DNA from: an uncultured Bacilli bacterium
Lineage (GTDB): Bacteria; Bacillota_I; Bacilli_A; RF39; UBA660
Assembly: GCA_944332635.1 (NCBI GenBank)
Contig: CALVKI010000007.1
Coordinates: 1-58,135 of the forward strand
DNA length: 58,135 nt
Direction of reading: 5' to 3'
The notes under the pieces are model-generated. The model did not search any database and was not told where the DNA came from. It saw only the letters and a program-made list of their open reading frames with translations. Positions 1 to 58,135 of the stretch are shown here, piece by piece (the stretch's first letter is position 1; each line of letters starts with the position of its first letter). A program made the translations under genes and the position numbers.

Positions 1-87
1 AATACTGCTGGTGATTTGTATGTTTCTTATTATGTTGCTGAATTAAAAACATATATGTCTGCATTACTTAGAGATAGACAATATTAA
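1..87 (+). CDS. C-terminal end of an unidentified protein (5' partial)
   Basis: An open frame enters from the left edge and stops at TAA 85-87, giving 28 residues ending in LLRDRQY. The fragment is too short to assign to a family. In B. subtilis the genes before the U32 pair are mltG (yrrL) and yrrM, but this tail does not look like either, so no name is given. It is followed by a terminator-like hairpin, which fits the end of a transcription unit. Confidence 0.5.
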   Translation, partial: NTAGDLYVSYYVAELKTYMSALLRDRQY

Positions 88-175
88 ATATGAAAGATTA
101 AAGTAATGTTTTTGTCATTATTTAAAACAGTTCATTACAAAGTGAAAATAATATTTTGTTGGGAGAATATATATT

Positions 176-206
176 AAAGGGTTGAAAAGGTTCAACCTTT
201 TATTTT
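176..206 (+). terminator. Rho-independent terminator
   Basis: Stem AAAGGGTTGAA (176-186), loop AAGG, and the opposing arm TTCAACCTTTT (191-201), followed by a T-rich stretch. It separates the partial gene at the left edge from the U32 pair. Confidence 0.7.
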
Positions 207-254
207 GCTTTCTTTTTTTGAAGTTTTACTATATAATAAAAATGAGGTGTATAA

Positions 255-1109
255 ATGAAAGTATTAGTAGATGTTGCTAGCAAAGAAATTTCTAATTATG
301 TTGATTTATGTGATGGTTTATTACTCGGTTTAGAAAATTTTTCTGTTTTAAACTCTGTTACTTTCTCTTTGGATGAAATTAAGCAAATTGTAGAAACGTA
401 TCCAAAGATAGAATTTTTTGTTAAGTTGGATAAAAATATATTTAATGATGAGATAGATAATGTAAAAAACATATTACAAGAGTTAGATCAAATGTCTATT
501 TCAGGAGTTTTCTTTTATGATTTAGCGGTTTTACAGTTGAAGCAAGAGTTATCTTTATCTTTTAATTTAGTTTGGTCTCAAACACATATGGTTACTAATT
601 CTCGTACGTGTGATTATTATTATAATAATGGTGTTGAGTATGCTTTACTTTCTAAAGAAATTACTTTAGATGAAATTGTAAATATTGCTAGGTGTTCATC
701 TATTAAGACGATTGTTGAAGTTGTTAGTCTGCCTAGTGTTGGATATAGTAGGAGAAGGTTGGTTCATAATTATTATGAAGATTTAGGTGAATTTGGTGAT
801 TCTAAACTTACAATTTTAGAAAAAATTAGTAAACAAAAAATATTAGTAAAAGAGGAGAAGAATGGTACTGGTTTTTTACTTGATGAAGTGTTAAATGGTA
901 CTTCGATTATTTGTTTATTATATCAAGCAGGCGTTGATTATGTATTGTTTCGAGAGGAAAAAATTCCATCTTTTTTGGAACTTATTGGTGATACTAAAAA
1001 ATATATTGATTCTGGGTGCTGTGATACTTCTTATGTTGAAAAATATAAAAAATTGGGGGATAGTACTGGTTTCTTTTTTAAGAAGACTATCTATAAGGTG
1101 AAAAAATGA
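255..1109 (+). CDS. trhP1: U32 family protein, YrrN/TrhP1-type (tRNA U34 hydroxylation)
   Basis: The 284-residue protein has the U32 TIM-barrel outline but lacks the Cys-rich signature block of its downstream partner. That is the usual split in the B. subtilis yrrN/yrrO pair (YrrN about 309 aa). The family pair is known to be needed for 5-hydroxyuridine at wobble position 34 of tRNA, despite the historical 'peptidase U32' name. The start ATG follows a GAGGTG site. The stop overlaps the next start by 4 bases (ATGA), so the pair is translationally coupled. The assignment rests on length, barrel motifs and pairing; the exact activity is inferred. Confidence 0.8.
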   Translation: MKVLVDVASKEISNYVDLCDGLLLGLENFSVLNSVTFSLDEIKQIVETYPKIEFFVKLDKNIFNDEIDNVKNILQELDQMSISGVFFYDLAVLQLKQELSLSFNLVWSQTHMVTNSRTCDYYYNNGVEYALLSKEITLDEIVNIARCSSIKTIVEVVSLPSVGYSRRRLVHNYYEDLGEFGDSKLTILEKISKQKILVKEEKNGTGFLLDEVLNGTSIICLLYQAGVDYVLFREEKIPSFLELIGDTKKYIDSGCCDTSYVEKYKKLGDSTGFFFKKTIYKVKK

Positions 1110-2290
1110 AAAGAATAGAATTGCTTTCTCCAGCGGGTGATATTGAAAGATTAAAAGTTACTTTATTGTATGGTGCAGATGCTGTTTATATTGGAGGAGA
1201 GAAATATGGACTTAGAGCGAATGCTACTAATTTTACATTGGATCAAATAAGAGAAGGTTGTAACTTTGCCCATAATTTAGGTAAAAAAGTATACCTTACA
1301 GTTAATATGGTTTTTCATGATGAGGATATGGATGGGATAGAAGAGTATATCGCTTCTGTTGTTGATGCAGGAATTGATGCATTTATTGTTAGTGATCCTT
1401 TTATTATTTCTTATATTAAAAAAAATTTTTCTCAGGTAGAAGTTCATTTATCCACACAAGATTCTACAACTAACTATAAAAGTGTTGAATATTTTCAAAA
1501 ACAAGGGGTTGATAGAGTAGTATTAGCTCGTGAAGTATCATTTTTTGAAATAAAAGAGATTATAGAAAAAACTGGTATTGATATTGAAGTTTTTATTCAT
1601 GGTGCTATGTGTACTTGTTATAGTGGTAGATGTGCTTTGTCTAATTATGTTACTAATAGAGATGCCAATCGTGGTGGTTGTGCACAGGTATGTAGATTTG
1701 CGTTTGGAGTTGAGGGAAAAAAGGATTTTACTTTTGCTACTAAAGATAATAATTTAGCTAGGTATATTGGTCAACTTATTGATATTGGTGTTACTAGTTT
1801 AAAAGTAGAAGGCAGGATGCGATCATTATACTATTTAGCAACGGTTATTGGTACTTATCGTGAAATAATAGATAGATATTACAATAATACTTTAACTGAA
1901 GATATTTTAAGAGTTTTGGAGGATAGACTTTCAAGAGTTGCTAATCGTGCTGTTTCTACTCATTATTTCTTGAAGATGGCAGATGCAACAGATCAATATT
2001 ATACTGGTAGAAATGAGGCTAGTAATCAGGATTATTTAGGGCAAGTTATTTCTTATGATAAAGCTAAAAAGTTAGTTAAATTTTATGAAAGAAACTATTT
2101 TCAAGTTGGTGATTTAGTTGAACTTTTTACACCGTCTGGTAATAGAGTTTCTTTTATCATAGAAAAATTGTATGATGAAGATATGAATCAATTGAACGTA
2201 GCTAGACACCCTGATAATATATATTATGTATATTTAGATACTGATATAAATATAGTTAAATATTCTATGATACGTTTACTTCATCATTGA
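1106..2290 (+). CDS. trhP2: U32 family protein, YrrO/TrhP2-type (tRNA U34 hydroxylation)
   Basis: The 394-residue protein begins with the family motif ELLSPAGD and carries the U32 signature around residues 161-179 (EVFIHGAMCTCYSGRCALS). Cysteines at 169, 171, 176, 192 and 196 include the likely Fe-S ligands. In B. subtilis YrrO works with YrrN in prephenate-dependent 5-hydroxyuridine formation on tRNA. The C-terminal part (about 300-394) looks like the usual small beta domain of YrrO-type proteins. It overlaps trhP1 by 4 bases. The family is certain; the tRNA role follows from the family. Confidence 0.88.
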   Translation: MKRIELLSPAGDIERLKVTLLYGADAVYIGGEKYGLRANATNFTLDQIREGCNFAHNLGKKVYLTVNMVFHDEDMDGIEEYIASVVDAGIDAFIVSDPFIISYIKKNFSQVEVHLSTQDSTTNYKSVEYFQKQGVDRVVLAREVSFFEIKEIIEKTGIDIEVFIHGAMCTCYSGRCALSNYVTNRDANRGGCAQVCRFAFGVEGKKDFTFATKDNNLARYIGQLIDIGVTSLKVEGRMRSLYYLATVIGTYREIIDRYYNNTLTEDILRVLEDRLSRVANRAVSTHYFLKMADATDQYYTGRNEASNQDYLGQVISYDKAKKLVKFYERNYFQVGDLVELFTPSGNRVSFIIEKLYDEDMNQLNVARHPDNIYYVYLDTDINIVKYSMIRLLHH

Positions 2291-2708
2291 TTGGATGAAT
2301 GTTATGGGAAAAGATTTGTAGAGGAAATAGAAAAGGCTTGTTTGAATATTGAAAATAATGTAAGTATGATTAATAGGGGATAATTATATTTTTTGTTTTT
2401 TCTATTGGGATGTTTATAATTTAAATTTTTATGAAAAAATTAATAGTAAATTCTATGATAGTTCATTTAAATAATTTAAAATTTGTGATGAAAATTATAA
2501 TATAAAGGTGGTTAGCAGTAGAAAATTGAATTATATCTACAAGTATAAAGTTGTTATTGGTGATAATTCTTTCTATGTTAATTGTTTCAATGAAGGTGTT
2601 TATTGATAAATAAAAAGGTGAAAAATCACTTTGCTTTATTTATCGTCAGGTGATACAGAAAACTTTAATAAAGATATAGAAGAGGTTGTTTTAAAAAAAG
2701 ATATTTAA
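2291..2708 (+). pseudogene. Remnant of a small decayed gene between trhP2 and the HD dNTPase
   Basis: This 430-base gap has no intact ORF, but long open pieces are interrupted by stops. Frame 2291-2383 reads 30 codons (LDECYGKRFVEEIEKACLN...). A second piece, about 2427-2606, reads through one internal TAA and contains KLNYIYKYKVVIGDNSFYV. A third lies before 2708 (YLSSGDTENFNKDIEEVV). Together they would make roughly 110-130 residues. Codon use resembles the neighbouring genes. No family recognised; decay is inferred from the stops and frame changes. Confidence 0.4.
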
Positions 2709-2720
2709 TGGAGATTTGAC

Positions 2721-3848
2721 ATGGAACAATTAGAGAAAATTAAACATAATTTTTTAAAAATAGAGAATACCTATTCTTCTTATGCTACTAGAAGTAATAA
2801 GGTGATTCGTTTTTGTCCGATAGTTGATGATATACGAGCTCCTTTTTTTCGAGATGTAGATCGTATTATTCATGCACTTAGTTATACAAGATACGCTGAT
2901 AAAACACAGGTATATTCTTTTAAACAAAATGATCATATAAGTGAAAGAATGTTACATGTTCAGTTAGTTAGTAAAGTTGCTAGAACAATTGGTAGAGCAC
3001 TTAATTTAAATTGTGATTTGATTGAGGCTATAGCTTTAGGACATGATGTTGGTCATACTCCTTTAGGACATACTGGAGAAGCTTTACTTAATGAAATTTC
3101 ATTGCGTGAATTAGGGGAATATTTTGCTCATAATATTCAAGGGGTTCGGCATTATATGGAAGTTGAAAATCATGGTGAAGGGCTTAATCTTTCTGTTCAG
3201 GTGTTAGATGGTATTATGTGTCATAATGGAGAAATGTTATCTAATATTTATATTCCAGCATTTAAAACAAAGGAGGAGTTTTTAAAGCAATATCATAATG
3301 CGTATCATGATTTAAAAGCTTCTAGTCATAACCATCCAATGACTTTAGAGGGTTGTGTTGTTCGTATTAGTGATATTATTGGTTATATTGGGCGTGATAT
3401 AGAAGATGCTATAGAGCTTGGTCTTTTTGAAAGAGACGAACTTCCTAGTGAAATAACTGCAATTTTAGGTAATACTAACAGTGATATTATGAATACAATT
3501 ATTTTGGATATTATAGAAAATAGTTTGGATAAACCTTATATTGCATTAAGTGATGTGGTATATCAGGCGTTATTTTCTTTAAAAAAGTTTAATGCTAAGA
3601 ATATTTATAGTAATAGTATGACTAAAGAAGAAATTGAATATTATCGTATGGGAATGAATAAATTATATTATGTTTACTTGGAGGATGTTAGAAGACATAA
3701 TATTGAAAGTATTATTTATACAATTTTTTTAAATTTTCAGTGTCCTCGATATGTAGATTTTACTAGCGAAAAAAGAATGGTTATTGATTTTATTGCAGGT
3801 ATGACTGATGATTTGTTTATAAGGGAAGTTAGGCGGATAACAAAATAA
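2721..3848 (+). CDS. HD-domain deoxynucleoside triphosphate triphosphohydrolase (dGTPase-like)
   Basis: The 375-residue protein has the order expected of the Dgt family: an N-terminal region ending in HALSYTRYADKTQV, then His79, then the metal-binding HD at His108-Asp109 in the stretch LGHDVGHTPLGHTGE. Such enzymes split dNTPs to deoxynucleoside and triphosphate and help control the dNTP pool. Length fits Gram-positive dGTPase-like proteins of about 340-450 aa. The ATG follows a GGAG motif (2709-2712). Substrate preference cannot be read from sequence. Confidence 0.82.
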   Translation: MEQLEKIKHNFLKIENTYSSYATRSNKVIRFCPIVDDIRAPFFRDVDRIIHALSYTRYADKTQVYSFKQNDHISERMLHVQLVSKVARTIGRALNLNCDLIEAIALGHDVGHTPLGHTGEALLNEISLRELGEYFAHNIQGVRHYMEVENHGEGLNLSVQVLDGIMCHNGEMLSNIYIPAFKTKEEFLKQYHNAYHDLKASSHNHPMTLEGCVVRISDIIGYIGRDIEDAIELGLFERDELPSEITAILGNTNSDIMNTIILDIIENSLDKPYIALSDVVYQALFSLKKFNAKNIYSNSMTKEEIEYYRMGMNKLYYVYLEDVRRHNIESIIYTIFLNFQCPRYVDFTSEKRMVIDFIAGMTDDLFIREVRRITK

Positions 3849-3851
3849 TAC

Positions 3852-3880
3852 TTGATTTTTTTCTGATAATGTGTTATAAT
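3852..3880 (+). promoter_or_regulatory. SigA-type promoter for the hypothetical gene at 3911
   Basis: -35 TTGATT (3852-3857), 17-base spacer, -10 TATAAT (3875-3880). It also settles the next start: the ATG at 3869 lies inside the promoter, while the ATG at 3911 has a GGGGGAAA ribosome-binding site. Confidence 0.75.
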
Positions 3881-3910
3881 TTGGCTACTTTATTGAAATG
3901 GGGGAAAATT

Positions 3911-4654
3911 ATGAAGAATTATTTAGAAGATGTTAAAACTAAAAGAGTAAATAATGATGGGGATTGTTATATTACTAGTGTTGAAATATATGAAGCTGAA
4001 GTAGGTGAGGGAAAATCGGAAAATCGTATATCTATTGGTTATGCTAATGGTGAGACAGATGCTGATATTGTATGTTCACCTAACAATGTTCAAAGAATAG
4101 AAGAACGACTTTATCACCAAGTAGTTAGAGGTGGAGCTAATGACGTTAAACTTGTAAAGCGTCATGTGAGTGGAGTGATTAAATCTTTTTCTATTGGTGT
4201 TGGTAGTAGTATTGCTAGTGCAGCTTTACTAAATTGTAGTGCAACGACAGCTAATCCAATTGTTATAGGTGGTGTATCTGGTACACTTGCTTTGGTTGGT
4301 GGTGTTGTTGCAGCATTAAATTGGAAGAATTATCGCGGGTTGTTGGATGAAAATGATAGTTATAAAATTCGTTTAAAACAAGCTCCTATGGCTTTGGATT
4401 ATTTTCAATGGTCACCTAATGCTTGGCGAGCATTGGATGGTAAAAATGAAAAAGCAAAGATTACAAGGTATAATAATCTCTTAGAATTGTCTAATAATGG
4501 TTTTAATCCGTGTTCTTTATTTGCTGGAGAGACAGGTATAGGTCTTACTAATCTTGAGATTTCTAGATTAGTGCAAAGAGCACGTAGAGAAGAACGTTTA
4601 GGATTAGAATTTTCAGCTATAAATAGTGGAACTTCTCAGAAATATAAAAAATAA
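3911..4654 (+). CDS. Hypothetical protein with a central hydrophobic Gly/Ala-rich segment
   Basis: 247 residues from ATG 3911; the in-frame ATG at 3869 is rejected because it lies within the -10 region. The N-terminal ~100 residues are charged and soluble-looking. Residues ~95-155 form a long small-residue hydrophobic stretch that could make one or two membrane helices (SFSIGVGSSIASAALL, then VIGGVSGTLALVGGVVAAL). The C-terminus is charged. No family recognised. It has its own promoter and is followed by the greA promoter, so it is probably monocistronic. Confidence 0.7.
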   Translation: MKNYLEDVKTKRVNNDGDCYITSVEIYEAEVGEGKSENRISIGYANGETDADIVCSPNNVQRIEERLYHQVVRGGANDVKLVKRHVSGVIKSFSIGVGSSIASAALLNCSATTANPIVIGGVSGTLALVGGVVAALNWKNYRGLLDENDSYKIRLKQAPMALDYFQWSPNAWRALDGKNEKAKITRYNNLLELSNNGFNPCSLFAGETGIGLTNLEISRLVQRARREERLGLEFSAINSGTSQKYKK

Positions 4655-4668
4655 TTTTTTATTGCTGC

Positions 4669-4697
4669 TTGCATATATTTTTTAAATGTGATATACT
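4669..4697 (+). promoter_or_regulatory. greA promoter
   Basis: -35 TTGCAT (4669-4674), 17-base spacer, -10 TATACT (4692-4697). The start of greA is 46 bases further on, with a GAGGTGATATT ribosome-binding region. Confidence 0.75.
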
Positions 4698-4742
4698 ATC
4701 GCAAGTTGAGTTTAAAAATAAACATGATGAGGTGATATTGTT

Positions 4743-5213
4743 ATGAAGAATAAAAATACAGTATATTTGACACAAGAGGGTTTGGATACTTTAAAGAAAG
4801 AGTTAGATGATTTAATTAATGTTAGACGTCCAGAAAATGTTCAAGCTATTAAAGAAGCTCGTGCGTTAGGTGATTTATCAGAGAATGCAGAGTATGATAC
4901 AGCTCGTAATGAACAGGCTGTTATTGAAGCTAGAATTAAGCAATTAGAGAAAATGCTTGAAAATGTGTCTATCATTTCAGATGTTTCTACAGATTTTGTT
5001 AGTATTGGTAATACAGTAGCAATTAAATATGTAGATGATGATGAAGAAGATGAATATAAAATTGTAGGTAGTCAAGAAGCCAATCCATTTGAAAGTCGAA
5101 TTTCTAATGAAAGTCCTATTGCTCAAGCGTTGTTTAATCATAAAGTTGGTGATATAGTGACTGTTGAAAGTCCTAATGGCGCTTATCAAGTAGAGATAAC
5201 AGCAATCCAATAA
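4743..5213 (+). CDS. greA: Transcript cleavage factor GreA
   Basis: 156 residues, the usual GreA length. The N-terminal coiled-coil finger begins VYLTQEGLDTLKKELDDL and carries the acidic tip (GDLSENAEYDTARNEQA). The C-terminal FKBP-like half includes SPIAQALFNHKVGDIVTV. GreA enters the RNA polymerase secondary channel and rescues backtracked complexes by stimulating cleavage. The gene has its own promoter, and its terminator was invaded by a transposon. Confidence 0.97.
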   Translation: MKNKNTVYLTQEGLDTLKKELDDLINVRRPENVQAIKEARALGDLSENAEYDTARNEQAVIEARIKQLEKMLENVSIISDVSTDFVSIGNTVAIKYVDDDEEDEYKIVGSQEANPFESRISNESPIAQALFNHKVGDIVTVESPNGAYQVEITAIQ

Positions 5214-5239
5214 AACGAAGATTTGTTCTTCGTTTTTTT
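5214..5239 (+). terminator. greA terminator
   Basis: Stem AACGAAG (5214-5220) and CTTCGTT (5228-5234), loop ATTTGTT, then a T-run. The right arm plus T-run (5221-5239) recurs at 6029-6047 on the far side of the transposon remnant. Confidence 0.85.
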
Positions 5240-6028
5240 GAAATGTATATTTGTAAATGGTGTGAGACAAAATTTATATAAAAAATAAAAGCAATATGAC
5301 ATAGTTAATTAGTAATTATTGAATATTGTTTTTTTCTATAATTTGTTGTCTCATCTCAATGAGAGAAAGCCAATTGAATGATTGCATAGGAATATTGTTA
5401 GAGCGTTTAAGATAAGTTTTCATTTGTTTTAATAAATCATCATAAGAATAGAATTTAAGATATGAATAGAATCTTTGTTAATCATTTCTATGACTTCTTT
5501 ATACTTATGTCTAGGGGTTCTAGGCTTAATCAGTTTATGAGTTATGCCTAATTTATTTAGAATGTTATCTAAAGGGTGTGTTTTATCTGTTTTTATAGTG
5601 TAAGTAAATTCTTGACTATTATCAGTTTGTATAATTTCAGGTTTGTAACCAAAATAAACAATAGCACGTTTAACAAAATCGATGGTAGAATAAGAAGATA
5701 GTTCTTCATCAGTATGAGCGTTAGGATGTTTAGATAGAGGTTTATGAGATTTATAAATTAATAAATTCTTAGTTCCATCAAATTTTTTATTCCAACGCAT
5801 AACAGATACTTTAGAACACTTATATCTCCTACAAACAAAAGAGATAGGATTTCTGTTTTTATATAATAAAACAGCATAATGTTTAGTATTTAAACTATGT
5901 GGATAATGTGTTATACTTGTCATAGCGATAAGTCCTTTCTAATAATAATGTTTTGTGATAATTACATTTTACTAGACTTATTGCTTTTTTACTATATATA
6001 AAAGTTGCATATCAATTGTAACACTACA
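5240..6028 (-). mobile_element. Remnant of an IS481-type insertion sequence
   Basis: This ~790-base block holds a deleted, frameshifted integrase-core transposase on the minus strand. Its right edge (reverse complement starts TGTAGTGTTACAATTGATAT) abuts the second copy of the 19-base repeat ATTTGTTCTTCGTTTTTTT. The left edge is less clear; a similar TGTAAATGGTGTGAGAC lies at 5252-5268. The repeats at 5221-5239 and 6029-6047 flank it like a target duplication made when the element entered the greA terminator. Exact ends are inferred. Confidence 0.65.
5345..5923 (-). pseudogene. Truncated IS481-like transposase (rve core)
   Basis: From ATG 5923 on the minus strand the frame has an N-terminal helix-turn-helix region (CRRYKCSKVSVMRWNKKFDG). 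It then jumps from HTDEEL straight to SSYSTIDFVKRAI, so roughly 100 residues with the first catalytic Asp are missing in frame. The second motif survives as QTDNSQEFTY, while the usual PRTPRHNGKVERSH is altered to PRTPRHKYKEVIE. Near 5460 the frame shifts; the old C-terminus is readable in another frame to about 5345 (FYSYLKFYSYDDLLKQMK). It cannot be an active transposase. Confidence 0.8.
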
Positions 6029-6120
6029 ATTTGTTCTTCGTTTTTTTTTTTAAAACTATTTAAAAAATAAAAAAAATAAGTTATACTGATATAGTATAAA
6101 AGAATAGGGGTGCTTCTCAT
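6029..6120 (+). promoter_or_regulatory. Leader and probable promoter of the Tad/T4SS locus
   Basis: The displaced terminator arm (6029-6050) ends in a long T-run without its left stem, so it should no longer terminate. Downstream, TTTAAA (6059-6064), a 17-base spacer and TATACT (6082-6087) make a weak promoter; a second -10-like TATAGT lies at 6090-6095. A GGGGTG site precedes ATG 6121. Confidence 0.45.
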
Positions 6121-7677
6121 ATGATTATTAGAAAACCATATGCTTTTTTAATTAAAAATTTTAGAAAGATTCATATATTTTTGCTTATTTTATGTGGTTT
6201 TATTTATTATAAATGTATGCAAACAAGATCTTTTGTTACAGAGTTTTTACAGCTGGAGACATATGATGCATATTATGAACCTATTACTAAATATGCAAGC
6301 ATATTTGCACTCATAGTACTTCTTATTATTATTGGATTATCTATTGTTTTGGTAGTTTTACTTCGATATAAAAAGAAACCATGGAAGTTATATATGGTTC
6401 CGCTTTGTAGTTATATTTTTTTGTTTTTTACTTTTGTGTTAACTATTTCACTTTTTTCTGGGTACGATTCTTCTTCTGGAACGACAGGAATTCGGGCTAT
6501 TAATGATTTATTATTTATGGGAACGATTCCACAATATCTAGTTATTATTATTTTATTAATACGAATATTTGGTATTGATTTGAATAAGTTTGATTTTAAA
6601 TCTGATCAAGAATATTTAGAATTAAGTAGCGAAGATAGAGAAGAAATTGAAATTAATATTAATATCGATAAAGATAGCTTTAAACGAGGCATTAAGCGGT
6701 TGAAAAGAAATATTGGATATTTTTATCAAGAACATAGTTTTATTTTGAATATGGTAGCTTTTATATTTGTAGTTGTATGTATAATTTCTGTTTATCAATT
6801 TGTATTTATTGTGCATAAGTCTTATAAACAGGGAGATATTATTGAAACTAATGGGTATACAATAAATATTAATCATAGTTATTTTACGGATAAAAATTAT
6901 CGTGGAGAGATTATTTCAAAATCTAGTGATTTTGTTATTTTGGATGTTACTATTAAAAATAATGTTTATGAGAGAGAATTTAATTTAAATAGGTTTCATG
7001 TTATGAATGGCATTGGTAATTATACTCAGACATATGAAACTTATTCTAGTGATTTTCAAGATTTAGGCAAGACTGTTGATAAACTCACTTTGAGTAGAGA
7101 TGAATCGAGGAGACTTTTATTAGTTTTTAAAGTCGATAGGGGATTGGATCCTAATAAATTTGTTCTTTATTATCAGGAACTTGAGAATAAAAAACCATAT
7201 TTGAGAAAAATTAAATTGAATATGATTGATTATAGTGAAATTGAAAAACAAAAGATTAAAGTTTTACGCGAGGAAGAAACGATATCGCTTGGTAATCAAA
7301 AATTATCTTTTTTGATTGAAGATGTTAGTTTATTAAATCAAACAATTTATAGTACTTGGGGATGTACTAGTCGGGATAATTGTGCTGCTCAATCAAATAA
7401 TTTGATTGCGAAACAGGGCAAATTAATATTGCAGATTTTCTTTGTTTCATCAGATTTCTCTGGTAAAGATTTCGTTGACTTTTCTATGGAATATGGTAAA
7501 ATTGATTATATAGATAGTAAAGGTAAACGGCAAGAGATTGATATAGTGGATGCATTGGATAGAAATTATAATGGTAACTATATGTATTTAGAGGTTCCTC
7601 AGAGTTTACAAGAAGCAAGCGTGATTCGGTTGGTATATACAGTTAGAAATAAACAATATGTATATAGGTTAAAATAG
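6121..7677 (+). CDS. Polytopic membrane protein with C-terminal extracytoplasmic domain; first gene of the Tad/T4SS locus
   Basis: 518 residues. Five hydrophobic segments are visible at about 18-33, 57-82, 92-112, 133-150 and 207-228, with a charged loop (about 155-205) before the last. Residues ~230-518 are a soluble, probably external region; its first part (SDFVILDVTIKNNVYE) resembles small beta-sandwich domains of lipoproteins (DUF4352-like), a weak resemblance. No family is assigned. It starts the long co-directional run and lies 11 bases before the next gene, so a role in the same envelope machine is likely. Confidence 0.75.
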   Translation: MIIRKPYAFLIKNFRKIHIFLLILCGFIYYKCMQTRSFVTEFLQLETYDAYYEPITKYASIFALIVLLIIIGLSIVLVVLLRYKKKPWKLYMVPLCSYIFLFFTFVLTISLFSGYDSSSGTTGIRAINDLLFMGTIPQYLVIIILLIRIFGIDLNKFDFKSDQEYLELSSEDREEIEININIDKDSFKRGIKRLKRNIGYFYQEHSFILNMVAFIFVVVCIISVYQFVFIVHKSYKQGDIIETNGYTININHSYFTDKNYRGEIISKSSDFVILDVTIKNNVYEREFNLNRFHVMNGIGNYTQTYETYSSDFQDLGKTVDKLTLSRDESRRLLLVFKVDRGLDPNKFVLYYQELENKKPYLRKIKLNMIDYSEIEKQKIKVLREEETISLGNQKLSFLIEDVSLLNQTIYSTWGCTSRDNCAAQSNNLIAKQGKLILQIFFVSSDFSGKDFVDFSMEYGKIDYIDSKGKRQEIDIVDALDRNYNGNYMYLEVPQSLQEASVIRLVYTVRNKQYVYRLK

Positions 7678-7688
7678 GAGAAATAGAT

Positions 7689-9506
7689 ATGGAAATTTTA
7701 AAAGTTTTTGATAAGAAATTTGTTAAATATCTTAAATTTGCTGTTGTAGTAATCGTAATTACGTTGTTTTTATGGTTTTTGGTTATTCATCCTTTGATTC
7801 TTTTTCGAGGATATGAAAAAGAAATTGAAAAAGCTGCAGCGCGGTATTATGAAATTAATCCAAGCCAGCTACCAACTGGTACTCGCGTAAAAACATTAAG
7901 TATACAAGAATTGTTTGATCAAGCTTATTTAAAAGAAGATTTTTATGTTCCGTTTTCTAAGAAACCGTGTTCTATTAAGGATAGTTGGGTTAAAGTCAGA
8001 AAAGAAGATGGTGAGTATAAGTATTATACATATTTAAAATGTGGTATCATTTCTTCTAACGTTGATCATTCTGGTCCAGAAATTACATTAAATGGTGCTG
8101 ATGAAGTTACTATTAATTTGGGAGCTAATTATAAAGAAGAGGGCGTTAAAAGTGTGATTGATAACACTGATGGAAAAATGAATGTTGATGATGTAGAAAT
8201 AGATTCTAGTGATGTTAATACTAATAAGGCAGGGACTTATAAAGTTGTATATAGTGTTGCTGATAGTTTGAATAATACTACTCAGGTTATTAGAACTGTT
8301 AAAGTAGTTGAAAGATTGAAGAATACTGTTAATAAGGCTACTAATAAAATGGGAGTATATACTGGTGCTAATCCTAATAATTATATTTATTTTTCTGGAA
8401 TGTTATTTAGGATTGTAAATATTGACGGGGATGATGTGAGAATTGTTGCTGAACAAGATGTTAGTAATGTTAATTATGCATCTATAGATGAATGGTTAGA
8501 TTATTATTATGAACATATAGCTCAAGAATCTAAAAAGTATGTTGTAAAAAATGAATATTGTGATATGAATGCAACTGATGATAATATTTCTACATTAAGT
8601 AGCTGTAGTTCTTTTACTAAAGAAAGTTACGTATCTATTTTATCTGCATCGGATATTAATAAAGCTACTACTAGTGATGGTAATTGGTTACGTCCTGATA
8701 GTATTTCTTGGGTAAGAAATGAAAAGGATGATAAAAACGCTTATACTGTGAGAAATAGATTCTATAATACAAATGCAACATATATGGCGTTTGATCAAAA
8801 TTATAATTTTGGTGTTCGCCCTGTTTTGACTATTAGTGGTTCTGCATTGATAGATGATGGTGAAGGAACTAAAAATAATCCTTATTCTATAGGTGATTTT
8901 TCATCTGCTACTGCTGGAGATAAATTAAATACACGTTATTCTGGGGAATTTATTTCTTATTCTGGTATGTTATGGAGAATTATTGATGTTGATTCAGATG
9001 ACACTACAAAAGTAATTGCTGATACTACTATATATAATGATGGTGCAAGAGTTCTTACACATTATGATACTCAGTCTAAAGCTAAAATTTATAATCCAAA
9101 AGAGCGTGGTAATGTAGGATATTTTATTAATAATCAAGCAGTACAGTATTTTAATACGAATTATTTTGTAACTAAAGAAATTGAAGTTCCTATTTATAAT
9201 AATATGATTAGATATGGTACGGAAAGCACTACAAAGAAATATAAGGTAAAACTTTCTGCTCCTAATATGTATGAGATGTTTAGTGCATTTGATTATAATT
9301 CTGATACAATGAAATCTTATTGGTTATTGAATTCATCAAAAAAACAATATACTAAAGCTTTGATTTCTGATATTGGTGTAGTAATGTATGGAGATTTATA
9401 TGATAATGCAGAGTATGGCATTCGTCCTGTTGGTTATTTAGATAAAAATTGTTCAATTGTAAGTGGTCACGGTACTTATGAAGATCCTTATGTTATTATG
9501 AAATAG
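7689..9506 (+). CDS. Membrane-anchored surface protein: pilin-like module, Ig-like domain, two repeated 'LWRI' modules
   Basis: 605 residues. One N-terminal membrane helix (about 17-40) is followed by a pilin-like module (AARYYEINPSQLP... to the Cys before DHSGP). Next comes a bacterial Ig-like domain (about 133-215, with NLGANYKEEGVKSVIDNTDG and AGTYKVVYSVAD). Two related C-terminal modules begin YFSGMLFRIVNIDGDD and SYSGMLWRIIDVDSDD. The first module matches that of the last gene of the locus (31299-32480). The helix-in, mass-out topology suggests a pseudopilin or surface subunit. SD TAGGAGAAATAG. No enzyme motif is seen. Confidence 0.75.
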   Translation: MEILKVFDKKFVKYLKFAVVVIVITLFLWFLVIHPLILFRGYEKEIEKAAARYYEINPSQLPTGTRVKTLSIQELFDQAYLKEDFYVPFSKKPCSIKDSWVKVRKEDGEYKYYTYLKCGIISSNVDHSGPEITLNGADEVTINLGANYKEEGVKSVIDNTDGKMNVDDVEIDSSDVNTNKAGTYKVVYSVADSLNNTTQVIRTVKVVERLKNTVNKATNKMGVYTGANPNNYIYFSGMLFRIVNIDGDDVRIVAEQDVSNVNYASIDEWLDYYYEHIAQESKKYVVKNEYCDMNATDDNISTLSSCSSFTKESYVSILSASDINKATTSDGNWLRPDSISWVRNEKDDKNAYTVRNRFYNTNATYMAFDQNYNFGVRPVLTISGSALIDDGEGTKNNPYSIGDFSSATAGDKLNTRYSGEFISYSGMLWRIIDVDSDDTTKVIADTTIYNDGARVLTHYDTQSKAKIYNPKERGNVGYFINNQAVQYFNTNYFVTKEIEVPIYNNMIRYGTESTTKKYKVKLSAPNMYEMFSAFDYNSDTMKSYWLLNSSKKQYTKALISDIGVVMYGDLYDNAEYGIRPVGYLDKNCSIVSGHGTYEDPYVIMK

Positions 9507-9521
9507 GTGGGAGATGGTAGT

Positions 9522-10328
9522 ATGAGAAAAAGGACTAGGCTACTGATTTTGAAAAAAAAGAAGGTATTTCTAATTGTTGGAATTCTATCTTTTTTATGTT
9601 TAGTATTTGCTATTATATTCTTATTATTTTATAATTATTATCCTATCGAGTCTAGAATAGGAAGAATAGAAGAGTATGCAAAAAATGATAAAGAAGATTA
9701 TACTACGGTCGGGTGGCTTAGAGTTCAAGGTACAAATATAGATTATCCTATAATTTATGCTCCATCTTATGATTTTAGTGGAATGACATATGATTTCTTA
9801 TGGAATGAAGTAAAGAGTGATAATTTGTTAAATCAAATAACTGTGAGTGGTCATAATATCTTAAATCTTTCTTCTAATCCTTTAGTTGCTAATGAAAATC
9901 ATAAACGATTTGAACAATTAATGAGTTTTATTTATTTAGATTTTATTAAAGATAATAAATATATACAATATACTGCAAATGGGAATGATTATTTATATAA
10001 GATATTTTCTGTAGCTTTTTCTAAAAAGTCAAATATAAAAAAGTTTACAAGAGAAGATTTATCAAGAGAAGAGATGAAAGAGTATTTAAATCAGTCTCTT
10101 AATGATAGTATTTTTGAATTTGATGTGGATGTTGATGAAAATGATAAAATACTTTCTTTAGTAACTTGTACGCGTATGTTTGGTCATTATAATGATATTG
10201 AATTTAAGATTGATGCTAGATTAGTTAGAAAAGGTGAATTAAAATTAAATTATGGAGTTAACAAGACTGAAAAATATCATGAGATAGAGAAAATCATGGA
10301 AGGTGGAGAAAATGATGAAAAAGTATAG
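9522..10328 (+). CDS. Class B-type sortase (transpeptidase)
   Basis: 268 residues from ATG 9522, chosen over the in-frame GTG at 9507 because AGGTGGGAG lies just upstream. One N-terminal membrane helix precedes the sortase fold (VGWLRVQGTNIDYPII). The catalytic triad is visible: His111 in VSGHNI, Cys216 in LVTCTR, and a C-terminal Arg (R233 in DARLVR or R218). Sortases join sorting-signal proteins to the wall or to pilin subunits. No LPxTG-like signal with a membrane tail is present in the window, so the substrate is unknown. It sits between two large exported proteins of the locus. Confidence 0.88.
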   Translation: MRKRTRLLILKKKKVFLIVGILSFLCLVFAIIFLLFYNYYPIESRIGRIEEYAKNDKEDYTTVGWLRVQGTNIDYPIIYAPSYDFSGMTYDFLWNEVKSDNLLNQITVSGHNILNLSSNPLVANENHKRFEQLMSFIYLDFIKDNKYIQYTANGNDYLYKIFSVAFSKKSNIKKFTREDLSREEMKEYLNQSLNDSIFEFDVDVDENDKILSLVTCTRMFGHYNDIEFKIDARLVRKGELKLNYGVNKTEKYHEIEKIMEGGENDEKV

Positions 10329-13116
10329 TAGAGGAATAATAGGGGTTTTTATACTTTTTATTATCGGTGTTGTTCTATTTAGTGGTTATGATGAGCTAAC
10401 TTCTAGAGAGAAAGTTAATGTTAGTAAAAAGGAAATTTTAACAAAAACAACAGATGGAAAAACTTGTAATAATGCTGAGGAAATGAATGATGAATATTCA
10501 CCTACAGTTTCGTTTGACAAGGGTCAAGCGATAGTTAAGGTAGCTAAAGGTAGTTTTAAAGTTACTAATGTTACTAATTCACAGTATTTGACTAATGATC
10601 CTATGGCTTTAGGAGTTGTAACGCCTGAAAATCCTATGGTAGTTACATTTAATACTAATGCTTCTGGTGATGTTGGTTTACATTTTGTTTTGACTGAGAC
10701 TGATGATATTTGTCTTTCTTATGATGAAGCGCCTTTAAATAATGAAGGAAAAAAGTCTGGTACTTATGAGTTTGATATGACATTGCAGTTGAAACCTCAA
10801 TTAGACACTCCTTTGAAAAATAATGAAAATTATAATGGTATATGTAGTGTTTTTAGAACTGGTGTTGGTTATGAAAATTATAAAGATATTTTTAAATCTG
10901 CAGGAGTTAGTAAGAATGATATAGAAAAGTATAATTATAATGTAGTAAATGATTTTCAAAGGGATACTTATAATAGTATAATTCCTTACTGTTTATCTTC
11001 GAATCAGGTTACTTTTAATTATACAGAGAAACAGACTGCTTCTTTGATTGCATCGGCAATTTTTGTTGTTAGGAATCAAGGAACTAGTAGTTCTGGGTCT
11101 GATGTTTCAGAATCATTTATGAGTGCATTTAATGATACTAAGAGTAAGGCTTTAGAATTAGGACATGATTATACTCATTTAGTTAAAAACGGTAGTCTTG
11201 ATGATACACGTTTTGGAGAAACTTGTGACTGGAAAAAAGATAAAACGGAAAATGATTATTATGTAAATAAAGATTATTATTATGCTAAAGAGGAAGATTC
11301 TGAAAATATAGAGTATACTTATCATTATACTTCTGGTGAAACAGAAAAGGTTTCTGGTGGTTCTTGTACTAGAGTTTGTGAAGAAGCAACTGTTGTTGAA
11401 TATGGACCTCCGGTTGCTTCTAAAGCAGGTCTTTGTTTTGAATATAAGGTTCGAGTAACTAGTAGAGTAGTTTGCAATTCAGATTTAAAAATAACACCAC
11501 CTCCTACTCCTAATATTTGTACTCCTACACCTTATTGTAATCAGGTTTCTGGTTTTGTTCATCAAGGTGGACCAAATGAAGATTTTGAAAAGTGTATTCA
11601 AGAGTGTGATGGTGGAAAGTATAGTCAAAGTTGTAGTAATAAGTGTTATAGCGAAGTTTATGAGTCAGGTGATACTGGATATAATCCTTTATCAATTCGT
11701 TATGGTGATGATTCTATAGTACAAAAGATGTGGAGTAGTTCATTTCCTGGATATGTTGGACGTTATGAATGGCAAAATGGTAGTATTGTTTGGGTCGGTG
11801 AAGGTTATGGTCGTTGGTATCAAGAATTTGAGGATGCTAAAACACGTAGTGATCACGGTACTTACAATGTTTATTCAGGTTTTAAGAAGGAAGATTATGG
11901 CAATGGTAATCATTGTCAAGATAATTGTTATTGGTCTGGTTGCTCAACTAAGTCTTATTTGAATGAATCAGATGTTGCTGATGATATAATTGATAATATG
12001 AAAAAATATAATCAAGCGGTTGCTACTTGCAGTGCATCAGCGAGTTGTACAACTAAAACTGCTGAATTTACAATAGGTGTTGATTATACAGATACCGATG
12101 GTAATAAACATACTGTAGATTTCCCATTGTCTAGTTCTAAAGTTGATTCTTCTAAATTGCCAAGCCATGGAGAAGGATTTAGTGGTAGTACTTCTGGAAC
12201 AGAAATATTTATACCTGAATTGACTATTACTCCAGAAGATCAAGACGGTTATGCAGGATGTTATGATGATGCTAGTGCTAAAAATTGGTATCAAGTTGCT
12301 TGGAGTTTCCCTGGAACTTGGATTAATAATAAAACTGGTGAAATTAGTTATGTTGATAAATCAGGCAATACTGCTTGGCATAAACAAGAAGGAAAATTCT
12401 GTGTGCCATTAAATGCAGCTAGTGTTAATATTAAGTGGTGGGAATGGAAGCTTTTAGGCTCAAATTATTCGGATTCACAAATAGAAGATGAGTTAGAAGA
12501 TAATTATAATATTCATGCTTCTACTACAGATTTTGGATATTTTGGATGGAATTTTGATTTTAGTTGTTTTTATGCATTAAAGAATGAAGAAGTTACAACT
12601 GATGATAACGATTGTCCTGATGGAGATGAGTGTAAAACTACTATTTCTACAGAGGATTATGTATTTAGAATCGTTGATTTAAATGATTTATTCCCTAAGA
12701 GTTCTGAAACTACAGAAAATAATCAGAGTAAGATATCAGCTACTGGACGTCAACCTGGATATAATTGGACATTGGATGCGTCTAATGATGGTGATCAGAT
12801 GACTGCGTTTAGTTTACTGACTAAGAATCCTGAATATAGTATTAATCCAATAGAATTGATTAAGAATATTCAAGCTAAAGGTGAAAGTATTTATTCTGAT
12901 GCATATTTGGATTATAGGATTACCTTAGAAAGTGAGGATATTAAATATTTAAGAAATTATAATAAAGATCATAAATATACAGATTATCAAGGCTCAACTG
13001 CTGTTAAAAATGGTGTAACGTCTTATTGGAGTAATGTAATTACTGAACTTAAGAACAGAGGTCAAGTTTCTGAAAGAGCAGAATATGGAGCTAATAACTC
13101 TGGAAAGGGGGCATAA
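10315..13116 (+). CDS. Very large Cys-rich surface protein with single N-terminal anchor
   Basis: 933 residues from ATG 10315; GTG 10303 and ATG 10312 are possible but sit too close to AGGTGGAG. One N-terminal membrane helix (RGIIGVFILFIIGVVLF) precedes ~900 external residues with many Cys, mostly in the middle (CNQVSGF..., CIQECDG, CSNKCYSE, CQDNCYWSGC, CSASASC), suggesting disulfide-rich domains. There is no C-terminal membrane tail or sorting motif. The start overlaps the end of the sortase gene, so the two are coupled. Likely the main exposed adhesin or tip-like component; this is inferred from size and context. Confidence 0.75.
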   Translation: MKKYSRGIIGVFILFIIGVVLFSGYDELTSREKVNVSKKEILTKTTDGKTCNNAEEMNDEYSPTVSFDKGQAIVKVAKGSFKVTNVTNSQYLTNDPMALGVVTPENPMVVTFNTNASGDVGLHFVLTETDDICLSYDEAPLNNEGKKSGTYEFDMTLQLKPQLDTPLKNNENYNGICSVFRTGVGYENYKDIFKSAGVSKNDIEKYNYNVVNDFQRDTYNSIIPYCLSSNQVTFNYTEKQTASLIASAIFVVRNQGTSSSGSDVSESFMSAFNDTKSKALELGHDYTHLVKNGSLDDTRFGETCDWKKDKTENDYYVNKDYYYAKEEDSENIEYTYHYTSGETEKVSGGSCTRVCEEATVVEYGPPVASKAGLCFEYKVRVTSRVVCNSDLKITPPPTPNICTPTPYCNQVSGFVHQGGPNEDFEKCIQECDGGKYSQSCSNKCYSEVYESGDTGYNPLSIRYGDDSIVQKMWSSSFPGYVGRYEWQNGSIVWVGEGYGRWYQEFEDAKTRSDHGTYNVYSGFKKEDYGNGNHCQDNCYWSGCSTKSYLNESDVADDIIDNMKKYNQAVATCSASASCTTKTAEFTIGVDYTDTDGNKHTVDFPLSSSKVDSSKLPSHGEGFSGSTSGTEIFIPELTITPEDQDGYAGCYDDASAKNWYQVAWSFPGTWINNKTGEISYVDKSGNTAWHKQEGKFCVPLNAASVNIKWWEWKLLGSNYSDSQIEDELEDNYNIHASTTDFGYFGWNFDFSCFYALKNEEVTTDDNDCPDGDECKTTISTEDYVFRIVDLNDLFPKSSETTENNQSKISATGRQPGYNWTLDASNDGDQMTAFSLLTKNPEYSINPIELIKNIQAKGESIYSDAYLDYRITLESEDIKYLRNYNKDHKYTDYQGSTAVKNGVTSYWSNVITELKNRGQVSERAEYGANNSGKGA

Positions 13117-13122
13117 TCATTT

Positions 13123-13587
13123 ATGAATAAAGCAATGTTAACGGTTGGAATTATTATTTTGAGTTTAGCAACGTTGTTAATGATTAATATTATTTCTAAT
13201 TATTCATCAGGTAGTGAGTTGGATTACTACCTGGTGAAAGAAACATCAGAAGCTGCTATGGTGGATGCTATAGATGTAGCATATTATCGTCAGAATGGAT
13301 TACTTCGTATTGATAAAGAAAAATTTGTTGAAAGTTTTGTTAGAAGATTTGCTGATTCTGTAGATACAACTAGAAATTATCAACTTTCTTTCTATGATTT
13401 AAATGAAGTACCACCTAAGGTAAGTGTGAAAGTCGATTCTTCTACCGTTTTAAGTTTTAAAGGTTCTGATTTGGAAATGTCAACAAAGTTAGATGCAATT
13501 TTAGAGAATACTTATGAGTCTGATCCGTTAGTTACTAAGGAAATAAATGACCCTAAGAGTGACTTTGGTAAGCCAGTAGAAGAGTAA
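13123..13587 (+). CDS. Small pseudopilin/TadE-like membrane protein
   Basis: 154 residues: a single hydrophobic helix at the very N-terminus (about 5-23), then a soluble domain with SEAAMVDAIDVAYYR and KFVESFVRRFADSV. An N-terminal helix plus small external domain is the outline of TadE-like and pseudopilin proteins. It sits directly before cpaB, 6 bases after the large surface protein, with a GGAAAGGGGG site. The family is suggested by shape and place, not by a recognised motif. Confidence 0.65.
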   Translation: MNKAMLTVGIIILSLATLLMINIISNYSSGSELDYYLVKETSEAAMVDAIDVAYYRQNGLLRIDKEKFVESFVRRFADSVDTTRNYQLSFYDLNEVPPKVSVKVDSSTVLSFKGSDLEMSTKLDAILENTYESDPLVTKEINDPKSDFGKPVEE

Positions 13588-13606
13588 GAAGGAAGGAGAG
13601 GATAAA

Positions 13607-14425
13607 ATGGGAAACCTTGGTATTGGAATAAAAAAATTTTTGTCCAATAAAAATACTGTCACGGTTGTTGGCGTAGTTGTTGCAGTATTAGTGTTATATA
13701 TTGCTTATAATATGCGTGTTCAAGCTGCTGTTAATCCAATTAGTGTTCCATATGCAATTGAACAAATTGAACCAGGAACACAAATTACAGAAGATATGGT
13801 GGGAATAATGGAGATTCCACCTTCTATGCTTGAAGGTGATGTGATTAGAAATCAAGCTGATGTTATTGATAAATATTCTAATGCTGATACATTAATACCA
13901 CAAGGAAGTTTGTTTTATACTAGACAAGTAGTCGAAAAGGAACAACTACCTGCTAATATTATTTTGGATTATCCAAAGGGTTATGTTTTATATAATATGC
14001 CTGTTAATATAGAATCTACATATGGTAATTCTATTTATCCAGGTAATTATATTGATATTTATTTAAAAATCACAAGAAAAAGTACAGGAACTGAAACTGC
14101 TACGACTAATTCTGATAGTGAATTGATGCAATATGGTAAATTTATTCAGAATGTTAAAGTGTTAGCAGTTAAAGATTCTTCTGGTCAACCTGTTTTTTCT
14201 AATTTAGATGAACAAAGAACACCAGCAATGTTAGTTTTTGCTTTACCTGAGCAATATTATATTTTACTTAAAAAGGCTAGTTATTTGACATTATATGATT
14301 CTGAATTAGTTCCAGTTCCAACTAATGAAAGCTTGCAGGATAAACCAGATGATTTAGAAATGAGTAGTGAAAGTCTTCGGGATTGGATTGAAACAGTTAC
14401 TTATTGGGATGAAAGTATGGGGTAG
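13607..14425 (+). CDS. cpaB: CpaB/RcpC-like pilus assembly protein (SAF domain)
   Basis: 272 residues. One N-terminal helix (about 16-36) is followed by an SAF-type domain (VPYAIEQIEPGTQITEDMVG) and a C-terminal RcpC-like part with GNYIDIYLK and LVFALPEQYYILLKKA. CpaB proteins of Tad systems sit outside the membrane and help guide the pilus. In a monoderm without secretin it probably contacts the wall or the pilus base. It lies 29 bases before the CpaF ATPase, the common Tad order. Confidence 0.85.
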   Translation: MGNLGIGIKKFLSNKNTVTVVGVVVAVLVLYIAYNMRVQAAVNPISVPYAIEQIEPGTQITEDMVGIMEIPPSMLEGDVIRNQADVIDKYSNADTLIPQGSLFYTRQVVEKEQLPANIILDYPKGYVLYNMPVNIESTYGNSIYPGNYIDIYLKITRKSTGTETATTNSDSELMQYGKFIQNVKVLAVKDSSGQPVFSNLDEQRTPAMLVFALPEQYYILLKKASYLTLYDSELVPVPTNESLQDKPDDLEMSSESLRDWIETVTYWDESMG

Positions 14426-14454
14426 ATATTAAAGAATAAAAAGGAGTTGGTCAT

Positions 14455-15855
14455 ATGAACGAGAATATTTTTGATAAACTAGATTTTGGACCCTTGCGTC
14501 CATTGTTAGATAATGATGATATTACTGATATTTCTTTTGATAATAATGGTCAGATTTGGGTGCGTTCTTTAACGCAAGGGTCACTTAGGGTTGAGGTTCA
14601 GGGATTGACTCCTGAATTTATAGAAAAATTGGCATTTCAATGTTCTAATGTTATGGGTACTACCTTTAATAATGCTAAGCCGTTTTTAGATGCTGAATCT
14701 GCTGAGTTGCGTTTGAATTTTGTTCATCCTTCTATTGCGACGAATGGTATAGCAATGGTTATCCGTAAGACTCCTGCTAAAATTCGATTAGAAAAAGATA
14801 AGTTGCTTAAAGATGATTATTTTACACAAGATATCCATGATATTTTGATTAAATGTGTTGAGGGTCATTGTAATATTATTGTGTGTGGAGAGACTGGTTC
14901 TGGTAAAACAGAATTCGTTAAATATTTAGCTAGTCATACACGTACTAATGAAAAAATTATTACTATTGAAGATACTTTAGAACTTCATTTAGATAAGATT
15001 TTTCCTCAACGTGATATTGTTGCTATGAAAACTAATAATGTTGCTAGTTATACTGATGTATTGGTTACTTGTATGCGTCAGAATCCTAAGTGGATTTTGC
15101 TTTCAGAAGTTCGTAGTGCTGAGGCAGTTTCAGCTGTTCGTAATTCTATTTCTTCTGGACATAATATTTTATCTACTATACATGCTGATAAAGCTTCTGC
15201 TATTCCGTATCGTTTATATAGTTTGATGGAAACGGATTTGGATGTTAATCAATTTTTAAATACAATTTATCGGTATATTCAAATTGGAGTTCATATTAAA
15301 GCATATTATAGTAAAGAACTTGGAAAATTTCATCGTGAAGTTGATGAGGTTTGTGAGTTTTATGTTGATGAAAATAATCAACCACAGACTAGGATTATTT
15401 ATCAAAAATTATTTGGGCAAGATCCAGTTATGCGTAAGCCAAGTCCTCATTTAATTGAATATTTAGAAAATCAAAATATTGATATTAATGCAATTACTGA
15501 GCATTTGAGTGATGACTTACCTTTTCATGATGATGTAGAAAGAGAAGAATATATGGAAAGCCATAAAGAAAATGGTAATTTAGGTAATGTTACTACTGAA
15601 TCTACTATGTCAGAAGTAGTTCCTCAAGTAGCTAATATTACTCCAGTAGTACAACCTATCATTCAAACAATTTCTAATAATCAAGTTCCTTCATCTTTAA
15701 ATGTTACACCAATGGTACAAGTACCGGCTACACCTAGTATTGTATCTTCTAAAAATGTAAGTTCTGAAGTGGTTCCTAATGTACCTACTTCTGATAAAAA
15801 AAATGTTCAAATACCGGCGATTGTAGATTTTTCATCTTTAGGTAATTTAGAGTAG
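14455..15855 (+). CDS. cpaF: CpaF/TadA-family secretion ATPase (VirB11-like)
   Basis: 466 residues. The N-terminal domain (1-125) is followed by the hexameric ATPase core: Walker A GETGSGKT (145-152), Asp box around ITIEDTLELH (169-178), Walker B PKWILLSEVRSAEA (Glu218), and His box GHNILSTIHADK (235-246). CpaF ATPases power Tad pilus assembly and retraction and are homologous to VirB11. The last ~110 residues are a Pro/Ser/Val-rich tail not typical of the family. With TadB and TadC downstream it forms the Tad motor. Confidence 0.95.
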   Translation: MNENIFDKLDFGPLRPLLDNDDITDISFDNNGQIWVRSLTQGSLRVEVQGLTPEFIEKLAFQCSNVMGTTFNNAKPFLDAESAELRLNFVHPSIATNGIAMVIRKTPAKIRLEKDKLLKDDYFTQDIHDILIKCVEGHCNIIVCGETGSGKTEFVKYLASHTRTNEKIITIEDTLELHLDKIFPQRDIVAMKTNNVASYTDVLVTCMRQNPKWILLSEVRSAEAVSAVRNSISSGHNILSTIHADKASAIPYRLYSLMETDLDVNQFLNTIYRYIQIGVHIKAYYSKELGKFHREVDEVCEFYVDENNQPQTRIIYQKLFGQDPVMRKPSPHLIEYLENQNIDINAITEHLSDDLPFHDDVEREEYMESHKENGNLGNVTTESTMSEVVPQVANITPVVQPIIQTISNNQVPSSLNVTPMVQVPATPSIVSSKNVSSEVVPNVPTSDKKNVQIPAIVDFSSLGNLE

Positions 15856-15871
15856 AAAAGGGGGCAAATTT

Positions 15872-16774
15872 ATGTATATAGAGGAATTAGTTTTTTTAAT
15901 TGTCTTGGTTGTTGTTATTGCTCTTTATCGTAATTATAAGGGTCAAAATGTAGGTAAATTTATTACGACTCAAATGCAAGGTCTTTATGATAGGTTTGCA
16001 CCTTATTCATTTAAAGTTGTGCGAGAAAAAACAAAAGAATTAGGACAAGAATATACACCAAGACAATATTTAATACAAGTGATTATAATGGCATCATTTA
16101 CAGGAGTAGTTAGTTATTTATATTTCTATAATTTATTTATTTCATTAGTTTATATGGTTATTGTTGTTGCGTTTATTCCTTATTTATCTTATTTAAGATG
16201 TAAAAGGGTTTATAGTGAATTTATTTTTGAGCAAATTCAAGTTTATACTTCTAATACAATTATGGAATTTGCAACAACACAATCATTTGTAAAAGCATTG
16301 GAAGGTGTTCGTAATTCTGGTATTTTAGAAGATCCAGTTAAAAGTGATGTTGATCATATGATTGAACTTGCTTATGAAAATGGTAGTATCGAAGAGTCTC
16401 TTACTTATATGAGTCAATTATATCCTTATTATATAGTAAAGAATATGCATCAATTATTTTTACAAATTACTAAAGAAGGTGCAAGAAATTCTATGGATTC
16501 TTTAGATAATATGCAACTCGATATAGATATGCTTGTAGAAAGTGTTTATCGTGATCGTATAGAACGTGCTTCTTTTCATAAGTCCTTTCTACAATTTGGT
16601 ATTATGCTTTATTTATTAGTAATGTTGACACAGTATCTTTTGGGGCGAGAAACTTATTTAATTATGTTAGAACGATGGTATGTTAAATTTCTACTTCATG
16701 CTGTTTTAATTATTAATACATACTTCTTGTTAAAAGGTGAAAAATATTACAATGAGAATGTAGGTGCTGAATAA
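15872..16774 (+). CDS. tadB: TadB-like inner-membrane platform protein
   Basis: 300 residues. An N-terminal helix, a pair of helices about 70-115 (VIIMASFTGVVSYLYFYN...) and a C-terminal pair about 238-290 flank a cytoplasmic helical domain. That is the T2SSF/GspF outline of TadB. The position, between CpaF and a second T2SSF-like gene, supports it. The stop overlaps the next start by one base (TAATG). Confidence 0.85.
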   Translation: MYIEELVFLIVLVVVIALYRNYKGQNVGKFITTQMQGLYDRFAPYSFKVVREKTKELGQEYTPRQYLIQVIIMASFTGVVSYLYFYNLFISLVYMVIVVAFIPYLSYLRCKRVYSEFIFEQIQVYTSNTIMEFATTQSFVKALEGVRNSGILEDPVKSDVDHMIELAYENGSIEESLTYMSQLYPYYIVKNMHQLFLQITKEGARNSMDSLDNMQLDIDMLVESVYRDRIERASFHKSFLQFGIMLYLLVMLTQYLLGRETYLIMLERWYVKFLLHAVLIINTYFLLKGEKYYNENVGAE

Positions 16775-17559
16775 TGGTAGAAGTAGTTATTGTAGGTGCA
16801 ATTATTATATTTGTTTTAATATATAATAATACGATTGATAAGAATAAGTTTATTGCTGATAATGAAAAGTATTTTGATATTTTAAGAGAGGAAGATTATA
16901 ATTTTTTAGTGTATGCAAAATATGGTGAAGATGTTGATCCAAATATATTATTTAGAAAGAGGATATATTATGCTATTTTAGTTGCTGTGGTATTTTTATT
17001 TATTTTTTTAAATCAATTGTCTTTTCTTAATGTTGTATTTTGTATTGTTGTAGCAGCTTTGGTTTTTAAAATGCCATATACACAGCTTAAATCATTTTAT
17101 AAAGCTCATTTGCATGATATTGATGTTATGTTGCCGTATTATTTAAAGAGTTTAGAAATTTTAATTCAGCATTATACGGTTCCTGTTGCTTTAGGTAAAT
17201 CTATTGATGATGCTCCTGATATTTTTAAACCTGGACTTCGAAGACTGATTGAACGTATTAATTCGGGTGATTCAACGATTGATCCTTATATGGAGTTTGC
17301 AAATACGTATCCAGTAAGGGATTCTATGCGTATGATGCGTTTACTGTATCGTTTGGGTCTTGGTTCACAAGAGAGAAAACAGGAAAGATTGATGATGTTT
17401 TCTAGAACTGTTTCAAATTTACAAAATAAAGCACGGGAAACAAAGTATAAAGAACGTTTAAATCATATGGAAAATCAAACTATGGTTATGTTAGTAGTTA
17501 CTGGTATGGGAACTATGGTTGTGATTTTAATTTCTATGATGATGATGTTTAACATGTAA
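16774..17559 (+). CDS. tadC: TadC-like inner-membrane platform protein
   Basis: 261 residues: an N-terminal helix, a hydrophobic pair at about 69-106, a cytoplasmic T2SSF-like helical core (DVMLPYYLKSLEILIQHY and LRRLIERINSGD), and a C-terminal helix rich in Met and Val. TadB and TadC form the platform through which the CpaF motor acts. It is coupled to tadB by a one-base overlap. An internal promoter follows, so this gene ends the first stretch of the locus. Confidence 0.85.
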   Translation: MVEVVIVGAIIIFVLIYNNTIDKNKFIADNEKYFDILREEDYNFLVYAKYGEDVDPNILFRKRIYYAILVAVVFLFIFLNQLSFLNVVFCIVVAALVFKMPYTQLKSFYKAHLHDIDVMLPYYLKSLEILIQHYTVPVALGKSIDDAPDIFKPGLRRLIERINSGDSTIDPYMEFANTYPVRDSMRMMRLLYRLGLGSQERKQERLMMFSRTVSNLQNKARETKYKERLNHMENQTMVMLVVTGMGTMVVILISMMMMFNM

Positions 17560-17574
17560 ACCATATAAATTTTA

Positions 17575-17603
17575 TTGTAAAAGTGCAATTATGTTGGTAT
17601 AAT
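17575..17603 (+). promoter_or_regulatory. Internal promoter in front of the small pilin-like gene
   Basis: -35 TTGTAA (17575-17580), spacer 17, -10 TATAAT (17598-17603). It would give the small pilin-like gene its own transcript, as expected for a subunit needed in large amounts. Confidence 0.75.
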
Positions 17604-17643
17604 ATATAGTGTATATAGAATAGGAAAGGATGTGTATGTTTTA

Positions 17644-17841
17644 ATGAAAGCAGCAACAGGAGAATTAAATTTGACAGTAATTACGCTTATTGCTATTGCA
17701 GCAGTAATTGGTTTTTTCTGGATTATGTGGCCTAATATTCAAGAATCTATTAATTCTCAATGGGATACTATTAATGATAGAGATAAGGCTAAAAATCAAG
17801 GTAGCTTTTCTTATATTATTTTAGAAGATTTGTATAAATAA
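17644..17841 (+). CDS. Small Flp/TadE-like pilin candidate
   Basis: 65 residues from ATG 17644. GTG 17632 is possible but is only one base from AGGAAAGGA; the chosen ATG has a long 13-base gap, so the start is uncertain. A short leader MKAATGELNLT precedes a hydrophobic helix (VITLIAIAAVIGFFWIMW) and a short polar tail. A brief leader with a Gly, then a helix, then a tiny tail fits Flp-type prepilins. The next protein has a similar GGVVNLTMI start. Dedicated promoter upstream. No prepilin peptidase gene is in the window. Confidence 0.7.
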   Translation: MKAATGELNLTVITLIAIAAVIGFFWIMWPNIQESINSQWDTINDRDKAKNQGSFSYIILEDLYK

Positions 17842-17855
17842 GGGTGGTGTAGAAA

Positions 17856-18299
17856 ATGCGAGATGCTTTAGGTGGAGTTGTTAATTTAACAATGATAGTT
17901 GTATTCCTAGTCTTGGTATGTGGGTATTTAGCATTTAATGTTAATTATACTAAAGCATTTCGTGTTAAAAATTATATTATTACATCATTGGAGCAATATG
18001 AAGGTAATTGTAAGAGTGGTACTGCCTGTTCAGATAAAATACAGTCATATATTAAGCAAGTAGGTTATAGTGCACCTGATTTCAAATTGGATGATTATAC
18101 TTGTAATTATGGGTATTGTTATAAAGAGTTTAAGGTTTCTAACGAAGTGGATGGTTCTGTTTCTGAATCTAAGAATCAAGTTTATTATCGGGTCGTTACT
18201 CAAATTAATATAGATATACCAATTGTCAACAGGATTATGCCTGGTTTAAAAATATTTCAAATTTCTGGTAATACAAAGTTGATAACGCCGTTTAAATAG
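17856..18299 (+). CDS. TadE/pseudopilin-like protein
   Basis: 147 residues: leader MRDALGGVVNLT, one hydrophobic helix (about 10-28), then an external domain with four Cys (CKSGTAC; CNYGYC) that could form two disulfides. The Gly-x-x-Asn-Leu-Thr start resembles that of the preceding 65-residue pilin candidate, suggesting a common processing route. It follows that gene by 14 bases. Called a minor pilin by shape and position. Confidence 0.68.
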   Translation: MRDALGGVVNLTMIVVFLVLVCGYLAFNVNYTKAFRVKNYIITSLEQYEGNCKSGTACSDKIQSYIKQVGYSAPDFKLDDYTCNYGYCYKEFKVSNEVDGSVSESKNQVYYRVVTQINIDIPIVNRIMPGLKIFQISGNTKLITPFK

Positions 18300-18313
18300 G
18301 TGAGGTGACTTTT

Positions 18314-19330
18314 ATGAATGTTATTGTTAGTAATGAACAACGTAATGTTTTATCAGGATTAGATATTGATATAATTAAAAGTATTACTGGTGAATATGAT
18401 GCAAATGAAATAGTCGAAATGTTTAAAAATTTTTTCTATAATAAAATGATTTTAGATGTTACTGCTGTAAAAGATTATCATAGTGTTAAAAGTTTTCAAA
18501 CTATTGCTATGGGGTTGGATGTAGAAAAAATCGTTTTCTTTTTACCTGAAGGAAGTGATGTTTGTACTTCTAACTTTTTGTCTAAATTAGTTTCTATGGG
18601 AATTTATAATTTTACGACTAATGTAGAGGGTGTAAAATATTTATTGGAGCATCCTAATACATATAAACAAGTTGCCCATATTCAACAGTTGAACGATGTT
18701 TCTAATAATACTAGTATAGCTACTGTAAATCAAATTAATGATTCAAGGATTACTAATAGAGTACAAGGATCTAAAATTATAGGAGTTAGAAACGTTACAG
18801 AGCATGCAGGAGCTACAACGTTTATTTATATTCTGAAAAAGGAATTGAAGTCTTTTTTTGGGGATACTGTTATTGCTTTAGAGCTTAATAAGCATGATTT
18901 TCAGTTTTTTGGAGATCGGAATATGATATCCATTAGTTCTGATCAGTTACAAAGTTCTTTAGCTCGTTATGCTGGAGCTTCGGTACTTTTAGTTGATTTA
19001 AATGATTATCCGGATGATTCTAGTTGTGAGGAGGTTCTATATTTGTTGGAACCATCAACTATTAAGCTTAATAAATTGATGAAAAAAAATAGAAATGTTT
19101 TTTCAAAGCTTCAGAATAAAAAGATTATTTTAAATAAGAGTTTACTTTCAAACAGGGATGTTATGGATTTTGAATATGAGGCGAAAGTTAGAGTCTTTTA
19201 TAATATGCCTCCTTTGGATGAAAGAAAGAAAAATCAGATTTTTGATGATTTTTTATCTAGATTAGGTTTAATATCTAAAAAGGAAGATAAAAAGGATTCG
19301 GGAAAAATTTTTGGCTTATTTAGAAGGTAA
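18314..19330 (+). CDS. TadZ/CpaE-like ATPase with a degenerate P-loop
   Basis: 338 residues from ATG 18314, preferred to GTG 18305 because AGGTGAGGTG lies upstream. Residues 1-125 look like a degenerate receiver domain; about 153-310 look like the MinD/ParA-type ATPase of CpaE/TadZ. The P-loop position reads IIGVRNVTEHAGATT, without the Lys residues of the deviant Walker A motif. LLVDLNDYPDD fits the strand with the second Asp. TadZ proteins place the Tad machine in the cell. Lack of the Lys suggests nucleotide binding may be altered or lost. Confidence 0.7.
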   Translation: MNVIVSNEQRNVLSGLDIDIIKSITGEYDANEIVEMFKNFFYNKMILDVTAVKDYHSVKSFQTIAMGLDVEKIVFFLPEGSDVCTSNFLSKLVSMGIYNFTTNVEGVKYLLEHPNTYKQVAHIQQLNDVSNNTSIATVNQINDSRITNRVQGSKIIGVRNVTEHAGATTFIYILKKELKSFFGDTVIALELNKHDFQFFGDRNMISISSDQLQSSLARYAGASVLLVDLNDYPDDSSCEEVLYLLEPSTIKLNKLMKKNRNVFSKLQNKKIILNKSLLSNRDVMDFEYEAKVRVFYNMPPLDERKKNQIFDDFLSRLGLISKKEDKKDSGKIFGLFRR

Positions 19331-19332
19331 TG

Positions 19333-19361
19333 TTGACAAATACTTTATTTTAAGATAATAT
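19333..19361 (+). promoter_or_regulatory. Internal promoter before the VirB2-like gene
   Basis: -35 TTGACA (19333-19338, consensus), spacer 17, -10 TAATAT (19356-19361). It starts immediately after the TadZ-like stop and marks the border between the Tad part and the T4SS part of the locus. Confidence 0.7.
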
Positions 19362-19385
19362 AACTTTATTGAAGGAGTGTTGTTT

Positions 19386-19742
19386 ATGTTAGATTTATTT
19401 CAAGTAGGTGTTGTTGGGAATGCTAGTGATAATTGTGGAGGGTTAGCTCCAATTGTTAGAATTATAAAAAAAGGAGTATTTCCTATTGTACAAATTGGTA
19501 TTCCAATTCTATTGATTGTATTTGGTACAATTGATTTAGGAAAAGCTGTTATTTCTAGTGATGAGAAAGAAGTAAAACAAGCACAAAGTCGTTTAATAAA
19601 AAGATGTATTTATGCTGTTGCAATATTCTTTATTACCACTTTAGTAACTTTGCTTATGTCTTTAGTTACTACTGGTACTGAGGGTGGAGATAAAGAAGCA
19701 AATACTACTGGATGGGCTACTTGCTGGAATAGTATTAAATAA
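19386..19742 (+). CDS. VirB2/TrbC-like small two-helix membrane protein
   Basis: 118 residues from ATG 19386, with GGAG 9 bases upstream; GTG 19377 is rejected. Two helices (about 31-49 and 70-90) flank a short charged loop (DLGKAVISSDEKEVKQAQSRLIKR). That is the outline of VirB2-type subunits. The same pattern occurs in the C-terminus of the next protein. Unlike classic VirB2 there is no obvious signal peptide. Its own promoter and a terminator surround it, so it may be made in different amounts from its neighbours. Confidence 0.7.
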   Translation: MLDLFQVGVVGNASDNCGGLAPIVRIIKKGVFPIVQIGIPILLIVFGTIDLGKAVISSDEKEVKQAQSRLIKRCIYAVAIFFITTLVTLLMSLVTTGTEGGDKEANTTGWATCWNSIK

Positions 19743-19757
19743 AAATGATACAAAATT

Positions 19758-19788
19758 AAATAGTAAAGTAATTGCTATTTTTTTTTTA
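19758..19788 (+). terminator. Internal terminator/attenuator after the VirB2-like gene
   Basis: Stem AAATAGTAA (19758-19766), loop AGTAA, arm TTGCTATTT (19772-19780), then a T-run. The arm doubles as the -35 of the next promoter. Confidence 0.7.
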
Positions 19789-19800
19789 TTTTGATATACT
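19772..19800 (+). promoter_or_regulatory. Promoter overlapping the internal terminator
   Basis: -35 TTGCTA (19772-19777) sits within the right arm of the terminator stem; spacer 17; -10 TATACT (19795-19800). Start of the next gene is 34 bases on, with GGAGTGGTGAG. Confidence 0.6.
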
Positions 19801-19833
19801 TAATCTGTATATTTCTTATATGGAGTGGTGAGA

Positions 19834-21036
19834 ATGAAAAAGTTCAAATTTTTCATATTTATTTTTATCTTTAGTATCTTATATTTTTTTCCATATAATA
19901 CAAAAGCTTTGAGTAATAAAGTGGTTAGTTGTGATTATCAATTTATAAATAGTAGTGGGAAGAAAGTGCAATTAGAATATGAAATTTATTCTGATGGAAC
20001 TGTGAAGACACCTTTTAAAGATGGTACCTTATATGATAAAAATGGTATTTCTTGGTATCATAGTGATCGTTTTGAATCTATTTATTATAGTGCTGCAAAA
20101 ATTAATAGTTCTACTGTTACTTGTCCTTCTATTTATATTCAAGAAAATGATTTAAATGTTACGGTTTATCCATATCCGCTTAATAGTAAAACTTGTAGTG
20201 GACATTGCTATAATATTACTTCTGGTGCTTTAAAATTATCTAGTTGGGCTAAAGATATTGGCGTTAAGAGTAAAAGGGTGTTGTCTACTTGTACAGGTTC
20301 TAGTATGGGTTTTTATAATCGTAAAAGCTACATTCTTCCATATTTTAGACTTTATTCTGATGGGACAAAAGAATGGAGTGTAGATGGTGAAACTTATGTT
20401 TCAATTACTCAGGCTATTACCGGTACAGTTGGAGGAGAAGATTTTTCCATTACTGTTAATGATTCTTTAATTAATTCTATTTTTTCTTCTTCACAGGTAA
20501 TTTGTCCTGAACAGATTTATCGTTGTGTTACAAAAGAGCAGAAAGGTTATTCTTACGAGTTATCCGCTGGTGTTAGCTATTGTACTAAAGATGATTTAGG
20601 AAGTAGTGATGGTCAGGGTTTTGGTTCTGGCTATTTTAGTGGGGCTTTTGGTGACCCTAATGGTGATAATAGCGATAGCGATTCCGATGATTCTGATGTT
20701 TTAACAGATTTAAAGGAAGATTTAAATTCTTATAATCAGAATCCAGATTGTAACTCTCTTTTAGGAAGTACAGCTGATGAAGATTCTGTTGCTTGGTTAT
20801 TGCAGCAACTTTTAAATTATATTAAAATTTTAGGCCCAATTTTGGTTGTTATTTTAAGTAGTTTGGATTTTGCAAAAGCGATTATTGCGAGTGATGATGA
20901 GAATATGAAAAAAGTAGAACGAAAATTAATGATTCGTTTGGTTTTAGCAATTGCACTATTTTTAATACCAGTATTGGTGAGTGTATTACTTAATATTTTT
21001 GGTATTACAACGGATCAGATTTGTGGATTGAAATAA
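19834..21036 (+). CDS. Secreted domain fused to a VirB2-like C-terminal helix pair
   Basis: 400 residues from ATG 19834. An N-terminal signal-like helix (FKFFIFIFIFSILYFF) is followed by ~280 external residues with many Cys and a Gly/Asp/Ser-rich linker (GDNSDSDSDDSD). The C-terminus has two helices around DFAKAIIASDDENMKKVERK. This C-terminal unit matches the whole preceding 118-residue protein (DLGKAVISSDEKEVKQAQSR). It looks like a VirB2-type paralog that gained an exported head. No other domain recognised. Confidence 0.72.
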   Translation: MKKFKFFIFIFIFSILYFFPYNTKALSNKVVSCDYQFINSSGKKVQLEYEIYSDGTVKTPFKDGTLYDKNGISWYHSDRFESIYYSAAKINSSTVTCPSIYIQENDLNVTVYPYPLNSKTCSGHCYNITSGALKLSSWAKDIGVKSKRVLSTCTGSSMGFYNRKSYILPYFRLYSDGTKEWSVDGETYVSITQAITGTVGGEDFSITVNDSLINSIFSSSQVICPEQIYRCVTKEQKGYSYELSAGVSYCTKDDLGSSDGQGFGSGYFSGAFGDPNGDNSDSDSDDSDVLTDLKEDLNSYNQNPDCNSLLGSTADEDSVAWLLQQLLNYIKILGPILVVILSSLDFAKAIIASDDENMKKVERKLMIRLVLAIALFLIPVLVSVLLNIFGITTDQICGLK

Positions 21037-21051
21037 TGGTAGGTGATATTA

Positions 21052-23133
21052 ATGACAGATACTGGTACAGCTGATGTTTTTGGTAACTTAGGTAGAAGTT
21101 TAGGACAAATTTTTAATGTTTGTGTTTATTCTCTTTTGGGATTGGTATATCAAATATTTTTTAATGTTGCTAGTGCACAATTATTTGAGAATGAAACTAT
21201 TAAAAACTTTTATGGACGCGTTCAATTAATTATTGGTGTGTTTATGGTTTTTAAGCTTGCTGTTTCAATTTTACAAGGAATTATGGATCCAGATAAATTT
21301 ATGAATCCTAAGGAGGGGTTTGGAAATTTTATTACTAGAGTCGTTATTTCTCTTTCTTTACTTACTGTATTAGTTCCTATTAATATTCCAAATGTGGAAC
21401 AGGCTAATTCTTTTGAAAAATATCTTAATAATAATGGACTTTTATTTGGAACTTTGTATTCTTTACAAGATAGAATTTTATCTAACAATACTTTGGGTAG
21501 ATTAATACTTGGTACGACGGATAATGCAATAGATAACACTAATACTGATACTTCGGGAATGACAGAGGCGGAAATTCAAACTGAAAAGTTACAGAGTTCA
21601 TCTAGAATTTTTACCTCGACAATTTTAAAGGGTTTTTTAAGAATTAATTTACTTCCTGAGGGAGTTCGTAAATCTGATGATGAAAATGATCAGGAGAATT
21701 GGATGTGTGGTAAGCATATTGGAAACGATGAAAAAGATATTATCAATGCTTATAGATTATTGGATGTTTCTCCAGAAATATTGCTTGATGATTCTATTGT
21801 AAAAGCAAAATGTGATTTAAATGAATCTTTTGGTGGTTGGATTGGAAACGTCTTTAATATAGGAGGAGATGCTAAATACTTATTTGCATTTAATTGGTGG
21901 CCAATTTCTATGGTGGTTGGTATATTATTTTTGGTTATTTTAATTGGTTTTACTGTTGATATTGCAATAAGATCTATTAAATTAGCTATTTTGAGACTTA
22001 TTGCACCAATTCCAGTCATTAGTTATATTGAGCCTAAGTCTTCAAAAGATGGTGGGATGTTTTCTTCTTGGCTAAAGGCATTAACATCTACTTATTTAGA
22101 TTTATTTTTGAGACTAGCTATTGTATATTTTGTTATTTTCTTAATTCAAGATATGATTGTTAATGGAATTGTTATTAATGAGGCAACTGGCTTAGTTGGT
22201 ATGTTTTCAATTATCTTTATTTGGATTGGTTTATTCTTTTTTGCAAAGATGGCACCTAAGTTTATTAAGGATGCACTTGGATTGAAGGGTACTATGTCTA
22301 ACGTTGGCCTTAGTGGTATTCTTGGTGGTGCAGGTGCCTTGTTTGGTGGAGGTGGTCTTGCTGGTGCTGGTGCTGGAATGTTATCTAGTATGAATAATGC
22401 GGCAGAGGCGGCTGCTCAAGGAAAGCAAGCACCTCCTGCTTGGCAAAGTGGTGCTAATTTAGCCGCACAAATTAAGACAGGTGATCCTAAAGCAAAAGGT
22501 GGACTTATGAATTCTATTAATGATAGATTAATGCGAGAGGCTGGAATTAATCGTGCAAGAAAACTTTATGGTGTTACTGCTAATGGTTTAGCAAAAGCTA
22601 AAGATAATATGTTTGGAGCACAAGGTGAAGCAGCAAGATTACAAGATTTTTACGATCGCTTAACCCAAGGAAATTTAACACCAGAAGAAATGAATAGAGT
22701 TGCTATGGAAGGTGGAATAACTACTGATGCCCATGGAAATCAAGTTGTCTCTGATGCTTATCGTAAAAGGGCATACAAAAAACTGTCAGATGCTCAAACT
22801 TATGCTGCTAAAGCTAAAACTCATTATGAAGATGCTAAGAAATTTGCAGATTCACATCGTATTACTCCATCTTTTGAAGAAGAACATCGTTGGAGTATAA
22901 AAGAGCGTATGGGATTAGGTAAACAACCAAGATATCGTGCAGATTATCGTGCTGAAAGTGGACGGACTAATGCTCATCAAACAATGGGTGATCGTATATT
23001 TGGTTCTCCAGAGAAGTGGGATGTTGATGGTAGTTCTAGAAATGATAATAGATGGTCATCTGGTAAGTTTGGTGCTGATTTAAATGATGTTCATGATAAT
23101 AGTGATACGACAAATAATACGCCTAGTGCTTGA
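21052..23133 (+). CDS. VirB6/TrbL-like polytopic channel protein
   Basis: 693 residues from ATG 21052 (SD GGTAGGTGAT); GTG 21043 is rejected. Several helices lie in residues ~20-115 and ~280-400 (for example MVVGILFLVILIGFTVDIAI, then LRLIAPIPVISYI). A Gly/Ala-rich stretch follows (GGAGALFGGGGLAGAGAGML), then a long hydrophilic cytoplasmic tail (about 445-693). This is the layout of VirB6/TrbL-type proteins of Gram-positive T4SS, where they form the membrane channel with VirB4 and VirD4. It precedes the PrgI gene. Confidence 0.82.
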   Translation: MTDTGTADVFGNLGRSLGQIFNVCVYSLLGLVYQIFFNVASAQLFENETIKNFYGRVQLIIGVFMVFKLAVSILQGIMDPDKFMNPKEGFGNFITRVVISLSLLTVLVPINIPNVEQANSFEKYLNNNGLLFGTLYSLQDRILSNNTLGRLILGTTDNAIDNTNTDTSGMTEAEIQTEKLQSSSRIFTSTILKGFLRINLLPEGVRKSDDENDQENWMCGKHIGNDEKDIINAYRLLDVSPEILLDDSIVKAKCDLNESFGGWIGNVFNIGGDAKYLFAFNWWPISMVVGILFLVILIGFTVDIAIRSIKLAILRLIAPIPVISYIEPKSSKDGGMFSSWLKALTSTYLDLFLRLAIVYFVIFLIQDMIVNGIVINEATGLVGMFSIIFIWIGLFFFAKMAPKFIKDALGLKGTMSNVGLSGILGGAGALFGGGGLAGAGAGMLSSMNNAAEAAAQGKQAPPAWQSGANLAAQIKTGDPKAKGGLMNSINDRLMREAGINRARKLYGVTANGLAKAKDNMFGAQGEAARLQDFYDRLTQGNLTPEEMNRVAMEGGITTDAHGNQVVSDAYRKRAYKKLSDAQTYAAKAKTHYEDAKKFADSHRITPSFEEEHRWSIKERMGLGKQPRYRADYRAESGRTNAHQTMGDRIFGSPEKWDVDGSSRNDNRWSSGKFGADLNDVHDNSDTTNNTPSA

Positions 23134-23165
23134 TAGAGTTTAAATATAATGGAGTGTGATATATA

Positions 23166-23483
23166 GTGAATTATTTAATACCTGCTAATACGAAGAAGGG
23201 TCAATTAATCTTAGGATTATTTAGACCTTTCGATTTAATTTTATTTTTATCTGGGGTGATGGTTACTATTATTTTGTTGGCGTTTTTGCCACTTACTAAT
23301 ACTTGGCTTACTATTTTAATTATTAGTCCTGCTGTTATTTGTGGATTTCTTGTAATGCCAGTACCTTATTATCATAATATTTTAAATATTATTGTAGAAA
23401 TGTATCAGTTTTTTTCAGAACCTCAAGCATATCATTGGAAAGGTTGGTGTTTTATGGATGAAAAAGAAAATAGTAGGAAGTAA
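23166..23483 (+). CDS. PrgI-family (VirB3-like) membrane protein
   Basis: 105 residues starting at GTG 23166 after GGAGTG. An N-terminal strand (MNYLIPANTKKGQLILGLFR) is followed by two close helices (about 21-63, LILFLSGVMVTIILLAFLP and WLTILIISPAVICGFLVM). This matches PrgI-type proteins that sit just before VirB4 in Gram-positive conjugation modules and correspond to VirB3. It overlaps the next gene by 26 bases. Confidence 0.85.
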   Translation: MNYLIPANTKKGQLILGLFRPFDLILFLSGVMVTIILLAFLPLTNTWLTILIISPAVICGFLVMPVPYYHNILNIIVEMYQFFSEPQAYHWKGWCFMDEKENSRK

Positions 23484-24009
23484 TTTTACGGAGAATTGGT
23501 TACCTGTTAAAGCTATTCAAAATGGGATGATTATTACATATGATAATTTGAAAGTTTCTGGGGTTAAGATTTCTCCACGCAATATTTTTATTTTAGATCC
23601 ACAAGCTCAGGATAATGTGTTGATTAGTTTAAAAAATTTTTATAATATGATAGATTTTGAGTTTTGGTTAGTAGTTGCTGATAGGCCTGTAGATATTTCT
23701 GTTTATATGTCTCAATTACAACTTTTATATAACGAAACTCAGTCTCCGGCTATACGTAAGTTGATTATGCAAGATATTGAAAAGGGTAATTCTTTTATTA
23801 ATAACAATATTGTTGATACTGAATATTATTTCTTATTTAAAGAAAAAGATTCTGATGTTGTGCAAAAACGAGTTCGTATGTTAATTCAAGGTCTTGCTAG
23901 TTGTGGTCTTAATGCTTCACAAACAACGAATGATGATTTAAGAGTTATTTTAGATAATTTTTTAAATGGTGGAAAAACTACTGAATTTGGGACGGTGATG
24001 CCTATATGA
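23458..24009 (+). CDS. VirB4 N-terminal domain as a separate protein
   Basis: 183 residues. The sequence (ENWLPVKAIQNGMIITYDNLKVSGVKI...) looks like the N-terminal domain found at the front of VirB4/TraC ATPases. Here it ends before the ATPase part, which is the next ORF. The two overlap as ATGA (24006-24009), the usual form of translational coupling. Both parts look intact, so a natural gene fission is more likely than decay, though a sequencing frameshift cannot be excluded without reads. It also overlaps prgI. Confidence 0.72.
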   Translation: MKKKIVGSNFTENWLPVKAIQNGMIITYDNLKVSGVKISPRNIFILDPQAQDNVLISLKNFYNMIDFEFWLVVADRPVDISVYMSQLQLLYNETQSPAIRKLIMQDIEKGNSFINNNIVDTEYYFLFKEKDSDVVQKRVRMLIQGLASCGLNASQTTNDDLRVILDNFLNGGKTTEFGTVMPI

Positions 24010-25799
24010 GTACTAGTATAAGAAGCCAATTGGCTCCTAAGGGACTTAGTTTTCATCCTAGTGATTTCTTTATTAGTGATAAGTATGCAACTATTCTTAC
24101 AGTAGTATCTTATCCTAAATATATTACACCTGGATATTTATCATCTTTAACTAATATGCCAGGAATAAAGGTTGTTGTTAAACACATTCCTGTTCCTTTT
24201 CAAGTTATGTCTAAAATGTTAAATAGGCAAGTTGCGGAGTTGAAAGAAAGGTATCAACGTGAAAAAGATCAAACAATGCGTGAAAGATATCGTCAGGATG
24301 CTGAAAGCTTGGAATATTTTACATCTATGCTTGCAGGTAGTCAGGCACGTATTTTTGATTTTCAAATGCATATTATGATTACTGCTGATACAAAAGAATC
24401 GTTAGAGTTAAAGAAAGTAAATGTAAAAAATTATTTAGATGCAATGGAATTAAAGGGGATTTCTTTACGTTTTGAACAAGAGAAAGTTTTAAAAAGTATT
24501 TTACCTATTTTTCCTTCTCAAGATGTAGAACAGAGAATTGGTACACCGATACCTTCTGTAACTATTGCGGCTATGTATCCTTTTATTTTTGATAGTATTA
24601 AAGATCCTGGATTGGCTACTTTATTGGGTGTTGATTTCTCTGGTGGAGTTATTTTATTTAATCAATTTTTATACAAAATTCGTAAAGAGAATAATCGTAA
24701 TAATGCTAATATGATTATTTTGGGTACTTCCGGGTCAGGAAAATCTACTGCAGCAAAGGTTATGCTTCGTACTCATATTCGTAATGGTTGTCAAATTGTT
24801 GCTATTGATCCAGAAGATGAATTACGGGAAATTACTCAAACTTATGGTGGTGACACTATTGATATTGGAAAAGGTGGAGAATTTGGCTTAATCAATCCTT
24901 TAGAAGTTATCATTGATGCTGATGAAGAAGAGATTAAACAAGGACTAGGTTATACGGTCTTGACTCGTACATTACAATTTTTAAAAGCGTTTTTAAAATA
25001 TTACGCTCCATCTATCGAAGATGATGTTTTGGGTATGTTTAGTGATGTTGTTCAAGATACTTATAAGAGGTTTGGTATTGATTTTAATACTGATTTTTCA
25101 CAATTTACTTCAAATGATTATCCAACATTTTCTGATGTTTATGCTACTATTAAAGGGCGTTTAATGTCTATGACAGAGCAAACACGAGAAAGAGATGTTA
25201 TGGAACGGTTGGAATTACGAATTCGCCCACTTACGAAAGAATTAAGATTTTATTTTGATGGTCATACAACCATTAGTCGAGATAGTGACTTTATGGTATT
25301 TAATATTAAAGAATTGATGAATACAGATTCTAATATTCGTGATGCATTATTCTTTAATGTTTTGAAGTATGCATGGGGTCTTTGTTTAGACTTTAATGTG
25401 GATACCGTTTTAATGGTTGATGAAGCACATGTATTGTTAGGTGCAAATAATGAGCTTGGTGCAGAGTTTTTGGCACAAGTTCAAAGACGTGCTAGAAAAT
25501 ATAATACGGGAACAATTATTATTACACAGCAACCTAGTGATTTTGTTGCCAGTGAGAAAGTTTTGATGCATGGTAAAGCGATTTTTGATAACGCTTCTTA
25601 CTATTTAGTTATGGGATTAAAGAAACAGGCGGTAGAAGATTTAAGTTTGTTAATTGATTTAAATGATAGTGAGAAAGAAAGTATTAAGAGGTATTCTCAA
25701 GGAGAGGCATTATTTGTTTGTGGTAATAGGCGTATGCGTATTAATATTGCTGTTACCAAAGAAGAATTAGATTCGTTTGGTTCTGGTGGAGGTTTTTAG
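24006..25799 (+). CDS. virB4: VirB4-family T4SS ATPase
   Basis: 597 residues. A VirB4 middle region (LSFHPSDFFISDKYATILTVVSYP) leads into the ATPase: Walker A GTSGSGKS (240-247), a DPEDE motif (268-272), Walker B VLMVDEAH (D472, E473), and the late motif IIITQQPSDF. VirB4 energises T4SS assembly and substrate transfer at the inner face of the membrane. The family N-terminal domain is on the preceding ORF. Full-length VirB4 would be the sum of both (about 780 aa). Confidence 0.95.
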   Translation: MSTSIRSQLAPKGLSFHPSDFFISDKYATILTVVSYPKYITPGYLSSLTNMPGIKVVVKHIPVPFQVMSKMLNRQVAELKERYQREKDQTMRERYRQDAESLEYFTSMLAGSQARIFDFQMHIMITADTKESLELKKVNVKNYLDAMELKGISLRFEQEKVLKSILPIFPSQDVEQRIGTPIPSVTIAAMYPFIFDSIKDPGLATLLGVDFSGGVILFNQFLYKIRKENNRNNANMIILGTSGSGKSTAAKVMLRTHIRNGCQIVAIDPEDELREITQTYGGDTIDIGKGGEFGLINPLEVIIDADEEEIKQGLGYTVLTRTLQFLKAFLKYYAPSIEDDVLGMFSDVVQDTYKRFGIDFNTDFSQFTSNDYPTFSDVYATIKGRLMSMTEQTRERDVMERLELRIRPLTKELRFYFDGHTTISRDSDFMVFNIKELMNTDSNIRDALFFNVLKYAWGLCLDFNVDTVLMVDEAHVLLGANNELGAEFLAQVQRRARKYNTGTIIITQQPSDFVASEKVLMHGKAIFDNASYYLVMGLKKQAVEDLSLLIDLNDSEKESIKRYSQGEALFVCGNRRMRINIAVTKEELDSFGSGGGF

Positions 25800-25823
25800 A
25801 AGTTTAGAAGGTGGTGATGTTTA

Positions 25824-28148
25824 GTGCCGGCAATGAAAAATGATGATATACACGAAAATAATGTAGTACAAAGTGATTCTCAGGGGCAAGTAACTGGTGC
25901 TGAACAACCTCAAAGTTTGGGAGATTCTAGAGCTTCCAAAAAGGAACATGAAAAGCAATCTGCTCAAGAAGGAGTTCAAAAGGCTGGTAAAGCAACGGGG
26001 GCTGCTATTGGTGCTTATTTGGGTGGAAGTGCAGGTGCTAAAGTAGGAGCAAAAGTAGGGGATGCTATTGGTAAATCTAAAGTAGGTCAACAACTTGGAA
26101 AAAATTTAGCTAAAAATCCTATTACACGAAAAGCTTTGTCTAAGGTTAATGATAGTGGTGCAATTGATGCAGCCAATAAAGTAACTGATATAGCAACTTC
26201 TGATCCAAAAGGTGCTATGGGAACTAGTACTCCTGGTGCTTCTGCTTCTAGTGGAGAAAGTTCGAGTGGAGATAGTGTTTTAGATAAAAAAGCAAAATCT
26301 AAACCCAATTTTTTAGGTGATGATGAGAGTAATTCAAATGAAGAAAAGTCTACATCAATTGATGGTATGTTTTCTGGAAGTATGAAGAAAAAATTAGCAT
26401 TGAGTGCTATATTATTTGGTGGAGGATTTTTTATTATCATATTTTTCGTTGTTATTGCTCAAGGAAGTGGAATTGTTACTAGTTATGATGATGCATTTGG
26501 TGTTAGCGATGCTACTGGAGGAATGACAGGTGGTGTGGATTATGAAACAGCAGATCCAGAAGCTCGTGCTTTCTTTGATCGAGTTAGGGATGTCAAAAAT
26601 TCTTTTCAATCGCAAGGAAAGACTTTTGATGCGGTTTATATTTCTGCTATTTATAGTGTTTTAAATCAGCGTGGTGCTAAATTATCTTATAATGATATGA
26701 CTACACAAGTTATTACTGAATTTGCTAATGCTATGTTTTCTGGAAATAGTTTTAGCAAAGAAGTATTTAAACAAAATTTGATTAATGTTATTTTTCCTAA
26801 GTATTTACCTAATAAAAGTCAGCAAACATATGAAAATATGGCAGATGAGGTTTTTGATTATTATGACAATTATTTCAGTTTAATTGGTGCAACAGCTTCT
26901 AATTGTGCTAGTTTAGGTTCTTGCATTTATGAAATTAAAGGTTTTTATATTGAAGGTCGTGGAAATGTTGCTAAGTCTTTGTCTATTACTGATTTGAAGG
27001 TTCGTTTGATGCAATGTTCTGGTCAGTTTGGTGGCGGTACTTGGGGTGAACCACTTGAAGGAGAAGAGCTAGTTCCGTTTGAACAGTATGTGTTGGGTGT
27101 GGCTTATCAAGAAATTGGTCCTTCCGCTCCAGATGAAGCAATTAAAGCTCAAATGGTTGCTGCAAGGAGTTTTGCTTTGGCAAGACCTACAGCAATGGGA
27201 AATGCTCTTGGAAAAAAATTAGAACAAGAATCTAATGGTCAATGGATTTTACAAATGTCTGCTTGTGTTGCTGATCAAGTATATTGTAATCCTAATTTAG
27301 GATGTTCGGCTATGAATGATGGAGATCAGTATGGTACTGTACGTAGTGGAACTGGTTATGCAGTCAGATTAAAAGATCCATTGCCTTCTGATCATAAAAT
27401 GAGAACTCTTGCTAATGAAACTATGGGGGAAGTTTTAGTTAATGATCAGGGATATATTATTTCTACAGGATATCTTGCTACTGAACAAAATAAGTTTATG
27501 GATCTTGCTAATCAAGGTCTTAATTATAAGCAAATATTATTGCAAGTTTATAATTCGGGAAGTAGAAATTATGGGGCAACGGATATTGATAAAATGAGTT
27601 GTAATACTGGTTCTGGTAGTGGTTGTAATAGTACTGGAAGTACAGGTCCATATGCAGGATGGAAACAGGCAGATCCTGCATGGGCTAATATTACTATAGG
27701 TAATACAAGTTCTACTATTGGCGGAGTTGGTTGTCTAGTTACTTCTATTTCTATGTTAATTGCTAAAAGTGGAGTAGCAGTTAATGTTGATGGTGATTTT
27801 AATCCAGGTACTTTTGTTCAAAAATTAAATCAGGTTGGAGGATTCCAAGGAGCTAATTTTGTTTGGGGTTCTGTAAGTAATGTTGCACCAAATTTTCAGT
27901 TTGTAAGTAAAGCTTATGTTTCAGGACAATCTCAACAGCAAAAATTATCTACACTTCAAGGTTTACTTGATCAAGGTTATTACGTAGTTGCTGAAGTAAA
28001 AGGTAATACTGGTCAACACTGGGTAGCTATTGATGGTATTAATGGAAGTACAATATTGATGATGGATCCAGCTAGTCAATCTACTAGTATGTGGCAACAG
28101 TATGATTGGGTTAATACTAGTCAATATGCATATTTCAAAGTGGTATAG
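25824..28148 (+). CDS. Bitopic cell-wall enzyme: SpoIID-like domain plus C39-like peptidase domain
   Basis: 774 residues from GTG 25824 (GGTGG site 9 bases upstream). A long Gly/Ala/Ser-rich cytoplasmic N-terminus (1-187) is followed by one helix (about 190-212) and an external helical region (240-400). Residues about 413-585 resemble the SpoIID/LytB amidase-enhancer family (EQYVLGVAYQEIGP, KAQMVAARSFALAR). A C39-like papain-fold domain (about 605-774) has Cys637 (GGVGCLVTS), His732 (GQHWVAID) and Asp748. Gram-positive T4SS need a wall hydrolase just after VirB4, a place held elsewhere by lysozyme/NlpC-P60 proteins. Here the same place is filled by a different domain pair. Confidence 0.85.
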   Translation: MPAMKNDDIHENNVVQSDSQGQVTGAEQPQSLGDSRASKKEHEKQSAQEGVQKAGKATGAAIGAYLGGSAGAKVGAKVGDAIGKSKVGQQLGKNLAKNPITRKALSKVNDSGAIDAANKVTDIATSDPKGAMGTSTPGASASSGESSSGDSVLDKKAKSKPNFLGDDESNSNEEKSTSIDGMFSGSMKKKLALSAILFGGGFFIIIFFVVIAQGSGIVTSYDDAFGVSDATGGMTGGVDYETADPEARAFFDRVRDVKNSFQSQGKTFDAVYISAIYSVLNQRGAKLSYNDMTTQVITEFANAMFSGNSFSKEVFKQNLINVIFPKYLPNKSQQTYENMADEVFDYYDNYFSLIGATASNCASLGSCIYEIKGFYIEGRGNVAKSLSITDLKVRLMQCSGQFGGGTWGEPLEGEELVPFEQYVLGVAYQEIGPSAPDEAIKAQMVAARSFALARPTAMGNALGKKLEQESNGQWILQMSACVADQVYCNPNLGCSAMNDGDQYGTVRSGTGYAVRLKDPLPSDHKMRTLANETMGEVLVNDQGYIISTGYLATEQNKFMDLANQGLNYKQILLQVYNSGSRNYGATDIDKMSCNTGSGSGCNSTGSTGPYAGWKQADPAWANITIGNTSSTIGGVGCLVTSISMLIAKSGVAVNVDGDFNPGTFVQKLNQVGGFQGANFVWGSVSNVAPNFQFVSKAYVSGQSQQQKLSTLQGLLDQGYYVVAEVKGNTGQHWVAIDGINGSTILMMDPASQSTSMWQQYDWVNTSQYAYFKVV

Positions 28149-28157
28149 GAGAAAATT

Positions 28158-28940
28158 ATGAAAAAGGGAAAATTAAAATATATTATTATTATTGTTATTG
28201 TGCTTATTTATGGTAGTATAATGTATTTGGTTTTTGGTGTTAGTGAAACTAGAAAAAGAAAAACAACTACTACGTTGTTAGTAGGTACTTCTGCTGTTTG
28301 GAATTATTCATCACAGTCTTGGATGAATATTACAAAACCATCTTTACTCTCTAATTTAAATTGGCAAAAATTTAAAATATATGTGGATAATCAATATTTT
28401 GGTAAGTATTTAGTTTGGAAAGACGATCAATGGTATTTATTTGATAATAATAAAAATGCTGTTTCTTATCAAGGAAATTTATTTGCTTATAAAGCTGATT
28501 TTGATATGGATATTGTAAATTTTTCTACTACTGACATTAAAGATTATAGTTATGTTAATAAAGTTTTAGTAGAACATGATCTTGATATTAATTCTGATTT
28601 TACATTGGCTCATGTTTCAAATGTAGATTTTGATAAAGATGGTGTTATGGAGCAATTTTATGTTGTTAGTAATGTTTTTGCTATTGATTTTTTCCCTGAT
28701 AAATATTTTTCTTTTGTATTTATGGTAGATGATAATCAAATTTATATGTTATATGAAGATGTAGATATTAATGAAGGGGTTAATGGATGTAAGCCTAATT
28801 TATATACAGTTGCAGATGTTGATAATGATCAAAATTATGAATTAATTTTAACTTGTGCAAAATATAGTAATCAAACTCCACTTACTATGCTATATGAGTT
28901 TGATGATAATATGTTTAAAATTAAAATTTCTAATCAATAA
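28158..28940 (+). CDS. Membrane-anchored protein with two DxDxD-type Ca-binding-like repeats
   Basis: 260 residues. One N-terminal helix (about 7-24) is followed by an external domain. Two loops, DFDKDGVMEQFYVV and DVDNDQNYELILTC, have the Asp-rich spacing of FG-GAP/VCBS-type Ca-binding repeats. The family is not identified. It lies 9 bases after the wall enzyme and before the VirD4 promoter, so it belongs to the secretion locus. Confidence 0.65.
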   Translation: MKKGKLKYIIIIVIVLIYGSIMYLVFGVSETRKRKTTTTLLVGTSAVWNYSSQSWMNITKPSLLSNLNWQKFKIYVDNQYFGKYLVWKDDQWYLFDNNKNAVSYQGNLFAYKADFDMDIVNFSTTDIKDYSYVNKVLVEHDLDINSDFTLAHVSNVDFDKDGVMEQFYVVSNVFAIDFFPDKYFSFVFMVDDNQIYMLYEDVDINEGVNGCKPNLYTVADVDNDQNYELILTCAKYSNQTPLTMLYEFDDNMFKIKISNQ

Positions 28941-28943
28941 ATA

Positions 28944-28972
28944 ATGACGATATGAAGTTTTGATGTTATAAT
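28944..28972 (+). promoter_or_regulatory. Possible promoter before virD4
   Basis: -35-like ATGACG (28944-28949), spacer 17, -10 TATAAT (28967-28972). Good -10, weak -35. An AAAGGGAG site precedes ATG 28996. Confidence 0.5.
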
Positions 28973-28995
28973 ATTTGGCGAAAGGGAGTAATTGA

Positions 28996-31287
28996 ATGAA
29001 ATTTAAATTTAGAGCAGATCCAGAAGATATTTTGATGTTTGTTTTATTTGCAATATTTTTATTATATATTGTATGTATTGGTGTTTTAAATTTATCTTCT
29101 TTTGCCACGGAAGGATATTTAGTTGGGCTTAATCCATTTCCTGCTTTTGGTCCTAAATATGTGACTGCTACTTTAGTATTTTATTTTTTAGCTTTAGGTG
29201 GATTGCTTGTTAGTGTTAGTTCTTATTTTTTTGAACGTGAAAAAGGTTTTGGGATAGCTACTGATAAAAAAGATAAGGGTTATTCTAGGTGGGCTAAAGA
29301 TAAGGAGATTAAGGCTGAGTTAGAAAGAGTTGAAATTAAACAAGAGGATTCTTCCTCAGCTGGAGTCCCACTTATTTTGAATGATAATGAGATGTGGGTT
29401 GATAATAGCGAATATCATTCTTTAGTGATTGGTGCTACTGGTTCTGGTAAGACTCAGACGGTTATTTTACCACTTGTTCATAGTCTAGCCAAAGCTAAGG
29501 AATCTATGATTATTACTGATCCTAAGGGTGAAATTTATGAAAAAACTGGTAATATGTTGCGATCTCGTGGTTATCAGATATTACTTTTAAATTTTCGTGA
29601 TCCACAAAATGGTAATGCATGGAATCCTATGTCTTTGCCTTATCAGATGTATAAATCAGGAAATCAAGATAAGGCTATAGAGCTTTTAGATGACTTGGCT
29701 TTGAATATTTTGTATGATGAATCTAATCAAAATGCTGATCCTTTTTGGGAAAAAACATCTGCAGATTATTTTTCTGGTGTTGCATTAGGTTTGTTTGAAG
29801 ATGCTAAAGAGGAAGAAATTAATATTAACAGTATTTCTTTAGTTACTACTGTCGGTGAAGAGAAATTCGGTGGTAGCACTTATATTAAAGAATATTTTTC
29901 TGCAAAGGATCCAGCTAGTGCTGCGTCTATTAATGCTTCTAGTACTATTATGGCTCCTTCTGAAACTAAAGGTTCTATTTTATCAGTATTTAAACAGAAA
30001 GTTAAATTATTTGCATCTCGTGATAACTTAAGTGAAATGTTATCTCATAGTGATATAGATCTAGAAAGCATTGGTCAAAAACCGACTGCCGTGTTTATCG
30101 TTATTCAAGATGAAAAGAAAACTTATCATTCTTTAGTTACAATTTTGTTAAAACAGATTTATGAGACTTTGATAGGTGTTGCACAAAAGCATGGTGGTAA
30201 ACTTCCTATTCGTACTAATTTTTTACTTGATGAGTTTGCTAATATGCCGCCTTTGAAGGATGTTACTACTATGATTACTGCTGCTCGTTCTAGAGCCATT
30301 CGTTTTACTATGATTATTCAAAATTTTGCTCAGCTTGATCAGGTTTATGGTAAGGAAAATGCGGAAACAATTCGTGGTAACTGTGGTAATATTATTTATT
30401 TGATTACTACTGAATTAAAGGCTTTGGAAGAGATTTCTAAAATGTGTGGTGAAGTAAAATCTAAAAAGGATGAAAAGACTGCTTCTACACCACTTGTCAC
30501 TGTTTCTGATTTGCAGCGTATGAAACAATTTGAGGTTATTATTCTTCGTATGAGAAAACAACCATTTAAAACAAAGTTTACGCCATATTTTAAGTTGGAT
30601 TGGGGAAAGAATTATCCTAAAGCTACTTATCCTATTCGTGAAAAGCTTCCTGTACATACTTTTGATATTAAGGAGTTTGTTAAATCTGAAAAAAAGAAAA
30701 AGCTGCTTGAAATGATGAATGCTGCGGAGAATCAAAATTCAGGTAGCGAAGGTGGTTTATTCGGGGCTGGTATCCAACCTATTGCTAGTGCTAGAAATCC
30801 ATTTTCTTCTACTATGGTAGGTGATATGCAAGGTTTTCGTCCTGGTGCTATGAATCCTTTTGCTGCTTTAGGAAATAGTTCAGGTGGTACTACGAATTCT
30901 AATAATAATTTGTTTCCTAAAACTAAAATGGATATTCCTACAACGCCTTCGGTTGTCCCATCAACATCTTCTAATTTAACACAGGAAAAAGATGATGGTC
31001 TTGGTTTTGATGTAGATGAATTAATGAAAAAAATTGATGCTAAAATTGCTGCCCTTGAAGAAGAGGAAAGACAAAATGAGGCTAAAGCGAAGGTTGGTTC
31101 TCCTAAGATTGAATCTTCTCAGGTTGAGCAAAGATTTGGTGAAAATGAAACTACATCTTTAAAATCTGATATTAAAGAACAAGAAAGTAAAGAAGAGAAA
31201 GAAAAAGCTACAAGTGTTACCGATAATTTGGTAATAGATGATGATGATGATGATGATGAGTTCTTTGATGACTTTTTTGATAATTAG
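28996..31287 (+). CDS. virD4: VirD4/TraG-family type IV coupling protein
   Basis: 763 residues. Two N-terminal helices (about 11-31 and 57-77) precede the ATPase with Walker A GATGSGKT (146-153), ITDPKGEIYE (173-182), and Walker B FLLDEFANMPPL (D412, E413), plus the late motif ARSRAIRFTMIIQN. Coupling proteins bring substrates to the T4SS channel. The tail after ~590 is low-complexity, then a charged coiled region, ending in an Asp run followed by EFFDDFFDN, a likely interaction tail. No relaxase is encoded nearby, so the cargo is more likely protein than a plasmid; that is inference. Confidence 0.95.
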   Translation: MKFKFRADPEDILMFVLFAIFLLYIVCIGVLNLSSFATEGYLVGLNPFPAFGPKYVTATLVFYFLALGGLLVSVSSYFFEREKGFGIATDKKDKGYSRWAKDKEIKAELERVEIKQEDSSSAGVPLILNDNEMWVDNSEYHSLVIGATGSGKTQTVILPLVHSLAKAKESMIITDPKGEIYEKTGNMLRSRGYQILLLNFRDPQNGNAWNPMSLPYQMYKSGNQDKAIELLDDLALNILYDESNQNADPFWEKTSADYFSGVALGLFEDAKEEEININSISLVTTVGEEKFGGSTYIKEYFSAKDPASAASINASSTIMAPSETKGSILSVFKQKVKLFASRDNLSEMLSHSDIDLESIGQKPTAVFIVIQDEKKTYHSLVTILLKQIYETLIGVAQKHGGKLPIRTNFLLDEFANMPPLKDVTTMITAARSRAIRFTMIIQNFAQLDQVYGKENAETIRGNCGNIIYLITTELKALEEISKMCGEVKSKKDEKTASTPLVTVSDLQRMKQFEVIILRMRKQPFKTKFTPYFKLDWGKNYPKATYPIREKLPVHTFDIKEFVKSEKKKKLLEMMNAAENQNSGSEGGLFGAGIQPIASARNPFSSTMVGDMQGFRPGAMNPFAALGNSSGGTTNSNNNLFPKTKMDIPTTPSVVPSTSSNLTQEKDDGLGFDVDELMKKIDAKIAALEEEERQNEAKAKVGSPKIESSQVEQRFGENETTSLKSDIKEQESKEEKEKATSVTDNLVIDDDDDDDEFFDDFFDN

Positions 31288-31298
31288 GAGGTATATTT

Positions 31299-32480
31299 AT
31301 GGGTACAAATTTTAATGTTGGCAGTTATAATAACATTAATACTGATGAAAATAAAGAAAAGAAAATACAAAATAAATCTCATGGATCTAGTGATGAGTTA
31401 AAAAAGAGATTGCTTATTTTTGGTGTGGTGATTATTGTTGGAGTAGTTTTAATTGCAGTGGTTTTGAGTCTTTTTTCACATAAAACGTATACTTATGATG
31501 GTATTGAAAGAATTATGGTTAATGCTGCTGAATCTTATTTTAAAGCTCATCCTAAGCGTTTACCTGCTACAGAGATGCAACGTATTGAAATTGATGTTGA
31601 TACTTTAGCGTCTTCGGGATATATGAAAGATATGACTGAATATACTGGGGAAGGTGTATCTTGTTCTGGAAAAGTTGTTGTACAAATGAGTGGAGACGAA
31701 TTTTTATATAGTCCAATGTTAGATTGTGGTAAGGATTATACTACTCGGACATTAAAGGAAATGATTACTAATAATGTAGTAACTCAAGGATATGGATTAT
31801 ATAAAGTAGGTGATACTTATATTTATCGTGGTGAGGATGTTAATAATTATTTACAATTAGATAACGCTTTATGGAGAATTGTGAAAGTAACTTCTAATGG
31901 TCAATTTATGTTAACCTTAGATGAAGATATATCTTTGTCTGTTCCATGGGATAATCGATATAATTCTCAAATAGGATATAATATTGGTATTAATAATTTT
32001 GCTGCTAGCCGAATTAAAGATTCTATTTTAGAAGTTTATAACACTAATGATGAGTATCAGACGATTTTAAGCGATAATGATCGAAGTAAGATGGTTTTGT
32101 TTGATTTGTGTATTGGGAAAAGATCTATTTCAGATACAACAAAAGATAATTCTGTTGAGTGTAGTGAAGTGTTGAAAAATCAAAGAGTAGGATTACTTAC
32201 AGTTTCTGATTTTATTATGGCGAGTATTGATTCAAATTGTAAAACAGCTGTCGATTATTCATGTCAAAATTATAATTATTTAGTTGCACCATATGAGTGG
32301 TGGTTAGTTACTGCTGTTAATGGTAGTACAAATGAAGCTTATGGAGTTAGTTCTAGTGGTGTTGTCGAAGTTGTAACTACATCTAGTTATAAGCATCCGA
32401 GAGTAGTTATTATGTTAAATAATAATGCATTATTTAAAAGTGGAAAGGGAACTTTAGAAAAACCATATAAAATAAAATAG
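31299..32480 (+). CDS. Membrane-anchored surface protein with pilin-like and 'LWRI' modules; last gene of the locus
   Basis: 393 residues. A charged N-terminus and one helix (about 44-64) are followed by a module (AAESYFKAHPKRLPATEMQR... to LDCGKDY) matching that of the second gene of the locus. The C-terminal module begins NNYLQLDNALWRIVKV, related to the two in the 7689 protein. The modules are shared, but the Ig domain and one C-terminal repeat are missing here. Strong TAGGAGG site. A terminator follows at once. Confidence 0.75.
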   Translation: MGTNFNVGSYNNINTDENKEKKIQNKSHGSSDELKKRLLIFGVVIIVGVVLIAVVLSLFSHKTYTYDGIERIMVNAAESYFKAHPKRLPATEMQRIEIDVDTLASSGYMKDMTEYTGEGVSCSGKVVVQMSGDEFLYSPMLDCGKDYTTRTLKEMITNNVVTQGYGLYKVGDTYIYRGEDVNNYLQLDNALWRIVKVTSNGQFMLTLDEDISLSVPWDNRYNSQIGYNIGINNFAASRIKDSILEVYNTNDEYQTILSDNDRSKMVLFDLCIGKRSISDTTKDNSVECSEVLKNQRVGLLTVSDFIMASIDSNCKTAVDYSCQNYNYLVAPYEWWLVTAVNGSTNEAYGVSSSGVVEVVTTSSYKHPRVVIMLNNNALFKSGKGTLEKPYKIK

Positions 32481-32511
32481 GAGTCTATTATGGTAGTAGA
32501 TTCTTTTTTTT
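32480..32511 (+). terminator. Terminator closing the Tad/T4SS locus
   Basis: Stem GAGTCTA (32481-32487) with TAGATTC (32497-32503), nine-base loop, then an eight-T run. It overlaps the stop codon region of the last surface-protein gene. Confidence 0.8.
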
Positions 32512-32535
32512 CATAATTTATATTGGGTGATATAT

Positions 32536-32820
32536 ATGAAAATTACTTTTTCTGATTTTTTTACTATGACTGATAAAGGCATTTTAATAGATATTAGAGA
32601 TAAAGAGAGTTTTCTTGCAGGGCATGTTCCTGGTGCTAAGAATATTTTAAGTTCTGAACTTTTATATCATACTAATACTTATTTAAATTATCAGGATACT
32701 TATTATTTGTATTGTGATGTTGGTTATATTAGCGATGATTTATGTAAACGTTTGAGAATGCAAGGATACCATGTGTTTTCTATTGTTGGTGGTTATCAGA
32801 ATTACTTGTTAAGAGATTAG
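32536..32820 (+). CDS. Single-domain rhodanese-like sulfurtransferase
   Basis: 94 residues from ATG 32536 (GGGTGATAT upstream; GTG 32527 rejected). The rhodanese fold is clear: ILIDIRDKESFLAGHVPGAKNI, then the active-site strand YLYCDVGYISDDLCKRL with the catalytic Cys after LY, and SIVGGYQNYL at the end. Such small cytosolic proteins move sulfane sulfur between carriers. The acceptor cannot be told from context. Confidence 0.88.
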   Translation: MKITFSDFFTMTDKGILIDIRDKESFLAGHVPGAKNILSSELLYHTNTYLNYQDTYYLYCDVGYISDDLCKRLRMQGYHVFSIVGGYQNYLLRD

Positions 32821-32834
32821 TTTTATACTATAAT
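32806..32834 (+). promoter_or_regulatory. Promoter for the TVP38-type membrane protein gene
   Basis: -35 TTGTTA (32806-32811) inside the end of the rhodanese gene, spacer 17, -10 TATAAT (32829-32834). Confidence 0.65.
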
Positions 32835-32851
32835 AATAATGGGTGATGCTC

Positions 32852-33430
32852 ATGGAAATGGTTCAATCATTTATTGAGTTTTGTACTAATTTTATTAGTC
32901 GTGGTGGTTTTTTATTTGGTTTTTCATTAGTTCTTTTAGAATCTTTTATACCTATTTTACCATTAGGTGTTTTTGTAGCTTTAAATGTAAATGCTTTTGG
33001 TGATATTGTAGGTATTTTTTTATCTTGGTTGGCAACTTGTTTAGGTTGTTTTCTATCTTTTCTATTTTTTTCTTTTTTGTCAAATAAATTTTTGTATAGA
33101 ATTCTTTCTGAAAAAACATTAAAAAAAGTTGAAAAGTCTATCATTAAATTTCGTAATGTTTCTTTTCCTAATTTGGTATTAATTGTTGCTTTGCCATTTA
33201 CTCCTGCTTTTGTAATAAATATTGTTTGTGGTATTGCTAGAATGAGTTATAAAAAATTTATTTTGGCAATTATCATAGGAAAGATTTTCATGATTATTTT
33301 TTGGGGATATGTTAGTAAAAGTTTTATTGAAAGTATGACTGATATTAATACGATTATTATTATTTCTTTAATGCTTGTTATTGCATATTTTATTTCAAAG
33401 ATTGTTAGTAAAAAATTAGATTTAGATTAG
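32852..33430 (+). CDS. TVP38/TMEM64 (DedA-related) membrane protein
   Basis: 192 residues from ATG 32852; other in-frame starts at 32843, 32846 and 32858 are possible. Five or six helices include the family pattern of a re-entrant segment (LESFIPILPLGVFVALNV) and a later conserved stretch (PFTPAFVINIVCGIARMSYKK). DedA/TVP38 proteins are linked to lipid carrier and membrane homeostasis. It is followed by rmuC after a short gap. Confidence 0.82.
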   Translation: MEMVQSFIEFCTNFISRGGFLFGFSLVLLESFIPILPLGVFVALNVNAFGDIVGIFLSWLATCLGCFLSFLFFSFLSNKFLYRILSEKTLKKVEKSIIKFRNVSFPNLVLIVALPFTPAFVINIVCGIARMSYKKFILAIIIGKIFMIIFWGYVSKSFIESMTDINTIIIISLMLVIAYFISKIVSKKLDLD

Positions 33431-33445
33431 TTGGAGGGATTGTCA

Positions 33446-34516
33446 ATGGATTATATTGTTATAGGTATATTAATTGTTATATTAGTTTTAGTAATTATTT
33501 CTCTTTTTAAAAATATTAATGAAAGTAATATCACTGAGAGATTAGGAAGACTTGAAGTTAATATGATGAAGGAAATGGGGGATTTTAAGAATGATTTATC
33601 TCATAGTTTAAATAATGATTTTACAAAGTTGAATGAGCAAGTAGAAAAACGTTTGCTTGCAGTTAATGAAAAAGTTAACGAAAGGCTTGATCAAAATTTT
33701 GAGAAAACAAATAAAACATTTATGAATGTTATCGAACGTTTATCTAAGATAGATGAAGCACAGAAAAAAATCGAAATGTTATCTACAGATATTGTTAGTC
33801 TACAAAGTATTTTAACAGATAAAAAAACTCGTGGTATTTTTGGGGAAGTTAATTTGAAACATATTTTATCTAGTGTTTTTGGTGAGAAGAATGATTCTAT
33901 TTATAGATTACAATATACATTGAGTACTGGTGTAATAGCAGATTGTGTCTTATTCGCACCAGAACCATTAGGTACAATTGCAATTGATTCTAAGTTTCCG
34001 TTAGAGCATTATCAAATGATGGTTGATAAGAAGTTATCTATTGATATGAGAGAAAATTATGAGAAAATGTTTAAACAAGATATGAGAAAGCATATTGATG
34101 CTATTAGTAATAAGTATATTATTTCTGGAGAAACAGCGGATCAAGCAATTCTTTTCTTACCAGCGGAGGCAATTTTTGCCGAAATTAATGCTTATCATCC
34201 AGATATAATTGAATATGCTTATAGAAAAAGAGTTTGGATTACCAGTCCGACTACTTTGATTTCTACTTTAACTGTTGTAGAAATGATTATAAAGAATATA
34301 GAAAGAGATAAATATACATCTGTTATTCATGAACAATTGAATAAATTGGGTTTAGAGTTTGCTCGTTATAAAGAAAGATGGGATAAATTAGCTCGTAGTA
34401 TTCAAACGGTTAATAAAGATGTTGAAAATGTTTCTATTACGACAGAAAAAATTTCTAGAAAGTTTGATAGTATTAATAAAGTAGAAGTTGAAAAAATTGA
34501 AGATATGAAAGATTAA
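33446..34516 (+). CDS. rmuC: DNA recombination protein RmuC family
   Basis: 356 residues from ATG 33446, with GGAGG 8 bases upstream. One N-terminal helix (about 2-20) is followed by a long coiled coil (about 28-115) and the RmuC nuclease-like core (KKTRGIFGEVNLKHILSSVF, IAIDSKFPLEHYQ, AILFLPAEAIFAEI). RmuC limits inversions at short inverted repeats. The stop lies inside a terminator hairpin. Confidence 0.93.
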   Translation: MDYIVIGILIVILVLVIISLFKNINESNITERLGRLEVNMMKEMGDFKNDLSHSLNNDFTKLNEQVEKRLLAVNEKVNERLDQNFEKTNKTFMNVIERLSKIDEAQKKIEMLSTDIVSLQSILTDKKTRGIFGEVNLKHILSSVFGEKNDSIYRLQYTLSTGVIADCVLFAPEPLGTIAIDSKFPLEHYQMMVDKKLSIDMRENYEKMFKQDMRKHIDAISNKYIISGETADQAILFLPAEAIFAEINAYHPDIIEYAYRKRVWITSPTTLISTLTVVEMIIKNIERDKYTSVIHEQLNKLGLEFARYKERWDKLARSIQTVNKDVENVSITTEKISRKFDSINKVEVEKIEDMKD

Positions 34517-34533
34517 TTTCATGTCTTTTTTTA
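34501..34533 (+). terminator. rmuC terminator
   Basis: Stem AGATATGAAA (34501-34510) with TTTCATGTCT (34517-34526), then a T-run. It overlaps the rmuC stop codon. Confidence 0.8.
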
Positions 34534-34854
34534 TATGAGTATATGGAGGAGGTATGATTTAATTATATTTTTGTTTTGTTATTTAGAAGTATCAAAGATA
34601 TTATAATTATTTATGTTCTTAAAACAGAAAGTTTATGATTTTGTATCAATAAAAATCTGAGCGAGAAATTAAAAATATTTATCGAGAGTTTAATTACAAT
34701 AAATTTTATATACTTAATTTTAATCATAATATTATTTATTTTATTTAAATTACTTAAGTTGTTTTAGATGTTTTAATTAATTTATATAGTTGGTTTTTTG
34801 TATATTTTTAAAATTTATTTGTATACTAAAAATAGTTGTTTCATAGAGTTAAAT
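34534..34854 (+). other. AT-rich intergenic stretch with a stranded ribosome-binding site
   Basis: About 320 bases without a convincing gene. A very strong site GGAGGAGGT (34545-34553) precedes ATGATTTAA, which stops after two codons. This suggests the start of a lost gene. No frame longer than ~40 codons was followed further down. Confidence 0.4.
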
Positions 34855-35073
34855 ATGAAAGATTTAATTTATTTTATTTTAGGTATTTTTTTTATGAGTA
34901 TTGGTATTTCTTTTTTTATTTTGTATTTTAATTTGTTTGTTTTTGGATATAGTTTTTTTGAATATTTAATGTTTTTATTTTGTAGATGGGAATGTTACTC
35001 ATTTTTAATAGGTTTTATTTTTATTTGTTTTGGTATTATTAGAAAGGAGAAAAAGCATGATATATATTTATGA
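34855..35073 (+). CDS. Small hydrophobic membrane protein
   Basis: 72 residues from ATG 34855; the open frame extends upstream to 34798, but the membrane-protein-like start MKDLIYFILG is favoured. Two helices (about 4-28 and 46-63) are joined by a short loop and followed by a basic tail. It overlaps the next gene by 17 bases. No family assigned; the ribosome-binding site is weak. Confidence 0.5.
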   Translation: MKDLIYFILGIFFMSIGISFFILYFNLFVFGYSFFEYLMFLFCRWECYSFLIGFIFICFGIIRKEKKHDIYL

Positions 35074-35701
35074 TTTATTACTTAATTATCAAGATGGTAA
35101 TCGATTAGTAGAGTTTTTTGAGTGGAGTAAAGATGATGTTTTGGAACATATTAAAAGAATACCTATGTTTGTTGTTCCTAGTGTTGATATTGATCATTTT
35201 TGTTTTTCTAATATAAAAATTGATTCTAAATTTTTAGAATTAATTAAGGGAAAAACATTGCTATATAAAAAAAGAAAATCAATTTTTTATAGTTGTTTAT
35301 TTTGTGATTTAAATAGAGTAATTGCTGTTGAGTTTTCTGGAAATGGTGAAATTATTTCTAAAAGTTGTTTATTACTTGATGAAGAAGAAGAAGTTATTCA
35401 AAGTGCTAAGGGAGTAGAAGAAGTACATATTTCTTATAAAGTTTTGAGTGATAATTATGAGACTTCTTTTTTGACTAGAAAAGAAGAATTTCAAAAGAGA
35501 TATTTATTATCTGAATTTTCTTCTTTTTCAGAAGATAAAGATATAGATATGTTTAATTATTTGTATGAAGAGGTATTTGGTAAAGATGATTTAGCTTTCG
35601 AAATAAAATATCAAAAGTTAATTGAAGATTTATCACAGCATTTTGATTGTCGGTATCAAAAATTATATGATATTATTCGTTTGAGTTATTCCAAAAAATA
35701 A
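35057..35701 (+). CDS. YjbA-like protein (UPF0736/DUF3603) next to trpS
   Basis: 214 residues from ATG 35057 with AGAAAGGAG upstream. The N-terminus IYDLLLNYQDGNRLVEFFEWSKDD resembles the start of B. subtilis YjbA-type proteins (hydrophobic start, then FHEWRKDD). In B. subtilis yjbA also lies next to trpS, as here, although the orientation is convergent in this window. Function unknown in the family. The link rests on short similarity plus neighbourhood, so moderate confidence. Confidence 0.6.
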   Translation: MIYIYDLLLNYQDGNRLVEFFEWSKDDVLEHIKRIPMFVVPSVDIDHFCFSNIKIDSKFLELIKGKTLLYKKRKSIFYSCLFCDLNRVIAVEFSGNGEIISKSCLLLDEEEEVIQSAKGVEEVHISYKVLSDNYETSFLTRKEEFQKRYLLSEFSSFSEDKDIDMFNYLYEEVFGKDDLAFEIKYQKLIEDLSQHFDCRYQKLYDIIRLSYSKK

Positions 35702-35726
35702 AAGAGCATCTTTTTGATGCTTTTTT
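35701..35726. terminator. Bidirectional terminator between the yjbA-like gene and trpS
   Basis: Stem AAAGAGCATC (35701-35710) with GATGCTTTTT (35716-35725), loop TTTTT. A-run on one side and T-run on the other let it serve both converging genes. Confidence 0.85.
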
Positions 35727-36729
35727 AGTAGTTTATTTTCATAGCAGATTTTATTTTTTTCATTTGTTCTTCAGCTTTTTCTTTAGCTTTTTTTGTTCCT
35801 GTATCTAATATTTTTTTTACTATTTCAGGATTGTTTTCATAATATTTTCTTTTTTCTCTAATAGGAGTTAAGAAAGTATTTATTGCTTCGATAAGTTCTT
35901 TTTTACATTGAACACATCCACGGGCACCTTTTTTACATTCGTTGCAAATATTTTTGGTATTTTCTTTTTTATTTATCAAATTATGATAGTAATATACCAT
36001 ACAAATATCAGGATTTGCTTTATCGTCTTTTTTTATTTTAGCTGGATCTGTTATTGCTCCCATAATTTTTTTCTTAATAGTTTCGTCATCATCATTTAGA
36101 AAAATAGCATTTCCTAAACTCTTACCCATTTTATCATTTCCGTCTAGACCTTTAACTCTTTTTGTTTCACTTAGTATTGCCTGTGGTTCTTTTAGTGTTT
36201 CTCCGTATATAAAATTGAATTTTCTAACAATTTCACGACATTGTTCTAGTAGTGGAAGTTGATCTTCACCAACTGGAACTACTTCTCCATTAAAAGCTGT
36301 GATATCTGCTGCTTGAGATACTGGGTATCCTAAAAAACCATAAGTAATTGATTCCCCATCATTACCAAATAGTTCTTTTTTTTGAGAGATTTCTGCTTTT
36401 ACAGTTGGATTTCTTTCAAGCCTTGCTACTGTAACTAAGTTTGAGTAGTAAACAGTAAGTTCGGATATTTCTGGTATTTTTGATTGAATAAAGAAATTTA
36501 CTTTTGTTGGATCTAGTCCTATAGATAATAAGTCGATTGTAATTTCTATTACGTTTTTTCTTATTTTGTCTGGATTGTTAAAATTATCAGTTAAGGCTTG
36601 AACATCGGCAATCTCTAGGTAGAAATCATAATCGTTTTGTAATTTTATATAGTTATGTCCTGCTCCAAAAAGGTGTCCTAAATGTAGGTTCCCTGTTGGT
36701 CTTAGACCGGTTAAGATTGTTTTTTTCAT
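35725..36729 (-). CDS. trpS: Tryptophanyl-tRNA synthetase with Cys-cluster motif
   Basis: 334 residues. The class I signatures are NLHLGH (14-19) and KMGKS (200-204). Charges Trp to tRNA-Trp in the cytosol. Cysteines at 243, 265, 272 and 275 give C-x21-C-x6-C-x2-C (with an extra Cys262). This is close to the C-x22-C-x6-C-x2-C that holds a [4Fe-4S] cluster in Thermotoga-type TrpRS. No T-box signature was found upstream. Minus-strand gene, convergent with its neighbour. Confidence 0.97.
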   Translation of the reverse strand: MKKTILTGLRPTGNLHLGHLFGAGHNYIKLQNDYDFYLEIADVQALTDNFNNPDKIRKNVIEITIDLLSIGLDPTKVNFFIQSKIPEISELTVYYSNLVTVARLERNPTVKAEISQKKELFGNDGESITYGFLGYPVSQAADITAFNGEVVPVGEDQLPLLEQCREIVRKFNFIYGETLKEPQAILSETKRVKGLDGNDKMGKSLGNAIFLNDDDETIKKKIMGAITDPAKIKKDDKANPDICMVYYYHNLINKKENTKNICNECKKGARGCVQCKKELIEAINTFLTPIREKRKYYENNPEIVKKILDTGTKKAKEKAEEQMKKIKSAMKINY

Positions 36730-37104
36730 TTTACCACTTTCTTTCTTTTTTATTTTAGCACATTTTAATTTACAAAAGAAGCTCTTTTTAGTATGTTTTT
36801 ATGTTATTACTGTTTATTATGATATGTTAAAAATAGTTTTTGTATCGTTTCTTAGTTATATAATAAAAAAATTTTTTTAATTTTAAAAAAGAGTGTCGTT
36901 TTTGTTTATATATGATATTTTTTTATTTCGTAGATATTAGAAATTTTCGAAAATAAACATTATATAGGATATATCTTTTATATTTTTTTTTTAATTATGT
37001 TATTGTTTTTATTTTCTGCTATTCTTTGTTTTTTGTAATTTTAACTTAAAGTGTTGTGTTAAATTAATTTGTAAGGTATAATATAAGGCGTTGGAGGGAT
37101 ATAA
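36730..37104. promoter_or_regulatory. Divergent region between trpS and tig; tig promoter at 37054-37082
   Basis: 375 bases with no gene. The tig promoter is -35 TTGTGT (37054-37059), spacer 17, -10 TATAAT (37077-37082), then GGAGGG before ATG 37105. A trpS promoter could not be fixed. No CIRCE element and no T-box were seen; the rest is AT-rich filler. Confidence 0.7.
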
Positions 37105-38433
37105 ATGGCAAAAGAAAAAGAAACAGAAAATAAGAAAGAAATAAAGAAAAATGTATCAAAGGAAGTAAAAAAAGATAAAATGAAAAACGTTCATGAAGTA
37201 GTTATTAAAATAGATGGTGAAATTTGGTCTAAAGCACTTGATAGTTCTTTTAAGAAAAAGCAAAAGACTGCTAAGGTGGATGGTTTTAGAAAAGGTAAAG
37301 TACCAAGAGACATTTATGAAAAACATTTTGGTAAAGAATCTTTATTTATTGATGCAGCTGACAGTGTATTACAAGATGCTTATATGAAAGCGATGGAAGA
37401 ATCTAAGTTAGTTCCTGTTGTTCAACCTGCTGTTGATTTAAAAAGTTTAAGTGAAGATGGAGTTGAATTTACTTTTAAAATTATTACTAAGCCAGAAATA
37501 AAAGTTAAAAAGTATAAGGGACTAAATATTAAACCTGAAAAAGTTGAGGTTAGTGAAGAAGAAATAAATCATGAACTTGGACATTTATTAGAAAAATATA
37601 CTGAACTTGTTACAAAAGAAGAAGGAACTGTAGAAGAAGGTAATACAGCAGTTATTGATTTTGAAGGATTTAAAGATGGTGTTGCTTTTGATGGTGGAAA
37701 AGGTGAAAATTATTCATTAGAAATTGGTTCTCATACTTTTATTCCTGGATTTGAAGAACAAGTTGTTGGTATGAAAGCTGGAGAGGAAAAAGATATTGAA
37801 GTTACTTTTCCAGAGGATTATGGAGCAAAAGATTTAGCTGGTTCTAAGGTTATATTTAAGGTAAAAGTTCATGAAATTAAAGAAAAACAAAATAGAGATT
37901 TAGATGAGGATTTCTTTGAAGATTTAGGAATGGAAGGAGTTAACTCTGAAGAAACTTTAAAAGAGGAAATTAAAAAATCCATTTTAGCACAAAAAGAGAT
38001 GGATGTAGAAAATAAATATATTGATGCTATTTTAGAAGGTGTTTCTAACAATGTTGAAGTGGATATTCCTGAGGAAATGGTCGAAGAAGAAGTAAATCGT
38101 TTAATGAAACGTTTTGAGCAACAAATGAAAATGCAAGGAATCTCTTTAGATTTATATTATCAATTTACTCAATCTAGTGAAGGCGATTTAAGAAATCAAT
38201 TAGAAAAAGAAGCTTATTCAAATGTTTTATATCGTTTGATGTTAGAAGAAATAATGAATTTAGAAAAAATAGAAGTGTCTTTAGAAGAGGCAGAAAAAGA
38301 AGCAGAAGAATTAGCTAATAAATATCAAATGCAAAAAGACGAATTTTTACAACAATTTGGTGGAATTGATATGGTTCAATATGATTTAGAAATGAGAAAA
38401 ACTATTGAATTATTAAAAGAAGTTAATAAGTAA
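37105..38433 (+). CDS. tig: Trigger factor (ribosome-associated chaperone and prolyl isomerase)
   Basis: 442 residues. A Lys/Glu-rich N-terminal extension of ~26 residues precedes the usual start, then the ribosome-docking signature GFRKGKVP (56-63). An FKBP-type domain follows (about 178-262, NTAVIDFEGFKDG and FIPGFEEQVVGMKAGE), and a helical C-terminal domain. Trigger factor binds the ribosome exit site and helps new chains fold. The charged extension is unusual. Confidence 0.96.
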   Translation: MAKEKETENKKEIKKNVSKEVKKDKMKNVHEVVIKIDGEIWSKALDSSFKKKQKTAKVDGFRKGKVPRDIYEKHFGKESLFIDAADSVLQDAYMKAMEESKLVPVVQPAVDLKSLSEDGVEFTFKIITKPEIKVKKYKGLNIKPEKVEVSEEEINHELGHLLEKYTELVTKEEGTVEEGNTAVIDFEGFKDGVAFDGGKGENYSLEIGSHTFIPGFEEQVVGMKAGEEKDIEVTFPEDYGAKDLAGSKVIFKVKVHEIKEKQNRDLDEDFFEDLGMEGVNSEETLKEEIKKSILAQKEMDVENKYIDAILEGVSNNVEVDIPEEMVEEEVNRLMKRFEQQMKMQGISLDLYYQFTQSSEGDLRNQLEKEAYSNVLYRLMLEEIMNLEKIEVSLEEAEKEAEELANKYQMQKDEFLQQFGGIDMVQYDLEMRKTIELLKEVNK

Positions 38434-38468
38434 AAAAGTGGTAGTCTAAAATTCATGGATTAAGGTAA

Positions 38469-38498
38469 GTGTGGACATAAAAAGTGTCTACATTTTTT
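38469..38498 (+). terminator. tig terminator
   Basis: Stem GTGTGGACA (38469-38477) with TGTCTACAT (38485-38493), two G-T pairs, then a T-run. Confidence 0.75.
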
Positions 38499-39231
38499 GT
38501 TATAATAAAAAATTGATAAAGGAAATGATAGAAATTTACCAAAATTTATAATTTCTAGAGGCTTAATTTTGAAGTGGTTTTTTAGAAAAATTAAGAAATC
38601 AAAATGTTATTAATTAAAAAGAATTTTAGTGTTGGTTGTTTGAATGTTATAGTTAAAATAATAATAGATATGGAATTCATTAAATATGAATTAAAAGTTG
38701 AAGATGAATAATAGAATAATGAAGGAATATCATTAGTTGTTATGTTAAATAATAAGATTATTAAGGAAAAATAATTGTAATTAGTTAAAAATAGGAAGGA
38801 TTTTTTTACTTATATAATTTTAATTATAGATATTTTATGAAATTAAATATAATTTATTGAATAAATACAATATTTTGAATATATAGCGATTGTTTGTGTT
38901 AGTTAGTCAAAATAAAAATAAGAAAAAAATCTATTGAATATATTTAATAATTGAAAATTTTGAAAGAATAATATTCATAATTGTTGTTGATAATTTGTAT
39001 TATAAAAAAGTTAGTTAAAGAAGATAATGTACATATATTTTAACTAAAATGATTATTAAGCTGTTAAAAAAATATATAAAATTACTTGTGTATTAATATT
39101 ATTTAAAACTTTAAGTATTGATTAAAATATAAAAGATAAATTAAGTATATAATTTAACTGTTGTTGAACTATAATTTTTATTTCAATAAACTACTACTTT
39201 TTACCAAATTTTGAAAATTTATGGTAATTTC

Positions 39232-39260
39232 TTGATGTCAAAATACTTTTATTATATAAT
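39232..39260 (+). promoter_or_regulatory. lon promoter
   Basis: -35 TTGATG (39232-39237), spacer 17, -10 TATAAT (39255-39260). GGAGGTGG lies before ATG 39297. No CIRCE or CtsR box was seen. Confidence 0.75.
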
Positions 39261-39296
39261 AGTAAGCAGTATTTAAAATTTGGAGGTGGACTATCT

Positions 39297-41621
39297 ATGA
39301 ATAATAAAAAACTAGCAGTTTTAGTTTTGAATGATGTGGTAGTCTTTCCAAATAATGAAGTAAGAATCGAATATGATGATACTTTTCAAAAAGCTAGTAT
39401 TGATTATACTGACAGTACGGATGATAAATATTTGGTTATTGTAAATCCTATAGATTCGAATTATGTGGAGGATGTTACTTCTTTACCTAGCTATGGTATT
39501 TTAGGGCAGTTAAAATTAAAATTAACTGTTCCAAATGGGAAAACAAGAGTGGTTATTCAAGGTATACGTCGAGTTTCAGTCAGTAATTATTTTTATGATA
39601 ATGGTTTTTATCATGTTGATGTGAAAGAAATTTCTTGTATTTCTACAAGTGATGAAAAAAACTATTTTACTTTGCTTATGAAATCTTTAAATCGTTATAT
39701 TGAAAAAGCACCTTATATGAGTAATGCTGTTGTTAGCCAGTTGGATTCTGCTGATACGCTTGATGAACTTTGTGATCTAGTTGGTTCTTTTTTGCCTGTT
39801 GATTATGCAAAAAAGAAAAAATATGTACTTACTATTTCTCCTATTGAAAGAGCTCATCTTATTATTGAAGATATGAATGAAGAAGTAAAATTTTTAGAGC
39901 TCGAGCGGAAAATAGAAAATGAAGTAGAGCAAGAAATAGAAGAAAGCCAAAAAGAATATTTTCTAAGAGAAAAGCTTCGTGCTATAAAACGTGAATTAGG
40001 AGATATTAATAGTAAGGAAGATGAAGTAGAAAGTTTAAAGAAAAAACTTTCTAAATTAAAATGTAATTATAAAGTAAAAGAAAAAATTAGAAATGAGATT
40101 TCTAGATATGAGGCTAGCAGTAGTCACTCACCTGAAATTGGTATGATTCGAGATTATTTAGATTGGATGTTTCATTTACCTTGGAATATTTACACAAAGG
40201 ATATTAGTGATTTAACTAAGGTAGAATCTGTTTTAAATTCTAGTCATCATGCTTTAGATGAAGTAAAAGCACGTATTTTAGAATATCTTGCTGTTAAACA
40301 AAATACTAATAATTTGCGTAGTCCTATTCTATGTTTAGTTGGTCCTCCTGGAGTTGGTAAGACTTCGCTTGCACTAAGTATTGCATTTAGTCTTGGCAGA
40401 AAAGTGGCAAAAATTAGTGTTGGTGGTATTAATGATGAAGCTGAAATTGTTGGTCATCGTCGTACTTATGTAGGTGCAAATCCGGGTAGAATTATTCAAG
40501 GAATTCGTAAAGCGGGGACTGCTAATCCTGTTTTTATTATTGATGAGATTGATAAGATGACAAAAGATATAAAAGGAGATCCTGCAAGTAGTTTACTTGA
40601 AGTGTTAGATCCTGAACAGAATGATAAATTTTCTGATCATTACATTGAGGAAGAATTTGATTTATCAAAGGTGTTATTTATTGCTACTGCTAATTATATT
40701 GATCAAATTCCTTATGAGCTTCGTGATCGTTTGGAAATTATTGAACTTACTAGTTATACAGAATACGAAAAAGTTGATATTGCTAAAAATCATTTAATTC
40801 CAAGAGCTATGGATGAGCACGGTTTAACGTCTTTACAAATTCAATTGGATGATTCAGCAATCATGGATATGATTCGGTATTATACGAAGGAAGCTGGAGT
40901 TCGTGATTTAGATAGAACTATTGCGACATTATTTAGAAAGGTCGTAAAAAAAATATTATTAGAAAAAGAACAGATATTTTATCATATTACAGCGAAAGAT
41001 TTGGAAAAATTTTTAGGTAAGAGGAAATATAGTTATGAAAAGACTGGGAAAAAGGCAGAAATAGGAGTTGTAAATGGTATGGCATATACTGTTTTTGGTG
41101 GAGATATTTTGCCAATCGAAGTGACTATGTTTCCTGGTAAGGGTGAACTTATTCTTACTGGTTCTTTGGGGGATGTTATGCAGGAATCTTGTCAAATTGC
41201 TTTTAGTTATATAAAAGCTAAAGCCCATGATTTTTTAATTCCTATTAAGATGGTTTCGGAAAATGATATTCATCTTCATTTTCCAGAGGGAGCAGTTAAT
41301 AAGGATGGTCCATCTGCTGGTATTGCTATTACAACAGCTATGATTAGTCTATTTAAAAATCAGGCGATAGCTAATGATATTTCTATGACAGGAGAGATTA
41401 CTTTACGTGGACGAATTCTTCCTATAGGAGGTCTTCGTGAGAAAGTAATAGGATCTCATAGGGCAGGAATTAGAAAAATATTTTTACCTAAGGAAAACAA
41501 AGCTGATTTAGAAGTTATTCCGGAGGAAGTAAAAAAAGATATTAAATTCACTTTTGTAGAAAATTACCTTGATGTTTATAAGCAATTATTTGGAAGTAAT
41601 AAAGAGCATGATGGAAAGTAA
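39297..41621 (+). CDS. lon: ATP-dependent protease Lon (LonA type)
   Basis: 774 residues, normal length. Lon N-terminal domain and coiled coil (1-300), AAA+ module with Walker A GPPGVGKT (349-356) and Walker B VFIIDEIDK (D416, E417), sensor region IPYELRDRLE, and the proteolytic domain with Ser673 (KDGPSAGIAI) and Lys716 (GGLREKVIGS). Degrades misfolded and regulatory proteins in the cytosol. The start follows GGAGGTGG. The next gene overlaps its 3' end. Confidence 0.97.
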   Translation: MNNKKLAVLVLNDVVVFPNNEVRIEYDDTFQKASIDYTDSTDDKYLVIVNPIDSNYVEDVTSLPSYGILGQLKLKLTVPNGKTRVVIQGIRRVSVSNYFYDNGFYHVDVKEISCISTSDEKNYFTLLMKSLNRYIEKAPYMSNAVVSQLDSADTLDELCDLVGSFLPVDYAKKKKYVLTISPIERAHLIIEDMNEEVKFLELERKIENEVEQEIEESQKEYFLREKLRAIKRELGDINSKEDEVESLKKKLSKLKCNYKVKEKIRNEISRYEASSSHSPEIGMIRDYLDWMFHLPWNIYTKDISDLTKVESVLNSSHHALDEVKARILEYLAVKQNTNNLRSPILCLVGPPGVGKTSLALSIAFSLGRKVAKISVGGINDEAEIVGHRRTYVGANPGRIIQGIRKAGTANPVFIIDEIDKMTKDIKGDPASSLLEVLDPEQNDKFSDHYIEEEFDLSKVLFIATANYIDQIPYELRDRLEIIELTSYTEYEKVDIAKNHLIPRAMDEHGLTSLQIQLDDSAIMDMIRYYTKEAGVRDLDRTIATLFRKVVKKILLEKEQIFYHITAKDLEKFLGKRKYSYEKTGKKAEIGVVNGMAYTVFGGDILPIEVTMFPGKGELILTGSLGDVMQESCQIAFSYIKAKAHDFLIPIKMVSENDIHLHFPEGAVNKDGPSAGIAITTAMISLFKNQAIANDISMTGEITLRGRILPIGGLREKVIGSHRAGIRKIFLPKENKADLEVIPEEVKKDIKFTFVENYLDVYKQLFGSNKEHDGK

Positions 41622-42264
41622 AAATAAGAAGATTGTAGATGACTGGGTTTCTAGTTTATATTTAAAAAATTATTTGGCTACATGTTCTGTTCAACAATTA
41701 TGTGAACTTGTTTCTGATTTTAATTTCTTTCAGTCTTTTCTTTATGATTGTAGTGTGTTATTTAGAGAAGAACCAGTATTTTTATTATTAGATGATATTT
41801 TTTTGAAAAAAATCTCTGATGTTGTTAATAGTAATCGCTTTTCCTTTTATGAAAAAGCAATTTCTGAACTTTCTAACGAAGTTATAATAGGGGTTAATGA
41901 TCTGTCTTGTATGTCAGATTACATTAAGCAAAGTAGAATTATTAATTATTTATTATTTCAAGAAGAATATCGTAAAAGACAAATTGATACTATTGATAAG
42001 CTTATTGAAGTTAATATTAATGATTTTGTTGCATTTACAGGAATTAAAGATGGAAAACAATATTTATCTACATTTGATGTCTTGTCCAGTTTGAATTACT
42101 TTACCTATATTTGTCCTGAATGTTTTCAAGATAGTGATTTTTATTCTAATACTCTTTCTTTTTTAGATTCTTGTTGTAAGGTTTCGTTTTATAGAAAGAT
42201 GGGGAAAGATTATCGATATGCAATAAGAACGAAGAAAGCTATTCAAAAAGTAAAAAAGAGTTAA
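41608..42264 (+). CDS. Unidentified protein downstream of lon
   Basis: 218 residues; ATG 41608 or 41611, inside the end of lon, with only a weak AAAGAG site, so coupled translation is likely. Helix-rich, no membrane segment and no known motif. A C-terminal pair of Cys (YICPECF) and a later SCCKV could be structural. B. subtilis has ysxC at this place, but this is not a GTPase. It lies between lon and a spoVID-like gene and ends in a terminator. Confidence 0.7.
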   Translation: MMESKNKKIVDDWVSSLYLKNYLATCSVQQLCELVSDFNFFQSFLYDCSVLFREEPVFLLLDDIFLKKISDVVNSNRFSFYEKAISELSNEVIIGVNDLSCMSDYIKQSRIINYLLFQEEYRKRQIDTIDKLIEVNINDFVAFTGIKDGKQYLSTFDVLSSLNYFTYICPECFQDSDFYSNTLSFLDSCCKVSFYRKMGKDYRYAIRTKKAIQKVKKS

Positions 42265-42282
42265 TTATTTGACTCTTTTTTC
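42252..42282 (+). terminator. Terminator after the lon unit
   Basis: Stem AAAAAAGAGT (42252-42261) with ACTCTTTTTT (42272-42281), ten-base loop, stop codon TAA within the loop. Confidence 0.85.
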
Positions 42283-42325
42283 ATATTCATTTTTATTTTT
42301 CATATACTCTGGTAGGAGGGATAAA

Positions 42326-43054
42326 ATGCGAAAAGTTATTTCGTTTGATAAAAAATTAGAATTTAAAACTATGATAGGGGAAGTAACTTCAATTTCTTTA
42401 GATCCTGATTTAAAATTTTCTGATGATGGTGATGTATCAGGAGAGTTAATTATATCTGGAAAATATAAGTTGACAGCTGCTTCAAGGTTGGAAGATGATT
42501 TTTTGTTTTCTTTACCTGTAGAGATTGCGTTAAGTGAAAAGTTGGAAGAAGATACTCGTAATGTTTATGTTGATGATTTTCATTATCAAGTAGATGCTGA
42601 TGATGATATTTTGAATTGTCATATTGATTTGGTAATAGAAGGAGTTGAAAAAATTGATGTTAAAGATGAAATGGAAAATGATTTAGAGAATAAGCCAAAA
42701 GAGGAAATAAGTGATATGAGAATTGAGTCTAATTTATTGGATTTATCAAGTAAACAAGAATTAGAGGAACATTTGATGATTGATGATCATTCTTTGGAAA
42801 AAAATGAAGTGAAAACAGAGGTTGTTGAGAGTAGTGAAAAGGTAGAGGAACATGCTGTTGGATCTTTATTCTCTTCATTTAAGGATAGTGATGAGAGTTT
42901 TGCAACTTATTCTGTTTATATTATTCGAGAAAATGATACTATTGATACTATTATGACAAAGTATAATGTTCATCGTGAAGAATTAGAAGATTATAATGAT
43001 TTAGATAATTTGATGATTGGTACAAAAATCATTATTCCAACTCAACATGAATAG
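42326..43054 (+). CDS. spoVID: SpoVID-like spore coat morphogenetic protein with LysM domain
   Basis: 242 residues from ATG 42326 (TAGGAGGG upstream). The N-terminal domain (MRKVISFDKKLEF, EVTSISLDPDL, ISGKYKLTA) resembles the SpoVID N-terminal domain. A long acidic linker leads to a C-terminal LysM (about 197-241; VYIIRENDTIDTIMTKYNV, LMIGTKIIIP). SpoVID links coat layers to the forespore surface. Followed by a ysxE-like gene, as in B. subtilis (lon ... spoVID-ysxE). Shorter than Bacillus SpoVID (about 575 aa). Confidence 0.82.
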   Translation: MRKVISFDKKLEFKTMIGEVTSISLDPDLKFSDDGDVSGELIISGKYKLTAASRLEDDFLFSLPVEIALSEKLEEDTRNVYVDDFHYQVDADDDILNCHIDLVIEGVEKIDVKDEMENDLENKPKEEISDMRIESNLLDLSSKQELEEHLMIDDHSLEKNEVKTEVVESSEKVEEHAVGSLFSSFKDSDESFATYSVYIIRENDTIDTIMTKYNVHREELEDYNDLDNLMIGTKIIIPTQHE

Positions 43055-43934
43055 CTCATATTTTCATAATTGTTTTTATGTTCGTGGAAAGAAAGTAATA
43101 GAAACTGATGAGGGAAAGTTTTTTATTGTTCCTAAAAGTCGTGATAAGAAAAAAATCTTTCACTATTTAGAAATGAAAAAATTTCCTTTCTTTTTACCTG
43201 TTGAGATAGTAAATAGAAATTCTTATGAAATTTATCGTTATGTTGAAGATGATACTAATATTCATGATAAAGCGATTGATTTAGTTCATATTCTTAGTTT
43301 GCTTCATGTAAAAACAACAACTTATCAAGAAGTTGTTTTAGATAATGTGAAAAAATTATATGAAGATATTTTAAATCAGCTTGATATCTTATTTCAATTT
43401 TATGAAAAGTTAGTAGAAAATATAGAATCTCATATTTATATGTCACCAGATGAATATTTATTTATTCGTAATAGTAGTTTATTTTATCAAAATTTAGAAC
43501 AAAGTAGACATTATTTAGAGTTATGGTATCAAAATAAGAAACAAGCTAGTAAAGAACGTATAGTTTTTTTACATGGAAAACCTTGTTTAGATACTTTTAT
43601 TGATGGTAATAATCCTTACTTTATGGAGTGGGATGATTCTTATCGTGGGTACGTTAGTTATGATTTTTTATATTTTTATAAAAAAAATTCTCTTATATTA
43701 GAAATGCAGTCTTTATTTCAAATTTATCAAAGTAAATATCCTTTTTCTGATGATGAGAAGTATTTATTTTTTTGTCTTATATTGTTAGATCAGAAGATAG
43801 AATTTACTTCTAATTATTATGAAAATACAGTGTTAGTTCAAAATAGGGTTTCTTATGCAATGAAAGTAAAAAAATTTATTTTAGAACAGGATCAGAAAAA
43901 TCAAAAAGCAAATCAAGAAGAATTCAGCGAGTAA
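43047..43934 (+). CDS. ysxE: YsxE/CotS-like spore protein of the kinase-fold family
   Basis: 295 residues from ATG 43047, within the end of spoVID (overlap 8 bases) and without a clear ribosome-binding site, so coupled. The fold follows the CotS/YsxE/YutH group of aminoglycoside-phosphotransferase-like coat proteins. The HGKP region (IVFLHGKPCLDTF) and the later EWDDSYRGYVSYDFLYF take the place of the catalytic and metal loops. These proteins sit in the spore coat and may not be active kinases. The neighbourhood matches B. subtilis. Confidence 0.75.
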   Translation: MNSSYFHNCFYVRGKKVIETDEGKFFIVPKSRDKKKIFHYLEMKKFPFFLPVEIVNRNSYEIYRYVEDDTNIHDKAIDLVHILSLLHVKTTTYQEVVLDNVKKLYEDILNQLDILFQFYEKLVENIESHIYMSPDEYLFIRNSSLFYQNLEQSRHYLELWYQNKKQASKERIVFLHGKPCLDTFIDGNNPYFMEWDDSYRGYVSYDFLYFYKKNSLILEMQSLFQIYQSKYPFSDDEKYLFFCLILLDQKIEFTSNYYENTVLVQNRVSYAMKVKKFILEQDQKNQKANQEEFSE

Positions 43935-44093
43935 AATGATAGCATTTAATCTTGTAGTAATAAAAATTAATAGTATTATTTGGTAGAAAACAATAATTAA
44001 AGTTGCTACTATACCTAAAAGATAGAATATGTTATTTCTTCTTTTTTGTTTGCAATAATTGCATCTGCAAAATAGGTTATGTTTTGTTTTCAT
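43881..44093 (-). CDS. Small membrane protein with N-terminal Cys motif
   Basis: 70 residues on the minus strand. It begins MKTKHNLFCRCNYCKQKRR, with three Cys that could bind a metal, then two helices (about 22-43 and 48-70). The start follows CTAGGTGATTTT, the same leader found before the nifU-type gene at 57583, which supports it as real. It overlaps the end of ysxE tail to tail. Function unknown. Confidence 0.6.
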   Translation of the reverse strand: MKTKHNLFCRCNYCKQKRRNNIFYLLGIVATLIIVFYQIILLIFITTRLNAIILLAEFFLICFLIFLILF

Positions 44094-44142
44094 AAAATCA
44101 CCTAGTATAATTTATGATTTTATTTTATTTTTGTTATTTTTG

Positions 44143-44171
44143 TTGACATATATAAGTAAATCTATTATAAT
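44143..44171 (+). promoter_or_regulatory. Promoter of the Fur/PerR-type regulator
   Basis: -35 TTGACA (44143-44148), spacer 17, -10 TATAAT (44166-44171), both at consensus. The operator overlaps the start point. Confidence 0.85.
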
Positions 44172-44176
44172 GTTAT

Positions 44177-44191
44177 TGATAATTATTATCA
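44177..44191 (+). promoter_or_regulatory. Fur/PerR operator, perfect 7-1-7 dyad
   Basis: TGATAAT-T-ATTATCA, a perfect inverted repeat identical to the B. subtilis Fur 7-1-7 consensus and close to the Per box. It covers the expected start point, so the regulator likely represses itself. Confidence 0.8.
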
Positions 44192-44204
44192 TTAAAGGTG
44201 AATT

Positions 44205-44594
44205 ATGAATACACGTAATACAAGACAAAAAGAAATAGTATTAAAAACTTTGTGTGAGTTAAAAACTCATCCTACAATTTTAGAACTGTATCAAGCTGTT
44301 TTGCATAAGGATGCTTCTATTGGTCAAGCTACAGTTTATCGAAATGTTTCTAAATTAGTAGAGGAAGGAAAAATTCAGAAGGTGTTAACTAAGGATGGTG
44401 TAACCCACTATGATGGTGATTGTAGAAATCATTCTCATTTTATGTGTAATAGTTGCCATAGATTGTTTGATTTATACGGGGTTAATACTAATAATTTAAT
44501 TAAGGCTGTAAGAAAAAGCTCCTGTTTTATAATATCTAATACTTATGTTCTTTTTGAAGGAATTTGTGAAGAGTGTATGGATAAATGCTATTGA
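44205..44594 (+). CDS. Fur-family metal-dependent regulator, probably PerR-type
   Basis: 129 residues. The winged-helix domain (TRQKEIVLKTLCELKTHPT, ATVYRNVSKLVEEGKI) is followed by a dimer domain with HYDGDCRNHSHFMCNSC. Two CxxC pairs (CNSC and CEEC) make the structural zinc site. Which of Fur, Zur or PerR it is cannot be told from its residues alone. The rubrerythrin gene next door, with a matching operator, favours PerR-like peroxide sensing. It has a strong promoter with an operator on the start point. Confidence 0.9.
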   Translation: MNTRNTRQKEIVLKTLCELKTHPTILELYQAVLHKDASIGQATVYRNVSKLVEEGKIQKVLTKDGVTHYDGDCRNHSHFMCNSCHRLFDLYGVNTNNLIKAVRKSSCFIISNTYVLFEGICEECMDKCY

Positions 44595-44595
44595 T

Positions 44596-44610
44596 TAATA
44601 ATAATTATGA
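44596..44610 (+). promoter_or_regulatory. Second Fur/PerR-like box, before rubrerythrin
   Basis: TAATAAT-A-ATTATGA matches the 7-1-7 pattern at 12 of 14 positions. It lies just upstream of the -35 of the rubrerythrin promoter. Confidence 0.55.
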
Positions 44611-44617
44611 AGAATCA

Positions 44618-44646
44618 TTGCGATACTTTGTAATTTGTGGTATGCT
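44618..44646 (+). promoter_or_regulatory. Rubrerythrin promoter
   Basis: -35 TTGCGA (44618-44623), spacer 17, -10 TATGCT (44641-44646). A GAAAGAAGG site precedes ATG 44708. Confidence 0.6.
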
Positions 44647-44707
44647 ACAGATGGTAAGTGTTAAAGTGTATTCTTTAATATAATTTATATGAAAGAAGGT
44701 ATTTTGA

Positions 44708-45250
44708 ATGGAATTAAAAGGAAGTAAAACTGAACAAAATTTAATGACTGCTTTTGCAGGAGAAAGTCAAGCTAGAAATAAGTATACTTATTATGCTAGT
44801 AAAGCACGTAAAGATGGGTATGAACAATTAGCTGCTATATTTGAAGAGACTGCTAATAATGAAAAAGAGCATGCTAAGCTATGGTTTAAAGAATTACATG
44901 GTGGAGAAATTCCTGATACAGCCACTAATTTAGAAGATGCTGCTGCTGGTGAGAATTATGAGTGGACAGATATGTATAAAAACTTTGCTGAAACAGCAAG
45001 AGAAGAAGGTTTTACGAGACTTGCTATGCTTTTTGAAAAAGTTGGGGAGATTGAGAAAGAGCATGAAGAAAGATATCTAACATTACTTCGTAATATTAAA
45101 GATGATAGAGTATTTAAAAAGGATGGAGACAAGATTTGGGTATGTCGTAATTGTGGTTATGTTTATACTGGAAAAGAAGCTCTTAAAGTTTGTCCTGTAT
45201 GTGCTCATCCACAAAGTTTTATGGAGGTTAAAGCAGATAATTATCAATAA
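44708..45250 (+). CDS. Rubrerythrin
   Basis: 180 residues. The four-helix diiron domain has the Glu/His ligands of the family ([44 protein letters not shown]). A C-terminal rubredoxin-like domain has two CxxC pairs (VCRNCGYVY and VCPVCAHP). It reduces hydrogen peroxide in anaerobes and microaerophiles. The gene is probably under the regulator encoded just upstream. Confidence 0.96.
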
Positions 45251-45279
45251 AGAAGGGGCTAAAGAACTGCTTTAAAGGA

Positions 45280-45317
45280 AATCTACACGAAATGGAAAGC
45301 GTGTGGATTTTTTTATA
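45280..45317 (+). terminator. Rubrerythrin terminator
   Basis: Stem AATCTACACG (45280-45289) with CGTGTGGATT (45300-45309), ten-base loop, then a T-run. Confidence 0.85.
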
Positions 45318-45345
45318 TTAAAATTAAGATAAATAGTTGAAAAAA

Positions 45346-45750
45346 ATGACAAAAATTAAGGCAGTTAAAATGGTTTTAATTGATAAGAAATCTAAAAGAA
45401 TTATTTTAGGTAAAAAAATATCAAAATATAGTAAAGAATATTGATATAGATGATATTTATATGTTGATATCATGTAAGTAAAGTTTGAGTGTGATGGAAA
45501 ACAAAAGTTTTTTTCATTAATCAATTATAGTATAAAAATATTAATATTATGTATTGGTAAATTTTTAGATAATGATTTTATAGAAAATAATTTAAATCTA
45601 TTAAATAATTGTGATTAAAAACTAAAAGATATAATGTTAAATATAGAGCGAGGTAAAATGTATAAAAGTGATATGTATAATATAAAAATTGCCAAAATAA
45701 ATATAATTCTAAGTACTTATAATCCTTTAATAGAAATACTCAATGGTTAA
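45346..45750 (+). pseudogene. Decayed ORF of ~130 codons
   Basis: From ATG 45346 one frame reads MTKIKAVKMVLIDKKSKRII... and continues in the same frame through about five stop codons up to 45750. Later pieces such as LCIGKFLDNDFIENNLN and MYNIKIAKINIILSTY still look protein-like. The region between rubrerythrin and the next minus-strand gene holds nothing else supportable. No family recognised. Confidence 0.5.
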
Positions 45751-45924
45751 TTTATCAAATTTTGATATGAGCGATTATCTTAAAAAATTGATGAATTACA
45801 AATTGGGTTAAACAAATTTGTATACTATAATAATGGCAGAATGATTAAAAAACTATCAAGGTAGTCATAATTAGAATCTTTTATTTTATGTATAAATTTA
45901 TCAAATCATTTTTAATGTTATTTT

Positions 45925-46218
45925 TTATGGTAATTTGTCTTCTTGGGCTAGATAATATAGATATGAAAATGTGCTAGCAAAGATTATAACACTGTTAATT
46001 AGTCTTCGCTCTTGATTATTTTTAATTGTTTGTTCTGTAATATATATGCATAATAGAGTTGTTATTGTTATTGTCCACCCTAGTTTTTGTAAAGCTTTAT
46101 TTTGATTGGTAATTTTTTTTAGGTTGTTTCCGTAGTTTATAAAACTTATCATTAAAATAAAACTTATTATTATCCATTGTATGAATGTCTGATTGATTAA
46201 TAACTTTTCATTTTTCAT
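45925..46218 (-). CDS. Possible small three-helix membrane protein
   Basis: 97 residues on the minus strand, with three hydrophobic helices (about 13-28, 47-63 and 74-90) and a basic middle. There is no ribosome-binding site before ATG 46218. A -10-like TATACT (46229-46224, minus strand) lies five bases upstream, so the mRNA would be leaderless or start further back. Divergent from the U32 gene. Treated as probable only. Confidence 0.45.
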   Translation of the reverse strand: MKNEKLLINQTFIQWIIISFILMISFINYGNNLKKITNQNKALQKLGWTITITTLLCIYITEQTIKNNQERRLINSVIIFASTFSYLYYLAQEDKLP

Positions 46219-46274
46219 ACTATAGTATATGTTTCAAATTGTTTTGTTTATGTTATAATGATGACGGTGATGTT

Positions 46275-48458
46275 ATGAAAAAACATGAACTTTTAGTACC
46301 TGTTGGAGATATGGCCTGTTTAAAACAAGCAATTGCTAATGGTGCAGATGCTGTTTATGGGGCATGTCAAAATTTTGGGGCTAGAAAGTTTGCTAATAAT
46401 TTTACGAATGATGAAATTATTGAAGCTATTAGATTGTGTCATTTATATGATGTTAAGTTTTATGTTACGATGAATACGTTAGTGAAGGATTTTGAAGTTC
46501 CGTATTTTTTGGATCAGATTGAGTTTTTGTATAAGCATGGTGTTGATGCTGTTATTATGCAAGATTTTGGTATGATTTGTTATGTATTAAAACATTATCC
46601 TAATTTAGAAATTCATGCTTCTACACAATGTAATAATTCTTCTTATGAGATTGTGAAGTTATTTTATGATATGGGAGTAAAAAGGGTAGTGTTTTCAAGA
46701 GAATTATCTTTGGAAGAAATAAATGATATTAAAGTACCTGTAGAGAAAGAAGTTTTTGTTCATGGTGCATTATGCATTTGTTATTCTGGTTGTTGTCTTA
46801 TGATCTCTATGATAGGTGGAAGAAGTGGAAATCGTGGAGAATGTGCTGGGTCTTGTAGATTACCTTATCAATTATTTTATGACGAGAAAAAGTTAATTGA
46901 TACTTCTTATTTATTAAGTACTAAAGAATTGAATACTAGCTATCATTTTCAAGAACTTTTGAATAGTGATATTTATAGTTTTAAAATTGAAGGAAGAATG
47001 AAAAGTCCAGAATATGTTGGATTTGTTACTAAAATGTATCGTCATCTTATAGATTCTAATGGTGATATTAATGGGTTAGATTTGGAAACGGAAAAGTTGA
47101 AAACGATTTTTAATCGAGAGTTTACTTTTGGTCATTTATTTCATTGTAGTGTTGAAGAACTTAGAAATGTGGTTAGTCCTAATCATATCGGTCTTCCTAT
47201 AGGTAGAGTAGTTAATGTTGATAATAAAAAGATTCAAATTAGATTAGATAGAGATTTGCATCAAGGGGATGGTATTCGTTTTTTAGAGAGTGGAAAAGGG
47301 TTTATTGTTAATTATTTATATAATAGCAATGGTTTTCTAGTTTCTAAGGTTAATAAAGGTGAAATATGTAGTATTGATAATAAAATTGGATTACAAAAGG
47401 TAGAAAATGTTTCTAAAACTTTAGATTATGTACTTATGCAGGAGATGAAAGAGTTACCTGTAAGGAGTATTCCTATTACATTTTTTGTTAAAGCTCATAG
47501 AGGTGAAGCTTTTACTGTTCAAATCAATGATGGTATTAGAAAAATTACAGTTTCTGGAAGTATTGTACAAGAATCCATTACTTCACCTGTTAGTGATGAA
47601 CGTATTAGGATACAATTGGAAAAGTTAGGAGGAACACCTTTTGTAAGTCAGTCTACTGTTATAGAAATGGATTCTAATGTTTTTATATCACTTCGTGAAA
47701 TTAATGAACTTCGTCGTGAACTAATAAATCAGTTACTAGCATTGAGAATGGCTCCTAGATATAATCCCATTATAAATGCAGTTTCTTTTTCTAAACTTTC
47801 TTTTAATTATGATATAAGTAAAACAGCTTTAGTTTACACTGATGAACAAATGGATATTTGCTTAAAATTGGGTTTTTGTAGAATTTATACACCTAATTTG
47901 TTGTTATTTAAAGAAAACCAGATGCATGATAATGTTTATTATTGTTTACCACGTACATTACTGCAGATTAGTGAAGCGTTTAAATCAAGAAATTTAGTAA
48001 GAGAAATATGTGATGTTTCTAATTGTGGTAGTGTTATTGGAGACTATACGTTAAATATTTTTAACATTTATACGGCTTATTATTTATATCAATTAGGTTT
48101 TTCTAAACTTACTCTTTCTCCAGAACTTTCTAGTTCTGAAATTATGGATTTTGTTGAAAAATTTAAACAAACATTTGGGTGTATGCCTAATATTGAGATT
48201 ATTTGTTATGGATTAGTTGAAGACATGATTATTAAAGGAAATATTTTGAATTTAAAAGAAAATAATTATCATTATTCTTTGAAAGATTTACATCATAGAA
48301 AGTTTCCTATTTATTATAAAGATGGTCGTACAGTTATTTTAAATTATGAAGCTAGAAATTTTGAGGAATATTCACAATTAAAGTCAGTGGCTTCTTTTCG
48401 TTATCAGTTTTTTTTAGAAAGTAAAGATGAAGTTATTAATATTTTAAAAAATAATTAA
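46275..48458 (+). CDS. U32 family protein with C-terminal extension (RlhA-like, rRNA hydroxylation)
   Basis: 727 residues from ATG 46275 (GGTGATGTT upstream); the frame is open to 46239 but the family start is KHELLVPVGD. The U32 signature lies around 160-178 (EVFVHGALCICYSGCC) with Cys167, 169, 173, 174, 190 and 194. After ~380 an added C-terminal part of the DUF3656 kind follows. In E. coli the long form, RlhA, hydroxylates C2501 of 23S rRNA. It is the third U32 gene in the window; its substrate is inferred from domain layout. Confidence 0.85.
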   Translation: MKKHELLVPVGDMACLKQAIANGADAVYGACQNFGARKFANNFTNDEIIEAIRLCHLYDVKFYVTMNTLVKDFEVPYFLDQIEFLYKHGVDAVIMQDFGMICYVLKHYPNLEIHASTQCNNSSYEIVKLFYDMGVKRVVFSRELSLEEINDIKVPVEKEVFVHGALCICYSGCCLMISMIGGRSGNRGECAGSCRLPYQLFYDEKKLIDTSYLLSTKELNTSYHFQELLNSDIYSFKIEGRMKSPEYVGFVTKMYRHLIDSNGDINGLDLETEKLKTIFNREFTFGHLFHCSVEELRNVVSPNHIGLPIGRVVNVDNKKIQIRLDRDLHQGDGIRFLESGKGFIVNYLYNSNGFLVSKVNKGEICSIDNKIGLQKVENVSKTLDYVLMQEMKELPVRSIPITFFVKAHRGEAFTVQINDGIRKITVSGSIVQESITSPVSDERIRIQLEKLGGTPFVSQSTVIEMDSNVFISLREINELRRELINQLLALRMAPRYNPIINAVSFSKLSFNYDISKTALVYTDEQMDICLKLGFCRIYTPNLLLFKENQMHDNVYYCLPRTLLQISEAFKSRNLVREICDVSNCGSVIGDYTLNIFNIYTAYYLYQLGFSKLTLSPELSSSEIMDFVEKFKQTFGCMPNIEIICYGLVEDMIIKGNILNLKENNYHYSLKDLHHRKFPIYYKDGRTVILNYEARNFEEYSQLKSVASFRYQFFLESKDEVINILKNN

Positions 48459-48527
48459 TAATTTATTTTATAGTATTAAAATCTTTCTTTTTATGATAAA
48501 ATAGTTTTAGATAGGAAGTGATAAATA

Positions 48528-49061
48528 GTGGATAAAAAAGAGGATCAAAAAAGGAAAATTCCAACTAAAAATTATATTATTTTATTAGTTTTGTTTATTG
48601 CTATTATTGCACTGGTTTTATATTTATGTAATTTATATCATATTTATGATGCGCATCAGAGAGAAGTTCCTGTAATTCGTGATACTCTTTTTGAAATTCA
48701 ACCAGAAGAAATAGAACATTATGTCATGGAAAATCCTACTACGGTTTTTTATATGTGTACAGCAGCAGATGAAACATGTAGAAATTATGAGAAGGATTTG
48801 AAAAAATTAGTTCAAAAAGAGGAATTGCAAAGTGCTATTATTTATATTAATTTAAGTAATGTTGATTCAGATGAATTTGTAAGTACTTTTAATACCAAGT
48901 ATCCATATAAAATATCTTTAAAAAAGAATTATCCAGCATTTGTTGTTTTTCAAGAAGGAAAAATTATCAGCATTTTACAAGCGGATAAAAATAGTAAGCT
49001 TACAATTTCTGATACAGCACAATTTATAAAATTAAATAAAATTCAAAAAGAGGGAGAGTAA
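48528..49061 (+). CDS. Membrane-anchored thioredoxin-fold-like protein without CxxC
   Basis: 177 residues starting at GTG 48528 after AGGAAGTGAT. One helix (about 15-38) is followed by an external domain of thioredoxin-like outline (TTVFYMCTAADETC, SAIIYINLSNVDSDEF, YPAFVVFQEGKII). Cys pairs are spaced C-x6-C rather than CxxC, so normal disulfide exchange is unlikely. Precedes trmL closely. Family not certain. Confidence 0.65.
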   Translation: MDKKEDQKRKIPTKNYIILLVLFIAIIALVLYLCNLYHIYDAHQREVPVIRDTLFEIQPEEIEHYVMENPTTVFYMCTAADETCRNYEKDLKKLVQKEELQSAIIYINLSNVDSDEFVSTFNTKYPYKISLKKNYPAFVVFQEGKIISILQADKNSKLTISDTAQFIKLNKIQKEGE

Positions 49062-49087
49062 TCTTCTTTTTCGTTAGGAGTGAGGTT

Positions 49088-49609
49088 ATGAATCATATTG
49101 TATTATTTGAACCAGAAATTCCTCAAAATACGGGGAATATTATGCGCACTTGTGTTGCTACAGGTTCTAAGTTGCATTTAATAAAACCATTAGGTTTTAT
49201 GTTGGATGATGCTCATTTGAAAAGAGCAGGTGTTAATTATTTAGATAAGCTTAATTATGCTGTATATGAAAATTTTGATGATTTTTTGTCTAAAAATAAA
49301 GGAATATATTATTATTTTACAAGATATGGAAAAAAACCACATAGTAGCTTTGATTATAGTAATTTTAATGATGATAATTTATACTTTATTTTTGGGAAAG
49401 AATCCACTGGCATACCTAAAGAAATATTACAAAAAGATTTGAATCATTGTATTCGTATTCCTATGACTGATGGTGTTAGGGCATTAAATGTTTCTAATAG
49501 TGTTGCGATTGTAATTTATGAAGTATTACGGCAACAAAATTATCGTGGGTTATTATTTATGGAACCATCTGATCAAGGACATAAGGGTCCTGATTATTTA
49601 GAAAAATAA
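49088..49609 (+). CDS. trmL: tRNA (cytidine/uridine-34 2'-O)-methyltransferase TrmL
   Basis: 173 residues, SPOUT fold: start IVLFEPEIPQNTGNIMRTC, then IFGKESTGIPKEIL, then the knot IRIPMTDGVRALNVSNS. Methylates the 2'-OH of the wobble nucleotide in some tRNA-Leu species, using S-adenosylmethionine. Length and motifs are typical. ATG follows AGGAGTGAGG. Followed by a transposon remnant. Confidence 0.95.
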   Translation: MNHIVLFEPEIPQNTGNIMRTCVATGSKLHLIKPLGFMLDDAHLKRAGVNYLDKLNYAVYENFDDFLSKNKGIYYYFTRYGKKPHSSFDYSNFNDDNLYFIFGKESTGIPKEILQKDLNHCIRIPMTDGVRALNVSNSVAIVIYEVLRQQNYRGLLFMEPSDQGHKGPDYLEK

Positions 49610-49625
49610 AAAGAAAAATAGCTAT

Positions 49626-50757
49626 ATGAACTGTACCCTTTAGAGTAGATATTAATAAAAAAGCAGTTCAATAAAAGTGTTATAATACATTTCCTGAAGG
49701 ATGTGTATTTTTTTATGGTTTCGGAAGGTCAAAAAGTTGCTTCATATTTAATGAAATTTAAAATTGAAGTACTTGATATAAATTTGGTAAATATGGTGGT
49801 AGAGTGTAAGTGGTAAAAAACTATAATATTAGTTCAACTACAATTTGGAATTGAATTTCAAAAGATAGAAAACAGGGAACATTAGAAAATGGTATTTTTC
49901 ATAGGTGTGGTAGGTTCAAACAATTTGATTTAACAAAAGAAGATTGAAAATAACGATATGAAATATTAAAATAAACAAGTCTTCCTCAAGGTACTATAAG
50001 AGAAAAGATAACATTTATAAATTAATTATAAACTTACAAATATTTGTGCCGTACTGAATATAAGTCCTAAAACTTATTATAAATATAGAAATAAGGAGTA
50101 TCCTAATTACTATGATTAATAATAAAATAAATTGTTGAAGATATATGCCTAAAATATGGTGTAGTTATGAATGAAAAAAAGTGATTAAAAATAATGAAAA
50201 ATATAATTTAATGGCTAAATATATAAGGAAGTCAAAGAATAAAAATAACGATAAAACAATCAAGGAAAATGTTAAATCCAACTTATTAAAGATAAATTTT
50301 ATTACTGATGCATTAAACAAAGTGTGGTATATAGGTGTAACATATTTAATATTTAAAGGATCTAGAGTATATTTATCTACAATATTAGATTTATATGATA
50401 GATATGTCGTAGTATACAAAATATCTAAATATAATGATAATAAACTAGTAATGGATACTATTAGCAAAAGAAAAAGGTGTACAGAGAGTTATTTATAGTG
50501 ATTAGGATTCTAATATACATTTTATCATAATAAAGTCATATGTAATCAAATAGAATTCAAAATTCTATGAGTAGAAAAGGAAATTCGATAAATTATTCTC
50601 CTATGGAAAGTTGATATTATTTTCTAAAAAAATTTTCTACAACAATAATTATTTAAATTATAGAAGAATGGATATTATTTTATAATACAACTAAGAAAAA
50701 TATTTTTTCTTTTATTAATATACTGCTTTTTTATTGATATCTCATTTTTGGAGTTCA
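49626..50757 (+). mobile_element. Heavily decayed IS3/IS150-type insertion sequence
   Basis: This ~1.1 kb gap holds ruins of orfA and orfB of an IS3-family element. orfA (about 49780-49975) reads, through several stops, KNYNISSTTIWN and KQGTLENGIFHRCGR. orfB lies at 50181-50498 and continues in other frames to about 50700 (QNSMSRKGNSINYSPMES). The left edge may be TGAACTGTACCCTTT at 49627; a degenerate GGAGTTCAC lies near 50750. Ends are approximate. Confidence 0.75.
50181..50498 (+). pseudogene. IS3-family orfB transposase fragment (rve domain)
   Basis: 105 open codons that match the IS150-type orfB core: KSNLLKINFITDALNKVW, then YIGVTYLIFKGSRVYLST, LDLYDRYVVVYKISK. The family reads VTDITYL where this has YIGVTYL, so the first catalytic Asp has become Gly. 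Downstream, the block usually reading SMSRKGN..DN...ES is present but out of frame or stopped. Not functional. Confidence 0.8.
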
Positions 50758-50831
50758 CATCAATAATTTGCTTTTCTTTTTTTATTAAGATATAATTTGT
50801 ATGTTTATTATTTGTTAGTGAGGGGAGTTTC

Positions 50832-51647
50832 ATGTTAACTAGAAAAGAAGAAATAGAGCGTAGCATAATTACTAAATTTCGTAAAGATATTTGGAGACCT
50901 TTTACAAAGGCTGTTAGAGATTATCAATTAATTCAAGAAGGTGATAAAATAGCGGTTTGTATTTCTGGGGGAAAAGATTCTATGTTGTTGGCAAAATGTA
51001 TGGAAGAGTTAAAAAAACATGGGAAAGTGCATTTTGATCTTTGCTATATTGTTATGAATCCAGGATATCGTCCTAATATATATGCACAGATATTAGAGAA
51101 TGCTCGTATTTTAGGAATTGATATAAAAGTTTTTAAGTCTAATATTTTTGATGTTGTTGACAATCTTAATTCATCTCCCTGTTACCTGTGTGCTCGTATG
51201 AGGAGAGGTTTTTTATATGCACGTGCACAGGAAATGGGGTGTAATAAAATTGCTTTAGGTCATCATTTTGATGATGTTATAGAAACTATTTTATTATCTA
51301 TTTTTTATGGTGGTGAATATAAAAGTATGCTGCCTAAATTATGGAGTAGCAATTTTGATGGAATGCAGTTAATTAGACCATTATATTTGGTGAGAGAAAA
51401 TTCTATTATTCAGTGGTCTAAGTATAATAAGTTAACATTTATTAATTGTGCTTGTAAGTTTACTGATTCTTCTATGATTGATTCTAAACGTTTAGAAATG
51501 AAACAGTTAATTCAGCAATTTGAAAATAAATACTCTAATATTGGTGCAAATATTTTTAAATCTTCAGAAAATGTTAATATAGAAACTATTTTAGGTATAA
51601 AAAAGAATGGAGAAAAAATTTCTTTTTTGGATAATTATGATAAATAA
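50832..51647 (+). CDS. ttcA: TtcA-like tRNA thiolation ATPase
   Basis: 271 residues. PP-loop SGGKDS lies at about 45-50 (IAVCISGGKDSMLLAK), and the family CYLC with ARMRRG around 117-126. GHHFDDVIETILLS follows, and a late NCACKF. TtcA proteins use a Cys-held [4Fe-4S] cluster to make 2-thiocytidine in tRNA. Related proteins modify other positions, so the base is not certain. ATG after GAGGGGAG. Confidence 0.82.
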   Translation: MLTRKEEIERSIITKFRKDIWRPFTKAVRDYQLIQEGDKIAVCISGGKDSMLLAKCMEELKKHGKVHFDLCYIVMNPGYRPNIYAQILENARILGIDIKVFKSNIFDVVDNLNSSPCYLCARMRRGFLYARAQEMGCNKIALGHHFDDVIETILLSIFYGGEYKSMLPKLWSSNFDGMQLIRPLYLVRENSIIQWSKYNKLTFINCACKFTDSSMIDSKRLEMKQLIQQFENKYSNIGANIFKSSENVNIETILGIKKNGEKISFLDNYDK

Positions 51648-51898
51648 TTATTCTTTTTTTTTATTTTATGTTATATTATTAATATAATTATTATTTGTAT
51701 ATAGGTGAATGTAAGTTGCAGTTGAAAGTTAAAAAAATATTAATATATAAAATATTTTAGTTATAGAAAATAATGTATAAAAATTTTTTTTTTTGGATAA
51801 TTATTATAAATAATTATTATTTTTTTTTATTTTATGATATATTATTAATATAATGATGATATGGAGATAGGTGAATGGAAGATGCAGTTGAAAGTCCA
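51613..51898 (+). repeat. Direct tandem duplication (~118 bases twice) between ttcA and the GH13 gene
   Basis: Copy A about 51613-51731 and copy B about 51779-51898 share the end of ttcA, its terminator, an AT-rich spacer and the start region of the next gene (AGGTGAATG... GCAGTTGAAAGT). Copy A has lost the downstream frame; copy B keeps it and adds GGAG. About 48 bases separate them. Confidence 0.75.
51629..51660 (+). terminator. ttcA terminator (first copy)
   Basis: Palindromic arms ATAATTAT (51631-51638) and ATAATTAT (51644-51651), then a T-run. A second copy of the hairpin lies at about 51797-51832 because of the duplication. Confidence 0.65.
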
Positions 51899-52792
51899 AA
51901 AACGATGCGTATTTTGCAGTGTTTAAATTGGCATTTAGATAGTATTTGTAAAGTGGCTCCAATTATTAGAGAACAAGGTTTTCAAGCTGTTCAGGTTGGC
52001 CCTTTACAACCTTTAAAAGAAAATGGATATGAACATTGGTGGATGTCTTATCAGCCGTGTGCTTTAACTATTGGTAATCAGTATGGGTCTAGAGAGGATT
52101 TTATACATTTATGTGATGTTTTACATAATGAGGGCCTATTAGTGTTTCCTGATGTTGTATGTACTCATGTTGCTGGTGCAGTTGACGGAACTTTGTGTCC
52201 ACATGAAAAAGTGGATAAAAAATTAACTGAAAATTTTGCTTTTTGGCGGGATGCTAAATTAATTGAAGATTGGGATGATAGATTTCAAGTTATACATTAT
52301 TGTGCAGGATTGCCTACTTTTGATTTAAATAATGTACATTTGCAGGATTATATTATATATTTTTTAAATGATTTTATTTGTTGTGGAGCAGATGGATTTC
52401 GTTTTGATTCTGCTAAAAGTATTCCAACACCACAAGAAGGTTGCAATTTTTTTTCTAGAGTTTTAGGAAATTTGAATGGTGAAAAACTCTTTAATTATGG
52501 TGAAGTTATTTTTGCAGATGAGAATTTGATATCTATGTATGTAGAGTATTTAAATGTTCTTACAAATACTTGGAGTAATAAAAAAAATGATGTTGTTTTA
52601 TTTTCTGAAAGTCATGATTCGTTTTTAGGCCTTGGTTATACTAGAAGTAAAAGTTCTCAACAAATTACTTCAGAATATAGTTGTTTAGTGCAACATTATT
52701 TTCAAACACTTTATTATGCACGACCTTTTGATGATGAGTGGAAGAGTTCTTCTATAAAAGAAATACATCAAAAATGTATGATGAAAAAATGA
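51875..52792 (+). CDS. GH13 alpha-amylase-family enzyme, catalytic barrel only
   Basis: 305 residues from ATG 51875, with GGAG 8 bases upstream. The barrel shows the GH13 blocks: VFPDVVCTHV, DGFRFDSAKS (nucleophile Asp), NYGEVI (acid/base Glu) and ESHDS. No signal peptide, so the enzyme is cytoplasmic and may act on glycogen-like or short glucans. It ends soon after the last block, without the usual C-terminal beta domain, and is shorter than most GH13 enzymes (about 400-500). sigG follows closely. Confidence 0.82.
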   Translation: MEDAVESPKTMRILQCLNWHLDSICKVAPIIREQGFQAVQVGPLQPLKENGYEHWWMSYQPCALTIGNQYGSREDFIHLCDVLHNEGLLVFPDVVCTHVAGAVDGTLCPHEKVDKKLTENFAFWRDAKLIEDWDDRFQVIHYCAGLPTFDLNNVHLQDYIIYFLNDFICCGADGFRFDSAKSIPTPQEGCNFFSRVLGNLNGEKLFNYGEVIFADENLISMYVEYLNVLTNTWSNKKNDVVLFSESHDSFLGLGYTRSKSSQQITSEYSCLVQHYFQTLYYARPFDDEWKSSSIKEIHQKCMMKK

Positions 52793-52845
52793 ATTGTATA
52801 AAAATGTTCTTTTCTTCTCATAAGAGAGATGAAAGGAGCTTTTTT

Positions 52846-53622
52846 ATGGCAAAATATAAAGTGGAAATTAGTGGTATAGATACTAGCAGTATTCCAGTAC
52901 TTAGTAATGAGGAAATGAATGACTTATTTATAAAATTAAAACAGGGTGATCAAATTGCTAGAGAACGTTTAGTAGAAGGAAATTTAAAGTTAGTTTTATC
53001 TATTTTGAAAAGATTTCATTATCGTGTTGAAAATATGGACGATTTATTTCAAATAGGTTGTGTTGGATTATTAAAAGCGATTGATAATTTTGATTTGTCT
53101 CATGAAGTTAGGTTTTCTACTTATGCAGTTCCTATGGTATTAGGAGAAATAAGAAGATATTTAAGAGATAATAATAGTGTTCGGGTTAGTCGTTCTCTTC
53201 GTGATATTGCTTATAAAACTTTAAAGTATAAAGAAGAGATTTATAATAAAACAGGACAGGAACCTAAATTAGAAGATATTGCACATGATCTTGGGGTGGA
53301 TTTGTTTGATGTTATCCAAGCGTTGGATTCTTTACGTGATCCTGTTAGTATGTTTGAACCTATTTATTCTGATGGTGGTGATACTATTTATTTAGCTGAT
53401 CAGATTGAAGATAAACAAGCTAATAGTAATCGAATTTCTATGAGAGTAGCTTTAGATGAAGCAATTAGTGAATTAGAAGAAAGAGAACAATTTATCTTAG
53501 ATGAAAGATTTATTGTCGGAAAAACTCAAATGGAAATAGCAGAGCAATTACAAATTAGTCAAGCTCAAGTATCTAGGATTGAAAAGGGTGCTATTAAACA
53601 ATTAAAGAAAGTTTTGAAGTAG
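52846..53622 (+). CDS. sigG: Sporulation sigma factor SigG
   Basis: 258 residues from ATG 52846 with AAAGGAG upstream; the longer open frame back to 52738 is rejected. It follows B. subtilis SigG closely: KVEISGIDTSSIPVL, region 2 (DDLFQIGCVGLLKAIDNFDL, FSTYAVPMVLGEIRRYLRDN) and region 4 (GKTQMEIAEQLQISQAQVSR). SigG controls late gene expression in the forespore. Next to ylmC, as in Bacillus. Confidence 0.95.
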   Translation: MAKYKVEISGIDTSSIPVLSNEEMNDLFIKLKQGDQIARERLVEGNLKLVLSILKRFHYRVENMDDLFQIGCVGLLKAIDNFDLSHEVRFSTYAVPMVLGEIRRYLRDNNSVRVSRSLRDIAYKTLKYKEEIYNKTGQEPKLEDIAHDLGVDLFDVIQALDSLRDPVSMFEPIYSDGGDTIYLADQIEDKQANSNRISMRVALDEAISELEEREQFILDERFIVGKTQMEIAEQLQISQAQVSRIEKGAIKQLKKVLK

Positions 53623-53652
53623 TTTGCATATATTTTATTAGGTGATTATCAT

Positions 53653-53883
53653 ATGCTGTTATCAGAACTTCAAAATAAGACGATTGTATCCGTTGTAGAC
53701 GGAAAGAATGTTGGTAACATCATAGATGTTAATGTTATGATGGATGGTCATATTGAATCGTTAATTATAGAATCTGGTAAATCATTTTTAAATTTTAATA
53801 GGGGTAACGATACTAAAATATTATGGAAAGATATTACTAAAATAGGTGAGGATGTTATTTTAGTAAATATAAATAGAAAATGA
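53653..53883 (+). CDS. ylmC: YlmC/YmxH-type PRC-barrel protein
   Basis: 76 residues, a single PRC-barrel (LLSELQNKTIVSVVDGKNVGNI, LIIESGKS). The family is small, found in spore formers and placed after sigG. The function is poorly known. The stop overlaps the next start by 4 bases (ATGA), so they are coupled. Confidence 0.87.
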   Translation: MLLSELQNKTIVSVVDGKNVGNIIDVNVMMDGHIESLIIESGKSFLNFNRGNDTKILWKDITKIGEDVILVNINRK

Positions 53884-54599
53884 AAAATTTAAAAAAAATA
53901 TTTAGTTGTATTGTTTTATCTTTTTTTATTTCTTTATTTTTTGTTTTTATTTTTGGTCAAAGAGTTAATCCTATTTTTGTTAATTATTTGAGTGGTGAAG
54001 TGGAGAGAGTAACTTCTAATGTTGTTAATTCTGTGGTAAATGAGTCATTAACTTCTCAAATTAATGAATCACTATTTTCTGTTACTAGAAATGATAATAA
54101 TGAAGTGGAAATGATTGATTATAATACTGAAAAAGTAAATTCTTTATTAAGTGATATAAATCAAGCTATTTATTCAAAGCTTTATGATTTAGAAGAGGGG
54201 AAGATTGATGAGTTTTTTTTATCATCTTCTTTAAGTGGTGTTAATTATCAGTTTGTTGATTCTGGAATAGTTTGTGAAATTCCTTTTGGAGCTTTAACAG
54301 GTAATGGTTTTTTAGCAAATTTAGGCCCTGTAATTCCTGTTAAAATGTCTTTTTTAGGACAAGTAAATAGTAATTTAAAAACTAAAGTTACAAGTTATGG
54401 TATTAACAATCTTCTTTTGGAAGTTTATATACAAGTTCAGATTAAAGAAAAGATTAGTTTACCTAAGTCTTCTGATATAGTTACTATTAATATAGAGGCT
54501 CCTCTTAGTATTAAAATTATTTCTGGAGTTGTTCCTGATTATTATGGTGGTATTATTGATAAAAATTCACAGTCTACTTTTTTTTCGGGAAATGGGTAG
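53880..54599 (+). CDS. yunB: Sporulation protein YunB
   Basis: 239 residues. One N-terminal helix (about 8-27) precedes an external region. The YunB core is readable: VCEIPFGALTGNGFLANLGP, VIPVKMSFLGQVNSNLKT and TSYGINNLLLEVYIQVQI. Membrane protein needed in late sporulation in Bacillus. It overlaps ylmC by 4 bases and precedes yutD. Confidence 0.9.
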   Translation: MKNLKKIFSCIVLSFFISLFFVFIFGQRVNPIFVNYLSGEVERVTSNVVNSVVNESLTSQINESLFSVTRNDNNEVEMIDYNTEKVNSLLSDINQAIYSKLYDLEEGKIDEFFLSSSLSGVNYQFVDSGIVCEIPFGALTGNGFLANLGPVIPVKMSFLGQVNSNLKTKVTSYGINNLLLEVYIQVQIKEKISLPKSSDIVTINIEAPLSIKIISGVVPDYYGGIIDKNSQSTFFSGNG

Positions 54600-54631
54600 C
54601 ATATGTTATAATGGTTGGGTGAGGTGATATT

Positions 54632-54913
54632 GTGAAAAAATATGATATACGTGGACAATATTATGAATTGATATCTGGTGATGATTGTTTTCATTATGAT
54701 GAGGTAAAAGAATATATTACTGATTATTTTGATCCATTTGATTATATTTTTGGCGATTTTTCTGGGGGTAAAGTTCGTTTAAAAGGTTTTTATGATTCAA
54801 TAAATAAGAATGTAAAAAAATATAATGATATTCAATATTTAAATATATATATAAAAGAGTATTGTAATTTTGGTTCGAAAACGTTTCTGCTAAAAAAACT
54901 TCATAAAAAATAG
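54632..54913 (+). CDS. yutD: YutD-family small protein (DUF1027)
   Basis: 93 residues from GTG 54632 after GAGGTGATATT. The family core is FDPFDYIFGDFSGGKVRLKG, preceded by a YYELISGDDCFHYDEVKEY start. Function unknown. It lies near yunB as in B. subtilis. Confidence 0.85.
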   Translation: MKKYDIRGQYYELISGDDCFHYDEVKEYITDYFDPFDYIFGDFSGGKVRLKGFYDSINKNVKKYNDIQYLNIYIKEYCNFGSKTFLLKKLHKK

Positions 54914-54941
54914 TTGTAATTTATTTAAAATACGTTATAAT
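54914..54941 (+). promoter_or_regulatory. Promoter of the DUF1292 gene
   Basis: -35 TTGTAA (54914-54919), spacer 16, -10 TATAAT (54936-54941). AGGGAGG site before ATG 54979. Confidence 0.65.
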
Positions 54942-54978
54942 TATATTGTATAGATAATAAAGGGAGGACTTATTTGTT

Positions 54979-55242
54979 ATGAAAGAAAAGAAAATGATGA
55001 AGATTGTTTCAGATGATGGCTCTAGTGAAGAAGTAGAGGTTGTATTCGCTTTTGAGTTTAAAGATAATAAAAAAGAATATGTCATTTATACTAAAAATGA
55101 ACGTGATGAAGATAATAATATTACAATATATGTTTCAAATGTTGATCGTACAAATGGAGAAACTAAACTTATAGGTGTTGAATCTGAAGAAGAGTGGAAT
55201 CGTATTAAAGATGTTTTGAGAGAACTTGCTAAAAATGAATAG
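54979..55242 (+). CDS. YrzB-like small acidic protein (DUF1292)
   Basis: 87 residues, strongly acidic. Core: VVFAFEFKDNKKEYVIYTKN and ITIYVSNVDRTNGETKLIGV, ending EEEWNRIKDVL. This is the DUF1292 (YrzB) pattern. The function is unknown in the family. 14 bases separate it from the next gene. Confidence 0.85.
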   Translation: MKEKKMMKIVSDDGSSEEVEVVFAFEFKDNKKEYVIYTKNERDEDNNITIYVSNVDRTNGETKLIGVESEEEWNRIKDVLRELAKNE

Positions 55243-55256
55243 TAGGAGGATTTGCA

Positions 55257-56417
55257 ATGGATAATGTTATTTTAAAATTAGTAACCAATTTTGATGGAGT
55301 GATTATTAATCCTTCTAAAAGAATTAAGTTGAGTGAGTTGTCTGCTTCTAATGTTCGTGCTAAGCTTGATTCATTATCTCAATCAAAAATAATTTCTATT
55401 CCACTACAATATTTGGAGCAAGCAAATAAAGATAAAAGAAAAATAATTTCTATTCCACTACAATCTTTAGAACAAGCAAATCAGAGTGTAGCCATCAATA
55501 ATGGGGGACATAATACGGCTCCTTATGCTACGCAAAATCAAAGTAGTATTGTTAATGATAATATTATTTTGGGAGATTGTAGTCGATATACTAGTCAAAT
55601 TTTTACTACTGAGGGTAGCAGATTAATTCGCTTGACTGATGTTATGTATGCTAGAGTAGTTAATAATGCTGATACTTCTTCTTTTGATGATACTTTTTCG
55701 GCATTGTCAACAGAAAATATTGTGAATTCAGGAAGTACTGGTGTTAAAAAAGCTGCATATTCTAAAGCAAAGGTAGAAAAATATGGAAATGAAAAGTTGC
55801 CAACTAATATGCTTACTGATAATGGATTGTTTGATACTTTTTCTACTAGCAGTAGAGAAGTTCCTATCGTAGTTTCAGAACGCCCAGAAAAGTTTTTGTT
55901 TAATGATTTGGCTGATGTTGTTGAAACTGGAGAAAGACCGGTAGAAATGAATGAAGAGAATATTTCTTTAGATTTATTGCAGACTATTAAGAATACTTCG
56001 GGAGAAGATCTTGATATAGAGTCTCTTTTGGCTGATGTTGCAAAATTTCAAAAAGAGGAAAATGACAGTAAAAATAAAATGGCTGCTGCTAAACGAGAAT
56101 TTCAATCTAGTGCTCAACTTTTAAAAACGGCTGCTCAAAGATATAGTGATTCGAGTCAAGCTTTGGCTAATGTAACAGCTCAGGCATATGCTTATTTGGA
56201 TGAAATAAAAAATAATATAGGAAATAATATTAAAAGAACAGAAGAGTTTGCGGCTATGACTGAACAACAAAAACGAGAAGCACAAAGAATCGGAGTGGCT
56301 GCTGATAAAATTGAAGCACGTGTTCAAGAGTTTAATAATGTTCTTGCTGTTGCTCCTAATAGTAAGGAGCATGGTGAGGATAAGACTTATTCAAGAGGAT
56401 ATAATATAGCTGCTTAA
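55257..56417 (+). CDS. Unidentified protein with an internal repeat and C-terminal coiled coil
   Basis: 386 residues, AGGAGG before ATG. An N-terminal tandem repeat (IISIPLQYLEQAN, then IISIPLQSLEQAN) reflects a 54-base DNA duplication near 55387-55494. The middle part is polar and of mixed type. About 250-345 forms a coiled coil rich in Ala, Gln and Lys. No membrane helix and no signal peptide. It lies in a run of sporulation-linked genes, so it may act there, but no homology was recognised. A terminator follows. Confidence 0.75.
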   Translation: MDNVILKLVTNFDGVIINPSKRIKLSELSASNVRAKLDSLSQSKIISIPLQYLEQANKDKRKIISIPLQSLEQANQSVAINNGGHNTAPYATQNQSSIVNDNIILGDCSRYTSQIFTTEGSRLIRLTDVMYARVVNNADTSSFDDTFSALSTENIVNSGSTGVKKAAYSKAKVEKYGNEKLPTNMLTDNGLFDTFSTSSREVPIVVSERPEKFLFNDLADVVETGERPVEMNEENISLDLLQTIKNTSGEDLDIESLLADVAKFQKEENDSKNKMAAAKREFQSSAQLLKTAAQRYSDSSQALANVTAQAYAYLDEIKNNIGNNIKRTEEFAAMTEQQKREAQRIGVAADKIEARVQEFNNVLAVAPNSKEHGEDKTYSRGYNIAA

Positions 56418-56446
56418 AAGAATATATTGTTATTCTTTTTTTTTTA
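56416..56446 (+). terminator. Terminator after the 386-residue protein gene
   Basis: Stem AAAAGAATA (56416-56424) with TATTCTTTT (56431-56439), six-base loop, long T-run. It overlaps the stop codon. Confidence 0.85.
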
Positions 56447-56482
56447 ATTTTTTCATATACTTTAATTATGAAAGAGCATATA

Positions 56483-57355
56483 ATGTATTATTATAATTTA
56501 TTGGAAATTGATGCGTTTGAAAAAAAAGAAGTTTATTATTTTAAAAGTAATAATAAATTATTTTCTTTTGAAAAAGTACAAAATATAGAAAAAAGTAAAA
56601 AAGTATTTGATATTTTACAAAAAATTAACTATGTTAGGGAATATAAAATTATTTATAATATTTATGGTGAAATTTTTACTAAGGTTTCTAATGATTGGTA
56701 TGTGTTATTTCAACATCTTGATAATAAATATAATCTTTTAGGTAACCTTTTACATCCTATTAATGTTTCTAAATTGGTTTCAGTTAATAATCCTATTTTG
56801 TGGAGTTATTTATGGAGTAAAAAAATAGATTACTATGAATATCAATTTGAACACATATCTGAGATGTATCCTTTAATTTTAGAAAGTTTTAACTATTATG
56901 TTGGATTAGCTGAAAACGCTATTTCATATTTTTCGTATAATTTACATTCTATGGAATCTTTTGATGTTTTTTTATGTCATGAGCGAATTTCTTATTCTAA
57001 GTATTTCAATCCTCTAAATATTACAATAGATTATTATCCACGTGATATTGCTGAATATATAAAATTTTTGTTTTTCTCTAATAATTATAAAGATTTTTCT
57101 TTTCTTAATTTCTTTAAATATCTAAATTTTAATTATAATGATTATATTTTATTATTTTCTAGATTGTTGTTTCCATCTTATTATTTTGATGTTTATGATT
57201 GTGTTGTTAGTCAGAAATGTGATGAAAGAGAATTAAGTAAAATTATTTTTCTAGTTAATGATTATTATGCTTTTTTACAAAACATTTATCAACTAATTTG
57301 TACTTTTATAAAAATACCTAGTATTGATTGGATAAAAAAAAGAGAAATGTTATGA
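56483..57355 (+). CDS. YutH-like spore coat protein of the kinase-fold family
   Basis: 290 residues; ATG 56483 has GAAAGAG six bases upstream, while ATG 56468 has none. The late block FLCHERISYSKYFNPLNITI followed by DYYPRDIAEYIKFLFF fits the CotS/YutH group, where CHxRI takes the place of a kinase catalytic loop and RDIAEYI follows. In B. subtilis yutH lies in the same region as the nifU-type gene yutI. Second such protein in the window. It ends tail to tail with the NifU gene. Confidence 0.65.
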   Translation: MYYYNLLEIDAFEKKEVYYFKSNNKLFSFEKVQNIEKSKKVFDILQKINYVREYKIIYNIYGEIFTKVSNDWYVLFQHLDNKYNLLGNLLHPINVSKLVSVNNPILWSYLWSKKIDYYEYQFEHISEMYPLILESFNYYVGLAENAISYFSYNLHSMESFDVFLCHERISYSKYFNPLNITIDYYPRDIAEYIKFLFFSNNYKDFSFLNFFKYLNFNYNDYILLFSRLLFPSYYFDVYDCVVSQKCDERELSKIIFLVNDYYAFLQNIYQLICTFIKIPSIDWIKKREML

Positions 57356-57583
57356 TACATTTCTTACCTCTTTGATTTCGGGAATTTCATTAATTAATAA
57401 TTGTTCAATGCCATCTTTTATGGTGATGTCCATCATAGGACATTCCTGGCAAGCTCCTTTCAGTTTAATATATACTATATTTTCTTCATATTTTATAAAC
57501 TCTATGTCTCCACCATCATTGATTAAAAATGGACGCAGTTTTTCAATTGTATACTGGATTTGTTTTTCTATATCTTTTTTCAT
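57350..57583 (-). CDS. NifU-like Fe-S scaffold protein (YutI type)
   Basis: 77 residues on the minus strand, a single NifU C-terminal domain: IEKLRPFLINDGGDIEFIKY and the CxxC site GACQECPM. Such proteins carry Fe-S clusters to targets. The start follows CTAGGTGATTTT. The plus-strand ORF over it is a shadow. Confidence 0.93.
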   Translation of the reverse strand: MKKDIEKQIQYTIEKLRPFLINDGGDIEFIKYEENIVYIKLKGACQECPMMDITIKDGIEQLLINEIPEIKEVRNVS

Positions 57584-57599
57584 AAAATCACCTAGTGAT

Positions 57600-57628
57600 A
57601 TTATATCTTGTTTTTTTTAATACGTAAA
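57600..57628 (-). promoter_or_regulatory. Promoter of the NifU-type gene
   Basis: On the minus strand: -35 TTTACG (57628-57623), spacer 17, -10 TATAAT (57605-57600). Confidence 0.6.
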
Positions 57629-57644
57629 CTATTTTTCGTAGTTC

Positions 57645-57673
57645 TTGTTAATGTTTGTGATTAATGATATACT
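57645..57673 (+). promoter_or_regulatory. Promoter of the S1-domain gene
   Basis: -35 TTGTTA (57645-57650), spacer 17, -10 TATACT (57668-57673). It lies next to the divergent NifU promoter. Confidence 0.7.
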
Positions 57674-57692
57674 AGTAATAGGAAGTGTTTTA

Positions 57693-58064
57693 ATGGGTCA
57701 ATATAAAAAAGGAGAAATTGTAACAGGGTGTGTTACTGGAATTGAAAAATATGGAATTTTTGTTAGTCTTGATGAATACTATAGTGGATTAATACATATT
57801 TCTGAGATATCTGATTTTTTTGTTAAAAATCCAGCAGATTATGTTTATGTGGGAGAGACTATTAGGGCTTTAGTTATTGATGATAGTGACTTAGAGTCGT
57901 ATCATGTAAAGTTAAGTATTAAGAATATTGATTTTAAATTTTCAAAGAAAAAAAGAAAGAAAATAATTGAAACAGCAAGTGGGTTTAGTACTTTACAACA
58001 GTCTTTGCCTCTTTGGATTTTAAAGAAAAAGAAAGAAGTTTTGTTAAAAATGCAAAAAAATTAA
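57693..58064 (+). CDS. S1-domain RNA-binding protein (YugI/CvfD-like, general stress protein 13 type)
   Basis: 123 residues from ATG 57693 (TAGGAAGTG upstream); earlier in-frame starts lie inside the promoter. The S1 domain (KKGEIVTGCVTGIEKYGIFVS, YSGLIHISEIS) is followed by a basic C-terminal helix region. Family members bind RNA or ribosomes and act in stress responses. Confidence 0.9.
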   Translation: MGQYKKGEIVTGCVTGIEKYGIFVSLDEYYSGLIHISEISDFFVKNPADYVYVGETIRALVIDDSDLESYHVKLSIKNIDFKFSKKKRKKIIETASGFSTLQQSLPLWILKKKKEVLLKMQKN

Positions 58065-58082
58065 AAAAATTAGTTGATTGTA

Positions 58083-58111
58083 TTGACAAACATTAAAAAT
58101 GTTGGTATATT
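58083..58111 (+). promoter_or_regulatory. Strong promoter with dyads, reading out of the window
   Basis: -35 TTGACA (58083-58088), spacer 17, -10 TATATT (58106-58111). The spacer holds a perfect dyad AACATT-AAA-AATGTT (58089-58103), and TGTCA-AC-TGACA (58118-58129) covers the likely start point. Both could be repressor sites. Confidence 0.7.
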
Positions 58112-58135
58112 TAGTACTGTCAACTGACATTTTTG

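Follow-up and report, generated by a model that had tools for sequence, protein, structure and literature searches.

The gene at positions 55257..56417 (+ strand) of the window, by which we mean the whole stretch of 58,135 nucleotides analyzed here, encodes a 386-amino-acid protein (called X below) that we read as the longer partner of the DUF1292 protein whose gene lies just upstream, with the two genes forming one unit and X serving growing cells as a scaffold in the cytoplasm; we put the probability of this reading at roughly 0.6. The open reading frame (ORF) begins with ATG behind the ribosome-binding site AGGAGG (55244..55249, + strand), and stop-free orthologues lie at the same position in related genomes, several of which are stated to come from rumen or gut samples, so that the frame proposed in a preliminary description of this DNA (source assembly, 1.45 Mb and 71% complete) is real. 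The same description had recognized no family for the protein, and this held: no Pfam or NCBIfam model came near its cutoff, a PADLOC scan gave no match, and a PHROGs scan returned two unknown PHROGs at E values of 0.018 to 0.026 and nothing near the cutoff. As a single-protein query against the genome contigs X found no relative, and structural comparison yielded no match with a Z score of 2 or more among 4 chains; searching PDB sequences with the X profile gave 18 matches (E values of 0.06 to 1), mostly coiled-coil or helical proteins, which were taken as nonspecific. When 198 genomes of the class were searched with the X profile (E ≤ 0.01), five matched, namely, the window's own genome and four weak matches (5e-4 to 8e-3), in support of the earlier suggestion of lineage specificity. 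X is thus a real, lineage-specific protein.

The place of X is conserved together with that of DUF1292. A profile of eight orthologues located X in the same slot (YutD-DUF1292-X-YutH-NifU-S1) in 13 of the 16 genomes of the genus, including that of the window; a 14th match (G005) was rejected as another gene, and the genus match L028 and the family matches L032, L034, and L035 were dropped as other genes. Among the genus members without X, the contig of G012 ends just after yutD, and G004 and G005 have neither SigG nor X. Outside the genus, the full-length profile reached only three slot proteins (G194, G323, and G317) in 291 family genomes, and for this reason the wider X family was sought by position. 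An ORF of 331 to 669 amino acids fills the slot in 77 of the 80 named loci, themselves found through DUF1292, at a distance of -23 to 45 nt from the DUF1292 gene (median, 19 nt; window, 14 nt). An iterative N-terminal profile (E ≤ 1e-3), seeded with the 13 genus proteins, the window's X among them, joined 64 of these 77 slot proteins and none of 592 controls, which were ORFs of at least 150 amino acids from the same loci (two windows each, and some surely spurious); the 13 slot proteins missed by the profile remain in the denominator. The shared N terminus opens with a hydrophobic/acidic stretch, after which comes the approximate pattern [RK]-x-[IL]-[KR]-x(3-4)-S-x(2-3)-[IVF]. Compared as a group that had been chosen by position, 13 more distant (second-tier) slot proteins aligned to the N-terminal profile with an hhalign probability of 93% (E value, 3e-7). 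Leave-one-out profiles ranked the G133 protein (E value, 2e-4) and the G326 protein L134, which lies at another DUF1292 locus (E value, 1e-5), first of 764, while the G094 protein came sixth with a nonsignificant E value of 0.8 and many second-tier proteins behaved likewise.

The median identity of X within the genus is 24%, and that of DUF1292 is 87%, the lowest and the highest of nine genes compared. The low value, along with slot genes that look broken in pieces (77+228+77 amino acids) or oddly framed in two named metagenome-assembled genomes (L234 and L232), could be taken to mean that the coding sequence of X is decaying or free of constraint; the slot sequence of L280 also contains unknown residues. 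We disfavor this explanation and regard it as very improbable, since in the alignment of the 13 orthologues 11 columns are invariant and another 11 nearly so, the long ORF persists across nearly all of the named loci, and the promoter pattern, the terminator pattern, and the C terminus described below are all conserved.

The gene upstream of X (54979..55242, + strand) encodes 87 amino acids matching PF06949, and the product is by prediction a small folded domain of five strands and a C-terminal helix (AlphaFold2 pLDDT, 87), for which fold comparison gave no significant match and at best a weak likeness to a Tudor/SH3-like barrel (best Z score, 4.7; no Foldseek match at an E value of ≤0.001); a PDB sequence search with DUF1292 gave two matches at E values of about 0.6. 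In 12 genomes from 11 genera, sister genera among them, the domain is fused to a further sequence: it forms the N-terminal part of a single ORF of 276 to 469 amino acids in G156, G081, G142, G111, G115, G076, G080, G326, G074, and G071 and of shorter ORFs in G069 and G204 (242 and 262 amino acids). Nine of the 10 longer fusions lie, like X, beside YutD, YutH, or NifU. What follows the domain in the fusions appears by eye to be of low complexity and is not matched by the X profile, so that the homology of these tails to X rests on position and general architecture. The G080 fusion was recognized at an E value of 5e-5 but did not reach the threshold of the later locus survey, and because the weaker DUF1292 matches in the family were fetched only in part, the counts of fusions and pairs are lower bounds. 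An FtsH-like protease gene (assigned by eye) adjoins the DUF1292 fusion in L197, L297, and L299.

The pairing recurs at other DUF1292 loci. G000 carries three further DUF1292 genes, one of which is yrzB (RuvX-DUF1292-MltG), while the other two have different soluble genes (products of 346 and 302 amino acids) directly behind them, at gaps within -8 to 10 nt. Across eight genus genomes, 30 of 33 DUF1292 loci were examined; 8 were of the MltG type, and 20 of the remaining 22 had a direct downstream partner (5 X and 15 others), the exceptions being L188, where obgE stands directly next, and L182, where DUF1292 forms a 178-amino-acid ORF. At loci of neither the MltG nor the X type, then, a soluble and often heptad-rich gene lies directly downstream in 15 of 17 cases, one of them (L140) counted by manual reading because the scripted count missed its start. 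Besides DUF1292, Pfam found only subthreshold matches in the other partners and the fusions (TPR_1, E value of 0.003; Rho_N, E value of 3e-5 and 24.2 against 24.9 bits). Other contigs of G000 and G009 (L201, L202, and L203) hold more DUF1292-partner pairs, placed, by eye, before an obgE-like gene, after cysteine desulfurase-like and thioredoxin-like genes, and with a 1,071-amino-acid partner. DUF1292 was present in 92 of 110 sampled class genomes, as a single match in 74 of the 79 matched genomes outside the window's family and as at least two matches in 10 of the 13 sampled genomes within it. Of 12 stretches from outside the family, 7 had DUF1292 linked to RuvX, 2 had it after another gene with an ORF of 694 to 699 amino acids more than 100 nt downstream, and 3 (L289, L293, and L294) yielded no DUF1292 ORF by profile; none of the 12 had an X-like gene directly after DUF1292.

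These data bear on the possibility that X and DUF1292 are merely cotranscribed neighbors, with incidental fusions and noninteracting partners. The partner families are unlike one another across DUF1292 loci and the fusions lie beyond the reach of the X profile, both of which would fit such a situation; against it, the fusions recur in 11 genera and mostly at the same locus, the adjacency is repeated at most other DUF1292 loci, and the most and the least conserved genes of the locus stay together. We consider mere cotranscription doubtful. Adjacency, fusions, and repeated pairing argue instead that X works with DUF1292.

In an AlphaFold2 model built from 24 sequences, 188 of the 386 residues have a pLDDT below 50. 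X is predicted to be a soluble protein that is disordered over most of its length and that carries a structured motif near the N terminus, several conserved short motifs, and a single C-terminal helix of 115 residues. In order along the + strand, these are (i) the conserved N-terminal motif (K/R-x-I-K...S) at residues 21 to 43 (55317..55385), identified with the N-terminal profile, with a helix at residues 27 to 43 and a pLDDT of 83 to 85 over residues 21 to 40; (ii) a disordered linker with an in-frame tandem repeat (55385..55481); (iii) the short motif IRLTDVMY at residues 124 to 131 (55626..55649), with a predicted helix at residues 128 to 138; (iv) the basic motif VKKAAYSKAKVEKY at residues 163 to 176 (55743..55784); (v) the motifs LPTNM..LF and REVPIVVSER at residues 181 to 209 (55797..55883); and (vi) a single long helix, presumably a coiled coil, at residues 251 to 365 (56007..56351; pLDDT of 93 to 98 over residues 261 to 360). 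Motifs (iii) to (v) were recognized by conservation within the genus, and the conserved columns, judged by eye, cluster as short motifs inside the low-confidence arm.

The 54-base in-frame tandem repeat reported previously was borne out by self-comparison: the 43 nt at 55385-55427 recur at 55439-55481 with 93% identity, and over the full unit of 18 codons 43 of 54 nt are identical. This best 43-nt self-match within X, with 40 identities, exceeds the maximum of 29 reached in 100 codon shuffles, although Tandem Repeats Finder at its default score did not list the repeat. The repeat is a duplication of part of the linker. Elsewhere in the window, a 166-bp unit is present twice in tandem at 51568-51902; the copies, which are 86% alike, span the 3' end of an ORF (50832-51647) and the spacer that follows.

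A long coiled coil had also been proposed. AlphaFold2 predicts one helix at residues 251 to 365; on a homemade heptad score the window's X, at 0.54, falls just under the 95th percentile of the controls (0.56), a value exceeded by 51 of the 77 slot proteins and by 13 of 19 genus DUF1292 partners. Against the suggested envelope role, X contains no membrane segment or signal, and its maximum 19-residue hydropathy is 0.75. At its C terminus, X ends in Ala-Ala (56409..56414, + strand), and AA or VA is the ending of 11 of the 13 proteins of the genus; among the 592 control ORFs, 6 end in A, and VA, AA, or LA does not occur as an ending. Outside the genus, K or R endings predominate and (A/V)A endings are in the minority; K or R is the last residue of 46 of 76 slot proteins (L242, which runs off its contig, was excluded from this count). 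The (A/V)A ending resembles the SsrA tag that is read by ClpX. A search of the window for tRNA and tmRNA genes found none and hence no SsrA tag there for comparison.

The surroundings of X invite a different explanation, in which it belongs to the spore, as a coat or forespore scaffold that is specific to the lineage and is produced in sporulation. The preliminary description had placed the gene in a sporulation run, and sigG (NF006071, 381 bits against a cutoff of 372, though below the TIGR02850 cutoff), ylmC/ymxH (TIGR02888, 64 against 44), yunB (TIGR02832, 140 against 112), yutD (PF06265, 65 against 25), and DUF1292 (PF06949, 41.5 against 24) all scored above family cutoffs; the YutH neighbor gave only a weak TIGR02905 match (43.5 bits against 215). 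SigG is present in 71 of the 80 named loci, X is missing from two SigG-less members of the genus (G004 and G005), and spore coats often contain coiled-coil scaffolds.

The regulatory patterns point elsewhere. A SigA-type promoter pattern, TTGTAA-N16-TATAAT (54914..54941, + strand), precedes DUF1292-X and recurs in the corresponding position, between yutD and DUF1292, as TTGTA[AT]-N16-TATAAT at 12 of the 13 loci of the genus, the window's included; in L215, the -35 element would fall inside yutD. A single match of this kind is weak (42 such patterns in the region against 37 expected in shuffles), and a 9-of-12 match occurs upstream of DUF1292 in 52 of 80 regions compared with 22 in shuffles. 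Behind X, in the gap before yutH, lies an intrinsic terminator pattern, an A/T-rich hairpin with a T run (56416..56445, + strand), which, searched for with a lax pattern of our own, is present at all 13 loci of the genus and at 44 of 76 overall (the window plus 75 loci, two contig-end loci having been dropped) against 2.8 in shuffles; a stricter terminator scan of the region gave none. A SigG-type promoter had been proposed as a check: a SigG/F-type box stands before sigG in 20 of 70 loci, above the 0.85 expected from shuffles, and shows a smaller enrichment before DUF1292 (4 of 79; shuffles, 0.95), where other SigG, SigE, and SigK patterns occur in 3, 1, and 0 of 80 regions (shuffles, 0.96, 0.44, and 0.14). 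Flanked by a SigA-type promoter pattern and a terminator pattern, and with the SigG/F box mainly at sigG, the DUF1292-X pair reads as a separate vegetative transcription unit among sporulation genes. Inspection by eye showed, upstream of sigG (about 52755-52845), an element G[AT]ATA...CATAA[GA]A typical of SigF/SigG promoters at about 11 of the 13 loci of the genus. Before yutH (56418-56468), again by eye, about 10 of these 13 loci have a CATA-type box some 13 nt ahead of the ATG, with no clear ribosome-binding site, suggesting that the yutH transcript may be leaderless and of the SigE/K type.

Genomes without the sporulation markers tell in the same direction. Among 116 family genomes, judged on the two markers SigG and SpoIVA, a SigG-like sequence (E ≤ 1e-60) was found in 94 and a SpoIVA match in 100 (94 above the cutoff), and 13 genomes, which are drafts, had neither. 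Nine of these (G071, G074, G076, G080, G094, G096, G133, G162, and G326) keep a DUF1292-partner pair or fusion at YutD/NifU, and in two, G133 and G326 (the latter a draft with 8% contamination, its match lying at another DUF1292 locus), an X-type N terminus is supported by profile. Of the remaining four (G020, G119, G139, and G152), G020 has a DUF1292 copy that is cut by the contig end; the lack of SigG in G152 and G162 was deduced from their absence in the SigG listing, and G152 has an 18-bit scrap of SpoIVA. In related orders, sporulation has been described as lost repeatedly (PMC10868615). The preliminary description had named presence in relatives lacking all sporulation genes as its refuting condition; on these two markers, nine genomes point to it for the pair or fusion, and G004 and G005 go the other way. 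Since the two SigG-less genus members also lack X, a spore role is conceivable in this clade; as the family-wide function of the X family it is unlikely, and we likewise judge it unlikely that X itself is a spore protein.

A partnership of X with DUF1292 in growing cells accommodates these observations. The pair is conserved in place; X would oligomerize through its C-terminal helix and, by its motifs, hold DUF1292 and client proteins, binding that is suggested by the fusions and the adjacency, and would so act as a scaffold in the cytoplasm during growth. In the genus of X, the C-terminal (A/V)A may mark the protein for turnover by an AAA+ protease. A conserved folded head combined with a fast-evolving, disordered, helix-tipped tail is a common build of scaffolds and adaptors, and it is by analogy with this build that we infer such a role. 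More tentatively, and as a possibility that we would not favor at present, DUF1292 may be a portable adaptor domain, duplicated in this family of Bacilli, with each copy served by its own fast-evolving scaffold; X would then be one scaffold of a multicopy, growth-phase assembly system, fused or two-gene, whose control, at least in this genus, is by proteolysis from the C terminus.

Within the literature searched, we found no function for DUF1292 and no link between DUF1292 and coiled-coil proteins, DUF1292 was absent from the passages retrieved from the main text of PMC8528326, and no mention of the DUF1292-X pairing was encountered. Together with the naturally occurring fusions, the pairing supplies a testable partner for DUF1292 and so a handle on a domain that is widespread in Bacilli, and X points to a set of paired DUF1292-partner genes. 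These findings also counsel caution, in that a function is not safely assigned from an adjoining sporulation cluster where two transcription programs seem to be interleaved.

Among known systems, the YrzB-type DUF1292 proteins (PF06949; order RuvX-DUF1292(-MltG)) share the same small domain and occur in the window's genome as well, whereas the extra DUF1292 copies of the family are paired with or fused to long partners. The YutH/CotS-like spore kinase (TIGR02905), found in 61 of 80 loci, is encoded after X in many of them, but it lies behind the terminator pattern and has no sequence relation to X in family scans. The AA/VA ending of X and most of its genus orthologues resembles an SsrA-type C-terminal degron; as a putative degron it differs in being encoded rather than added by tmRNA, and outside the genus it is a minority ending. 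Coiled-coil scaffolds with disordered arms exist in general, and X is like them in joining a disordered, motif-bearing arm to one long helix; it belongs to no recognized family and is set apart from them by its N-terminal motif and its pairing with DUF1292.
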